A stretch of DNA of 37,482 nucleotides from a virus: positions 1 to 37,482 of IMG/VR virus record IMGVR_UViG_3300032309_000421; one strand, given 5' to 3'. This document shows, piece by piece, positions 1-37,482 of the stretch (positions are counted from its first letter, which is position 1; each line of letters begins with the position of its first letter). The translations under genes and the position numbers were made by a program. A model generated the notes under the pieces. The model was not told the origin of the DNA, did not search any database, and saw only the letters and a list, made by a program, of their open reading frames with translations.

Positions 1-123
1 TAATAGAATTGAGCAAGGGCGATTTGAGGACACAAATAAAATGTGGCAAGACCCAACAGATTGTGATTTAGAAATTAAAGCAGGGCTAACGGTAGATCAA
101 GAAGTGCAACTTATTATTAAACA
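1..123. repeat. Terminal overlap, left copy
   Basis: This stretch is identical, base for base, to the last 123 bases of the window. It lies inside a gene and the reading frame runs through it correctly when the ends are joined, so it is best read as an assembly overlap of a circular or circularly permuted genome rather than a true gene duplication. The unique length would be about 37,359 bp. A real terminal repeat of the virion DNA cannot be excluded from sequence alone. Confidence 0.93.
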
Positions 124-469
124 ATTTGAGTTGCCTGATTGGAAAGCACCTACTACTCTTTTGCTTGGGCGTTATCAACCTTGGCATGAAGGACACGAAG
201 CACTAAAGGAGAAAGCGCATGAGCGAACAGAACAAGTTGTTGTTGGGGTCAGAGATACTTACGGCACTAGCGAAAAAGATCCTTTACCCTTTAAGGTGGT
301 TGCTGAGAGGATACGAACCGCCACACGGTCACCTTTTGTTGTAAAAATGCCAAACATTACAAACATAATTTATGGCAGAGATGTTGGATACAAGATTGAA
401 CAAGTAGATTTAGGGGCAGAAATACACGCTATATCTGCAACGCAAAAACGGAAAGAACTAGGAATATGA
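2..469 (+). CDS. APS kinase / nucleotidyltransferase fusion, C-terminal part (continues from 37085)
   Basis: This is the 3' part of a gene whose start lies at 37085; joined across the ends the protein is 247 aa. The part seen here carries the end of the kinase domain and then a nucleotidyltransferase-like domain. The signature is GRYQPWHEGH (about residues 148-157 of the joined protein), the HxGH-type motif of the cytidylyl/adenylyltransferase fold that also includes NadM and ATP sulfurylase. A late ISATQKR motif (from about residue 236) resembles the ISxTxxR motif that closes the active site in that fold. I infer an ATP-dependent adenylyl transfer, possibly onto sulfate, because the N-terminal domain is an APS kinase; the substrate is not shown by the sequence. 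The stop overlaps the next gene by ATGA, so the two are translationally coupled. The Met at 41 is internal and not the start. Confidence 0.85.
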   Translation, partial: NRIEQGRFEDTNKMWQDPTDCDLEIKAGLTVDQEVQLIIKQFELPDWKAPTTLLLGRYQPWHEGHEALKEKAHERTEQVVVGVRDTYGTSEKDPLPFKVVAERIRTATRSPFVVKMPNITNIIYGRDVGYKIEQVDLGAEIHAISATQKRKELGI

Positions 470-672
470 AGGTAACGAAGGCGCGGTCTTTTACTAAGTC
501 TTTAAGTTACAGAATATTTGGAACTCTAAGTTCATGGCTAGTGGTTTATGTAATTACAGGCAAGGGCAGTTTGGCTACGCTCATAGCATTTTGGGAAACG
601 GTAGTAAAGGTTGTTATCTACTATTACCACGAAAGAGCATGGAACAAAATCCGTTGGGGTAGAATTACATAA
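466..672 (+). CDS. DUF2061-type small membrane protein
   Basis: The product is a 68 aa membrane protein. It has the recognisable DUF2061 layout: a basic N-terminus with RSFTKSLSYRIFGT, a hydrophobic segment (about residues 19-32), a second hydrophobic stretch containing FWETVVKVVIYYYHER (about 43-58), and the ending WNKIRWG. The biochemical function of this family is unknown. I recall DUF2061 genes next to cysC (APS kinase) in bacteria, which matches its place here directly after the APS kinase fusion, with a 4-base overlap. The stop also overlaps the start of the minor tail gene (TAATG), so the cassette is embedded in the tail operon. A role in sulfate handling or in tethering the sulfation enzymes to the membrane is inference. 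Confidence 0.8.
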   Translation: MKVTKARSFTKSLSYRIFGTLSSWLVVYVITGKGSLATLIAFWETVVKVVIYYYHERAWNKIRWGRIT

Positions 673-1763
673 TGACTACTACCTATCGGTATATTTTTGC
701 TGACTTATTAACTAATGACATATTAGGAGAACTCCCTTTAACGGGCGTATCTTTTAACCAACAGTTAAACCAGGCTGGAACTTTACAAGGGCATTTACTT
801 TTGTCAGGTCTTAGCGGCTATGAATTTAATGTTGATGCCTCAACCATACCTGGTAAATGTGTTCTTTATGTAGATCGTGATGCCGAAATTGTATGGGGCG
901 GAATCATTTGGTTCCGAGAATACAACAGCGCTGAACAAAAATTGACTATAACAGCCCGTGAATTTGAATCTTATTTTGAGCGCAGACGCATAACAGCAGA
1001 TGTTGTATTTACAAATGTAGATCAATTAACTATTGCTCAATCACTTTTTAACACAGCCCAGGCTGCTGCTTTTGGAAATGTTGGTGTAGTTATTCCTACA
1101 AATACATCAGGTGTTTTAGTTACTAGAACTTATTATGGTTATGAACTTAAACAAGTTTATGCAGCAGTCCAAGATCTATCAAGAGCCTTAGATGGTTTTG
1201 ATTTTCTAATTAATTGCTCCTATTCAAGTGGCAATATAATTAAAACTTTAGAACTAGGTTATCCGCGTATCGGAACTGTTTATGATGTTGATGACCCTTT
1301 TGCAATTGTATTTAATTTTCCTGCTGGCAATATTGTTGAGTATGTATATCCTGAAGATGGGTCAATTGCCGCTAACACGGTTTACGGCATAGGCGCTGGA
1401 TCTAACGAAGGTAAATTACTTTCTACACAATCAGATGCAACCAAATTTACAGAAGGTTGGGCATTGCTAGAAGATCAGGCTAATTATTCAGATGTAACAG
1501 ATGCAACATTACTAGCAGAATTAACCGAAGGCCAAGTAAACGGTTTATCTTACCCGCCAACAACAATAAAAGCAGTTGTTCCTGCTTTTGCTGCTCCTGT
1601 ATTTGGAACTTATAGTATTGGTGATGATGCCCGCATAATAATTACAGATAGCCGTTTTCCAACAGGGCTAGATGAAATTTATAGAATTGTGGGCTTAAAT
1701 ATACAGCCAGGCGAAGATGGACCAGAGCGCGTTACAATTACGCTAACCAACACAAGTAATTGA
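672..1763 (+). CDS. Minor tail protein (Gp37-like)
   Basis: The product is a 363 aa beta-rich protein similar in layout to the ReqiPepy6 Gp37-like minor tail proteins of actinobacterial siphophages: an N-terminal domain with LTGVSFNQQLNQAGTLQGHL, the WGGIIW turn near residue 76, a middle domain and a C-terminal beta domain ending in VTITLTN. Such proteins form part of the tail tip or baseplate hub. It starts at an ATG overlapping the previous stop and is followed closely by another small structural gene and the lysis genes. No enzymatic motif is visible. I am fairly sure of a tail role from context and style, less sure of the exact position in the tail tip. Confidence 0.75.
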   Translation: MTTTYRYIFADLLTNDILGELPLTGVSFNQQLNQAGTLQGHLLLSGLSGYEFNVDASTIPGKCVLYVDRDAEIVWGGIIWFREYNSAEQKLTITAREFESYFERRRITADVVFTNVDQLTIAQSLFNTAQAAAFGNVGVVIPTNTSGVLVTRTYYGYELKQVYAAVQDLSRALDGFDFLINCSYSSGNIIKTLELGYPRIGTVYDVDDPFAIVFNFPAGNIVEYVYPEDGSIAANTVYGIGAGSNEGKLLSTQSDATKFTEGWALLEDQANYSDVTDATLLAELTEGQVNGLSYPPTTIKAVVPAFAAPVFGTYSIGDDARIIITDSRFPTGLDEIYRIVGLNIQPGEDGPERVTITLTNTSN

Positions 1764-1769
1764 GGCAAC

Positions 1770-1985
1770 ATGGCATACATAAATCAACCACCTGATCTAA
1801 GAACTATCCAAGCAGATATGGATAGCAGAGTTCGCAAACTAGAAACAGCCGTAAGGTTTACTGCTCCTAGTGTAACTACCGATCCAGTTAATGCTCGCAA
1901 AGGTGATATTTGGTTAAATACCACATCAAACCAACTCAAAGCATTAGATAATAATGGTAATATAAGAATTATTACTTGGGTGTAA
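1770..1985 (+). CDS. Small tail-associated protein
   Basis: The product is 71 aa. An N-terminal helical stretch (residues 9-28) is followed by a beta motif around KGDIWLNTTSNQLKALDNNG (about 44-63). This motif is typical of short trimerising or capping modules in phage tail fibres, where the GDIWxNTT...L pattern recurs. It sits 6 bases after the minor tail gene and before the lysis cassette. The most likely role is a small tail-tip or fibre component. It is too short for a confident family assignment. Confidence 0.6.
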   Translation: MAYINQPPDLRTIQADMDSRVRKLETAVRFTAPSVTTDPVNARKGDIWLNTTSNQLKALDNNGNIRIITWV

Positions 1986-1993
1986 GGATTACA

Positions 1994-2197
1994 ATGACCA
2001 CAAACGAATGGGCTGGATTAGCGGTTAGTGTATGCACTTTAATTGGCACACTTGCAGTGGTGGTCAGACATTTAGTGAAACATTATTTGTCAGAACTCCG
2101 CCCGAATGGGGGCAGTTCGCTCAAAGACACCGTTAATTTATTAGAACAAAAAGTAGAATTATTAACAGATTTAGTAAAAGAAGCATTAAAAAAATGA
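1994..2197 (+). CDS. Small membrane protein, holin-like (DUF2746-like)
   Basis: I place the start at 1994 because AAGGA lies 6-7 bases upstream; an in-frame ATG at 1976 overlaps the preceding gene and has no clear ribosome binding site. The 67 aa product has a short N-terminal tail, one transmembrane helix (about residues 7-28), a LRPNGGSSLKDTV motif and an amphipathic C-terminal helix. This pattern is common in actinophage membrane proteins next to endolysins (DUF2746-like). It overlaps the endolysin start by ATGA. A role in lysis timing as a holin or holin partner is inferred from topology and position. Confidence 0.65.
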   Translation: MTTNEWAGLAVSVCTLIGTLAVVVRHLVKHYLSELRPNGGSSLKDTVNLLEQKVELLTDLVKEALKK

Positions 2198-2643
2198 GCG
2201 TAGCCAGCATAGCCGATTCACAAATAGGTTATTCTGAAACAGGTGATAACAGCACTATGTACGGAAAATGGTACGGTTTAGATAAACAACCATGGTGCGC
2301 TATATTTGTATCTTGGTGTTATGCACAAGCAGGGTTAAGTAAAAATATTGCGGCACAAAATTCTAAAGGGTTTGCTTCATGTGATGCTGGACTTAAATGG
2401 TTCGCTAAGCGAAACAAATTAGTACCAGTTGGAGAGGCGCAGGAAGGCGATATTGTTTTTTTCCAGTTTGATAATGATGCTGAACCCGATCATGTAGGTA
2501 TTGTTACTAAAAATTGGAAAAGAAAAAGCACATTAATTACTGTTGAAGGCAACACATCAGACAAAGGATCCCAAGCAAACGGTGGGGCCGTGTATGCTAA
2601 GAAGCGGGCCTACTCCCTTGTTTTGGGTGTAGCCAGACCATAA
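2194..2643 (+). CDS. CHAP-domain endolysin
   Basis: The product is a 149 aa single-domain peptidoglycan hydrolase of the CHAP (NlpC/P60-like cysteine peptidase) family. The catalytic cysteine is Cys35 in QPWCAIFVSWC and the histidine is His100 in DHVGIV; Glu118 or Asn120 in VEGNTS is the likely third residue. CHAP enzymes cut the peptide stems or cross-bridges of the cell wall. There is no signal peptide and no separate wall-binding domain, so release depends on a holin. Holin-like membrane genes lie on both sides. A second wall-cutting enzyme, a secreted transglycosylase, is encoded at 14228-14668. Confidence 0.88.
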   Translation: MSVASIADSQIGYSETGDNSTMYGKWYGLDKQPWCAIFVSWCYAQAGLSKNIAAQNSKGFASCDAGLKWFAKRNKLVPVGEAQEGDIVFFQFDNDAEPDHVGIVTKNWKRKSTLITVEGNTSDKGSQANGGAVYAKKRAYSLVLGVARP

Positions 2644-2651
2644 GGAGAAAT

Positions 2652-2891
2652 ATGAAAATCAAGATTGATGAAACAAAAAAGAAAATGCTAAAAAGTTATT
2701 TGCGGGCAGTTGTTGCCTCTGCTTTTGTTTTAGTGTTGGCCTTAGTAGCAGACATTAGACCTGAAATTGCGGTGTTGCTTGGGGCCGCACTCTCTCCAGT
2801 AGCCAAATACATTGACCCCTCAGAAACAGATTTTGGAGTTATTGCTGAAAAATCAATGGCTGAACTAAAGAAAACAAAGAAAAAAGCCTAA
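2652..2891 (+). CDS. Putative holin
   Basis: The product is a 79 aa protein with a charged N-terminus, two hydrophobic segments (about residues 16-34 and 37-52), the turn LSPVAKYIDPSETDFG, and a lysine-rich C-terminus. The size, two-helix topology and charged ends fit a class II holin. Proteins with this APxxKYxDP-type turn accompany endolysins in actinobacterial siphophages. An AAGGAG ribosome binding site is at 2642-2647. It follows the endolysin by 8 bases. This is the stronger holin candidate of the two small membrane proteins in the cassette. Confidence 0.72.
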   Translation: MKIKIDETKKKMLKSYLRAVVASAFVLVLALVADIRPEIAVLLGAALSPVAKYIDPSETDFGVIAEKSMAELKKTKKKA

Positions 2892-2922
2892 TAGATTTCC
2901 CGCCTCCATGGGAAAGCGCACC

Positions 2923-2949
2923 TGAGCAAGTGTCTAAACTGCTCATTTT
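2923..2949 (+). terminator. Weak stem-loop after the lysis cassette
   Basis: TGAGCA (2923-2928) pairs with TGCTCA (2940-2945) across an 11-base loop and is followed by TTTTA. The stem is only 6 bp, so this may be a weak terminator closing the tail and lysis operon or an incidental hairpin. Confidence 0.35.
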
Positions 2950-2986
2950 ACATTTTCTAGGGTAAAGTTTGTACCAGGAGGCAAAC

Positions 2987-3226
2987 ATGGGAATAGCAGA
3001 TAAATTAGATCAACTAGCAGTAAACAGAAAAAACACTGAAGTGTGCGCATATCAAACACTTTATGATTCATTGCCAAAAGCAGATCAAATTGCATTAGAT
3101 GAAGCCTGGGCAAAAAACTATTCAATAAATATTATCTTAACTGCAATAAGGTCCGAAGGCCACAAGACCAGCAATGAAACTTTAAGATCGCACAAAAATA
3201 AGGTATGTAAATGTCATCAAAAATAA
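2987..3226 (+). CDS. Small HTH-like phage protein
   Basis: The start is taken at 2987 because AGGAGG lies 5 bases upstream; an earlier in-frame ATG at 2969 lacks such a site. The 79 aa product begins GIADKLDQLA, has a cysteine in EVCAYQTLYDSLP, a helical segment resembling a helix-turn-helix (TAIRSEGHKTSNETLRSH) and ends with a basic CKCHQK tail. Small actinophage proteins with the same order of elements are usually annotated as helix-turn-helix DNA-binding proteins. DNA binding is inferred. It is the first gene after the lysis cassette and overlaps the next gene by 16 bases. Confidence 0.6.
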   Translation: MGIADKLDQLAVNRKNTEVCAYQTLYDSLPKADQIALDEAWAKNYSINIILTAIRSEGHKTSNETLRSHKNKVCKCHQK

Positions 3227-3465
3227 ATAAAATACTAGAAGATAGAGAGGTTCAATATGGAGATGCTAGACGCAATTTCACTAATATTGGCATTGGTTGG
3301 GGAGCAATTCTTGGCATTGATTCTATTCCTGCTCATATTGTTGCCTTAATGTATGATTTTGGTAAAACAATTAGATGCACAGTAAATCCAGAACTAGAAG
3401 ATAGTTGGTTGGATAAAGAAGGATATACAAAATTAGGCAAAGAAATAATTACAAATGAGCCTTAA
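3211..3465 (+). CDS. DUF6378-like protein
   Basis: The product is 84 aa and matches a common small phage protein family (DUF6378-like). The pattern is ILEDREVQYGDARRNFTNIG, then WGAILG, then ALMYDFGKTIRC, a conserved NPELEDSWLDKEGY stretch and a terminal helix. Function is unknown. The YGD and DSWxDxxGY segments are the most conserved parts of the family as I remember it. It overlaps its neighbours on both sides, so it is co-translated with the HTH-like protein and the phosphoesterase. Confidence 0.68.
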   Translation: MSSKINKILEDREVQYGDARRNFTNIGIGWGAILGIDSIPAHIVALMYDFGKTIRCTVNPELEDSWLDKEGYTKLGKEIITNEP

Positions 3466-4489
3466 AGATAAATTTGAAGAACTGCCCGAAGGTATTGAAT
3501 CATCAGATGTAAAAGAATTACGGAATGCTTTATTGCGCGTACAAAAACAGTTAAAGCAAGCCAAGGAACGCACCGAAGATCTTGTTCACACAACACAACA
3601 GGCAGCCTATGATGCCATGCTTACATTTGGAAAAATTACACCAGTACAACAACCGTCACCAGATAAAAGAAACGCAAAACCTGAAGTTGCTTTATGGCAC
3701 ATGACAGATTGGCAAGGAGCAAAACGGACACCCTCTTACAACAGCGAGGTAATGCGCAAAAGAGTTTTAGAGTTTTGTGAAAAAGCCGTACGCATTACAG
3801 ACATACAGCGCAAAGATCACCCAGTTAAAGAAGTATTTGTTTGTTTTGGTGGCGACATGGTTGAAGGTTTATTTAATTTTCCTGGTCAAGCGTTTGAAAT
3901 TGATGCAACTTTATTTGAACAATATGTAACTGTATCCAGGTTAATTGTTGATGTAGTGCGCCACGCGTTAGCAAACTATGAAAAAGTTACGGTAGTTCCT
4001 GAATGGGGTAATCACGGCAGAATTGGATCTAAACGCGACAATGTACCTAGGTCAGACAATTTTGACCGCATGTGTTATGAGTTTGCAAAGCAATTATTAC
4101 AAGATGAAAAGCGTTTAACATGGCAAGATTGCCCAGAAGATATACAACGAATTGAAATTGGTAATTATCGCGCATTATTAATTCACGGTGATGAAGTAGG
4201 CCGTAATGGTTTTGCATCACCTACCGCAATTGTTGGACATGTTTCTCGCTGGCTATCGGGTTCTTATCCTTGGCATTTTAGAGATTGTTATATTGGGCAT
4301 TACCACACTCATAATGAATGGGCGCTGCCAAACGGATTAGGTTCTGTATATCAAACAGGATCAACTGAATCAGATAACCGCTACGCAGGAATTATGTTGG
4401 CTGCTAGCGCAACACCGTCACAGCGTTTGCATTTTATTGATCCCATTAAAGGCCGTGTTACAGCAGCATATAAAGTTTGGCTTGATTAA
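3455..4489 (+). CDS. Calcineurin-like metallophosphoesterase
   Basis: The product is 344 aa, with an N-terminal coiled helix (about residues 18-50) and a metallophosphoesterase domain from about 76. All usual metal-ligand motifs are visible in order: TDWQ with Asp85 (in place of DxH), GGDMVEG with Asp134, GNHGR with Asn186 and His187, HGD with His244, and GHYHT with His282 and His284. This is the arrangement of Mre11/SbcD-like nucleases and related phage phosphoesterases. A role in phage DNA metabolism is likely, since the recombination genes follow downstream. The gene overlaps the one before by 11 bases. Catalytic residues look complete; the true substrate is not shown. Confidence 0.85.
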   Translation: MSLKDKFEELPEGIESSDVKELRNALLRVQKQLKQAKERTEDLVHTTQQAAYDAMLTFGKITPVQQPSPDKRNAKPEVALWHMTDWQGAKRTPSYNSEVMRKRVLEFCEKAVRITDIQRKDHPVKEVFVCFGGDMVEGLFNFPGQAFEIDATLFEQYVTVSRLIVDVVRHALANYEKVTVVPEWGNHGRIGSKRDNVPRSDNFDRMCYEFAKQLLQDEKRLTWQDCPEDIQRIEIGNYRALLIHGDEVGRNGFASPTAIVGHVSRWLSGSYPWHFRDCYIGHYHTHNEWALPNGLGSVYQTGSTESDNRYAGIMLAASATPSQRLHFIDPIKGRVTAAYKVWLD

Positions 4490-4602
4490 ATAACATTGAT
4501 TTACACTGTCAAATCATGTCTTGCATTTTAAATTTGTGGGCGTGTCATGCGTAGATATTTCTAAAAACATTACATTTTTTATTTTTTAAAAAGTGCCAAA
4601 AG

Positions 4603-4637
4603 TATAATTAAGGTAGTGGTTAAGAAATACTTAATTA
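4603..4637 (+). promoter_or_regulatory. Promoter -10 box with overlapping 8-bp inverted repeat
   Basis: The 162-base gap after the phosphoesterase contains a perfect TATAAT at 4603-4608, preceded only by an AT-rich tract and no convincing -35 box. TAATTAAG (4605-4612) and CTTAATTA (4630-4637) form a perfect inverted repeat with a 17-base spacer covering the -10 box and the expected start point. That layout fits an operator, although an RNA hairpin is possible. GGGAGG at 4641-4646 is the ribosome binding site of the next small gene. Confidence 0.5.
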
Positions 4638-4651
4638 CTAGGGAGGCGATA

Positions 4652-4762
4652 ATGAAATGTTGTGAGCATAAGTTTATGAAAAGGTGGTGTGAGTGCCATC
4701 ATTGTTGGGGTACAGGTTGTGATGTGGCAAACCAATACTTAATCACAAAGGAGATAAAATGA
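4652..4762 (+). CDS. Cys/His-rich mini-protein
   Basis: The product is 36 aa, beginning MKCCEHKF and including WCECHHCWGTGC. Five of its first 23 residues after Met1 are cysteines and there are several histidines, which suggests a metal-binding knuckle. GGGAGG lies 5 bases before the start and the stop overlaps the next start by ATGA, both of which support real translation. I do not recognise the family. Confidence 0.55.
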   Translation: MKCCEHKFMKRWCECHHCWGTGCDVANQYLITKEIK

Positions 4763-4896
4763 AATGCCCTAAATGTGATAGAGAAATGAGTACTGGTTAT
4801 GAGGATATTCTCAATTATGGTTTATCTAAACCTATTTGGTGTTGCCCTGATTGGAAAAATTGCAAATACACAATGTTACGAAAAAAGGCAACTTAA
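4759..4896 (+). CDS. Small zinc-ribbon protein
   Basis: The product is 45 aa with two cysteine pairs, CPKC at residues 3-6 and CCPDWKNC at about 28-35, which is a minimal zinc ribbon. It overlaps the preceding mini-gene by ATGA, and AAGGAG lies 5 bases upstream. Its stop overlaps the end of the convergent - strand gene by 4 bases, so the two transcripts collide here with no visible terminator. Function is unknown. Confidence 0.6.
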   Translation: MKCPKCDREMSTGYEDILNYGLSKPIWCCPDWKNCKYTMLRKKAT

Positions 4897-5495
4897 TCAT
4901 CATCATCAAGCGTTTCAACTAAACACTTGCCGTTGCGGTGTTGAATCCCTACTTGGACTTTACCGCCTGAGTAGGGATCGCGCTTTATTGCAATCTCTAT
5001 TGACCTAACTGCAATTGCAATTGCATCTTCATAAGAAGATTTTTCTTCTATTTGGTAAGCGTCTAAAGCGCCCATAGCGTAAGAACCGCCAGAGCCAGCA
5101 GAATAAATAGATCCCGAAGTGCGCTCCCACGCATAAGAAGAATCAATGCTATAAATTACACCCCGCACACCAATTAATAAATCATTATCAAAACTTGCAA
5201 TATCGCCATCATCTTTCATGTCATAACCAGAGGCAATAAAATGTTTGCGCATAGCAGGGATAAAAACTTTAGTAATAAATTTATCTAAATTCTGTTTAGG
5301 CGGGCGTGGAGGTGTCCAACCAAAAGCCAACAAATTTTGACCACGGCACAAGCCAGCCGAAGCAAACAGGTACCCATTGTTTAAGTTGATTTTGCCAGTT
5401 GGGGAGATGTCATATTTACGGAATGAATCGGTTGCTTGCGAATCAGCCGCAATAATGCACCAATCTTTATTCTGGATTGCTACCAGCGTGGTCAT
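4893..5495 (-). CDS. HslV/proteasome-beta-like Ntn hydrolase
   Basis: The product is 200 aa and matches the start of the HslV/20S-beta peptidase fold. After loss of Met1 the N-terminus is TTLVAI, so Thr2 is the predicted nucleophile. AADSQAT (Asp18) aligns with HslV GDGQAT, Lys35 in TGKIN lies one residue from the canonical Lys33 position, and SAGSGGSYAMGALDAY (132-147) matches the HslV GSGGxYAxxAxxAL segment. No propeptide is needed, as in HslV. It is the only - strand gene in the genome. No HslU-like ATPase is encoded here, so any unfoldase would come from the host, or the ring may act on unfolded peptides. GGGAGAGGG lies just upstream of the ATG on its strand. Proteasome-fold membership is well supported; substrate and role are unknown. 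Confidence 0.78.
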   Translation of the reverse strand: MTTLVAIQNKDWCIIAADSQATDSFRKYDISPTGKINLNNGYLFASAGLCRGQNLLAFGWTPPRPPKQNLDKFITKVFIPAMRKHFIASGYDMKDDGDIASFDNDLLIGVRGVIYSIDSSYAWERTSGSIYSAGSGGSYAMGALDAYQIEEKSSYEDAIAIAVRSIEIAIKRDPYSGGKVQVGIQHRNGKCLVETLDDDD

Positions 5496-5533
5496 CTAAG
5501 CCCTCTCCCTAGGCCCCTATTTTCTCATGCCAC

Positions 5534-5603
5534 GCGCCCCTTGGGGTGCTTGTAATTGACGGTGGTGGTCTATACCCTAATCCTACCCAGAGCCAAAAGG
5601 CTC
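5534..5603. promoter_or_regulatory. Divergent intergenic region with two hairpins
   Basis: This lies between the - strand Ntn hydrolase and the + strand recombination genes, so it must hold both promoters. GCGCCCC (5534-5540) pairs with GGGGTGC (5543-5549, one G-U pair). TTGACG at 5556-5561 is a possible -35 box for the + strand, with only a weak TAATCC at 5578-5583 as -10. GAGCC (5590-5594) pairs with GGCTC (5599-5603) in the leader of the + strand gene. Promoter assignment is tentative. Confidence 0.4.
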
Positions 5604-5625
5604 AACAAATTATGGAGGATAGATT

Positions 5626-6189
5626 ATGGCTGGAAATTACGAAGGCTACGAAACCGCAGCAGAGCGGATTGTGCGAATTCATGCAGATCACAAAGATGTG
5701 CGAATTCATGCAAAGATTCTGGAAATTGTAAGAGATCCGCAAACATTACGCCCATTGCAATATGTTGTAGAAAGCAACATTTATTACGGTGATGTTTTAA
5801 TGTTTGTTGATGTTGCTGAAGAAATGGTTGGCAGTTCATTTGTAAATAAATCATCAGCCCTAGAAAACGCATCTACAAGCGCAACTGGAAGGGCGTTAAG
5901 CCTGGCTGGTTATTTAGGTACAGATCCAAATACAAAAAAACCAATTAGACCAACACAACAAGACATGCAAAAAGCATCAAGGGTTGAACAGCCTGCACCT
6001 AAAACCAAGCGCGAATTTACTGACGGAGAAATTGGGTTAGCAACTGCCGCGTTTGGACAGATTGAATCTGCAACAACAAAAGATGAATTAAAGGCAATTT
6101 ACAGAATTAATCTTGATCTATTAGAAGCAAAAGTAAATGGAGTTACATTGCTTGATGCAATAAACAAAAAGGCAGGAGGCTTAAAGTGA
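5626..6189 (+). CDS. ERF-like single-strand annealing protein (putative)
   Basis: The product is 187 aa. The central motif ENASTSATGRALSLAGYLG (about residues 84-102) matches the E-x-TSAxGRALAxxGY signature of ERF-type and related phage single-strand annealing proteins. The N-terminal half is a compact alpha/beta region and the C-terminal third (about 128-187) is a helical tail. It opens a block that also encodes a Cas4/RecB-like nuclease and a RusA resolvase, which fits phage recombination. GGAGG is 8 bases before the start. A 16-base direct repeat (5670-5685 and 5697-5712) duplicates the VRIHA segment in frame. The family call rests mainly on the central motif. Confidence 0.62.
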   Translation: MAGNYEGYETAAERIVRIHADHKDVRIHAKILEIVRDPQTLRPLQYVVESNIYYGDVLMFVDVAEEMVGSSFVNKSSALENASTSATGRALSLAGYLGTDPNTKKPIRPTQQDMQKASRVEQPAPKTKREFTDGEIGLATAAFGQIESATTKDELKAIYRINLDLLEAKVNGVTLLDAINKKAGGLK

Positions 6190-6497
6190 TAGATAGAAAT
6201 TCCGTCATTGTTGCGCACAATGCACAGCGCACATCTATTGCTGCGGCTGCAAATGTCTTGCCTAGAACTGGGTCCTTGCGCAGAAAAGTGTATGAACACA
6301 TTTTGGCGCAAGGGCTTAGGGGTGCAACAGATCAAGAAATAGAAAACACTTTAAAAATAGATGGTAATACCGTTAGACCAACAAGAATAAGTCTATTAAA
6401 AGATGGTTACATTATTGATACTGGAACTACAAGAAAAAATAACAACCACAATGACTGTATCGTTTGGCGAACAGTAGAGGAAGGAATGATGTTATGA
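6186..6497 (+). CDS. Winged-helix DNA-binding protein
   Basis: The product is 103 aa and starts at a GTG overlapping the previous stop. From about residue 27 it reads as a winged helix: TGSLRRKVYEHILAQG, ATDQEIENTLKIDGNTVRP as helices 2 and 3, then RISLLKDGYIIDTG and a strand leading to CIVWRT. Phages often carry such proteins, which resemble the DNA-binding part of restriction or regulatory proteins. DNA binding is likely; its target is unknown. The stop overlaps the next gene (ATGA). Confidence 0.65.
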   Translation: MIDRNSVIVAHNAQRTSIAAAANVLPRTGSLRRKVYEHILAQGLRGATDQEIENTLKIDGNTVRPTRISLLKDGYIIDTGTTRKNNNHNDCIVWRTVEEGMML

Positions 6498-6778
6498 GCG
6501 ATAAAAACAAAAAGTTCACACCACCAGCAGGGTTTGTTGTGGCGGTGCATGGAAATATCCTTGGAATCAGATCAGTTGCAAGAGAACTAGATATGTTTGC
6601 AGAGGTATTGGCAGAGGCTATGGAAAGAGCAGGTTTCCAACTTATTCCAGATCCTATGGATTTATCAGCAGATGCCGCTAAGGTAATTAAATTACAAGAG
6701 AAACAACAAACAGAAGGAATTAGATTAGTGCAGGAGGTGAAATTTGATGATTCAAGTAGTGACACCAGCACAAATTGA
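6494..6778 (+). CDS. Hypothetical protein
   Basis: The start at 6494 (ATGA overlap with the previous stop) is preferred over a longer in-frame ORF from 6464. The 94 aa product has a short beta start (PPAGFVVAVHG), a helix around ARELDMFAEVLAEAMERAGF, and an acidic, serine-rich end (DDSSSDTSTN). I do not recognise it. Its position within the recombination block suggests a DNA-metabolism accessory role, but nothing in the sequence shows one. Confidence 0.6.
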   Translation: MSDKNKKFTPPAGFVVAVHGNILGIRSVARELDMFAEVLAEAMERAGFQLIPDPMDLSADAAKVIKLQEKQQTEGIRLVQEVKFDDSSSDTSTN

Positions 6779-7115
6779 AGCCCGTCTTTACGCTTTATCT
6801 AAAGAAGTAGATGAAGCACATAGCGAATTAGTTGAAACAGAAGCGGAATACCACCGCATCAAATCTCAATATGAAATTGCTATGGCGCAACAAAGAATTA
6901 ATTACGCGCAACGCTCCACGCCTACGGGGAAAAATTACACCGTGCAAGAAAGAGATGACCACGCTTTAATAGAAAACAAAGATCTACATGTTGATATGGG
7001 CATTGTAGAGGCTAGAGTTAAAGCATCACGGGCTAATTCACAGCGTATAAAAACACAGGTTGAAATAGCCCGTTCAATCGGTACATCAGTGCGTACCAGT
7101 TTGGATCTAGCATGA
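6747..7115 (+). CDS. Coiled-coil protein of the recombination block
   Basis: The ATG at 6747 is chosen over a TTG at 6744 because AGGAGG is 9 bases upstream of it. The 122 aa product is largely helical: a coiled-coil stretch (about residues 8-52), a short conserved-looking loop with NYAQRSTPTGKNYTVQERDD, and a second helix (about 78-115). It overlaps the genes on both sides. No enzyme motif is seen. Small coiled-coil proteins next to ERF or nuclease genes are common in actinophages; the role is unknown. Confidence 0.6.
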   Translation: MIQVVTPAQIEARLYALSKEVDEAHSELVETEAEYHRIKSQYEIAMAQQRINYAQRSTPTGKNYTVQERDDHALIENKDLHVDMGIVEARVKASRANSQRIKTQVEIARSIGTSVRTSLDLA

Positions 7116-7282
7116 TAACATTTTTATTGATTTTAATAACTGCGTTCCTGGCTTATTCAATTGGATTTAAAATAGGCGCGGTATCAACCCTTGCAAGATT
7201 ATCTGCTATCTCACAAGAAATGCAGTTAATTCTTAATGATCTGCAAAAACAAATGAACCAGTGGACAGAAGATGATTTATGA
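7112..7282 (+). CDS. Single-pass membrane mini-protein
   Basis: The product is 56 aa. It begins with a transmembrane helix (residues 2-25, MITFLLILITAFLAY onward) and ends in an amphipathic, acidic helix (about 33-56). ATGA overlaps with both neighbours support translation. Membrane anchoring with the C-terminus inside the cell is the likely topology. Function is unknown. Confidence 0.55.
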   Translation: MITFLLILITAFLAYSIGFKIGAVSTLARLSAISQEMQLILNDLQKQMNQWTEDDL

Positions 7283-7431
7283 GCAGACAAGAAGCATTGC
7301 AAAATACGCTAATTTCTTTTGGTTACAAAAAGTTAGAAGCAAAAAAATTAGCGGTCCAAATTATCAGTAATTTAGATAATTATTTAAAAGTGCAAGAATC
7401 CGTATTCAAGAGATTGGGCAAAGCCAAATGA
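7279..7431 (+). CDS. Small helical hypothetical protein
   Basis: The product is a basic, helical 50 aa protein (MSRQEALQNTLISFGYKK at the start, FKRLGKAK at the end). It overlaps both neighbours by ATGA and directly precedes the Cas4-like nuclease gene. No family is recognised. The coupling suggests it is made together with the nuclease. Confidence 0.5.
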   Translation: MSRQEALQNTLISFGYKKLEAKKLAVQIISNLDNYLKVQESVFKRLGKAK

Positions 7432-8096
7432 TTGATTTACAAGACATGGTGATTAAATCTCTTGGGGCTTATGACAGTCAAAGAGATAGATCTAAACAAA
7501 TAGAAATTGGGCCTAGCAGCATTGGAAGTTGTGCGCGTAGGGTCTATCACGACTTAAAACAAACGCCTAAAACTAACGATACTGAAAAACTAGCAGCAAT
7601 CTTAGGTACCTTTATCCATTCTGGTTTAGATAAAGCAATTAGGCGCAATGACCCATTTGAAGATAATTTTTTAATTGAGATTGAGGTAGCAGACGGAGAT
7701 CTTAAAGGGCATTGTGATTTATTTATTAAAGACATTGGTTTAGTTGTTGATTGGAAAACCACAACTAAATCAGGTATGCGTTATTTTGGATCAGATCAAC
7801 AGCGTTTCCAGATTCACACCTATGGTTGGCTATTAGAAAAAAACGGTTATGATGTAAAAGAAGTAGCCCTAGTAGGAATTCCCCGTGATGGCAAGATGCA
7901 AGACATACAAGTTATGCGTGAAAAATATGATCCAGCAATAGCCCAGCAAGGAATTGCTTGGTTAGATGGAATCAAACAAATAGTTGCAACTAATTCCCCT
8001 GCCCCAAGTCCAGAGAAATACGCAAAATGGTGTACAAACTATTGCCCGTATTTTGATAGAACAGGAGAAATAGGTTGCCCAAGTATGACCAAGTAG
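7428..8096 (+). CDS. Cas4/RecB-like PD-(D/E)XK exonuclease with Fe-S cysteines
   Basis: The product is 222 aa. The nuclease core is visible in order: GTFIHSG with His64, GHCDLF with Asp97, VVDWKT with Asp108 and Lys110, and QIHTYGWLL with Gln128, which is RecB motif III. Cys35 near the N-terminus and Cys202, Cys206 and Cys217 at the C-terminus form the four-cysteine set that holds a 4Fe-4S cluster in Cas4 and AddB-type nucleases. It probably resects DNA ends to feed the upstream annealing protein. There is no CRISPR array in the window, so a recombination role is the simpler reading. The gene overlaps the whiB-like gene by 22 bases. Confidence 0.85.
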   Translation: MIDLQDMVIKSLGAYDSQRDRSKQIEIGPSSIGSCARRVYHDLKQTPKTNDTEKLAAILGTFIHSGLDKAIRRNDPFEDNFLIEIEVADGDLKGHCDLFIKDIGLVVDWKTTTKSGMRYFGSDQQRFQIHTYGWLLEKNGYDVKEVALVGIPRDGKMQDIQVMREKYDPAIAQQGIAWLDGIKQIVATNSPAPSPEKYAKWCTNYCPYFDRTGEIGCPSMTK

Positions 8097-8428
8097 ATTG
8101 GGATAATGCAGCGTGTATTGGTATTTACACAGATTTGTTCTATTCAGTAGAAGAAGAAAGATCTGTAATGCAATATCAATACATAAATACATTACGCAGC
8201 ATTTGTGCCGCCTGCCCTATTTGGCGTGATTGCTTAACTTACGCTTTTGCACATGAGCAATACGGAGTTTGGGGAGCGCTTACATCTATGGAAAGAATTG
8301 CAATAAAAGATCCAACAAAAAATCCACATCAGAGGCGCAGAGCATTATTAAATTTACATGACCAAGGAATTTCTTTTGCAGAGATTCAAGAGTGTATGAT
8401 CGCGGCCCAGGCGAAAGAGGCAAAATGA
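8075..8428 (+). CDS. WhiB-family iron-sulfur transcription regulator
   Basis: The product is 117 aa. It has the four WhiB cysteines, Cys14, Cys44, Cys47 and Cys53 (C-x29-C-x2-C-x5-C), followed by the GVWGALT turn (residues 64-70; usual form G[VI]WGG). WhiB proteins bind a 4Fe-4S cluster and act with the sigma factor; they are specific to Actinobacteria and their phages. The start is a TTG at 8075 supported by AGGAG 7 bases upstream; the nearby ATG is in another frame. The C-terminal tail (80-117) is basic then helical and likely contacts DNA. Phage copies may redirect host transcription. Confidence 0.9.
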   Translation: MPKYDQVDWDNAACIGIYTDLFYSVEEERSVMQYQYINTLRSICAACPIWRDCLTYAFAHEQYGVWGALTSMERIAIKDPTKNPHQRRRALLNLHDQGISFAEIQECMIAAQAKEAK

Positions 8429-9231
8429 GCATCATTAGATCACCCAGATTAGAAAGTAATTTTAGCGTCATCTCTAACGCAGTCATTAGGGATAACAGGT
8501 TAAGTTATAGGGCGCGTGGAGTTCTTTTAGAGATCCTAAGCCGCCCCGATAATTGGCGCGTTTCTGGGGAATCCTTGGCCCGTTCTGGCAAGGAAGGCAG
8601 AGATGCAATTTTGACAGCATTAAAAGAATTGCGGGATTGCGGTTATATCCGAATGGTTAAAGAGCGCAAAGAAGATGGAACTTTTGTTACAAATAATTAT
8701 GTTTATGACAAGCCACAAGACTTAGCACCAAGCCCTGAAAACCCTATTGCGGTGGCACCGACCCCTGGAAAACCGACACCTGGTAAACCGCAGTTGGATA
8801 ATCAGGCCGTATTAGAAGAACTATCTAAGAAGAACTTAGATATAAACAATGAGTTTGAAATTTTTTGGAATGTGTATCCAAGAAAGGTTGCAAAGAAAGC
8901 AGCAGAAGTAGCATTTCTAAAAGCATCAAAGCACACACCAGTAGCCACCATAATTTCAGCAGCAGCAAGATACGCAAAAGATGAAAATAGAGTTGAGGCT
9001 TATACGGCTCACCCTGCTACCTGGTTAAATGCTCATAGATGGCTAGATGATCCGCTACCAGTAAGAGAAAAATCTTTAGATGAAAAGAAGGCGGAAGAAT
9101 TACGGTTAGCAAGACAAAAATCAGAGCGCGAGCGCGAAGAAAGCCGAAAGTGGTTTGAAGAACAAGAAAGATTACGGTCAGCAGCCGTACCGCCACCAGA
9201 AAGATTACGGTCCTTACTTAAAGGGTTTTAA
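8425..9231 (+). CDS. Replication initiator / replisome organiser-like protein
   Basis: The start is set at 8425, overlapping the WhiB stop (ATGA), giving 268 aa. Residues about 25-95 form a winged helix typical of phage replication initiators (LSYRARGVLLEILSRPDNW, then ESLARSGKEGRDAI). A linker with proline repeats (PTPGKPTPGKP) follows. About 135-210 is a second domain with FWNVYPRKVAKKAAEVAF and HPATWLNAHRWLDD, the motif seen in the C-terminal part of many phage replication and helicase-loading proteins. A charged helix (about 212-250) ends the protein. No DNA polymerase or helicase gene is visible, so it probably loads host replication enzymes at the phage origin. Confidence 0.75.
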   Translation: MSIIRSPRLESNFSVISNAVIRDNRLSYRARGVLLEILSRPDNWRVSGESLARSGKEGRDAILTALKELRDCGYIRMVKERKEDGTFVTNNYVYDKPQDLAPSPENPIAVAPTPGKPTPGKPQLDNQAVLEELSKKNLDINNEFEIFWNVYPRKVAKKAAEVAFLKASKHTPVATIISAAARYAKDENRVEAYTAHPATWLNAHRWLDDPLPVREKSLDEKKAEELRLARQKSEREREESRKWFEEQERLRSAAVPPPERLRSLLKGF

Positions 9232-9241
9232 TTACACATTA

Positions 9242-9278
9242 GTTACCCGTAACTGTTACCATTAATGTAATCATTACA
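9242..9278. promoter_or_regulatory. Cluster of palindromes, candidate operator or origin element
   Basis: The gap after the initiator gene contains GTTAC-CC-GTAAC (9242-9253), then T and GTTAC again (9255-9259), and a perfect TGTAAT-C-ATTACA palindrome (9266-9278). ATTACAC also occurs as a direct repeat at 9231 and 9273. Closely packed short palindromes upstream of a ribosome binding site (AAAGGAG, 9284-9290) suggest binding sites for a regulator or initiator. Confidence 0.45.
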
Positions 9279-9294
9279 CCTACAAAGGAGTGAA

Positions 9295-9486
9295 ATGGCT
9301 ACATTGGTAAAAACTTCTGCACAAAATGTGCAGTACGGAGATCATGTAATTGTGAACAACAAAGAGTTCACAGTTAAATATATTGATGGTCCAGATAACA
9401 TTGGTACTTACAATATCCATGTTAATGATAACAATGGAAATTCTCATGTTGAAATTGTTTCAGGTTTAGTTACAATTCTTATGTGA
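9295..9486 (+). CDS. Small beta-rich hypothetical protein
   Basis: The product is 63 aa and predicted mainly beta (DHVIVNNKEFTVKYIDG, then GTYNIHVNDNNGNSHVEIV), resembling a small SH3- or Tudor-like barrel. AAAGGAG precedes the ATG by 4 bases. It lies directly downstream of the palindrome cluster, and its stop overlaps the RusA start. Function is not recognised. Confidence 0.55.
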   Translation: MATLVKTSAQNVQYGDHVIVNNKEFTVKYIDGPDNIGTYNIHVNDNNGNSHVEIVSGLVTILM

Positions 9487-9872
9487 TTAATTTTTTTGTA
9501 GATGGTCAGCCGATCCCACAAGGATCTATGAAAGTGATTAATGGCTATGTCATTCATTCACAAGGATCAGCGTTAGCAAGTTGGCGATCTGCAATTGCAC
9601 TATCCGCAAAATCAGCAGGAGCAAAACCACACTTAGAACCAGTGGAAATAAATTTAGAATTTACAATGCTGCGACCTCGCACAGTTACTCGCCTGGAGCC
9701 ATCAGTTGCCCCAGATTTAGATAAATTGATTAGAGCCGTTTTAGATGGCCTCACAGCCATTGCCTACCGTGATGACGGGCAGGTGACTTCCATCACAGCC
9801 TCAAAATCATACGGGGAAAGACCAGGCGTAAGCGTGAGCGTAGGCGCAAAACTGCCTGTTACTCTCCAGTAG
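9483..9872 (+). CDS. rusA: RusA-like Holliday junction resolvase
   Basis: The product is 129 aa and matches RusA closely: GQPIPQGSMK at the N-terminus, LASWR, then PDLDKLIRAVLDGLTA with Asp78, Asp80 and Asp88, AYRDDGQV with Asp97 and Asp98, and Lys108 in the ASKSYGE segment. RusA is a dimeric, metal-dependent nuclease that resolves four-way DNA junctions before packaging. The start is a GTG overlapping the stop of the previous gene. It closes the replication and recombination block; a promoter for the next block follows. Confidence 0.9.
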   Translation: MINFFVDGQPIPQGSMKVINGYVIHSQGSALASWRSAIALSAKSAGAKPHLEPVEINLEFTMLRPRTVTRLEPSVAPDLDKLIRAVLDGLTAIAYRDDGQVTSITASKSYGERPGVSVSVGAKLPVTLQ

Positions 9873-9918
9873 GTAACAAAAACTTTATTTAAAATTGTTA
9901 AGAAATGTGCCACAAATG

Positions 9919-9948
9919 TTGTCAATTCTCTGATCTAGGGTTTAGACT
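9919..9948 (+). promoter_or_regulatory. Sigma-70-type promoter, repeat copy 1
   Basis: TTGTCA (9919-9924) and TAGACT (9943-9948) are separated by 18 bases. The surrounding block 9903-9959 is repeated, with substitutions but identical spacing, at 11266-11322, including ACAAATGTTG before and CCATAAG after. The start codon of the downstream gene is 44 bases beyond the -10 box. Confidence 0.72.
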
Positions 9949-9991
9949 AATTCCATAAGCCCAACAAGGGGCGAAAAAATGGAGGCACTAA

Positions 9992-10357
9992 ATGAATACA
10001 TTACCTAAGTTCAACGAAGCAGATAAGTATGTTGTAACAGCAGTTAGCCCAACAGGTGCAGTCAATATGGAAAAATTTATTGATGGCGATTACATTTCTT
10101 GGGATTCAAAAGTTATGAATGATGAATCTAATATGAACCAACACATTGCTCGTTTAATCAAACAACAATATCCAGTAGTTGTAACACAAACAAAACTTAA
10201 TAAATTTAATGGATTAGTTGATTATCAATTAGTAATTACTATCCACCCTGATTCAATTTTTTGTGATTGTGGCAAAGGAATTATTTGCCCGCTTAACAAG
10301 CAACAGGTTAATTACTGGCAAGGCAAGATTGTAACCAGAGAAATGTTGGCAAAATAA
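9992..10357 (+). CDS. Hypothetical protein with a cysteine cluster
   Basis: The product is 121 aa, the first gene after promoter copy 1, with GGAGG upstream. The first 95 residues are mixed alpha/beta (YVVTAVSPTGAVNMEKF, QYPVVVTQTKLNKF). A CDCGKGIICP segment near residue 91 has three cysteines that may bind a metal. I do not recognise the family. Its strong promoter and position suggest early expression and possible host take-over; this is inference from location only. Confidence 0.6.
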   Translation: MNTLPKFNEADKYVVTAVSPTGAVNMEKFIDGDYISWDSKVMNDESNMNQHIARLIKQQYPVVVTQTKLNKFNGLVDYQLVITIHPDSIFCDCGKGIICPLNKQQVNYWQGKIVTREMLAK

Positions 10358-10530
10358 TGAAACACACATTAACAATCAAGGGTGGTCGCAGACACTATTA
10401 CGATTCAGGGTCATGTTCTTGTGGACATTGGAGCCAATTCTTAAATAGAGTTAATCGCAGAGGTGACATCAAAGGTCACAAAGATTTCATTAAAAGAGAA
10501 TTTAAACAACACAAAGCGGAGGCAAAATAA
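10357..10530 (+). CDS. Small CxCxxH protein
   Basis: The product is 57 aa and very basic. The motif CSCGHWSQFLNR (Cys20, Cys22, His24) is followed by HKDFIKREFKQHK, which together look like a small zinc-bound fold. The protein at 11356-11595 carries a related pattern (CSCGWES ... EEHKWSEH), so the two may share ancestry. TAATG overlaps with both neighbours. Function is unknown. Confidence 0.55.
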   Translation: MKHTLTIKGGRRHYYDSGSCSCGHWSQFLNRVNRRGDIKGHKDFIKREFKQHKAEAK

Positions 10531-10712
10531 TGAAGTTGTATAAATGGAGCGCTGGTTCATATCAATACGGTAAATGGTCTATTGAAAAAATAGATGGTGC
10601 TTGGTTAGTAAGAAGCAGCCAATTTTATCCTGAACACACCACCTGGGATAACACATTAAAAGGTGCAAAAGAATTTGTTGAACGAACAGAAGGTTGGAAT
10701 AGCAATGGCTAA
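10530..10712 (+). CDS. Small hypothetical protein
   Basis: The product is 60 aa, rich in aromatic residues (YKWSAGSYQYGKWSIEK, then WLVRSSQFYPEHTTW). The repeated W/Y pattern suggests a small beta sheet followed by one helix. GCGGAGGCAAAATA precedes the start, and it overlaps the preceding gene by one base and the next by 8. No family is recognised. Confidence 0.55.
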   Translation: MKLYKWSAGSYQYGKWSIEKIDGAWLVRSSQFYPEHTTWDNTLKGAKEFVERTEGWNSNG

Positions 10713-10956
10713 CGAAGTCGTTAATAAATGTTGGTTGCAAAAACGAGGTGATATGCGTACTACCAATTGGCATATAAAAGACCCAACATTCAAAGATATT
10801 TATTATTTGACTCTTTGCGGAGAACCAATGTCTTTAGATGTAGAAGTTAAATGGGAAAATGATGATGACTATAAATGGCAGTTTGGTAATTATTTTATCC
10901 CTGAAAAGGTATGCAAAAAGTGTGAAAAAGAATTAGCCAAGAAAGCGGTAAAATAA
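10705..10956 (+). CDS. Small zinc-binding hypothetical protein
   Basis: The start at 10705 overlaps the end of the previous gene and follows a GAAGG; a longer in-frame ORF from 10663 would overlap by 50 bases. The 83 aa product has Cys9, Cys38 and a CKKCEKEL pair (Cys70, Cys73) near the end, so a zinc site is plausible. The middle segment WENDDDYKWQFGNYFIP is acidic and aromatic. Function is unknown. Confidence 0.55.
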   Translation: MANEVVNKCWLQKRGDMRTTNWHIKDPTFKDIYYLTLCGEPMSLDVEVKWENDDDYKWQFGNYFIPEKVCKKCEKELAKKAVK

Positions 10957-11039
10957 TGTCAGAAGAACTATTACCATCTTTACAAGAGTTGGCTGATTTG
11001 GCTCAAAGGTTGATTGAACTTACCCAGGAGGCAAAATGA
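10956..11039 (+). CDS. 27-residue mini-protein (possible)
   Basis: The product would be a short acidic, amphipathic helix (MSEELLPSLQELADLAQRL onward). Its start overlaps the preceding stop (TAATG) and its stop overlaps the next start (ATGA), the same coupling as throughout this operon. It may be a real micro-protein, or a translational bridge that carries ribosomes to the next gene. Confidence 0.4.
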   Translation: MSEELLPSLQELADLAQRLIELTQEAK

Positions 11040-11224
11040 GATCTCAAACTTTAATTTTCTACATGGCTCCTGCTGGCGGCAAATGGCACACCGTAGATAG
11101 GATCACCAAGGTAGCCACCTGCCACCCTCAGATCATGGACACAGACACCCCTCCGATCCATGTAAGCCCTTTCCAGATAGATGTTCACCCAATGCTCTGT
11201 AAGCGCTGCCTGAAGGCCAAATAA
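11036..11224 (+). CDS. Small hypothetical protein with terminal CxxC
   Basis: The product is 62 aa, with AGGAGG 6 bases upstream. It has MAPAGGKWHTVDRITKVATCHP at the N-terminal half and MLCKRCLKAK at the end; Cys29, the final CKRC pair and the nearby histidines could form a metal site. Base use here is richer in G and C than in the genes around it, by eye. Family not recognised. Confidence 0.5.
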   Translation: MRSQTLIFYMAPAGGKWHTVDRITKVATCHPQIMDTDTPPIHVSPFQIDVHPMLCKRCLKAK

Positions 11225-11281
11225 TGACCCTGGACACGCTCAAAATAGACAAAAAGATTCCTACAAAATGTCCAACAAATG

Positions 11282-11311
11282 TTGCCAATTCTGGCTTTTA
11301 TGCCTTAGACT
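11282..11311 (+). promoter_or_regulatory. Sigma-70-type promoter, repeat copy 2
   Basis: TTGCCA (11282-11287) and TAGACT (11306-11311) are 18 bases apart, matching the promoter at 9919-9948 inside a longer shared block (11266-11322). The -10 box is 44 bases before the ATG at 11356, nearly the same distance as copy 1. Its presence argues that the longer open frame starting at 11224 is not the real start of the downstream gene. Confidence 0.68.
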
Positions 11312-11355
11312 TATCCCATAAGGGCAGACAGCCCGAAGAACATGGAGGCAAGGAA

Positions 11356-11595
11356 ATGAAGTTAGTAGCAACAGATCAGACAGTAACTATTAAGTGGTTT
11401 GCAGTTTTACATGACGGATCAAAAATGCGTAATGTAAAAGGTTTTATTCACAACGCTTGGGATATTCAATGTTCATGTGGTTGGGAATCAAGAACTGGCG
11501 GAGCAATTAAGGCTTGTGTTAAAAGAATTGCTGAAGAACACAAATGGAGTGAGCATAATTATTCTTGGACCGCTTCAACCAAGGAGGCAAAATAA
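11356..11595 (+). CDS. Small CxC zinc-finger-like protein
   Basis: The start is set at 11356, behind GGAGGCAAGGAA and the promoter copy; the frame is open back to 11224, but that part overlaps the promoter. The 79 aa product has a beta start (TVTIKWFAVLHDGSKM), the motif IQCSCGWESRTGGAIKAC, and a helix with EEHKWSEHNY, consistent with a small zinc-bound unit related in pattern to 10357-10530. Function is unknown. Confidence 0.6.
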   Translation: MKLVATDQTVTIKWFAVLHDGSKMRNVKGFIHNAWDIQCSCGWESRTGGAIKACVKRIAEEHKWSEHNYSWTASTKEAK

Positions 11596-11597
11596 TT

Positions 11598-12002
11598 ATG
11601 TTTTACTACAAGGCAGAAGCAACATACACAATCAATGGTGCAGATGTAACTCTTAATGGTTGCAAAGCATCAGAGCGTAATTATTCACATGCAGTAATTA
11701 CAGTTGCATCAGTTACAAATGAAACTTATTTTGATGGCACACCTAATCCTGATTTTGGTAAAACAATTTCTATGGTTTCATTTCACCAAGGTTTAGACAA
11801 TGCAGTTAAATCATCAAAATCAAATACTCATGCAACTTACGGTGGTCAAAGTTATTTAGATCGCAAAAATAATATCAAGCGTCAAATTAATCCAACTGCT
11901 GATACTAGAATTGTTGAAACAACTTTAGTAGATGGCAAAACTTACCGTAACTTTAAAACAACTTATATTGACCATAACGGTCAGGTAGCAACAACTAAAT
12001 AG
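11598..12002 (+). CDS. Hypothetical protein
   Basis: The start at 11598 follows AAGGAGGCAAAATAATT; a longer frame from 11565 lies within the previous gene. The 134 aa product looks beta-rich and polar (YYKAEATYTINGADVTLNG, then NYSHAVITVASVTNETYF), with a basic middle (DRKNNIKRQ) and a final strand pair. There is no signal peptide or membrane segment and I do not recognise the family. Confidence 0.58.
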   Translation: MFYYKAEATYTINGADVTLNGCKASERNYSHAVITVASVTNETYFDGTPNPDFGKTISMVSFHQGLDNAVKSSKSNTHATYGGQSYLDRKNNIKRQINPTADTRIVETTLVDGKTYRNFKTTYIDHNGQVATTK

Positions 12003-12009
12003 TTAAACA

Positions 12010-12080
12010 GCCCGCCCCTAGTGGGCAAGCAGAGATGCAATCTCTCTGGCGGGCGCTAGAAATACCAAGGCGGTATTTCT
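12010..12080 (+). ncRNA. Multi-stem structured RNA element (candidate)
   Basis: The 99-base gap between two small genes is largely base-paired. GCCCGCC (12010-12016) pairs with GGCGGGC (12048-12054) and encloses a perfect AGAGAT-GCA-ATCTCT hairpin (12031-12045) and a possible short hairpin around 12014-12026. A second element, AGAAATACC (12058-12066) with GGTATTTCT (12072-12080), is a perfect 9-bp stem with a 5-base loop. No U-run follows, so it is not a simple terminator. It could be an mRNA leader structure, a processing site or a small RNA. Confidence 0.5.
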
Positions 12081-12101
12081 TAACAAAACATGGAGGCATA
12101 A

Positions 12102-12728
12102 ATGCAACGCACAAAACTAAAAGCAGGAGAAACTTACTACTACCACGGTAGATGGACTAGGTTCCAAGGTTATGTTGATGTATTTCAATCTGACTTAGAT
12201 AATCCTGATTCAAACATCAACTCACGCAAACTAACAGTAGTAGATCCAAAAACGGTTTATTACTACAATGATGCAGATAAAACATACGGTTTATACAATT
12301 TTTCTTACCGTGATAAAACAAGTTATGTAAAGTGTGTAAATTCTAAAGGCGAAGATTTTTATACACAAGCAAGATGCCTTGTTATGACTTGGGCAGATTT
12401 AATAGACCAGGAAATTCCTAATTCATTAATGCGCAAAAAAGCAAATGATGAAGCAAGAGCCGAAAGACAAAAACAGGCTAACTGGGAAGAAACTGTATTG
12501 CAGCCAGCAATAGATGAATTTGTGTCTTTAATTAATTACTATAACGGTAACGAAACTACATCAAGATATGACAGTGATGCAAAAAACTACACAGATCAAC
12601 CAACAATCACCCAAGAAAGACAATTAAAAAATATACCGTTAGAAACTTTACTTGCTTTAACCGCACAATTAAAAGCAGGCAAGGATTTAACTTCAATTGC
12701 AGCAGGATCTAACAAGGAGGAAATGTAA
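12102..12728 (+). CDS. Hypothetical protein with charged helical C-terminus
   Basis: The product is 208 aa, with GGAGG 5 bases upstream. The N-terminal half is beta-rich and full of tyrosines (ETYYYHGRWTRFQGYVDVF, VYYYNDADKTYGLYNF). From about residue 112 it turns into helices (MRKKANDEARAERQKQ, then a helical segment around ETLLALTAQLKAG). It may have a small beta-barrel domain followed by a protein-binding helical domain. It is preceded by the structured RNA element. Not recognised. Confidence 0.6.
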   Translation: MQRTKLKAGETYYYHGRWTRFQGYVDVFQSDLDNPDSNINSRKLTVVDPKTVYYYNDADKTYGLYNFSYRDKTSYVKCVNSKGEDFYTQARCLVMTWADLIDQEIPNSLMRKKANDEARAERQKQANWEETVLQPAIDEFVSLINYYNGNETTSRYDSDAKNYTDQPTITQERQLKNIPLETLLALTAQLKAGKDLTSIAAGSNKEEM

Positions 12729-12944
12729 ATGAAATATAGAGTAGAACTAATGATTGACCAGGAAAAACTAAACATGGCTGCTGAGATTTACCCAAACATA
12801 GCCTACAAAAGTAAGTCAATGATTAACGCTTTAGAGCGAGAGCAGGTGGGCAACATTATTAGTACAGCCCTTGGTTCTTTATTTGATAGCATAGAAATCA
12901 CAACCGTGCGCAAAATTAGTCCAATCAAAAGAACGGTTTCATAA
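12729..12944 (+). CDS. Small hypothetical protein
   Basis: The product is 71 aa and begins 1 base after the previous stop, with AAGGAGG about 9 bases upstream. It reads as strand-helix-helix-strand (KYRVELMIDQEKL, then REQVGNIISTALGSLFDSI). It ends in a basic tail, and the stop overlaps the next ATG. Function is not recognised. Confidence 0.55.
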   Translation: MKYRVELMIDQEKLNMAAEIYPNIAYKSKSMINALEREQVGNIISTALGSLFDSIEITTVRKISPIKRTVS

Positions 12945-13090
12945 TGAAACTTACAAAACGCGGTAAGCGTGTAAGAGCAATTGCAATTTTGCTTGGGCTT
13001 GTTGCAATTTATTACATTGTTAATCATATCTGGTGGACAGGCACAGGCTATTGCTGGGGAAGTATTGATAAATGCGTAGGTGGCTTTTAA
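12944..13090 (+). CDS. Small membrane protein
   Basis: The product is 48 aa: a strongly basic start (KLTKRGKRVR), one transmembrane helix (about residues 11-29), and a short outer segment with WWTGTGYCWGS and Cys44. Small actinophage proteins of this form are frequent in early regions. TAATG overlaps link it to both neighbours, including the secreted protein that follows. A cell-envelope role together with that protein is inferred. Confidence 0.6.
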   Translation: MKLTKRGKRVRAIAILLGLVAIYYIVNHIWWTGTGYCWGSIDKCVGGF

Positions 13091-13665
13091 TGAGAAGGCC
13101 AATAATCCTAGGTTTATTAATTGCATTAATTCCTGCAACCGCACACGCAGAAGAAAACGGTGCTTGGGTTAAAGTAGATGCAAACGGTACTGCAATTGGT
13201 GGGGCGATTGTTTGCGCTGCATCAGTTTGCGGTGATCCAGGAAGCCTTTACAACAAACTAACACTAGGAACTAATGAGCGTTATGTGTTGCAAGCCCCTG
13301 CTACACCTGACGGAAATGTTGCTGGCGTTGGCGCAGGGCAAGGCGCAAAATCTGTTCAAGTTGATTTAACAACTAAAGTTTGGACTGTTGTTAATGAATC
13401 TAAAATTATAGAACCAATAATTACAATCTTGCCTGATGGTAAAAAACAAATAACAGAAAAAATTATTGGTACGCAAATTACTACACAGCGTTTTACCCCA
13501 GATCAAGCGCCTTGGGTAACACCGAATGCCGTAGTTGAAGTAACAACTGTTGTGATTCCCACAATCACCTCCGACTTTATAGCGCAACAAGAATCACAGA
13601 TAACAGCGCTTAAAAACAAAACTGCAAAACTTAAAAACAAATTCAGAAAGAAGGCAAGCAAATGA
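13090..13665 (+). CDS. Secreted protein with signal peptide
   Basis: The start is set at 13090 (TAATG with the previous gene); another in-frame ATG lies at 13072. The 191 aa product has a clear signal peptide: RR at the start, a hydrophobic core (ILGLLIALI), and an ATAHA cleavage site before EENGAW. The mature part has two cysteines (IVCAASVCGD) that may form a disulfide, a beta-rich middle, and a lysine-rich coiled helix at the end (about 165-191). It is probably exported and attached to the envelope. A role in superinfection exclusion or envelope change during infection is possible but not shown. Confidence 0.65.
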   Translation: MRRPIILGLLIALIPATAHAEENGAWVKVDANGTAIGGAIVCAASVCGDPGSLYNKLTLGTNERYVLQAPATPDGNVAGVGAGQGAKSVQVDLTTKVWTVVNESKIIEPIITILPDGKKQITEKIIGTQITTQRFTPDQAPWVTPNAVVEVTTVVIPTITSDFIAQQESQITALKNKTAKLKNKFRKKASK

Positions 13666-13877
13666 GTTATGGATCAATGATGGGTTCAGGTATCTATTCA
13701 GAAGAAGTTACACGCGAAATAGTTTGCAAAGAGCGTTGTGATGAATGCCCTGAAAATGTTGCTTGCCCTACTTATTGGAATGAAGATTTTGCAACAGATG
13801 ATTGGGGCAATATAGATCAAACAGTAACTTGCCCTACCTGTAAACATTCATACACCTACAAAGAGGAACAAGAATGA
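13662..13877 (+). CDS. Small zinc-ribbon protein
   Basis: The product is 71 aa. The cysteines form two groups, CKERCDECPENVAC (about residues 22-35) and CPTCKHSYTY (about 57-66), which make a zinc-ribbon or double-knuckle fold likely. The rest is acidic. It overlaps both neighbours by ATGA. Possible roles include binding nucleic acid or a host protein; none is demonstrated. Confidence 0.58.
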   Translation: MSYGSMMGSGIYSEEVTREIVCKERCDECPENVACPTYWNEDFATDDWGNIDQTVTCPTCKHSYTYKEEQE

Positions 13878-14062
13878 GTTACCACATAGTTGTAGTGACA
13901 GATGGGCAAGAAACATTCAAAAAAGATTACAACAATTGTTTGCAAGCAGTACACGATTATGACAAATTTGTTGATGTAGGTTTTGCTGGATTTGGGCAAT
14001 TAATTTTTTTAGTTGAGCCTGACGGCACCTCACATCAGAAATATTTCTCACGAAAAACATAA
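13874..14062 (+). CDS. Small hypothetical protein
   Basis: The product is 62 aa with an alpha/beta pattern: strand YHIVVVTDG, helix NNCLQAVHDYDKFV, strand QLIFLVEPDG and a basic end. It overlaps the preceding stop by ATGA. I do not recognise a family, and there is no visible catalytic motif. Confidence 0.52.
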   Translation: MSYHIVVVTDGQETFKKDYNNCLQAVHDYDKFVDVGFAGFGQLIFLVEPDGTSHQKYFSRKT

Positions 14063-14134
14063 TTTATGCAATACAACATGGAGGATCAGGGTAAAATTGT
14101 AGAGGTCCAAAAACTACTCGTTAAGGGGGAAATC

Positions 14135-14224
14135 ATGGACAGCAAACTAAATCGGTGCGCTTATGGCGCTTGGCATTACGGAGAAAAACTCTGCGAAGTA
14201 TGTAATTTGGGGGCTAAGGAGTAG
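14135..14224 (+). CDS. 29-residue CxxC mini-protein upstream of the transglycosylase
   Basis: The start at 14135 has AAGGGGGAAATC directly upstream; the frame is open back to an ATG at 14066 but without a ribosome binding site. The product contains RCAYGAWHYGEKLCEVC, a possible zinc site (Cys8, His14, Cys20, Cys23). Its TAG stop is in the same frame as the transglycosylase frame that follows, separated from it by only the amber codon and one proline codon. Confidence 0.48.
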   Translation: MDSKLNRCAYGAWHYGEKLCEVCNLGAKE

Positions 14225-14227
14225 CCC

Positions 14228-14668
14228 GTTAAGTTTGTAGCACAAATCCTTTTAGCGGCCCTTTTAGCGGTTGGATTTGTTGCTGGCACACCTGCTGCTG
14301 CCGAAGCCCCACATTTAACGCAAAAACAAAAAATAAAAGCGTTAGAACCAAAACAGTATGCGCTCGCCATGGTTAAAAAACAATGGAAACCTGATGCGCA
14401 AAAACAGTTTGCCTGTTTGCATCAACTCTGGACAAAAGAAAGCAACTGGCGTTCAAATGCTTTAAACAAGAGTTCAGGTGCATTTGGAATTGCCCAGTTT
14501 TTGCCGACTACTTGGGCTAACTACAAATATCCATACAAACCAAAAGATCCACAAATTCAAATTGATGCTGGATTGCGTTATATTTACAAACGCTATTCCA
14601 CACCTTGCCACGCTTGGGCTTTTTGGCAAAAGAAAGCAGGCCCAGATTTGATCGGTGGCTGGTATTGA
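14228..14668 (+). CDS. Secreted lytic transglycosylase-like protein, non-canonical start
   Basis: Starting at 14228 the frame encodes 146 aa: a textbook signal peptide (KFVAQILLAALLAVGFVAG then TPAAAEA) and a transglycosylase-like domain with Glu71 in KESNW, GAFGIAQF and LPTTWANY. Such enzymes cut the glycan strands of peptidoglycan. AAGGAG (14216-14221) sits 6 bases before 14228, but the codon there is GTT, not GTG or ATG; the first in-frame ATG (14369) would delete the signal peptide. One base change would give a normal start, so this may be a variant, a sequencing error, a rare start codon, or amber read-through from the mini-gene upstream. The domain call is firm; the start is uncertain. 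Confidence 0.75.
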   Translation, partial: VKFVAQILLAALLAVGFVAGTPAAAEAPHLTQKQKIKALEPKQYALAMVKKQWKPDAQKQFACLHQLWTKESNWRSNALNKSSGAFGIAQFLPTTWANYKYPYKPKDPQIQIDAGLRYIYKRYSTPCHAWAFWQKKAGPDLIGGWY

Positions 14669-14680
14669 GTAGAATAAATT

Positions 14681-15013
14681 ATGGACAAAAAAGTTGTAAA
14701 AATTGTGCAAGATCGTGCTGGTAATTACTGCGAAGTTTGCGGGTCATCAGCACTGCCGTCTATGGCGCTGCATCACAGAAAACTCAAATCTAGGGGCGGC
14801 AAAGACACGCCAAGTAATTTAATTCAGATACATCACGGCTGCCATAACCTAAATACCGATAGTATTCACCTCAATCCTGCAAAAGCGGAGGCAAAAGGTT
14901 GGTTATGTCCATCATGGAGAGAGCCAAACGAACACCCTTTTGTTAAACCAGATGGAACTATTGTTTTATTACAAAATGATGGTTCTGAATACATAATGAT
15001 GGAAGGCGATTAA
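14681..15013 (+). CDS. HNH endonuclease
   Basis: The product is 110 aa with the full HNH layout: Cys17 and Cys20 (CEVC), LHHRKLKSRGG with His31 and His32, then NLIQIHHGCHN with Cys54 and His55. Small HNH enzymes near terminase genes assist in DNA packaging or cutting in many tailed phages; here SSB follows directly and terminase is about 1.3 kb downstream. No intron or intein context is visible, so a homing role is less likely. The tail beyond the domain (about 65-110) is short and acidic at the end. Confidence 0.88.
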   Translation: MDKKVVKIVQDRAGNYCEVCGSSALPSMALHHRKLKSRGGKDTPSNLIQIHHGCHNLNTDSIHLNPAKAEAKGWLCPSWREPNEHPFVKPDGTIVLLQNDGSEYIMMEGD

Positions 15014-15376
15014 ATGAACATAACAGTAAAAGGCAATGTTGGATCTGAGCCAGAATTAAAATTTTCTAAAAGTAATATGGCTTACATAACTTTAAGTGTT
15101 GCCCATACACCACGCGTTAAAGATGGTAATGATTGGAAAGACGGAGATACCATGTGGTTCAGAGTGGTGCAATTTGGATCTAAGGCTGAAGCAACTGCTG
15201 ATTGTATAAAAAAAGGTGATGCAATTTTAGTATCAGGTGCATTAAAACAATCTACTTACACAGACAAAGAAGGCCAAGAGAAAGCATCATTAGAAATTAC
15301 AGCAGATCACATAGGATTAGTTCCCCGTTTAATTAAAAAAGTAGCAACACGAACCGAGGAGGAACTTTCATGGTAA
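15014..15376 (+). CDS. ssb: Single-stranded DNA-binding protein
   Basis: The product is 120 aa with an OB fold typical of SSB: VKGNVGSEPELKFSKS, YITLSVAHTPR, MWFRVVQFG, KKGDAILVSGALKQSTYTD and SLEITADHIG. The long acidic, glycine-rich tail of bacterial SSB is absent; the protein ends shortly after the barrel with EEELSW. It protects single strands during phage replication and recombination. It starts one base after the HNH stop and overlaps the next gene by 7 bases. Confidence 0.9.
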   Translation: MNITVKGNVGSEPELKFSKSNMAYITLSVAHTPRVKDGNDWKDGDTMWFRVVQFGSKAEATADCIKKGDAILVSGALKQSTYTDKEGQEKASLEITADHIGLVPRLIKKVATRTEEELSW

Positions 15377-15558
15377 CAGATGGATTAATTAGCGCAGCAG
15401 ACACAGCGCAAATGCTTGGTATAACTATGAACAACTTACGCCAAATACAACACCGTAAAACAATTACATGGGTTGAGAAGTCAGGCCGTAATGTTTATTA
15501 CCGCAAAACAGATGTTGAAAATTATGTAGCCAAGCGTCAGGGCCGCATTAATGAGTAA
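15370..15558 (+). CDS. Excisionase-family HTH protein
   Basis: The product is 62 aa with a MerR/excisionase-type helix-turn-helix: ISAADTAQMLGITMNNLRQI, then WVEKSGRNVYYRKTDVENYV. It is probably a DNA-bending or architectural regulator. No integrase gene is present in the window, so the excisionase name reflects fold only. GAGGAGG precedes the start by 7 bases. It may regulate the switch into the late operon just downstream. Confidence 0.75.
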   Translation: MVTDGLISAADTAQMLGITMNNLRQIQHRKTITWVEKSGRNVYYRKTDVENYVAKRQGRINE

Positions 15559-15697
15559 AGAAAAATATATTAAACCTTTAAAGATCTGGGTACATTACGG
15601 ATTTTTTTTAAAGCGTTTTGGTTTAGGTTTCACCATTGACAGGTATCAGATCTCAATAGATCTTGGACCATTATGGTTAGGCGTAGAATGGGATTAG
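15551..15697 (+). CDS. Small hypothetical protein
   Basis: The product is 48 aa: a basic start (SKEKYIKPLKIWVHYG) and a beta end (YQISIDLGPLWLGVEWD). The DLGPLWLGVEW ending is a pattern I associate with small phage and plasmid proteins of unknown role. It overlaps the HTH gene before it and the next gene after it. Confidence 0.55.
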   Translation: MSKEKYIKPLKIWVHYGFFLKRFGLGFTIDRYQISIDLGPLWLGVEWD

Positions 15698-15849
15698 CAG
15701 AAGATCCAGAAGTAAACATTGCGTTGCAGTTGTTTGCTGATAAATTACGCACAAAAGGCAAAGACGCACTAGCCTTTAAAATTGAGAATCTAATTGATTT
15801 AATTACAGATGAAGTAGAGAAGGAAATCAAAGCAAAGCCCCGTAAGTAA
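15688..15849 (+). CDS. Small helical hypothetical protein
   Basis: The product is 53 aa and almost entirely helical, acidic then basic (EDPEVNIALQLFADKL, then FKIENLIDLITDEVEKEIK). Its start overlaps the end of the preceding gene by 10 bases. No ribosome binding site is obvious, so translation probably depends on coupling. Not recognised. Confidence 0.5.
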   Translation: MGLAEDPEVNIALQLFADKLRTKGKDALAFKIENLIDLITDEVEKEIKAKPRK

Positions 15850-15864
15850 AAGTATTCTTGGGGC

Positions 15865-16050
15865 ATGACGCTTGTTATTGAAGAAGAAGTGACCGTGGCA
15901 GATATTGATGAAGCCCTGGCGCATATTAATCTCATGCTTAAAACAGACCATTACGGCAATCGCCTAACATGGAAAAAGAAAGAAATGTTGCTAGAAAGTC
16001 TTGATGATCTATTAGACGCTAGATTGCATTTAATGAAAGAACTTGTATAA
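15865..16050 (+). CDS. Small helical hypothetical protein
   Basis: The product is 61 aa, acidic and helical (VTVADIDEALAHINLMLKT, then KKKEMLLESLDDLLDARLHLM). It looks like a two-helix hairpin. There is only TTGGGG upstream, no good ribosome binding site; a TATTCT at 15853-15858 could make it leaderless but lacks a -35 box. It is followed by the terminator at 16098. Confidence 0.52.
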   Translation: MTLVIEEEVTVADIDEALAHINLMLKTDHYGNRLTWKKKEMLLESLDDLLDARLHLMKELV

Positions 16051-16097
16051 GATTACGGTACTGGTCAGGTCAGATACCTGGCTGAGTGCTGGATAAG

Positions 16098-16133
16098 ACC
16101 CTCACAATCTTAACGGCTTGTGGGGGTTTTGTT
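16098..16133 (+). terminator. Rho-independent terminator ending the early/middle block
   Basis: A 10-bp stem (16098-16107 with 16118-16127, one G-U pair) has a 10-base loop and is followed by TTTTGTT. Upstream, CAGGT-cagat-ACCTG (16066-16080) forms another small hairpin, and AAGATT (16049-16054) could pair with AATCTT (16106-16111), which would compete with the terminator stem. The region 16051-16149 holds no gene. Confidence 0.75.
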
Positions 16134-16149
16134 CTATACAGGAGGAAAG

Positions 16150-16290
16150 ATGATTAAGGTTAGAAACCCGTTTTATGTAGTGCAGAAGCAAAGTAAGTTT
16201 GTTAATGCTAACTGCTATCACTGCGGGAAAACTTACAACTTACATTACACACAGGTGCGAGCATATAACTATTGCAATTCTTGTAAGTAA
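16150..16290 (+). CDS. Small zinc-ribbon protein before terminase
   Basis: The product is 46 aa with CYHCGKTY (Cys22, Cys25) and CNSC (Cys42, Cys45), a minimal zinc ribbon. AGGAGG lies 6-7 bases upstream. It sits alone between the terminator and the late promoter. It resembles several other mini zinc-ribbon proteins in this genome; a regulatory or packaging-associated role is possible. Confidence 0.6.
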   Translation: MIKVRNPFYVVQKQSKFVNANCYHCGKTYNLHYTQVRAYNYCNSCK

Positions 16291-16304
16291 TTATTTAACT
16301 CAAT

Positions 16305-16333
16305 TTGATAGTTAATGTTTCCTAATTTATAGT
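16305..16333 (+). promoter_or_regulatory. Late operon promoter, leaderless layout
   Basis: TTGATA (16305-16310) and TATAGT (16328-16333) have the ideal 17-base spacing. The ATG of the terminase small subunit follows 6 bases after the -10 box, so transcription should start at or within a base or two of the ATG, and there is no ribosome binding site upstream. Leaderless mRNAs are common in Actinobacteria. Confidence 0.78.
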
Positions 16334-16339
16334 GAACAC

Positions 16340-16837
16340 ATGGTAAGAAACATAACACCTGAACCAGATCAGATTGAGCGTGAGAACAAAGTTCTTGAAC
16401 TACGCTCACAGTCTTTTACTTGGCGAGCCATTGCAGGAGAAGTTGGTTATGCCAGTGGTGCTGGTGCGCTGAAGGCTTATATGAGAGCCATTAAACGCCA
16501 ACAGCAAGAGCCAGTTGAAGCAGCGTTGTTTATGGAGTTATCGCGCTTAGATGAATTGCAATCAACTTACTGGGAACCCGCAGTGCAGGGCAATATGCGA
16601 GCGGGTGAATTTGTTTTAAGAATTATGGATAGGCGGGCTAAATTCTTGGGGCTAGATGCTCCAACTAAAATACAAGCAGAGGTGGTGAGTTATGAAGGCG
16701 GAGCAGGAACCCTTGATGCCGAAGTTGATAGAATCGCAAGAATCATTGACGGAGTTGATGGAAACAGCACAATCACCCTCACTGAACAGCAGGATCAAAG
16801 CGAGCAGATTTATATGGAAGAACCGCTTAGCCCGTAA
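16340..16837 (+). CDS. terS: Terminase small subunit (putative)
   Basis: The product is 165 aa. The N-terminal part has a helix-turn-helix (VLELRSQSFTWRAIAGEVGYA), followed by helices and the stretch RRAKFLGLDAPTKIQAEV (about residues 97-115), which I recognise from small-terminase-like proteins of actinobacterial phages. It would bind the packaging site and hand the DNA to the large subunit. Its last 146 bases overlap the large subunit gene in another frame. It appears to be translated from a leaderless message. Confidence 0.75.
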   Translation: MVRNITPEPDQIERENKVLELRSQSFTWRAIAGEVGYASGAGALKAYMRAIKRQQQEPVEAALFMELSRLDELQSTYWEPAVQGNMRAGEFVLRIMDRRAKFLGLDAPTKIQAEVVSYEGGAGTLDAEVDRIARIIDGVDGNSTITLTEQQDQSEQIYMEEPLSP

Positions 16838-18119
16838 AGAACAATTACCACCAGAGGGCGATTGGAATATTTGGCTTTACATGGCTGGTAGAGGTGCTGG
16901 TAAGACCCGTACAGCAGCCGAATGGTTGGCCTGGGAAGCCATTAGAACGCCTAATACCAGGTGGGCGATAGTTGCCCCTACATTCTCTGACGCTAGAGAT
17001 ACTTGTGCTGAAGGCGAATCTGGAGTTATTTCTGTATTGAGCCGTTACCGAATGCTGGCGCATTGGAACAGATCTATGGGAGAGATCTTATTAAATAACG
17101 GATCCAGGATTAAATTATTTTCTGCTGACCAACCAGATCGTTTTAGAGGCCCGCAACATCATGGCGCTTGGTGTGATGAATTAGCAGCGTATAGATATTC
17201 TGACGCTTGGGATCAATTACAGTTTGGATTACGCCTGGGCGATAAACCTAGAATTGTAATCACAACAACACCACGACCTATGCCGCTAATTAGAATGCTG
17301 GCTAATAGAACTGACGGAACAGTAGTTATTACAAAAGGATCTACATTTGATAACGCTGCAAACTTAGCGCCATCTGCATTACTTGAATTGCAAGCCCGCT
17401 ACAACAACACCAGGCTTGGCAGACAAGAGTTATATGGCGAGATCTTAGAAGATACTGAAGGCGCTTTATGGACTAAGGGATTAATTGACCGCAACAGACT
17501 AAAGAAAGCCCCTGCTTTATCCCGTATAACAGTTTCTATTGATCCCGCAGTAACAAACAATCAATCATCTGATGAAACAGGAATCATAGTTTGTGGATCT
17601 GATTCTGCTGGGCATGGATATGTACTTGGAGATTATTCATTTAAAGGTTCACCCCTGGATTGGGCCTCTAAAGCAGTATCGGTATTTGATGAATGGAAGG
17701 CAGATTCAATCCTGGTAGAAGTAAACCAGGGTGGCGATATGGTGAGTGCAGTTCTAAAGCAAATTAGACATTCCTTGCCTATTAGAGAAGTGCGAGCGCA
17801 CATAGGTAAAAGGTTACGGGCTGAGCCAGTAGCAGCAATGTATGAGCAAGGCCGAATTCACCACATAGGAGAGTTTGCAGTTTTAGAAGATCAAATGACG
17901 GTGTGGACACCAAATGATTCTTATTCACCAGACCGTATTGATGCTATGGTTCAAGCGTTTAGTAATCTGCTTGGATCACAGAATGTTAGTAATTACTTTA
18001 ATGCTCTTGCTAACTTTTGCCCGAAGTGCGGACTACCTATGCCGAAGTCAATGTCACATTGTTCTAAGTGTGGAAGCGCTATGATTAGTGCTGCTGAAAC
18101 ACAAGGGCAATTAATCTAA
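16692..18119 (+). CDS. terL: Terminase large subunit with C-terminal zinc ribbon
   Basis: The product is 475 aa. The ATPase has Walker A in AGRGAGKT (Ala65-Thr72) and Walker B at WCDEL (Asp162, Glu163); the nuclease domain starts at SIDPAVT and continues with VEVNQGGDMV and DRIDAMV. It powers DNA packaging and makes the end cuts. After the nuclease, a CPKC ... CSKCG zinc ribbon (about residues 446-464) is appended, which most large terminases lack. GAGGTGG upstream supports the start at 16692, inside the small-subunit gene; later Met codons at 16716 and 16758 are alternatives. Confidence 0.92.
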   Translation: MKAEQEPLMPKLIESQESLTELMETAQSPSLNSRIKASRFIWKNRLARKEQLPPEGDWNIWLYMAGRGAGKTRTAAEWLAWEAIRTPNTRWAIVAPTFSDARDTCAEGESGVISVLSRYRMLAHWNRSMGEILLNNGSRIKLFSADQPDRFRGPQHHGAWCDELAAYRYSDAWDQLQFGLRLGDKPRIVITTTPRPMPLIRMLANRTDGTVVITKGSTFDNAANLAPSALLELQARYNNTRLGRQELYGEILEDTEGALWTKGLIDRNRLKKAPALSRITVSIDPAVTNNQSSDETGIIVCGSDSAGHGYVLGDYSFKGSPLDWASKAVSVFDEWKADSILVEVNQGGDMVSAVLKQIRHSLPIREVRAHIGKRLRAEPVAAMYEQGRIHHIGEFAVLEDQMTVWTPNDSYSPDRIDAMVQAFSNLLGSQNVSNYFNALANFCPKCGLPMPKSMSHCSKCGSAMISAAETQGQLI

Positions 18120-18129
18120 GGAGATTCAC

Positions 18130-20004
18130 ATGGGTCTGCGTGACCGAATCGCAAGAGCAATAGCAGGAACAGATTTAGAGAAGGCTCCGCGTTTACCTGC
18201 GGGTGCATCAACAATGACTGAACAAGAAATGCGCAATCGCGCTGGTGGTTCTATTGGTCAATCTTATGGAAACAATGTGCCACTACCTAGAAACCCTTGG
18301 CTTGGAATGGTTCCATTTGGACCAGGCTTACCAATCACACCTGGTGCGATTAATCCACTGCGACCAGATGGCAGACCAGATCCGCGTAGATTTGAATACC
18401 AAGTTGCACAAAATATAAATGTAACTGAAACGCGTTTAATATCATTTAAAACATTAAGAGCAGCAGCAGACCAAATAGATATTCTGCGTAGATGTGTAGA
18501 AGTTACTAAATCAAAATTATCAGGACTTGATTGGGATATTGTTCTTGGATCTGACGCATCAGAAAAGATTGCAGCCGAATCAGGCGGAGATCATGTACGC
18601 GCTATGGCTAAAGCCCGCGAGAAGTACACAGATGAAATTAATAGAGTGCGTGAGTTCTGGGAGAATCCAGACCGCGCTAACGGACTTACATTTACAGATT
18701 GGTTAATGATTGCTGCTGAAGAAACTCTTGTGATTGATGCACTTGCAGTATTTCCACAACCAACCGTAGGTGGAGATTTATACGGATTACAGATTTTAGA
18801 TGGTGCAACAATTAAGCCGCTTATTGATGATCGCGGTATGCGCCCTACTCCACCATCTCCTGCTTACCAACAAATTCTTTATGGCTTTCCTAGATCTGAA
18901 TTTAGCGCTAACGCTGATGATCCTGCTGCTGATGGTGAATTTACTGCTGATGATTTAGCATACATGGTGCGCAACCGTAGAACTACAAGCGTTTATGGTT
19001 ATTCACCAGTAGAGCGAGCGCTGCCATTGGCCGATATTTATTTAAGAAGGCAACAATGGATTAGAGCCGAATATACAGACGGTGTTATGCCAGATCTGAT
19101 GTTTACAACTGACGCTGAATGGGGAACTAACCCTGATTTGCTACGCGCTTATGAAAACATTCTAAATGATGATTTGGCTGGACAGACTGAGCAGCGTAAA
19201 CGCGCTCGCTTGCTACCAACTGGATTAACTCCAATATCAAATGAAGGATATGGCGAGAAGTTCAAAGATACATTAGATGATTATTTGATTACATCTATCT
19301 GCGGTCATTTTGGTGTGCAACCTGCTGAGATTGGATTTTCTCCCAAGGGAGGATTAGGCGGTGCTGGTTTCCAAGAAGGCCAGGCTGAAAATGCAGAAGC
19401 AATTGGCATTCAACCATTGGCTAACTGGTACTCAAAGATGATAACTAACCTTTCTTACGCTTATCTTGGTATGCCACGCGAACTTGAATTTAAGTTGATG
19501 ACCTCAAAGCGCTTGGACAATGAGAGTAATGCCCGTAAAGCACAAATTGAAGTTACCTCTGCTGGTAAAACTATTAATGAGCGTAGATCTGAATTAGGTT
19601 TGCCTTTACTAGATACTCCGCAAGCGGACATGCCGTTGCTTGTTGCTGGCGCAGACATATTCTTATTCTCACCAGACGGAATCATTAATGCTAAAGATGT
19701 AATCTCTGCTCCTGCTTTAGAAGGGCCAAACGCTACGGCAATAGCGCCATCTACTCCGAATACAGCCGAGAGCGAACCAGAAGAAGCACCAGGACCTAAA
19801 GAAGAAAATGAGATTGAAGAAGAATTAGACAGGAACACGGTTGATGAAGTTAAAGCCTTTATGAAGTGGGCTAATAAAGGTAAACGCGCCCGCCTGTTTG
19901 AGTTTAAATCTTTAGATCCGATTGTTGGGGAAGCGCTTAACCGTTGTGCATTTGACGGGGATCTTGAAACCGCAAGAGCGCTCGCTAAAGCGTATTTAAC
20001 ATGA
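18130..20004 (+). CDS. Portal protein
   Basis: The product is 624 aa. The core (about residues 90-500) is portal-like, with VEVTKSKLSGLDWDI, a YGYSPVERAL segment and a helical stem region. The N-terminus has a long proline- and glycine-rich arm (about 25-85). The C-terminus has an acidic linker (SEPEEAPGPKEENEIEEEL) and a helical tail. Portal dodecamers form the DNA gate at one capsid vertex. It follows terminase and overlaps the MuF gene by ATGA, the usual order. AAGGAG precedes the start. Confidence 0.85.
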   Translation: MGLRDRIARAIAGTDLEKAPRLPAGASTMTEQEMRNRAGGSIGQSYGNNVPLPRNPWLGMVPFGPGLPITPGAINPLRPDGRPDPRRFEYQVAQNINVTETRLISFKTLRAAADQIDILRRCVEVTKSKLSGLDWDIVLGSDASEKIAAESGGDHVRAMAKAREKYTDEINRVREFWENPDRANGLTFTDWLMIAAEETLVIDALAVFPQPTVGGDLYGLQILDGATIKPLIDDRGMRPTPPSPAYQQILYGFPRSEFSANADDPAADGEFTADDLAYMVRNRRTTSVYGYSPVERALPLADIYLRRQQWIRAEYTDGVMPDLMFTTDAEWGTNPDLLRAYENILNDDLAGQTEQRKRARLLPTGLTPISNEGYGEKFKDTLDDYLITSICGHFGVQPAEIGFSPKGGLGGAGFQEGQAENAEAIGIQPLANWYSKMITNLSYAYLGMPRELEFKLMTSKRLDNESNARKAQIEVTSAGKTINERRSELGLPLLDTPQADMPLLVAGADIFLFSPDGIINAKDVISAPALEGPNATAIAPSTPNTAESEPEEAPGPKEENEIEEELDRNTVDEVKAFMKWANKGKRARLFEFKSLDPIVGEALNRCAFDGDLETARALAKAYLT

Positions 20005-21692
20005 TTTGGGAACGCGCCCTGGAAGCAGATGCGCGTTTAGCGGCTAGAAACTCAGTAAAAATTAGGGCTGCTATTGCTCAATCTTTTAATGCCAAGCGTG
20101 TTTATGAGCAATACCTAACAACTCAACCTGCGGTAAGTAATAAACCTGCGCAAGATCGCGCCCGCGCTAGAGCCTGGGTAATTATGAATGTCCGCGTAAA
20201 CATGGAACCGCTCAAAGAAGTTATGTTAAGAGTTTGGGCTGAAGGATATGTAACTGGAGATGCGTTTGCTGATGAACAAGTGGCTATGGCTAGAGTTGCA
20301 GCCAAGGCTGATGACGGAAGTTATGTAGATTGGTCAAACTGGAAGCCAGGAGATCAAGCCTCTGCTTTATTACTGCGCCCACCTAAAGCATTTCAACAAT
20401 TGCTACAAATGCAAAGCATTACATTTAAAGATTTTAGTGATACAACAGTAAGAGATATTGGTAATGCCATTGCTGACGCTATTGAACTGGGCATGACTGC
20501 TGAAAGATCGGCTAAAAACATTGCAAGGCATGTGGCTAATCCTGCGCGAGCGCTGAGTATCGCAATCACAGAACAGAACCGCGCTATCTCCTACGCAACT
20601 ATTAACCGCTTTAAAGAATCCGAGATTCAGAAGATGGAATGGCAAACATCTAGCCCTTGCGATAAATGCGCACAAAACCAGGGCCAAGTTATTGAAATAG
20701 GCGGAACATTTAACTCAGGATCTACCCAACCACCCGTACACCCGCATTGCCGTTGCGTATTGCTACCCGTAATTCCTGATTTTGATGAATTAGATGCAAC
20801 TCCAACAGGAACAACATTAGTAACTCCGCCTAGCGCACCTGTATTGCCTCCAGTTGTAGCCCCAACCGTAATTGCGCCTAAGCCTGTATCTGTGAATCCA
20901 GGTTTTGCAATCTATGATGAAATGGATAGCCGACCATTCATACCTGGTAAGTGGGAAGTTGTACCTAGAGAGGCTATGTTAGAAATAGAACTACAAAACA
21001 TTATACGCTCACGCACTACAAAGATAGATAGAGCAAGAGCAGAAGTAATTTACATGTTACATGGAAAAAAAATGGATCGGGATTTTGTTGCCAAGGGTGT
21101 TGTTTACAAGAACGGTCCTGTTGAAGTTCAATTTGGTGGTACAGGCCTTGCGGTCAAAGAAGAAATACGCAAACAAGTAATTGAAGAAGTAGAAAAACTA
21201 CAAGTAAGCAATCCTAAAGACCGTGCCGTAGTCCACATCACTAAGGACAGTAAGAATAAATACGGTTGGGCATACCTAGGCCAAGAAGATATATGGGTTG
21301 TTCCTAGAATTGTCAAAGACACAGAATTAAAGGTAGGTAGCGCTGGTAATTTCAAGATGCCAGTAACTCCAACTACGACCCAATTCCAATACACCCTAGC
21401 CCACGAATGGGGTCACATAGTTGATAAACTCAGGGCAGGTTCTACTGGTAGTCAGACCGCAGATACAACTTTAATAATTGGCAAACTTAAAAAACAATTC
21501 CCAGATGCGTTTAAGAGTGGTTACTCAGGCGAAAACACTAAAGAATTCTATGCTGAAATGTTCACCGAGTATTACAGGACCAGTGGGGCAACAACCAACC
21601 CACTTGTTCAGGCTATGGCAGCAGAATTTGGTTGGAAGGTTCCTGAAGGCGTAATTCAACCAACAAACATAGGAGGGGTAATTAATGAGTAA
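20001..21692 (+). CDS. MuF-like head protein fused to an ATLF-like zinc metallopeptidase
   Basis: The product is 563 aa. Residues about 1-265 form the head morphogenesis domain of the SPP1 gp7/Mu gpF family, with CDKC (220-223) and HPHCRC (247-252). A proline-rich linker (about 272-300) leads to a C-terminal domain with HEWGHIVD (His468, Glu469, His472), a zinc-protease HExxH motif, and EFYAEMF (Glu515, Glu519) about 47 residues later. That spacing and the FxAExF pattern resemble the anthrax lethal factor (ATLF) peptidase family. MuF proteins fused to toxin domains are known in phages and prophages. The domain could act in capsid maturation or be delivered into the cell with the DNA. The following small acidic gene could be its partner. 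Confidence 0.78.
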   Translation: MIWERALEADARLAARNSVKIRAAIAQSFNAKRVYEQYLTTQPAVSNKPAQDRARARAWVIMNVRVNMEPLKEVMLRVWAEGYVTGDAFADEQVAMARVAAKADDGSYVDWSNWKPGDQASALLLRPPKAFQQLLQMQSITFKDFSDTTVRDIGNAIADAIELGMTAERSAKNIARHVANPARALSIAITEQNRAISYATINRFKESEIQKMEWQTSSPCDKCAQNQGQVIEIGGTFNSGSTQPPVHPHCRCVLLPVIPDFDELDATPTGTTLVTPPSAPVLPPVVAPTVIAPKPVSVNPGFAIYDEMDSRPFIPGKWEVVPREAMLEIELQNIIRSRTTKIDRARAEVIYMLHGKKMDRDFVAKGVVYKNGPVEVQFGGTGLAVKEEIRKQVIEEVEKLQVSNPKDRAVVHITKDSKNKYGWAYLGQEDIWVVPRIVKDTELKVGSAGNFKMPVTPTTTQFQYTLAHEWGHIVDKLRAGSTGSQTADTTLIIGKLKKQFPDAFKSGYSGENTKEFYAEMFTEYYRTSGATTNPLVQAMAAEFGWKVPEGVIQPTNIGGVINE

Positions 21693-21885
21693 ACAAGAAG
21701 AAAGTTGTGATCCAGTAGATTTTATAGATCCTAAAGAAGCAACATTACAGGAACTCTATTACCTAGCAAGCAGAGGTGTGCCAGAAGCAAAAGAGATAAT
21801 AGAGCGTTACGATAAGGAAGTTGATATTATTATGGCTGAACAAGCAATTAAAAAATCAATGCAAGTTACATGGATAGAGGATTAA
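21685..21885 (+). CDS. Small acidic protein after the MuF fusion
   Basis: The product is 66 aa, strongly acidic (DPVDFIDPKEATLQELYYLA, then EIIERYDKEVDII). It overlaps the MuF fusion gene by 8 bases, and GGAGG lies about 6 bases upstream. Position, size and charge fit an inhibitor or immunity protein for the metallopeptidase, or simply a small head protein. No family is recognised. Confidence 0.55.
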   Translation: MSKQEESCDPVDFIDPKEATLQELYYLASRGVPEAKEIIERYDKEVDIIMAEQAIKKSMQVTWIED

Positions 21886-22167
21886 ATGTCATTAGTTCAC
21901 ACTTCAGCAACGGTTGGAACATCAGCAACGCTAATTTGTACAATTCAAACAGGATTAGGTTCTGTACCAATCCAAATCAATAATCAAAATGCCCAACCAA
22001 TTTTTATTGGTGACGCTTCTATCACTGCAACGGGGGCAGGTAGAGGAACACGCATAGCCGCAAATGCAAACTTTCAGTTATGGGCGCATGGTGGCGATCA
22101 AGTTTATGCTATTTCTGCTGCTGGAACTTCTGCGGGAGATGTATCAGTTCTTTATTCAGGTAACTAA
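21886..22167 (+). CDS. Small structural protein, possibly capsid decoration
   Basis: The product is 93 aa, almost entirely beta with many Ala, Thr and Gly (VPIQINNQNAQPIFIGDAS, then FQLWAHGGDQVYAISAAG). The fold pattern resembles small phage decoration or fibre-knob proteins. It starts directly after the preceding stop within the head block. Assignment rests on composition and place. Confidence 0.55.
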   Translation: MSLVHTSATVGTSATLICTIQTGLGSVPIQINNQNAQPIFIGDASITATGAGRGTRIAANANFQLWAHGGDQVYAISAAGTSAGDVSVLYSGN

Positions 22168-22172
22168 AATTT

Positions 22173-24161
22173 ATGGCTGAAGGTTTTGTTCCACCACAAG
22201 AAGTAAGAAACAATGCCAAGCGCGGATTAGAATTACGCAGGGAGCATGGTAGAGGCGGAACAGAAATTGGTGTTGCCCGCGCCCGTTCTTTATCAAATGG
22301 ACAATCACAACCTTTAAAAACAATTAACCGTATGGTTTCTTATTTTGCTCGCCATGAGGTTGATAAGAAAGGTGAAGGCTGGGGAAAAGACAGCGCAGGT
22401 TACATTGCTTGGCTATTATGGGGTGGTGACGCTGGTAGATCTTGGGCAAACAGGATTGCAAGAGAAAACAAAAAGAAAACAACGGAGAAATCAATGATAA
22501 ATGATTTAACAACAGCCTTTTTTGAAATTGTTAAGGCCGACAGAAATGATGATGGCACTTTAATGGTTTACGGCAAGGCAACAGATGATTCATTAGACAT
22601 TGACCAACAAATCTGTGATCCAACTTGGCTAGATGATGCAATGCCAGAGTGGTTTAAGTCAGGCGGCAATATCCGCGAACAACACAGCAATATTGCAGCA
22701 GGCGTAGCAAAAGAATATGAGAAGAAGAAAGACGGACATTACATACATGCCCTTGTTGTAGATCCAGTTTCAGTTAAGAAAGTAGATACAGGCGTACTAA
22801 AAGGTTTCTCTATTGGAATCAAAAACCCACGCGTAGTCCGCGATCAGAAAGCAGCCAACGGGCGCATAATTGCAGGCAAAATTGTTGAGGTCAGTCTTGT
22901 AGATAGGCCCGCAAATCCAAATTGCCAATTAGTCCTGGCTAAATCTGCTGAGGGTCAGAGTAATTTATTCAAGGTAGAAGAATTAATTGAGAAGGAAGAA
23001 AAGAAACCAGATTACGCGGCAGTCAATCGCGGTGGAGAAGGTTCAGAGCCAGCCGATAAAGAATTATACAACCGTGTAAAACAAGAGGCTAAAGAGAAAT
23101 TTGATGTTTACCCATCTGCTTACGCAAATGCCTGGTTAGTCCGCGAATACAAGAAGCGCGGTGGAACTTACAAAAAGAAAACAAACAAGGGGGCAGATAC
23201 CCTAGAATTACCTTACATAACTGAGGGAGAAGCCATGAGCAATTTAGTAGATGACATAATTGAGTTATCTAAATCTTATGCTGGTGGCGATTTACTAAAG
23301 TTTGATAGAAATACTTATGACAATGCTAGACAAGCGTTGGCACAATTAATAGCAATAGAAGCACAAGAAATGAATGAGGGAAGCAATGAAGAATCTTCTC
23401 TTACACACCTAATAGCCGCAGTCCATCACCTTTTTGCTTGGTATCAGGGTGAGGAAGCAGAGGGAGAAACAATGGAAAACGAACAAATTGATATGGCGGC
23501 AGGTTCAAAGAAGATGAACATGCAACCAACTAAAGGCGAATCCAAAAAAGAATTTATGGATCGCTGCAAAATGAAAGGCATGAACGATAAAGAAGCCGCG
23601 ATTTGTGCTGATAAATATTACAAAGAAGCACACAAACTTTTTGGTGATGATGACATGGATAAAAAGAAAAAAGAATCCATGAAATCTACTGATGCAGAAG
23701 CAACAGAAGTTGTAGAAGCAACAGAAGAAACAACAGAGGAAGCACCTGTTGTTGAAGAAAAGAAAGAAGAAGAAGTAGTAGCAGTTGAAGAAACTCCTGC
23801 TGAACAAGTTTCTGAGGAAAAAATATCTTCAGAAGAAGTAGAAGCCATAGTGGAACAGGCAATAAAGAGCGCAACACAGTCAATTAAAACGGAGATTGCT
23901 TCTCTAGTGTCCGCAAAAGAGGCGGCACTGAGTAAAGCAGTAAGTTTAGAATCTGAGTTGGCAATTGCTAAATCTCTTGCGGTGGCTGGTGGTCCAAAAC
24001 GAACAGGTACATCAGTGGCTCAGTCCAATGATCTGTTTGTTAAAGCCGCTACCTACAAAGCGAAAGCACAAGCAACAACCGATCCCGTACTTGCCAAGGG
24101 TTACAAGCAATTAGCAGATGAATTTTTTGCTAAAGCGAGTGAACCAGACGCAACTAAATAA
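22173..24161 (+). CDS. Prohead protease / scaffold fusion with accessory domains
   Basis: The product is 662 aa with several parts. Residues about 1-100 are a phage domain with NGQ..LKTINRMVSYFARHE and GYIAWLLWGGDAGRSW. About 110-270 is the XkdF/HK97-type maturation protease, with His171 (REQHSN) and Ser213 (KGFSIG) as likely catalytic residues and EVSLVDRPANPNC. About 285-335 resembles DUF5872 (DYAAVNRGGEGSEP, YPSAYANAWLVREYKKRGG). Then come a helical part, a KKEFMDRCKMKGM segment, a Glu/Val-rich low-complexity stretch (about 505-560) and a coiled tail that reads as scaffold. It lies directly before the capsid gene. The Glu-rich part should unfold easily and be removed on maturation. Confidence 0.78.
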   Translation: MAEGFVPPQEVRNNAKRGLELRREHGRGGTEIGVARARSLSNGQSQPLKTINRMVSYFARHEVDKKGEGWGKDSAGYIAWLLWGGDAGRSWANRIARENKKKTTEKSMINDLTTAFFEIVKADRNDDGTLMVYGKATDDSLDIDQQICDPTWLDDAMPEWFKSGGNIREQHSNIAAGVAKEYEKKKDGHYIHALVVDPVSVKKVDTGVLKGFSIGIKNPRVVRDQKAANGRIIAGKIVEVSLVDRPANPNCQLVLAKSAEGQSNLFKVEELIEKEEKKPDYAAVNRGGEGSEPADKELYNRVKQEAKEKFDVYPSAYANAWLVREYKKRGGTYKKKTNKGADTLELPYITEGEAMSNLVDDIIELSKSYAGGDLLKFDRNTYDNARQALAQLIAIEAQEMNEGSNEESSLTHLIAAVHHLFAWYQGEEAEGETMENEQIDMAAGSKKMNMQPTKGESKKEFMDRCKMKGMNDKEAAICADKYYKEAHKLFGDDDMDKKKKESMKSTDAEATEVVEATEETTEEAPVVEEKKEEEVVAVEETPAEQVSEEKISSEEVEAIVEQAIKSATQSIKTEIASLVSAKEAALSKAVSLESELAIAKSLAVAGGPKRTGTSVAQSNDLFVKAATYKAKAQATTDPVLAKGYKQLADEFFAKASEPDATK

Positions 24162-24180
24162 CAATCTCTGAAAGGAAAAC

Positions 24181-25842
24181 ATGTCGCTTACAGCGCCTAA
24201 AGCGGTAGATCTGTTTGGTGATACAACACCAAAAGAAGCCGCACAACGCATGGAAGAATTTACTTCTGAATTAAGTAAATCACTTTCAAATTCAACAAAT
24301 GTACCTGGACAGGCTCCAACAGCCGATCCAATGGCACAATTAGAAGCCCTTGCAGCAAGCAAGTCATTAACAGCAGAAGCATCAGCAGGATTACAGAATG
24401 CTCTTGCCTCACAAAGACTAGCAATGCAAGATATTCAAAAAGACATCACACTTACATCTCCACTTAGCACATCTTTTGCTGCTTTTGACTTAGAAGCACC
24501 ATCAAAGATGCTAACACCTCGCCCAACACCACTACGCAATAGAATTCCGCGTAAAAAAGGTGTCGGTACTTCACACCGTGTAAAGAGAATTACTGGTTAC
24601 ACAGGTACAGGTACAGGTGGACAAGCGCAAGTTTGGCCTGGCATTACAGAATCTACAACCACTGCTTTTGGTTCAATCAGTTTTGAGCGTGGTCCTAAGA
24701 TTTCTTACACAGCAGATGATTTAATTCTGCCTTACAACTCATACTCACTATCAGATAGCGTTTCATTTGACGCTAACTTCTCAGGTCTTGGTTACCAAGA
24801 TCTACGCCAACTATCATCAACCTCAACCCTATATGCAACAATGCTTATGGAAGAGCGCATGATGTTAATGGCACGCGGAACTGCTAGTGGTTATTCAGGC
24901 GCACTATCTGCTCCAACTGTAACAATCACAAAGCCATCTGCCGCAACTGGTCAGGTAGCACTTGCTGATTCAACTTACTACATCTATGTAACAGCAGACG
25001 CAGGTATTTCTGCTAACGGATTTGGTGAGTCAATCATCACAACAGTTTCATCTCAAACAACATCATCACAGGTATTGAAGTTTGTAATCACACCTGTAAC
25101 TGGTGCGCTTGGCTACAACATCTACATTGGTGCTACCACTGGTGCAGCAAACGCTAAGTATCAGGGAACAATTAAGGGAACAACTGGCTTTGTAGTCGGT
25201 GCTGGTTCTACTTCAGTTGGCGATACTCTTGTTTACTCAACCGCAAGCACAATTCTTGCTTCACGCGCTTCAGCAGATACATCTGCTTACGCAACTGGAT
25301 ATGACGGAATTCTGCCAACAGTTCTAGGCGCTAACACAGGCTACAACAACGCAATCAACAGCACATTCTCAACTTCTAACCCAGGTTCAGAGTTCCAGAC
25401 TGTATTTGCTAACCTATACAGCAATGTAAAGGCTGATCCAGACATGGTATTGCTAAACGGAAATGACCGTAAGCAACTATCAGATGCAATCAAATCAGGA
25501 TCAACAGCAAACTACCGCTTGGTAATCAATGATCCAGGTGAGGGTGGAACTACTTACGGTTCTATCGTTACTGGTTTGCAGAATGAAGTAACAGGTAAAG
25601 CAGTAGATCTAATGGTTCACCCTTGGTTGAACTCAGGTGTTGCTCCTGTTCTATCATTTACACTTCCAATTCCAGACACAGAGGTTTCAGATGTTTGGGC
25701 TAACTTCTTAGTACAGGATTACATGGGCATTCAATGGCCTGTAACCCAGTTTGCTTATGAGTTCAGCACATACTTCCGTGGAACATTCTTCTGCACCGCT
25801 CCAGCATGGAATGGCGCAGTTTCAGGAATCGTAAGCGCATAA
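24181..25842 (+). CDS. Major capsid protein with inserted Ig-like domain
   Basis: The product is 553 aa. The N-terminal part (about 1-100) is helical and may be a processed delta domain; the HK97-type core follows. Residues about 241-353 (SAPTVTITKPSAA to about VGDTLVYST) form an extra Thr/Ser/Gly-rich beta domain resembling an Ig or fibronectin type III module, with GALGYNIYIG typical of that fold. The core resumes at about YATGYDGILP and includes the segment ending VTQFAYEFSTYFRGTFFC. Inserted beta domains project from the capsid surface. The gene is followed by a mini-gene and a strong terminator. Confidence 0.88.
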   Translation: MSLTAPKAVDLFGDTTPKEAAQRMEEFTSELSKSLSNSTNVPGQAPTADPMAQLEALAASKSLTAEASAGLQNALASQRLAMQDIQKDITLTSPLSTSFAAFDLEAPSKMLTPRPTPLRNRIPRKKGVGTSHRVKRITGYTGTGTGGQAQVWPGITESTTTAFGSISFERGPKISYTADDLILPYNSYSLSDSVSFDANFSGLGYQDLRQLSSTSTLYATMLMEERMMLMARGTASGYSGALSAPTVTITKPSAATGQVALADSTYYIYVTADAGISANGFGESIITTVSSQTTSSQVLKFVITPVTGALGYNIYIGATTGAANAKYQGTIKGTTGFVVGAGSTSVGDTLVYSTASTILASRASADTSAYATGYDGILPTVLGANTGYNNAINSTFSTSNPGSEFQTVFANLYSNVKADPDMVLLNGNDRKQLSDAIKSGSTANYRLVINDPGEGGTTYGSIVTGLQNEVTGKAVDLMVHPWLNSGVAPVLSFTLPIPDTEVSDVWANFLVQDYMGIQWPVTQFAYEFSTYFRGTFFCTAPAWNGAVSGIVSA

Positions 25843-25973
25843 TGTGTTTAGAATGTGGTTGCAATCAAGTGGAAAGTACACATGGTCTAAAGACAATTAG
25901 AGATTCTGCTAATGTCGCAATGCCATCAAATGTATCTACCGCACAAATAATTGAACCAACAGAAACACCTTAA
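25842..25973 (+). CDS. 43-residue CxxC protein after the capsid gene
   Basis: The product is 43 aa and starts MCLECGCN, with three cysteines in the first seven residues; the rest is polar. Its start overlaps the capsid stop (TAATG). It lies directly before the terminator, so it is probably co-translated with capsid. It may be a small decoration or regulatory peptide, or the coupling may be incidental. Confidence 0.45.
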   Translation: MCLECGCNQVESTHGLKTIRDSANVAMPSNVSTAQIIEPTETP

Positions 25974-25981
25974 TTAACTAG

Positions 25982-26023
25982 AAATAGTGGTGCGTCACAT
26001 AGCGGGCGCACCACTATTTTTTT
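25982..26023 (+). terminator. Strong terminator after the capsid gene
   Basis: A perfect 13-bp stem (25982-25994 with 26007-26019), a 12-base loop and a run of T residues to 26023. It probably trims or attenuates the late transcript, so the capsid end of the operon is made in excess over the connector and tail genes that follow. Confidence 0.9.
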
Positions 26024-26034
26024 AAGGAGAGGCA

Positions 26035-26310
26035 ATGGCAAGATATGTGGCACCTGATAAGGGTGTGAAAGAAACAGTTATTGGCAACAAAACTTATCGC
26101 CCCGATAAAGGCGGAATCTATAATGTAGAAAGTGCAGGCCATGCTCGCGCCATGAAAGCAGAAGGTTATTTTGAAGCATCATTAAATCCTTACTCTCATG
26201 GTGACCGCAAAAGAGGATTTACTTGCGTACAATGTGGTTTTGAGGGTTGGTTTAGGAAATGCGGTAGGTGTGGTTGTGAGGATCAATCTCCTGCAAGAGA
26301 TGGGGAATAA
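26035..26310 (+). CDS. Small head-region protein with zinc ribbon
   Basis: The product is 91 aa. An N-terminal beta part (VIGNKTYRPDKGGIYNVES) is followed by a helix and a four-cysteine zinc ribbon (CVQCGFEGWFRKCGRCGC) at about residues 64-81. AAGGAGAGG precedes the start. It lies between capsid and connector genes, where small head-completion or regulatory proteins are common. No exact family is recognised. Confidence 0.6.
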   Translation: MARYVAPDKGVKETVIGNKTYRPDKGGIYNVESAGHARAMKAEGYFEASLNPYSHGDRKRGFTCVQCGFEGWFRKCGRCGCEDQSPARDGE

Positions 26311-27198
26311 ATGGCAACGGGCGTAACATCACAAACTGGATCTTTTGAGAATCCATATTTAACTCTTGCTGAGTATAAGAACGCCCCGACTTCTATTGAT
26401 TTTGACAATCTTGTTGTAGGTGGAAACTCAGGAGCGCAAGATGCAGAACTAAACCGTGTAATTTTACGCGCCACTTCTTACTTAAATGAGTATTTAAATC
26501 AAGATTTAACTGCCCAAAATAGGACAGAAACACAAAGAGTTAGATTTAACAATCAAGGTTATATTGTTTTACACCCCAACCATAACCCAATAATTTCTTT
26601 AAGCAATTTTCAATACGGCTCAACCCCTAATAATTTAACTACTTTAACCGATCCTTCAACATGTTGGTTTGAGGATCAACAAGTAATCATTCCTGTTTCA
26701 GATAGCGCATTAACTTATTCAAGCCAGGGGCCTTTAAGTTTTGGTGGGGTAGGAGCGCGTACACCCGTATTTGTAAAATATACCTATGTTGCAGGATATG
26801 TAAATACAACAATAGTCAGTGCAACAGCCACACAAACAACTTTAACTGTAACTAATGGTTCAGGATTTATAGCAGGTGAATCGTATAGAATTTATGATGG
26901 CGCTAGTAGTGAAACGATTACAGTTGCAAGTACATACACTTACGGCTCTACAACAGTTCCAATAACCGCAGCATTGGCCTATACACACACTGCTGGTGTT
27001 GCCATAGGTAATTTACCGAGCGCAATTAAACAGGCCGCCATTCTTGCTACAACGGCCTTAATTAAGGCAAGAGGCGATAACTCTTTAACCATGGCGGTAA
27101 CAACTTCCGCAGCAGGGAACATAAGTGGCGCTCAACGATTTGGCTCAGATTTAGCGCTGGCCTTAGATATGGTTAAACTTTACAGAAGGATTAGGTAA
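26311..27198 (+). CDS. Head-tail connector (adaptor) protein
   Basis: The product is 295 aa. The N-terminal half includes the helical connector core (DAELNRVILRATSYLNEYLN, then LSNFQYGS). The middle has a beta-rich insert (about 160-230, with TTLTVTNGSGFIAGESYRIY), and the end returns to helices (AIKQAAILATTALIKARG). It is probably the gp6-like adaptor that docks under the portal. It directly follows the zinc-ribbon gene and overlaps the tail-completion gene by one base. Confidence 0.72.
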   Translation: MATGVTSQTGSFENPYLTLAEYKNAPTSIDFDNLVVGGNSGAQDAELNRVILRATSYLNEYLNQDLTAQNRTETQRVRFNNQGYIVLHPNHNPIISLSNFQYGSTPNNLTTLTDPSTCWFEDQQVIIPVSDSALTYSSQGPLSFGGVGARTPVFVKYTYVAGYVNTTIVSATATQTTLTVTNGSGFIAGESYRIYDGASSETITVASTYTYGSTTVPITAALAYTHTAGVAIGNLPSAIKQAAILATTALIKARGDNSLTMAVTTSAAGNISGAQRFGSDLALALDMVKLYRRIR

Positions 27199-27686
27199 TG
27201 GCGGGCCGTACTGGGGTACGCGATACCCTTTACAACTTTTTACTTACCCCCCAGATCACAACACTTAACCAAGTTTTTAAGTCTTTTCCTAAGCGCATTA
27301 ACTATCAAGTTAATTCAACAGCAGGCCAACTATCAAGATCGGCAGTTGTAATTTATATTGCAGCAGAAAATGAAACCCGCTTGGCAATAGGCGGGGCTAC
27401 ATCTGGTTGGAAGCGTGTTGATTACACCATAATTCTTCAGGTTTACCAACATTCCCTGCAACGAAATTCTGAAGATGCAATGACTGATTTTGATACCCTT
27501 ATAGACAATATTAAAACAAGGCTTAGATCAGATCATAGATTTGGCGATACAACTGGAACTTTAGTTTGGCAAGGAGCGGAGCCTCGCATAACTACCCGTT
27601 ATGGAGAACCTTCCACCAGTAATGAAGGCGCTACGGAAACCTTCGCTGAGATAGAATTTGATGCAACAGAAATGATTCAAGCATAA
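27198..27686 (+). CDS. Tail terminator / tail completion protein
   Basis: The product is 162 aa, alpha/beta: an N-terminal helix (GVRDTLYNFLLT), the strand segment SAVVIYIAAENETRLAIGG, WKRVDYTIILQVYQHS, then helix DFDTLIDNIKTRLRSD and final strands. This resembles tail completion proteins that cap the tail tube and join it to the head. Position between the connector and the tail tube genes agrees with that. Confidence 0.7.
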   Translation: MAGRTGVRDTLYNFLLTPQITTLNQVFKSFPKRINYQVNSTAGQLSRSAVVIYIAAENETRLAIGGATSGWKRVDYTIILQVYQHSLQRNSEDAMTDFDTLIDNIKTRLRSDHRFGDTTGTLVWQGAEPRITTRYGEPSTSNEGATETFAEIEFDATEMIQA

Positions 27687-27694
27687 GGAGCATG

Positions 27695-27889
27695 ATGAGA
27701 TATACATATAATGGATCAGATGAACGCGTGTTTCCTACGCTTGGAATCACGGTAAAAAAAGGTGATGTGTTTGACGCACCAGAAGGTTTTTCTCACCCTG
27801 ATTGTTCTTCAGGCGAAGCAAAATCATTTACTAAAACAAGTACAACTACAACCCCGTCTGCCGCGTCAGACAAGACACTAGGAGAGTGA
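27695..27889 (+). CDS. Small structural-region protein
   Basis: There are two adjacent ATG codons (27692 and 27695); the second has the better distance from AAGGAG. The 64 aa product has a beta start (VFPTLGITVKKGDVFDAPEG) and a Thr/Ser-rich tail. Similar short proteins sit before the tail tube gene in many actinophages. Function is unknown. Confidence 0.55.
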   Translation: MRYTYNGSDERVFPTLGITVKKGDVFDAPEGFSHPDCSSGEAKSFTKTSTTTTPSAASDKTLGE

Positions 27890-27893
27890 AGTA

Positions 27894-28880
27894 ATGTCAG
27901 TACAACAATCCGTACGAAGTTACCTTGGTATTGCTAAAGAAGTTACCAAGGGAACAGCAGTAACACCAACAGATTATATTCCTGTTGCTAAAGACAGTAT
28001 GAAGCCAGCAGATATTATTGATCCGCTCTATGACACTGGTTTGCGTGGCTCAAATATAGTTAATTACAACTATATTCCAGGCCGCACACGCTCAACATTT
28101 GATTTTGGTGGAGCCGTATTTGCCGACACTGTTGGCTATGGACTTGCAGGAATCATGGGTTCAGTAGCAACAACAGGTGCAAGCGCACCATTTACACACA
28201 CTATTTCATTAAAGAATAGTGCAGTTGCAGCAGCAGATGACCAACCAATTTCTTACACACTGACTGATTTTTATGCAGCAGCAGTACGCGCTTACCCTGG
28301 TTGCCAATTCACTGATTTCTCATTGAAGTTCAACGCAGATGGCATGTTGGAATATGACACAAAAACAACTGGTTTCATATCAGCATCAGCCGCAACACCA
28401 ACACCATCATTTTCAGCAATCCTTCCAACACCAGTTTGGCAAGGCACTGTTTCAATTGGTGGATCAACAGTTTCAACAGCAATGACAGGTAACATTGATT
28501 TAACTAGAAATGTCACACCTGTTTACGGAATTGCACAAACTCAAAATCCATTCCAAATATTTCTTGGACCATTAGAAACAAGCGGTAAGTTCACTTTCAT
28601 TATGGAAGATAACACCGAATTGACCCGTTACTTAACTAATACTCAACCTGCCATTGTTCTTAACTGGGCTTATGGCGCAGGAGCAGCAGCAGTACAGATC
28701 CAGGCAACAATTACAAAGGGTGCTTACACAGCCGCAGTAATTGAGCGCGGAGATGATTTTGTCAAAGTTACATGTGACATTAATGCAATGGGTAATACTA
28801 CTGATGCTGGTTCAACTGGCGGATTTAGTAATATTAAGTGGGTACTTCAGAACGCTAAGGCCTCTGGTACATACGCTTAA
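27894..28880 (+). CDS. Major tail tube protein
   Basis: The product is 328 aa. The start region (YLGIAKEVTKGTAVTPTDYI) and the beta-rich body are typical of actinophage tail tube proteins; a helical patch around FSLKFNADGML and repeated strand pairs follow. It polymerises into the tail tube. A strong terminator lies directly downstream, and the tail chaperone genes and tape measure follow, the expected order. Confidence 0.82.
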   Translation: MSVQQSVRSYLGIAKEVTKGTAVTPTDYIPVAKDSMKPADIIDPLYDTGLRGSNIVNYNYIPGRTRSTFDFGGAVFADTVGYGLAGIMGSVATTGASAPFTHTISLKNSAVAAADDQPISYTLTDFYAAAVRAYPGCQFTDFSLKFNADGMLEYDTKTTGFISASAATPTPSFSAILPTPVWQGTVSIGGSTVSTAMTGNIDLTRNVTPVYGIAQTQNPFQIFLGPLETSGKFTFIMEDNTELTRYLTNTQPAIVLNWAYGAGAAAVQIQATITKGAYTAAVIERGDDFVKVTCDINAMGNTTDAGSTGGFSNIKWVLQNAKASGTYA

Positions 28881-28889
28881 TTAGTTCCA

Positions 28890-28948
28890 GAACAGATGGG
28901 CCAGTAATTGCGAACGCCTTCCCGCGATTCTGCCCATCTGTTCCTTTT
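28890..28948 (+). terminator. Terminator after the tail tube gene
   Basis: GAACAGATGGGC (28890-28901) pairs perfectly with GCCCATCTGTTC (28932-28943); an inner 7-bp pairing (28906-28912 with 28922-28928, one G-U) lengthens the stem-loop. CTTTT follows. TATGAT at 28953-28958 could be a -10 box restarting transcription for the chaperone genes, but no good -35 box is visible. Confidence 0.8.
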
Positions 28949-28988
28949 AGGTTATGATGTACGGAAGGTAACTAATTAGGAGGCATGT

Positions 28989-29342
28989 ATGTCAAAGAAA
29001 ATAACACTACCATCAGGCGCAACCGTAACTTTAAAAGATGCAACTTTATTGCGCGTAAAAGATCGCAAGCGTGTTTTAAAAAGTGCTGATGCTGAAGGCG
29101 GAGATCTATCTAAGGCTCTTGCATTAGGTGATGCTTTAATTGCAATGCTTGTTGAAGAATGGTCTTTTGAAATGCTAATTCCAGCATTAAAAATGGAAAA
29201 CATTGATGAATTAGAAATGAAAGATTACGATTTTTTAGTTGAGCAAACTAAAGATGCGCAACAATATTTGTTCCCAGCATTATCAGAAACAGAAAAAAGT
29301 GATTCAGACCCAAAAGTCCTTACCGAAAACTCCAAAGGCTAA
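28989..29342 (+). CDS. Tail assembly chaperone, short form (gpG-like)
   Basis: The product is 117 aa: ITLPSGATVTLKDATLLRVKDR, a helical middle (ALALGDALIAMLVEEW) and an acidic end. Size, place before the tape measure gene and the overlapping -1 frame match lambda G and its relatives. It coats the tape measure protein during tail assembly. AGGAGG lies upstream, 5-6 bases before the ATG. Confidence 0.78.
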   Translation: MSKKITLPSGATVTLKDATLLRVKDRKRVLKSADAEGGDLSKALALGDALIAMLVEEWSFEMLIPALKMENIDELEMKDYDFLVEQTKDAQQYLFPALSETEKSDSDPKVLTENSKG

Positions 29343-29539
29343 AATGGCTTTTGGAAGGAGGAAGGCGGCATGAAGAATTTGATTACCCTGACCAACAGTG
29401 GTACTACTTTCAAATGGCTGACCGATTTGGCTGGACACCAGATCAGGTAGATAATTTGCCAGTAGAAACAGCAGATTGGTTAATAGCCATTGCTACAACT
29501 GTTGAAAGCGTGAAGGCTGACAGGATCAAGGACTTATGA
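28989..29539 (+). CDS. Tail assembly chaperone, -1 frameshift product (gpGT-like)
   Basis: The slippery heptamer CCCAAAA lies at 29309-29315 in the correct phase (C CCA AAA), and the -1 frame is open from 29303 to 29539. After slippage the protein continues SPYRKLQRLKWLLEGG and a helical T domain with DYPDQQWYYFQMADRFGW, giving about 183 aa. Slippage at this site joins G to T in many siphophages. A TTG-started ORF at 29351 in this frame is not a separate gene. Confidence 0.78.
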
Positions 29540-29970
29540 ATGGTGGAGCAATTGTTATCACTAATCTTGATGATGTCTTGCGGGCTATCGGTAATGTGGG
29601 ATCTGACATTGAACAAGGTGCAAAAATCGGTATTGGCAGGGCAGGTTTAGCAGTTGAAAGACAGGCTAAATTAAATGCCAATACTGGTACACATAAAAAA
29701 GGAGAGCCGCGTTCTGGTGGTCCTGGCCCAAATGTTGTTACGGGTAATTTAAGAAGATCTATAAACACAGCAGTGCGCTATGGGTTTGATACCTACATAG
29801 CAATTGTTGGCGCATCAATGGAGTATGCAAGGGCAGTAGAAAAAGGAAGTCCTCGCTGGAAATCTGGCGTAAAATATCCTTACCTAGAACCAGCCGCTTT
29901 AAGTTTGATCCGCTCTGGACAAATTCAAAGAATTTTTATTGGCTCTATCAAAGAAAAAATGAGGGGATAA
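29536..29970 (+). CDS. HK97 gp10-like tail protein
   Basis: The product is 144 aa: GIGRAGLAVERQAKLNANTG, then TGNLRRSINTAVRYG and YARAVEKGSPRW, the standard HK97 gp10 family pattern. These are small neck or tail components. Its place directly after the chaperone frameshift is slightly unusual, since gp10-like genes commonly precede the tail tube. The ATG overlaps the end of the chaperone T frame. Confidence 0.72.
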   Translation: MNGGAIVITNLDDVLRAIGNVGSDIEQGAKIGIGRAGLAVERQAKLNANTGTHKKGEPRSGGPGPNVVTGNLRRSINTAVRYGFDTYIAIVGASMEYARAVEKGSPRWKSGVKYPYLEPAALSLIRSGQIQRIFIGSIKEKMRG

Positions 29971-29971
29971 A

Positions 29972-32560
29972 ATGGCTGATGTAATCCCACCAATTTTAAT
30001 AAAACTTTCTGCTGATGTTAATGATCTAAAAGCAGGTCTTACCCAAGCGCAAAATAGCCTTAAAGGGTTAGATGACAATATTAAAAAATCAACTGGAGGC
30101 ATGGCTAATTTTGCAAGCAAAATTAAAAGCGTTGGAGCAACCCTAGGTGCTACTTTTGCTGCTACACAATTTGCATCATTTGCAAAAGATACGGTTATGG
30201 CGGCCTCTAGTATGGCTGAATCTGTATCTAAAGTTAATGTAGTTTTTGGTGAAGGTGCAGCAGAAGTTTTAAAATTTGGTGAAAGCGCAGCAAATAATTT
30301 AGGTATTAGTAATCAAGCAGCAATTGAAGCAGCAGGAACTTACGGAAACTTATTTCAAGCATTTGGTTTAGGACAAGGCCAAGCACAAACAATGTCCACT
30401 TCTTTAGTACAACTTGCAGCAGATATGGCCTCCTTTAACAACACCAGCATTGATGATGCAATTCTGGCTTTAAGATCTGGCTTATCTGGCGAAACAGAAC
30501 CATTAAAGAAATTTGGTGTTGCTTTATCTGATGTGCGTTTAAAAACTGAGGCTATGTCTTTAGGTTTAATTAAAAATACTAGCCAAGCATTAACACCTGC
30601 CGCAAAAGCACAAGCCTCTTATTCATTAATTATGAAAGATACCGTTTTAGCCCAAGGCGATTATGCAAGAACAGCAGATGGCACGGCTAACACAATGAAA
30701 ACATTGCAAGCAAGATTTGCAGATGCCAAGGTTGCTTTAGGTGATGCTTTAATGCCCGCATTTAGAGGGCTGCTTAAAATTTTAAGTTTATTAATCCCAG
30801 TATTAAAAGCCGTAGGTAATTTCTTTAAAAATAATCAAGATGAAGTAAAGGCTTTTGCAATTACAATAACCACGCTCACTGCCGCTTGGGGCGTTTACAC
30901 ATTAGTAGTAAAACGCGCTGCTATTCAACAGGCTATTTTTAATGCGGTTATGGCAATCAATCCATTTGTGGCAGTAGCAGTAGCAATAGGTTTAGTGGTT
31001 GCAGGATTTGTAAAACTTTACAAGAGTAATGAAACATTTAGAAATGCAGTTGTTTCTGTTGCCAAGGTAGCAATTAGAGCGTTTGCCGCAATTATTCCTA
31101 TGATTGGTATGGTATTTGAAGCCATAATGAAAATTAGCACAGGCCCATTACGCTTGTTGTTATTAGCCTTGTCTAAGTTGCCAGGTGTAGGAAAATATGC
31201 AAAAGAAGGTTTAGATTTTATTAATAAAGGATTAAACGGCATATCTGATTTTGCAGATAAGGCTGCTAAAAAAGCAAATCAATTGGCAGATAGCCTAGGT
31301 AAAGTAAATAAAGAAGGCGCTAAAACTAAAGACGCAATAATTAAACGCCCGACTGCTGGCGGTATTGATCCAAATGATGTTAAAGAAAAAGCGGCTGCTG
31401 AGAAAAAACGCTTGTCTGAAGTTAAATCTTTACAGAAAAAATTTGAATCAGAGCAAAAACAACTGGCTGGACTTGAAGAAAAGAAGGCCAAACTTATTGC
31501 TGATTATCAGAAAGATGTGTTAAAGCGTAATGCCAAATATGATGAAGATGTATTTAGGGCTAAAGAAGAAAGCGCTAAAAGAATTCTTGGAATAGAAAAA
31601 GATTACAATAAACAAATATTAGACGCGCAAAAAGACGCTGCTTTAAAACGCAAAGAAATTGTTCAACAATCTATTGACCGCCTAAGAGATGTATTCAAAT
31701 CTGCCTCTGCTATTGATGTAGGTAAAATGTTTGCTGATCTTCTTAAAGGTGAAGATCCAACAAAAGCAACTACAACAACGCTTGTAGATAAATTCAAACA
31801 ACAGTTAGCAGATATTAAGTTACTAGCAACTAACGCTACCGCTCTTTCTAATAAAGGATTTAGTCAGGTATTCGTTGAGCAAGTTGTAGCCCAAGGTACT
31901 GAGGTAGGCAACAAACTTGCCCAAGAAATATTAAATTCAACACCTGAAACTATTACGGAACTACAAAGTTTATTTACTGAGATTCAAAAAACATCTGAAA
32001 CTGGCGTAGATGTTCTTGGTAAAACTATGTATGAAAAACTTGGATTGGCAACAGAAGAATTAAAGGCTAACTATACAAAGGTAGGAACAGAACTTAATGA
32101 AGCCCTGGCTCAATATGCTGCTGATTTTGCAGAGGCTATGGCAGAAGCGCAAGCAGATTTAGTAGAAACTCTTGCAGAGTTAAAGAAAGATTTACAGGCT
32201 GATCTTGCTGAAATGCAAGACGCTTTCCATGTGGCTCTGGCTGAAATTAATAAAGATATTGCAGAAACTATTGCGCAAATTAATTCTTTAATTGCTGCTA
32301 TGGCTGCTTTAGGTGCAATGACTGGGCTTGGTGGTGGCGGTGGCAGTGGCACTGCTTATTCTGATAATTCTTTATTTAATTCAGGCTCACAAGGTAGCGA
32401 TTTGGCAAGATTCAAAGCAAAAGAAAGAGCAGATGAAGCAGCCGCTAAATATATTATTACAAATAATGTTACAAGCAATGTAAGCGCACAAGAAATTGCA
32501 GACGCTACTCAAAGAGCAATTAAATTTGGACAAACTGTAACTGTTGGGCGTGATAGATAA
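29972..32560 (+). CDS. Tape measure protein
   Basis: The product is 862 aa. The N-terminal TMP domain has DDNIKKSTGGMANFASKIK and GNLFQAFGLGQGQAQTMS. Hydrophobic helices (about 275-400) include INPFVAVAVAIGLVVAGFV. A long coiled coil follows (about 470-780; KKRLSEVKSLQKKFESEQKQ and AEMQDAFHVALAEINKD), then a Gly-rich patch and a short end domain. Its length sets tail length; at roughly 0.15 nm per residue it would imply a tail of about 130 nm. Confidence 0.9.
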   Translation: MADVIPPILIKLSADVNDLKAGLTQAQNSLKGLDDNIKKSTGGMANFASKIKSVGATLGATFAATQFASFAKDTVMAASSMAESVSKVNVVFGEGAAEVLKFGESAANNLGISNQAAIEAAGTYGNLFQAFGLGQGQAQTMSTSLVQLAADMASFNNTSIDDAILALRSGLSGETEPLKKFGVALSDVRLKTEAMSLGLIKNTSQALTPAAKAQASYSLIMKDTVLAQGDYARTADGTANTMKTLQARFADAKVALGDALMPAFRGLLKILSLLIPVLKAVGNFFKNNQDEVKAFAITITTLTAAWGVYTLVVKRAAIQQAIFNAVMAINPFVAVAVAIGLVVAGFVKLYKSNETFRNAVVSVAKVAIRAFAAIIPMIGMVFEAIMKISTGPLRLLLLALSKLPGVGKYAKEGLDFINKGLNGISDFADKAAKKANQLADSLGKVNKEGAKTKDAIIKRPTAGGIDPNDVKEKAAAEKKRLSEVKSLQKKFESEQKQLAGLEEKKAKLIADYQKDVLKRNAKYDEDVFRAKEESAKRILGIEKDYNKQILDAQKDAALKRKEIVQQSIDRLRDVFKSASAIDVGKMFADLLKGEDPTKATTTTLVDKFKQQLADIKLLATNATALSNKGFSQVFVEQVVAQGTEVGNKLAQEILNSTPETITELQSLFTEIQKTSETGVDVLGKTMYEKLGLATEELKANYTKVGTELNEALAQYAADFAEAMAEAQADLVETLAELKKDLQADLAEMQDAFHVALAEINKDIAETIAQINSLIAAMAALGAMTGLGGGGGSGTAYSDNSLFNSGSQGSDLARFKAKERADEAAAKYIITNNVTSNVSAQEIADATQRAIKFGQTVTVGRDR

Positions 32561-33411
32561 TGCCAATAACAACCCCTTATCAATTTTCTTTTGATGGTCA
32601 AACATTTGGCGCATCAACGGCATTTCCAATTCAATCTGTTGATGGTTTAGAAAGCCTGCCAATGATCCGCGCACAAGATGATAACCGTGGATACGCAGAC
32701 GGAATGTTTTCAGGCAGAGATTTTCTGGGTGGTAGAACGGTAAGTGTTATTTTTACAACCCTGGCTAATGGAGCAACCTCCGCCCAAGCAAACTACAACA
32801 CAATTCAACAAGCGTTACTGCCTCAAACTTCTGGCACTACACCGCTTTATTTTAAATTATCTTCTGCTGGTGGTGAGCAATTTGTTAATGCCCGTGTACG
32901 CGCTTTAAGAACAGCCGTAGATCCTAACTATACTTATGGATACATTACATCTCAGGCAGATTTCTTTTGCCCAGATCCTAATTACTATGACAGCACTTTA
33001 AACACCCTATCAATGACCATAGGAAGCGGTCTGGGCCGTGTTTACAACCGTACCTACAACCTTGTTTACTTAACTGGATCAGCCCCTTATACAACCGTTA
33101 CCAATAGCGGGTGGGCCACTACCTACCCAACTATTACCTTTAATGGGCCAATCATAAATCCCGTATTTGGAAATGTTACACAAGGTAATTATTTATTTTT
33201 AAACGGTTCTTTTGCAGATACAGATACCGTAGTTATTGATTTGTATAATAAATTAATTACGCTAAATGGTAACCCCGCTAGAAACTTATTATTAGGAACT
33301 TCTACTTGGTTTGATGCTCAACCAGGAGCCAATCAGTTCTTTTTTTACGGAACAGGTACACTATTCCCTACAACAGCCGTGAGTGTTTCATGGTACAACG
33401 CGTACATTTAG
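32560..33411 (+). CDS. Distal tail protein (Dit-like)
   Basis: The product is 283 aa and beta-rich. YQFSFDGQTFGASTAFPIQS at the start and RTVSVIFTTLANG match the N-terminal domain of distal tail or minor tail proteins that follow the tape measure. The C-terminal domain (about 150-283) resembles a carbohydrate-binding-like beta module. It probably forms the tail-tip platform. It starts at an ATG overlapping the tape measure stop. Confidence 0.72.
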   Translation: MPITTPYQFSFDGQTFGASTAFPIQSVDGLESLPMIRAQDDNRGYADGMFSGRDFLGGRTVSVIFTTLANGATSAQANYNTIQQALLPQTSGTTPLYFKLSSAGGEQFVNARVRALRTAVDPNYTYGYITSQADFFCPDPNYYDSTLNTLSMTIGSGLGRVYNRTYNLVYLTGSAPYTTVTNSGWATTYPTITFNGPIINPVFGNVTQGNYLFLNGSFADTDTVVIDLYNKLITLNGNPARNLLLGTSTWFDAQPGANQFFFYGTGTLFPTTAVSVSWYNAYI

Positions 33412-33418
33412 GAGTGAA

Positions 33419-34111
33419 ATGGCATTAAGAAACCCGCCTAGTTGGTTACAAAATGGTAGCCACACAGCAGAAAATGACCGTTTAACGGCAAATCAAATTG
33501 TTTGGGCGCTTACTGGTGTACGCAGAACTAATGATTTAAAAGTTTCACAATCAGGAACCCCTGCTATGAGCGTATCTATTGCAGCAGGTTGGGCAATTAT
33601 TCTTGGTGATTACACAACAAACATGGGTGCTTATAGTGTTTACAATGACGCGGCAGCATCAGGAACAATTACAGCAGCAGACGCTACAAATCCTAGAATT
33701 GATCGCGTTTGTTTAACAGTTTCAGATTCAGCCTATACAGGATCAACAAACACAGTGGCAATAAATGTTGTAGCGGGAACTCCAGCAGGTAGTCCAGTAG
33801 CCCCAGCAACTCCAACTAATTCAATTTCTCTTGCCACGGTAGCGGTGGCTGCGGGCGCTACCACAATCGTAAACGCAAACATTACAGATACTAGAGTTCG
33901 CACTGAGATAGATGAGGTAGTTTTAGGCGCTTCAACCAACGCGCTTGTGCCAGTTCGCATACAATTATTAGCAGGTCAAACGGGCAACGCATTACAAATT
34001 GTTAATAGTTCAGGAACAGTCCTGAACGGATTTGATTCTAGTGGTAATCTACTCACAGGTGGCATAGACGCTGCAAGTCTTGAATACGAGTTTATTATGG
34101 GAGCATACTAA
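33419..34111 (+). CDS. Tail tip / baseplate protein
   Basis: The start at 33419 follows AGGAGTGA; a longer frame from 33383 overlaps the Dit gene. The 230 aa product begins MALRNPPSWLQNGSHTAEND and reads as a small baseplate or fibre-base protein (beta sheets rich in Thr, Ala and Val; ITDTRVRTEIDE). Similar proteins occur in freshwater and actinobacterial siphophages. Function beyond a tail-tip role is not clear. Confidence 0.65.
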   Translation: MALRNPPSWLQNGSHTAENDRLTANQIVWALTGVRRTNDLKVSQSGTPAMSVSIAAGWAIILGDYTTNMGAYSVYNDAAASGTITAADATNPRIDRVCLTVSDSAYTGSTNTVAINVVAGTPAGSPVAPATPTNSISLATVAVAAGATTIVNANITDTRVRTEIDEVVLGASTNALVPVRIQLLAGQTGNALQIVNSSGTVLNGFDSSGNLLTGGIDAASLEYEFIMGAY

Positions 34112-34909
34112 ATGGCAACTAATACCCCAGCAGTTTTTTACCGAGGCACCCCTGCCTATGGAACAACCAATGTTTCAAGAGCGGTGTCTAACAAGGCACT
34201 CACATCTAACTTAGCCACGATTACTACCAGCACAAATCATGGTATTACAAATGTAGGAACTTTAGTATCTATCCAAGGCGTAGATGCAAACCTAGACGGT
34301 TTGTATCCTATCTACACAATTCCTGCTAACAACACTTTTACTTTTGTAAAAACAACATCAAATATTACTTCCGCAGCCGTAAGCCCTAACGGGTCTGCTA
34401 TTTTTAACACTTTAACTGCAACAGCAACGGCTGGCACAATATCAAATCAGGCTATTGTAAATAGCACCGCAATTATTACTACAACCTCTGCGCATAGTTT
34501 GGCTATTGGAGATATTGTTAGAGTTAATACAGGCACTACTGGAACAGACGGAACTTTTGTTGTATCAGCCGTACCAACAACCTCTATATTTACTTTTGTA
34601 ACCTCTACTGCAACCCTAGCCTCAGCAGCAGTTTCGCAAGGTTGTTTTGCTAAGTTCCCTGATGTTTATACTCTCGCAGCATCTACAAACGGCATTGTAA
34701 CTAACGCGGTGTTTGCTAACCCAACAGCAAGTAGCGCAACAGTAAACCTAACAATAGATAATGTTTCAGTAGCAGAAAACTTAACGGTTGCAGCAAACGC
34801 TTCTACCTTTATTGACATTAAACAATATTTTGCAACAACAAAAAAGATTTCTGTTGGAACAAGTATTCCGCAAATAGATTGTCAAATCTCAGGCATTACG
34901 ATAGTTTAA
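34112..34909 (+). CDS. Beta-repeat tail protein
   Basis: The product is 265 aa with two similar beta units: LATITTSTNHGITNVGTLVSI (about residues 34-54) and AIITTTSAHSLAIGDIVRV (about 127-145), each followed by a TFVKTT or TFVTST strand. Such tandem units are typical of tail fibre stalks. The C-terminal part (about 190-265) is a third beta domain. It probably links the baseplate to the adhesin that follows. Confidence 0.62.
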   Translation: MATNTPAVFYRGTPAYGTTNVSRAVSNKALTSNLATITTSTNHGITNVGTLVSIQGVDANLDGLYPIYTIPANNTFTFVKTTSNITSAAVSPNGSAIFNTLTATATAGTISNQAIVNSTAIITTTSAHSLAIGDIVRVNTGTTGTDGTFVVSAVPTTSIFTFVTSTATLASAAVSQGCFAKFPDVYTLAASTNGIVTNAVFANPTASSATVNLTIDNVSVAENLTVAANASTFIDIKQYFATTKKISVGTSIPQIDCQISGITIV

Positions 34910-34920
34910 GGGGTAAGCAA

Positions 34921-35901
34921 ATGGGTCTATCGTCATTACCAGCAGCAGCAGGTTTAAGTTACAACCGTGTTGTTTTTTTATCGTCAGGCACTTTTACATT
35001 ACCAAAAACTGCATTTAATAAGTTTGATTGCGTATTAGTAAGCGGTGGTGGCGGTGGCGGTGGCGCAAACAACACTACTCCCCGAAGGTCAATGGGTGGT
35101 TCAGGTGCGGCTGCATATTTTCACGATATTTTTTGTTCTAACGAAACTACATTAACGGTTACGGTTGGGGCTGGTGGTACTGGTAGTGCTGCTGGTACAC
35201 AAGGCGGACAAGGAAACGAAAGCACGGTAACGGGTCTAGCAGGTAACGGGGCTTCAACTTCTTTATCAAGTGGAAGTGCGTCAGGGGGCAAAATAGCAAA
35301 CGGTGGTGGCTCGCAAGGAATTATTTCACCGCAGGTTGCTAGAAATATAACTAATAATGGTGGTACTAATCCTGCTAGATCTGTAGCAGCAGGTTGGGGT
35401 TTTGGCGTATCTGCTTTTGCGTCAGGTCAAAGATATAATGGTGGTTATCCTGGAGTTAATTTAAACATATTTGGTTCAACTGCGGGTGGTAGTGGCTCAA
35501 CTATACGGTCTTACATTAATGGCGCTACTACTAGTGCAGATGCTAACCAGAGAGGCGGAACAGGTGGTCCAATACCACTTTTAGGTAACCTATTACATGC
35601 CGCTAAAGGTAGTGATGGAAGTGCTGGACAGACCGCAGGTGGGCTTGCTGTTGCAAATACTTATTTTGCTGGCACAGGTGGCGGAAGTGAATATGGTGGA
35701 GTTCAAACTGGGCTTGGCGGTGGCGGTGGGGCTGGTGGGCAATCTAATAATTCTGGTATTGCTTCGGGTAATGGTGGAGCAGGTTCCGCAAACTCAGGTG
35801 GTGGCGGTGGTGCTGGCGGGCAAAATCAGGCTGGTGGCTCATTATTAGGTACAGGTGCTAATGGTGGTTCAGGTTTTGTAGTTATAGGATATTGGGGATA
35901 A
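34921..35901 (+). CDS. Polyglycine tail adhesin (receptor-binding candidate)
   Basis: The start at 34921 is supported by AAGGGGTAAGCAA; a longer frame from 34879 overlaps the previous gene. The 326 aa product has an N-terminal beta unit (YNRVVFLSSGTFTLPKTAF, SGGGGGGGANN) and many glycine-rich stretches (TVGAGGTGSAAGTQGG; GGGGGAGGQSNNSG; SGGGGGAGG). This is the glycine-rich repeat design of phage adhesins, in which polyglycine-II-like sandwiches display variable loops. It is the best candidate for host recognition. Confidence 0.75.
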   Translation: MGLSSLPAAAGLSYNRVVFLSSGTFTLPKTAFNKFDCVLVSGGGGGGGANNTTPRRSMGGSGAAAYFHDIFCSNETTLTVTVGAGGTGSAAGTQGGQGNESTVTGLAGNGASTSLSSGSASGGKIANGGGSQGIISPQVARNITNNGGTNPARSVAAGWGFGVSAFASGQRYNGGYPGVNLNIFGSTAGGSGSTIRSYINGATTSADANQRGGTGGPIPLLGNLLHAAKGSDGSAGQTAGGLAVANTYFAGTGGGSEYGGVQTGLGGGGGAGGQSNNSGIASGNGGAGSANSGGGGGAGGQNQAGGSLLGTGANGGSGFVVIGYWG

Positions 35902-35903
35902 TC

Positions 35904-36263
35904 ATGGCTCACTTTGCTCAATTAAACGAAAACAATATTGTTCAAAAAGTTATTGTTGTAGATAATCAAGACGCGCCTACGGAAGAAGCAGGACTTGATT
36001 TTATTAAAAATATATTAAAGTTTGATGGCACATGGGTTCAAACTTCATATAACGGCAATATACGCGGTAAATTTGCGGGAGTTATGGATATTTATGACCC
36101 TAAAAAAGATGAGTTTATAGTTAATACTAAGTATTTAGAAGAACAAAAAAAGTTAGACTTAGAGCAAGCAGAGTTGGCTAAAACCGAATTGGCTAAAAAA
36201 GAAGCAATTGCAAGCAAAATAGGTTTAACAATTGAGGAATTAACTACTATACTAAAGCAGTAA
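35904..36263 (+). CDS. Adhesin-associated protein (fibre accessory)
   Basis: The start at 35904 follows GGGGATAATC; the frame extends to 35892 but overlaps the adhesin. The 119 aa product begins AHFAQLNENNIVQKVIVVDN and has TWVQTSYNGNIRGKFAGVM, a pattern widespread in marine and freshwater phages beside tail or fibre genes, then a helical end (LDLEQAELAKTELAKKEA). It is likely a fibre chaperone or a small structural protein. The sulfotransferase gene follows after 18 bases. Confidence 0.65.
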   Translation: MAHFAQLNENNIVQKVIVVDNQDAPTEEAGLDFIKNILKFDGTWVQTSYNGNIRGKFAGVMDIYDPKKDEFIVNTKYLEEQKKLDLEQAELAKTELAKKEAIASKIGLTIEELTTILKQ

Positions 36264-36281
36264 ATTCTAAGCGGAGGCGCA

Positions 36282-37085
36282 ATGAAAAGTTATTATTTTT
36301 TGGCGGGCTTACCCCGCACAGGCAACACATTACTTTCTAGTATATTAAATCAAAACCCCCTTATACATAGTTCCCCGTTAAGTCCAATAAACGGAATATT
36401 TTGGCAACATGAGCAAGTAATCCAAAACGCGGAACATGTCAAAAGATTAGATGATAAAACTGGATTAAATAATGTTATGGCTAAACTATTAGATAATTAT
36501 TATGACAACATTACAAAGCCAGTCATTATAGATAGAGAAAAATCGTGGGGAATTGCCCCTAACTTTAATATGTTACAAAAATATGTAACACCTAATCCTA
36601 AAATTATATTTACTACAAGACCCGTAATTGAAATACTTACCTCTTTTATTAACATTATTCCTAAAGAAAATTCAAGTGTAGATTTAGAAATGTCGCAAAG
36701 TGAATGGACTTACAAAAATTATTTAACCCTAAACGATAACCGTTGTGATTATCTTATGCGACCTTATGGGCAGATAGATAGATTGCTTACAACAGTAAAC
36801 ATGATGCAACAAAACAAAGACAACTTTTGTTTAATTAAATATGATGAAATAATAAATACCCCGCAAGAGGCTATGGATAAAATCTATAACTTTTTAGAAT
36901 TACCTAACTACACGCATGATTTTAATAATATAGAAAAAGTAGAAATAGATAATGATGTAATGGCAGGGCTACCACCAAACATGCACGAAATTAGACCGCA
37001 ACTTAAAAAAATTAGTCAAGACCCTAAAGAGGTTTTGTCAGAATATGTAATTAGCAAATACTCAAACATAGGCTGGGAGGCGTAA
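36282..37085 (+). CDS. Sulfotransferase
   Basis: The product is 267 aa with the PAPS-binding motifs in place: the 5'-phosphosulfate loop LPRTGNT (Leu10-Thr16) after a strand (YYFLAG), and the 3'-phosphate motif IIFTTRPVIEILTSF with Arg113 and Ser121. KYDEIINTP and the C-terminal YNFLELPNY are also typical of the family. It transfers sulfate from PAPS to an acceptor, which the sequence does not identify. GCGGAGG is 5 bases upstream. Two sampled 60-base rows in the gene (36481 and 36601) have only 15 and 14 G+C, against 24 in a capsid row (24661), so recent gain is possible. The stop overlaps the next start (TAATG). Confidence 0.88.
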   Translation: MKSYYFLAGLPRTGNTLLSSILNQNPLIHSSPLSPINGIFWQHEQVIQNAEHVKRLDDKTGLNNVMAKLLDNYYDNITKPVIIDREKSWGIAPNFNMLQKYVTPNPKIIFTTRPVIEILTSFINIIPKENSSVDLEMSQSEWTYKNYLTLNDNRCDYLMRPYGQIDRLLTTVNMMQQNKDNFCLIKYDEIINTPQEAMDKIYNFLELPNYTHDFNNIEKVEIDNDVMAGLPPNMHEIRPQLKKISQDPKEVLSEYVISKYSNIGWEA

Positions 37086-37482
37086 TGATAATACAAATAA
37101 TAGGACAGGCTGGTTCTGGTAAAACAATATTGGCGGGAGCGTTAGCAGACCGCATAAATGCTATACACATAAACGCAGATAAAGTTAGGGCAGGGTTAAA
37201 CAAAGATTTAGGTTTTGAGTTAAAAGACCGTATTGAAAATGCAAGACGACTTGGCGAATTAGCAAGACTATTAGATAACGAAATAGTTATAGTAGATTTT
37301 ATATGCCCAACAAACGAAACTAGAGAGGCGTTTGGCAAGCCTGATATTTTAATTTGGGTTAATAGAATTGAGCAAGGGCGATTTGAGGACACAAATAAAA
37401 TGTGGCAAGACCCAACAGATTGTGATTTAGAAATTAAAGCAGGGCTAACGGTAGATCAAGAAGTGCAACTTATTATTAAACA
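37085..37482 (+). CDS. APS kinase / nucleotidyltransferase fusion, N-terminal part (continues at 2)
   Basis: The N-terminal domain is APS kinase (CysC-like): Walker A GQAGSGKT (residues 7-14), NADKVRAGLNKDLGF (30-44; the usual DGD is NAD here), DRIENARR (48-55) and VIVDFICPTNETR. It should phosphorylate APS to PAPS, the sulfate donor used by sulfotransferases. The frame continues without a break across the repeat into position 2 and ends at 469. The ATG overlaps the sulfotransferase stop, so donor synthesis and use are co-translated. The AlaAsp in place of GlyAsp in the kinase motif is a change worth noting but may not abolish activity. Confidence 0.85.
   Translation, partial: MIIQIIGQAGSGKTILAGALADRINAIHINADKVRAGLNKDLGFELKDRIENARRLGELARLLDNEIVIVDFICPTNETREAFGKPDILIWVNRIEQGRFEDTNKMWQDPTDCDLEIKAGLTVDQEVQLIIK
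37360..37482. repeat. Terminal overlap, right copy
   Basis: This is identical to bases 1-123. Joining the copies restores one 247-codon gene and a circular map. Confidence 0.93.

Follow-up and report, generated by a model that had tools for sequence, protein, structure and literature searches.

One of the closest described systems is BPH, the bacterial proteasome homologue (PDB 5OVS/5OVT/5OVU), which is encoded by a chromosomal bacterial gene and forms a tetradecamer. BPH has neither a propeptide nor an unfoldase, its pore loop is elongated and very acidic, in contrast to the short linker of HslV, which carries basic residues, and it showed no activity in vitro towards peptides or casein (PMC5777263). 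Proteasome homologues of phages, including PPH and AAH, were described in 2021 as sequence clusters without an assigned function or AAA+ partner; no co-occurring AAA+ partner was found for any of the new homologues (Fuchs, Alva and Lupas 2021, PMC8665760). According to the same paper, no Actinobacteria-specific phage was found with AAH, and connectase demonstrates that proteasome homologues can turn into ligases. Isolates of PHROG 1040 (Microbacterium, Arthrobacter, Vibrio, Geobacillus, Moorella and other phages) encode proteins annotated as protease, peptidase HslV family or proteasome subunit.

The predicted peptidase considered here is encoded in the window, i.e., the whole stretch of 37,482 nucleotides that was analysed (IMG/VR record IMGVR_UViG_3300032309_000421). 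It has the same catalytic residues as the PHROG 1040 proteins and, like them, no propeptide. It is 19–36% identical to those of the isolates and, unlike them, is part of a metagenomic group whose acidic pore loop is constant in length. With BPH it shares the absence of a propeptide and of a partner unfoldase as well as the long acidic pore loop, at an identity of ~20%, though the phage protein is known from its sequence and a monomer model. The superfamily and the active-site layout are common with HslV (ClpQ) of HslUV. Unlike HslV, the peptidase has a long acidic pore loop instead of the short linker, scores far under the HslV cut-off, and is accompanied by HslU neither in the phage nor in 61 sampled genomes of the likely host family. 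The fold (Z 19) and the D-x-Y-S-G-G motif (beta5) are common with 20S proteasome beta subunits, from which the peptidase differs in scoring far under the archaeal and bacterial beta cut-offs and in having neither a propeptide nor an alpha subunit. PPH and AAH are likewise phage proteasome homologues without propeptide or AAA+ partner; PPH comprises ~140 residues and lacks the second helix (H2), whereas the window peptidase has 200 residues and retains this helix. It also has the first helix pair, which connectase lacks.

The peptidase gene and its family

The locus consists of the following features (window coordinates).

3455–4489, plus strand: exonuclease-like gene (PHROG 284); 84 related contigs share it as a conserved neighbour of the peptidase gene
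4652–4762, plus strand: Cys-rich ORF of 36 aa, with an ATGA overlap with the next ORF
4759–4896, plus strand: Cys-rich ORF of 45 aa, convergent with the peptidase gene, the stops overlapping in TTAA
4893–5495, minus strand: proteasome-like threonine peptidase (PHROG 1040, PF00227) of 200 aa, assigned by profile matches, conservation and model
5181–5228, minus strand: elongated acidic pore loop, residues 90–105 (GYDMKDDGDIASFDND), a low-confidence segment after the second model helix (model, alignment)
5487–5492, minus strand: codons Thr2-Thr3; Thr2 is the predicted nucleophile, exposed on Met1 removal (Thr2 conservation)
5496–5625, no strand: intergenic region from which the peptidase gene and the gene at 5626 diverge, holding the peptidase ribosome-binding site
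5626–6189, plus strand: divergent neighbour (PHROG 11717), conserved in the window's gene-order group

The peptidase gene has an ATG start and a TAA stop, its product starts with MTTLVAIQNKDWCIIAADSQ, and the ribosome-binding site GGGAGAGGG lies upstream at 5501–5509 (minus). Since Met1 directly precedes Thr2, the peptidase has no propeptide, which bears out the view of the earlier note, a reading of the letters alone, that none is needed. Thr2, Asp18 and the GSGGSYA segment (134–140, with the GSGG motif) are present as that note described them, and so are Lys35, Gly48 and Asp173.

The peptidase matches Pfam PF00227 (Proteasome) at 4e-12 (46.6 bits, cut-off 22.4) and, over residues 1–187, the PHROG 1040 "peptidase HslV family" profile at 1.9e-22. 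20S beta5 chains in the PDB match the sequence at 4e-8, and the DPYSGG motif resembles proteasome beta5. A profile search matches HslV, beta5 and BPH, with E-values from 1e-11 to 3e-8. A close match to HslV, as originally proposed, does not hold: the scores are 20 bits for HslV TIGR03692 (cut-off 157.75), 46.9 bits for 20S beta TIGR03634 (cut-off 224) and 16.3 bits for 20S beta TIGR03690 (cut-off 191.9), i.e., far below the HslV, archaeal-beta and bacterial-beta cut-offs; the DPYSGG motif is beta5-like, and the pore loop is BPH-like. Judged by its sequence, the peptidase is not HslV; the profiles classify it as a proteasome-superfamily Ntn hydrolase of an already known phage family.

Homologues in other actinophages, which the earlier note had suggested looking for, were found. 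An IMG/VR scan gave 67 relatives, and 67 more contigs came from two scans whose N-terminal queries left out the pore loop, 134 in total. None of T2, D18, K35, G48, G134, G136 and D173 varies among 27 aligned phage homologues, down to ~33% identity, and S135 is kept in at least 90% of them. T2 occurs in 71 and D18 in 70 of 72 full-length sequences that form an independent set, so that the conservation of Thr2, Asp18 and the lysine expected by the earlier note is observed (all three in the 27 homologues, Thr2 and Asp18 also in the set of 72). The two sequences without D18 are L116, whose N-terminus was incomplete when read, and L090, a natural homologue with Glu in place of the catalytic Asp18. 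Against the five closest relatives, dN is 0.011–0.022 and dS 0.13–0.54; dN/dS is ~0.04–0.11 against close relatives, and the peptidase is thus under strong purifying selection. The PF00227 and PHROG 1040 matches together with dN/dS place the gene far beyond chance, as a genuine one. Chromosomal relatives were found in none of 84,980 bacterial and archaeal species genomes scanned with the two best patterns of the family, and the plasmids scanned contained none.

Predicted structure, pore loop and unfoldase

The AlphaFold2 model of the peptidase, built with 24 homologues, has a pLDDT of 84.8 and a pTM of 0.83. It adopts the Ntn fold of the proteasome-beta type, on which the earlier note had made its proposal depend. 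Among PDB structures it is matched best by 20S beta subunits (Z ~19, rmsd 3.2–3.6, ~180 residues; Foldseek, VIA-align) and by BPH (5ovt, TM values of 0.70/0.76). HslV is absent among the 50 Foldseek/VIA matches listed, which does not argue for a different fold.

Helices 50–59 and 70–88 of the model are followed by a low-confidence loop at the place where the BPH pore loop sits. In the set found without using the loop there are 30 distinct versions of it; each comprises 16 residues by the measure applied, and the net charge is always −3 to −5. A DMKDDGD motif, apparently invariant in the first 24 aligned homologues, proved to be an artefact, YDMKDDGD having been one of the search patterns; after a new search using queries without the loop, the exact motif was missing in 67 of 104 loci. 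Only length and net negative charge are constant in the pore loop.

The ends of the window carry an exact 123-bp terminal repeat (1–123 and 37360–37482); therefore the phage genome is circularly closed and complete, at ~37.36 kb. An AAA_2 match that would indicate an unfoldase of the HslU/ClpX type is absent from this closed genome, and no AAA match over the cut-off was found in it, the sole one being an APS-kinase-like P-loop below the cut-off. One gene runs across the contig ends (37085–37482 joined to 1–469) and combines, in this order, an APS-kinase-like P-loop domain with a nucleotidyltransferase-like one (PHROG 10255). The phage also has a sulfotransferase-family gene (36282–37085; PF13469, 1.6e-13). 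AAA_2 (HslU/ClpX-type) over the cut-off was found in 0 of 28 phage records. Other clades do have AAA hits, among them, as a candidate for a phage-encoded partner, the 'AAA family ATPase' of DSL-LC01, which was rejected: it adjoins a gene annotated as cobalamin biosynthesis protein and is not HslU.

The most satisfactory explanation, and one we regard as rather likely, is that the peptidase would be a self-compartmentalising, BPH-like threonine peptidase working without a dedicated unfoldase. It draws on what was computed for the protein: family, catalytic set, absence of a propeptide, fold, purifying selection, acidic loop and no AAA+ match over the cut-off. Removal of Met1 would expose Thr2, and the subunits could form a homo-oligomeric ring, probably a double one, that encloses the active sites. 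As has been suggested for BPH, the acidic pore loops, and not a dedicated unfoldase, may govern entry. During infection, the peptidase could then cleave either substrates that are unfolded or peptide-like, or else a single specific protein of the host or the phage. Possible tasks are removal of host proteins, late disposal of unfolded or toxic polypeptides, and trimming of a phage protein.

Gene order and possible roles during infection

The earlier note took the peptidase gene for the sole reverse-oriented one. It is the only well-supported minus-strand gene, although other minus ORFs exist: those of at least 60 aa overlap plus-strand ORFs, except for a 64-aa ORF at 14176–14370, which is partly within a gap and has no support. 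A tail-to-tail collision with two zinc-ribbon genes was also proposed. The stop of the peptidase gene (4893–4895) does share the palindrome TTAA (4893–4896) with that of the 45-aa ORF (4759–4896), but the designation "zinc ribbon" is unproven, the two Cys-rich ORFs (4652–4762 and 4759–4896) having CxxC-type motifs and no Pfam or PHROG match. As to the supposed flanking hairpins, one at 5590–5603 is conserved, but it belongs to the divergent gene at 5626, in whose leader it lies 5' of the ribosome-binding site; on the far side of the peptidase gene folding is no better than that of shuffled sequence. The stem of the hairpin shows compensatory changes in relatives (GAGCC/GGCTC, GGATTC/GAATCC, GGTTCC/GGAACC, GGAGGTC/GATCTCC, GGGCG/CGCCC). 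Promoter-like sites near the peptidase gene are not above chance.

In the window's gene-order group the peptidase gene and the exonuclease-like gene (PHROG 284) run in opposite directions in all 35 contigs, and so do the peptidase gene and the gene at 5626 in all 28 contigs having both. In the sister group the peptidase gene follows that same exonuclease gene and is co-directional with it (49 of 49 contigs); in one of these, L191, its start overlaps the end of a DUF6378-like gene. In the gene tree the co-directional group forms a single clade next to the window-group sequences; therefore the orientation changed while the position stayed. Two further clades have other neighbours of the peptidase gene, mostly of the same direction as the gene itself, and beyond the local neighbours no gene recurs across clades.

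Several variants of this arrangement were observed. L041 carries a peptidase of another clade at a window-type locus with the reverse orientation kept, which suggests gene replacement. The space between the exonuclease and peptidase genes is a variable spot, with insertions in L006 (8575–9750), L013 (3522–4358) and L015 (6869–7591) that encode a DNA cytosine methyltransferase-like gene or another gene of 240–280 aa. In the sister group a minus-strand gene of 320–390 aa adjoins the peptidase gene (PHROG 1221 in L191, 12156–13331).

The strongest rival has the peptidase serve host takeover or counter-defence by removing a specific host protein, its gene being kept as an accessory one under separate regulation. 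The gene's own direction of transcription throughout the window group and the strong purifying selection speak for it. Nevertheless, the orientation is fixed in the window group only, and independent control, which the earlier note assumed for this gene, is rejected as a family trait in view of the co-directional sister group. A conserved partner gene across clades was not found, nor was a match in a defence-system library, which covers defence and not counter-defence. This role seems possible at best; it overlaps the BPH-like explanation, which does not specify a substrate.

Slightly less probable, and on balance unlikely, is the processing of phage proteins (e.g., virion or scaffold) during assembly. 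Its basis is gene order in relatives: in the phages LanE43AprE7 (E7) and LanE43AprF5 (F5) the homologue (178 aa in F5) is encoded directly downstream of the portal gene in a structural operon, in the window's sister group the gene follows lysin/exonuclease genes, and in another clade it precedes the terminase by a few genes. In the window phage, however, the peptidase gene is outside the head module, and a separate capsid maturation protease is present: residues 111–276 of the ORF 22173–24161 match annotated head/capsid maturation proteases, up to 2e-19. Pfam and PHROGs do not recognise this ORF as such, and the model of the segment has a pLDDT of only 35, so that the assignment rests on annotated phage homologues. 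The protease domain (H and GFS motifs) is apparently fused to a coiled-coil, scaffold-like C-terminus. Since the phage has its own capsid maturation protease, head maturation is no open job for the HslV-like protein.

The likely host and the meaning of the gene

The window phage probably infects an acI (Nanopelagicales) actinobacterium, as suggested by WhiB, low GC, the E7/F5 homologues and weak DNA similarity. The phage encodes a WhiB protein (8075–8425, 4.6e-12), a mark of actinophages from which the host is predicted to phylum only (PMC12143481), and GC is 37–44%. E7 and F5, isolated on the acI strain Planktophila LanE-43 (PMC10202952), encode peptidase homologues (PHROG 1040) that are only ~30% identical to the window peptidase. 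Long DNA matches between the window phage and acI genomes were not found; a transglycosylase-like phage gene shows 72–78% identity over ~70–110 bp in nine acI genomes.

PF00227 was found in 0 of 8 acI genomes, LanE-43 included. Among 151 Nanopelagicaceae genomes, 146 lack it and five have it as a gene pair; in these (G044, G053, G059, G071 and G082) the paired proteasome locus has a proteasome ATPase nearby. The same five are the only ones of 61 sampled Nanopelagicaceae with a proteasome ATPase over the cut-off. HslU is absent from all 61, and AAA_2 proteins occur in all 61, nearly all of them of ClpC and ClpX size. Since most likely hosts have neither a proteasome nor HslU, the peptidase probably does not act by joining the former and cannot rely on either.

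These counts constrain the borrowing of a host unfoldase, one of the earlier suggestions, by leaving only ATPases of the ClpC/ClpX type generally available. Docking of the peptidase on ClpX or ClpC, which would thereby be redirected, agrees with the presence of AAA_2 proteins in every sampled genome and with the lack of an unfoldase in the phage. However, ClpX and ClpC normally dock on ClpP, which has a different fold, and HslU is missing in 61 and the proteasome ATPase in 56 of the 61 genomes. The phage homologues surveyed in 2021 likewise had no co-occurring AAA+ partner (PMC8665760), and docking appears quite improbable. Least probable of all is a specialised or inactive Ntn hydrolase, e.g., a connectase-like transpeptidase instead of a general peptidase: connectase is a proteasome homologue turned ligase (PMC8665760) and BPH is inert on model substrates (PMC5777263), but the full proteasomal catalytic set is conserved in the peptidase and the first helix pair, missing in connectase, is present.

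A self-compartmentalising, BPH-like peptidase thus remains the preferred reading. Phage proteasome homologues are already known (Fuchs, Alva and Lupas 2021, PMC8665760); added here are a large freshwater actinophage group, an acidic loop constant in length and charge, the history of gene orientation and the contrast with proteasome-less hosts. Planktophila LanE-43 and its phages E7 and F5 represent a cultivable pair, with the gene in the phages and PF00227 not found in the host genome. With no such gene in LanE-43, any proteasome-type activity of infected cells must be phage-derived, and a clean test is possible. The acidic pore loop, of constant length in independently found members, is a second testable feature. 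It may be, and we put this forward only tentatively, that a widespread freshwater actinophage group brings a self-sufficient proteasome-like compartment into hosts that lost every proteasome-family peptidase. If true, the infected cell would gain a proteolytic activity without a counterpart in the uninfected host.

Follow-up and report, generated by a model that had tools for sequence, protein, structure and literature searches.

A phage gene, here called K, that encodes an APS-kinase-like domain fused to a small HxGH nucleotidyltransferase most plausibly specifies a compact PAPS synthase feeding the sulfotransferase encoded by the overlapping upstream gene (probability roughly 60%), a reading in which both catalytic steps and the substrate are deduced from genomic context and structure. 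The C-terminal nucleotidyltransferase would combine sulfate and ATP to give APS, the N-terminal domain would phosphorylate APS to PAPS, and the sulfotransferase would move the sulfuryl group from PAPS to an acceptor during infection. Given that the cassette lies in the tail operon, this acceptor may be a protein of the tail or a glycan on the surface of the host. In a host that does not activate sulfate, the entire pathway would have to come from the phage. A broader proposal, which is somewhat favored but held a little less firmly, is that the nucleotidyltransferase, of ~110 aa and NadM/PPAT-like ancestry, represents a third class of ATP sulfurylase that supplies SAR11 and other streamlined marine bacteria with the sulfate-activating (or APS-consuming) enzyme they are missing and that many phages carry joined to an APS kinase, in a single-gene PAPS synthase that serves sulfation.

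The window (the entire viral contig of 37,482 nucleotides under analysis) is a circular phage contig, the ends of which join through an exact match between bases 1-123 and the last 123 bases (37360-37482). Across the junction, K reads as a single stop-free frame of 247 aa (37085-37482 followed by 124-469). Two other contigs carry unbroken K in the same gene order (L001 and L002, with K proteins that are 89% and 86% identical, respectively), which bears out the fusion that the initial annotation had assembled across the joined ends. Its placement of the cassette within a tail operon also stands: upstream are genes for a tape measure, a Dit/minor tail protein, and a Gly-rich tail protein, and downstream are those for a minor tail protein and an endolysin. 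The WhiB gene makes an actinobacterial host probable, and the window is thus probably an actinophage. The acI actinobacteria, which are abundant in freshwater, are without assimilatory sulfate reduction (PMC5301498). Elsewhere in the window (20001-21692), a Mu F-like head protein (PF04233) has an extra C-terminal region that scores 17.1 bits against PF07737 (cut-off 27.4), a resemblance that is probably due to chance.

Table 1. Positions of the cassette genes and of other features in the window
Feature	Position	Strand	Details
Gly-rich tail protein, upstream of the cassette	34879..35901	+	PF21722; phrog_863 tail fiber assembly
Sulfotransferase, 267 aa	36282..37085	+	PF13469/PF00685, phrog_27463; PAPS motifs LPRTGNT and R-PVIEILT-S
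K, APS-kinase-like domain of the N-terminal part (joined residues 1-~137), interrupted at the contig end	37085..37482	+	phrog_10255
Terminal repeat	1..123	.	exact copy of 37360-37482; circular or circularly permuted contig
K, C-terminal part, HxGH nucleotidyltransferase	2..469	+	GRYQPWHEGH ... PNITNIIYGRDVGY ... ISATQKR; bases 1-123 duplicate the last 123 of the window
DUF2061 small membrane protein, 68 aa	466..672	+	PF09834 1.4e-16, 61.1 bits (cut-off 23.1)
Minor tail protein, just downstream of the DUF2061 gene	672..1763	+	phrog_1885
WhiB-family regulator	8075..8428	+	PF02467 4.6e-12

Relatives of K are encoded on at least 598 viral stretches and make up a single conserved family in which many residues are invariant, a pattern that is not a product of chance. 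The whole of K is matched by phrog_10255 and the sulfotransferase by phrog_27463, both of which are phage families already known, yet unnamed and unexplained.

The sulfotransferase matches PF13469 (1.6e-13, 51.9 bits, cut-off 27) and PF00685 (1.4e-9), and the residues of its 5′-PSB motif PRTGNT and of its 3′-PB element R113...S121 are invariant among its relatives. Its stop codon shares one base with the K start (TAATG). The presence of both PAPS motifs and the overlap with the next gene are therefore confirmed as first described. A tyrosylprotein sulfotransferase identity was considered and set aside: the similarity reaches an E value of 0.29 only, and the search against solved structures returned no significant match. 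Tyrosine sulfation is accordingly not claimed.

The N-terminal half of K passes the Pfam threshold for APS kinase (PF01583, 3.5e-15, 56.8 bits, cut-off 21.1). An AlphaFold model of the L001 homologue, built from a 66-sequence alignment (mean pLDDT 92.6), retrieves APS kinases as all of its top 48 Foldseek matches. VIA Z scores are ~16-18 against APS kinases, compared with 15.7 for gluconate kinase and 13.5 for shikimate kinase, and the match to the P. chrysogenum APS kinase has a VIA Z of 18.0 (rmsd 2.2 over 142 residues). The P-loop, D32, R35, F44, R49, and R55 are invariant in the 66 K sequences and align with the DNIR..LN..LGF..DR positions that make up the APS-contact signature of canonical CysC. 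K thus shares its fold, P-loop, and LGF..DR signature with CysC/APS kinases (PF01583; solved examples include 1m7g and 2ofw) but departs from them in the lid, where the canonical KGLYKKARAGEIKxFTGID is replaced by RFEDTNxxWxxP, and its score of 60.3 bits falls short of the 138.7 bits that the NCBIfam equivalog for apsK (TIGR00455) sets as its cut-off. The domain that had been annotated as a clear APS kinase is therefore better named APS-kinase-like: Pfam, the fold, the P-loop, and the APS-contact positions agree with that assignment, whereas the lid and the equivalog score do not, and the divergent lid means that the kinase substrate could differ.

The C-terminal half matches PF01467 narrowly (2.3e-4, 21.8 bits, cut-off 21). 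Judged by its sequence, it is a member of neither known class of ATP sulfurylase (Sat or CysDN), as K has no match to PF01747 (Sat) or CysD and leaves only a trace against TIGR00339 (E 0.09). In sequence and predicted fold, it resembles NMN and phosphopantetheine adenylyltransferases. Its nearest solved proteins by sequence profile are NadM-type NMN adenylyltransferases (6e-11), and the model of a stand-alone cellular homologue (pLDDT 93.9) is a minimal HUP nucleotidyltransferase for which PPAT and NMNAT tie as fold matches at Z 11-12. Among the matches listed, the fold neighbors include no ATP sulfurylase, which excludes nothing. GRxQPxHxGH, R42, PN, YGRxVG, and ISxTxxR are invariant or nearly so in phage and bacterial members, as expected of an active site. 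With NadM-type NMNAT and PPAT/CoaD, the domain has in common the minimal HUP fold, GRxQPxHxGH, and ISxTxxR; it is set apart by its own PNI..xYGR(D/G)VGY segment, by its sulfur gene context, and by a score far below the NadM equivalog cut-off (TIGR01527, 23.2 bits vs 181.2). Its likeness to Sat (PF01747) and CysDN lies in the proposed reaction and pathway position, while by family it is a different protein. The initial annotation had argued that ATP sulfurylase belongs to the same fold and that the domain might be one; what survives of this argument is superfamily kinship, the closest relatives being of the NadM/PPAT type. The associated suggestion that the domain acts on sulfate, such that K alone would give PAPS, instead gains its support from a fusion to CysC, operons in which the domain takes the cysDN(C) position, aprABM neighbors, and the enrichment of sulfotransferases near K.

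In its proposed net reaction, with both steps on one chain, K is like the bifunctional PAPS synthases (human PAPSS1/2 and the Aquifex Sat-APS kinase), and it shares the kinase-first order with PAPSS1. It differs from them in length (247 aa vs ~600), in its ~110-aa HxGH nucleotidyltransferase of another subfamily, and in the shortened and changed kinase lid. If the proposal is correct, K would be a very small PAPS synthase for use in biotechnology.

A genome scan with the K alignment as query recovered homologues, either full-length or split, in SAR11, SAR116, SAR86, further alphaproteobacteria, and a small number of additional groups. In two loci (L214, from ~5989, and L241, from ~4866), the nucleotidyltransferase is fused N-terminally to a canonical CysC (PF01583 3.4e-64), the reverse of the domain order in phage K. 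These two are the closest cellular relatives of the window’s phage clade and its sister in the nucleotidyltransferase tree (100/92), which was computed from 119 columns, has long branches, and is midpoint rooted. In five genomes of one marine alphaproteobacterial order (L211, L213, and L254-L256), the nucleotidyltransferase is the last gene of an operon that runs CbiX-CobA-CysI-CysH-DUF2061-kinase-nucleotidyltransferase, and it occupies the operon place expected of cysD, cysN, and cysC. CysH was found in 6/6 genomes searched from this order, the nucleotidyltransferase in 5/6, Sat in 1/6, and CysD in 0/6; within the five operon-bearing genomes, CysD is absent from all and Sat from four. The Sat of genome G051 from this order lies inside a sugar cluster with a NeuB-like gene, which was recognized by eye. 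A Sat homologue of ~355 aa occurs in a few SAR11 and other marine alphaproteobacteria (L251:1793-2857, L252, and L253), and that of L251 adjoins NeuB-like and surface-polysaccharide-type genes in a sugar cluster; this arrangement suggests a separate Sat for surface sulfation in such marine genomes.

A third sulfur context is provided by apr genes. In 23 of 80 cellular loci, from SAR11 and related bacteria, aprA, aprB, and a putative aprM stand beside the nucleotidyltransferase in three arrangements. The first two are assigned by family matches (aprA, TIGR02061 1.9e-298; aprB, TIGR02060 1.1e-56), and the third conserved gene, which has no family match, is taken for aprM. SAR11 possesses aprAB, and most of its members are reported to be without an ATP sulfurylase (PMC10356861); incomplete sulfur pathways have been called core in Pelagibacteraceae (PMC12636525). 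With the nucleotidyltransferase as a candidate enzyme beside aprABM, this ATP sulfurylase gap becomes testable. Neither PF01747 nor CysD was detected in 43 of 50 genomes that bear the nucleotidyltransferase, absences that are weakened by the incompleteness of many of these genomes (MAG/SAG), and K and CysD occur together in some alphaproteobacteria from soil. A gene of ~116 aa that has no Pfam match is conserved alongside aprABM, at L239:2322-2669 and in 22 further apr loci, and might encode a novel component of the sulfite-oxidation module.

In phages, the neighbors of K are biased toward sulfotransferases. Across 50 phage records, 9 of the 12 PF13469 (Sulfotransfer_3) genes are located no more than 2 kb from K, in ~9% of the sequence (p ~7e-8, or ~6e-7 when one of a closely related pair is dropped). 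Sulfotransferase families top the Pfam tally of upstream neighbors and do not appear among the leading families on the downstream side. The association is real and not universal. A Pfam-recognized sulfotransferase lies within 3 kb in 14 of 56 non-redundant K loci (window included) and a DUF2061 gene in 23, and among the 80 nearest of the at least 598 viral loci, a relative of the window’s sulfotransferase is found in 15 and DUF2061 in 74, nearly always directly 3′ of K. The initial annotation had allowed for a trio that never recurs and for an inactive kinase paired with an unrelated nucleotidyltransferase; what was found is a sulfotransferase-K-DUF2061 trio that recurs in L001, L002, and other loci and a kinase that keeps its P-loop and APS-contact positions. 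The complete trio is nevertheless not the rule, as about three quarters of the non-redundant K loci have no recognized sulfotransferase close by.

The adjacency of DUF2061 to K, as originally described, is real, and the two genes overlap by 4 bases (ATGA). Of the 53 examined viral loci that have a WhiB-cluster gene, 47 also contain DUF2061. DUF2061 was also considered as a general sulfur gene, a role that was rejected because it occurs in 22 of 80 proteobacterial genomes with mixed neighbors (catalase/OxyR and others) and with no cys genes among its top neighbor families there. Near the same place in other K phages are genes for 2OG-Fe(II) oxygenases, Asp/Asn hydroxylases, tryptophan halogenases, or glycosyltransferases, so that the neighborhood of K looks like an island of modifying enzymes.

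Several isolate phages, namely the Stenotrophomonas phages Bhz60 and DLP_6 and Clavibacter phage 33, carry K with no annotated sulfotransferase nearby, and for K in Bhz60 and Clavibacter phage 33, another explanation or another use of PAPS is needed. In these two (L081 and L083), genes for a cysteine dioxygenase and a MazG-like protein are close to K, and in Bhz60, K is directly 3′ of a NADAR-family gene.

That last neighbor bears on the possibility that the two domains handle some other adenylylated or cytidylylated compound, with an NMNAT- or PPAT-like transferase paired with a nucleotide 3′-kinase and the sulfotransferase being incidental. Such a pair could serve NAD or CoA metabolism or a CDP-activated phosphoramidate, of the kind made via Cj1415/Cj1416 for the Campylobacter capsule. 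The profile proximity to NadM, the tied PPAT and NMNAT fold scores, and the divergent kinase lid would all fit this explanation, which is nonetheless considered unlikely, as the CysC fusion, the cysI-cysH operons, the aprABM neighbors, and the sulfotransferase enrichment are all sulfur-specific and the score falls far short of the NMNAT equivalog cut-offs (23 vs 181 bits). An active kinase that converts host APS to PAPS beside a degenerate or structural remnant is very improbable: the evidence for the kinase does stand alone, its P-loop being intact though its lid is odd, but the HxGH, R42, PN, YGRxVG, and ISxTxxR elements of the second domain are invariant or nearly so in both phage and cellular members, as in an active site.

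The direction and purpose of the reaction could also differ from those proposed. The nucleotidyltransferase might run mainly in the catabolic sense (APS + PPi to ATP + sulfate), as Sat does after AprAB, and instead of sulfation, the phage gene might serve to remove or rebalance APS/PAPS or, as a classical “cysC” auxiliary metabolic gene, support the host in making cysteine. The aprABM context in SAR11 is compatible with this alternative. Viral cysC genes are known and have been interpreted as contributing to assimilatory sulfate reduction (PMC9529941, PMC10914622), unlike the sulfation proposed here for K; the viral CysC proteins of the former study have 109-135 residues modeled on APS kinases, and the words “nucleotidyltransferase” and “sulfotransferase” are both absent from the latter. 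The K family probably overlaps these genes. The enrichment of sulfotransferases by K and the lack of a CysH homologue beside K in any K-bearing viral locus examined argue against a catabolic or cysteine-directed role, which is regarded as rather improbable. Under the preferred reading of K as a PAPS synthase, many of the common phage “cysC” genes may make PAPS for sulfation rather than aid cysteine synthesis, and a phage that supplies both a sulfotransferase and the means to activate sulfate could add sulfate to a virion protein or to the host surface even in hosts unable to activate it. A search of the open-access literature turned up no paper that fits a phage route to PAPS or a new ATP sulfurylase.

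Some larger phages (L091, L093, L095, L100, and L103) encode two tandem P-loop proteins of ~280 aa with an RSGST motif just upstream of K. These were evaluated as sulfotransferases and excluded from the sulfotransferase counts, as their profile match covers the P-loop only (probability 66%) and they match no family, those of sulfotransferases included; they are possibly a new sulfotransferase-like family. In the same group of phages, a gene resembling AhpC/TSA peroxiredoxins follows K.
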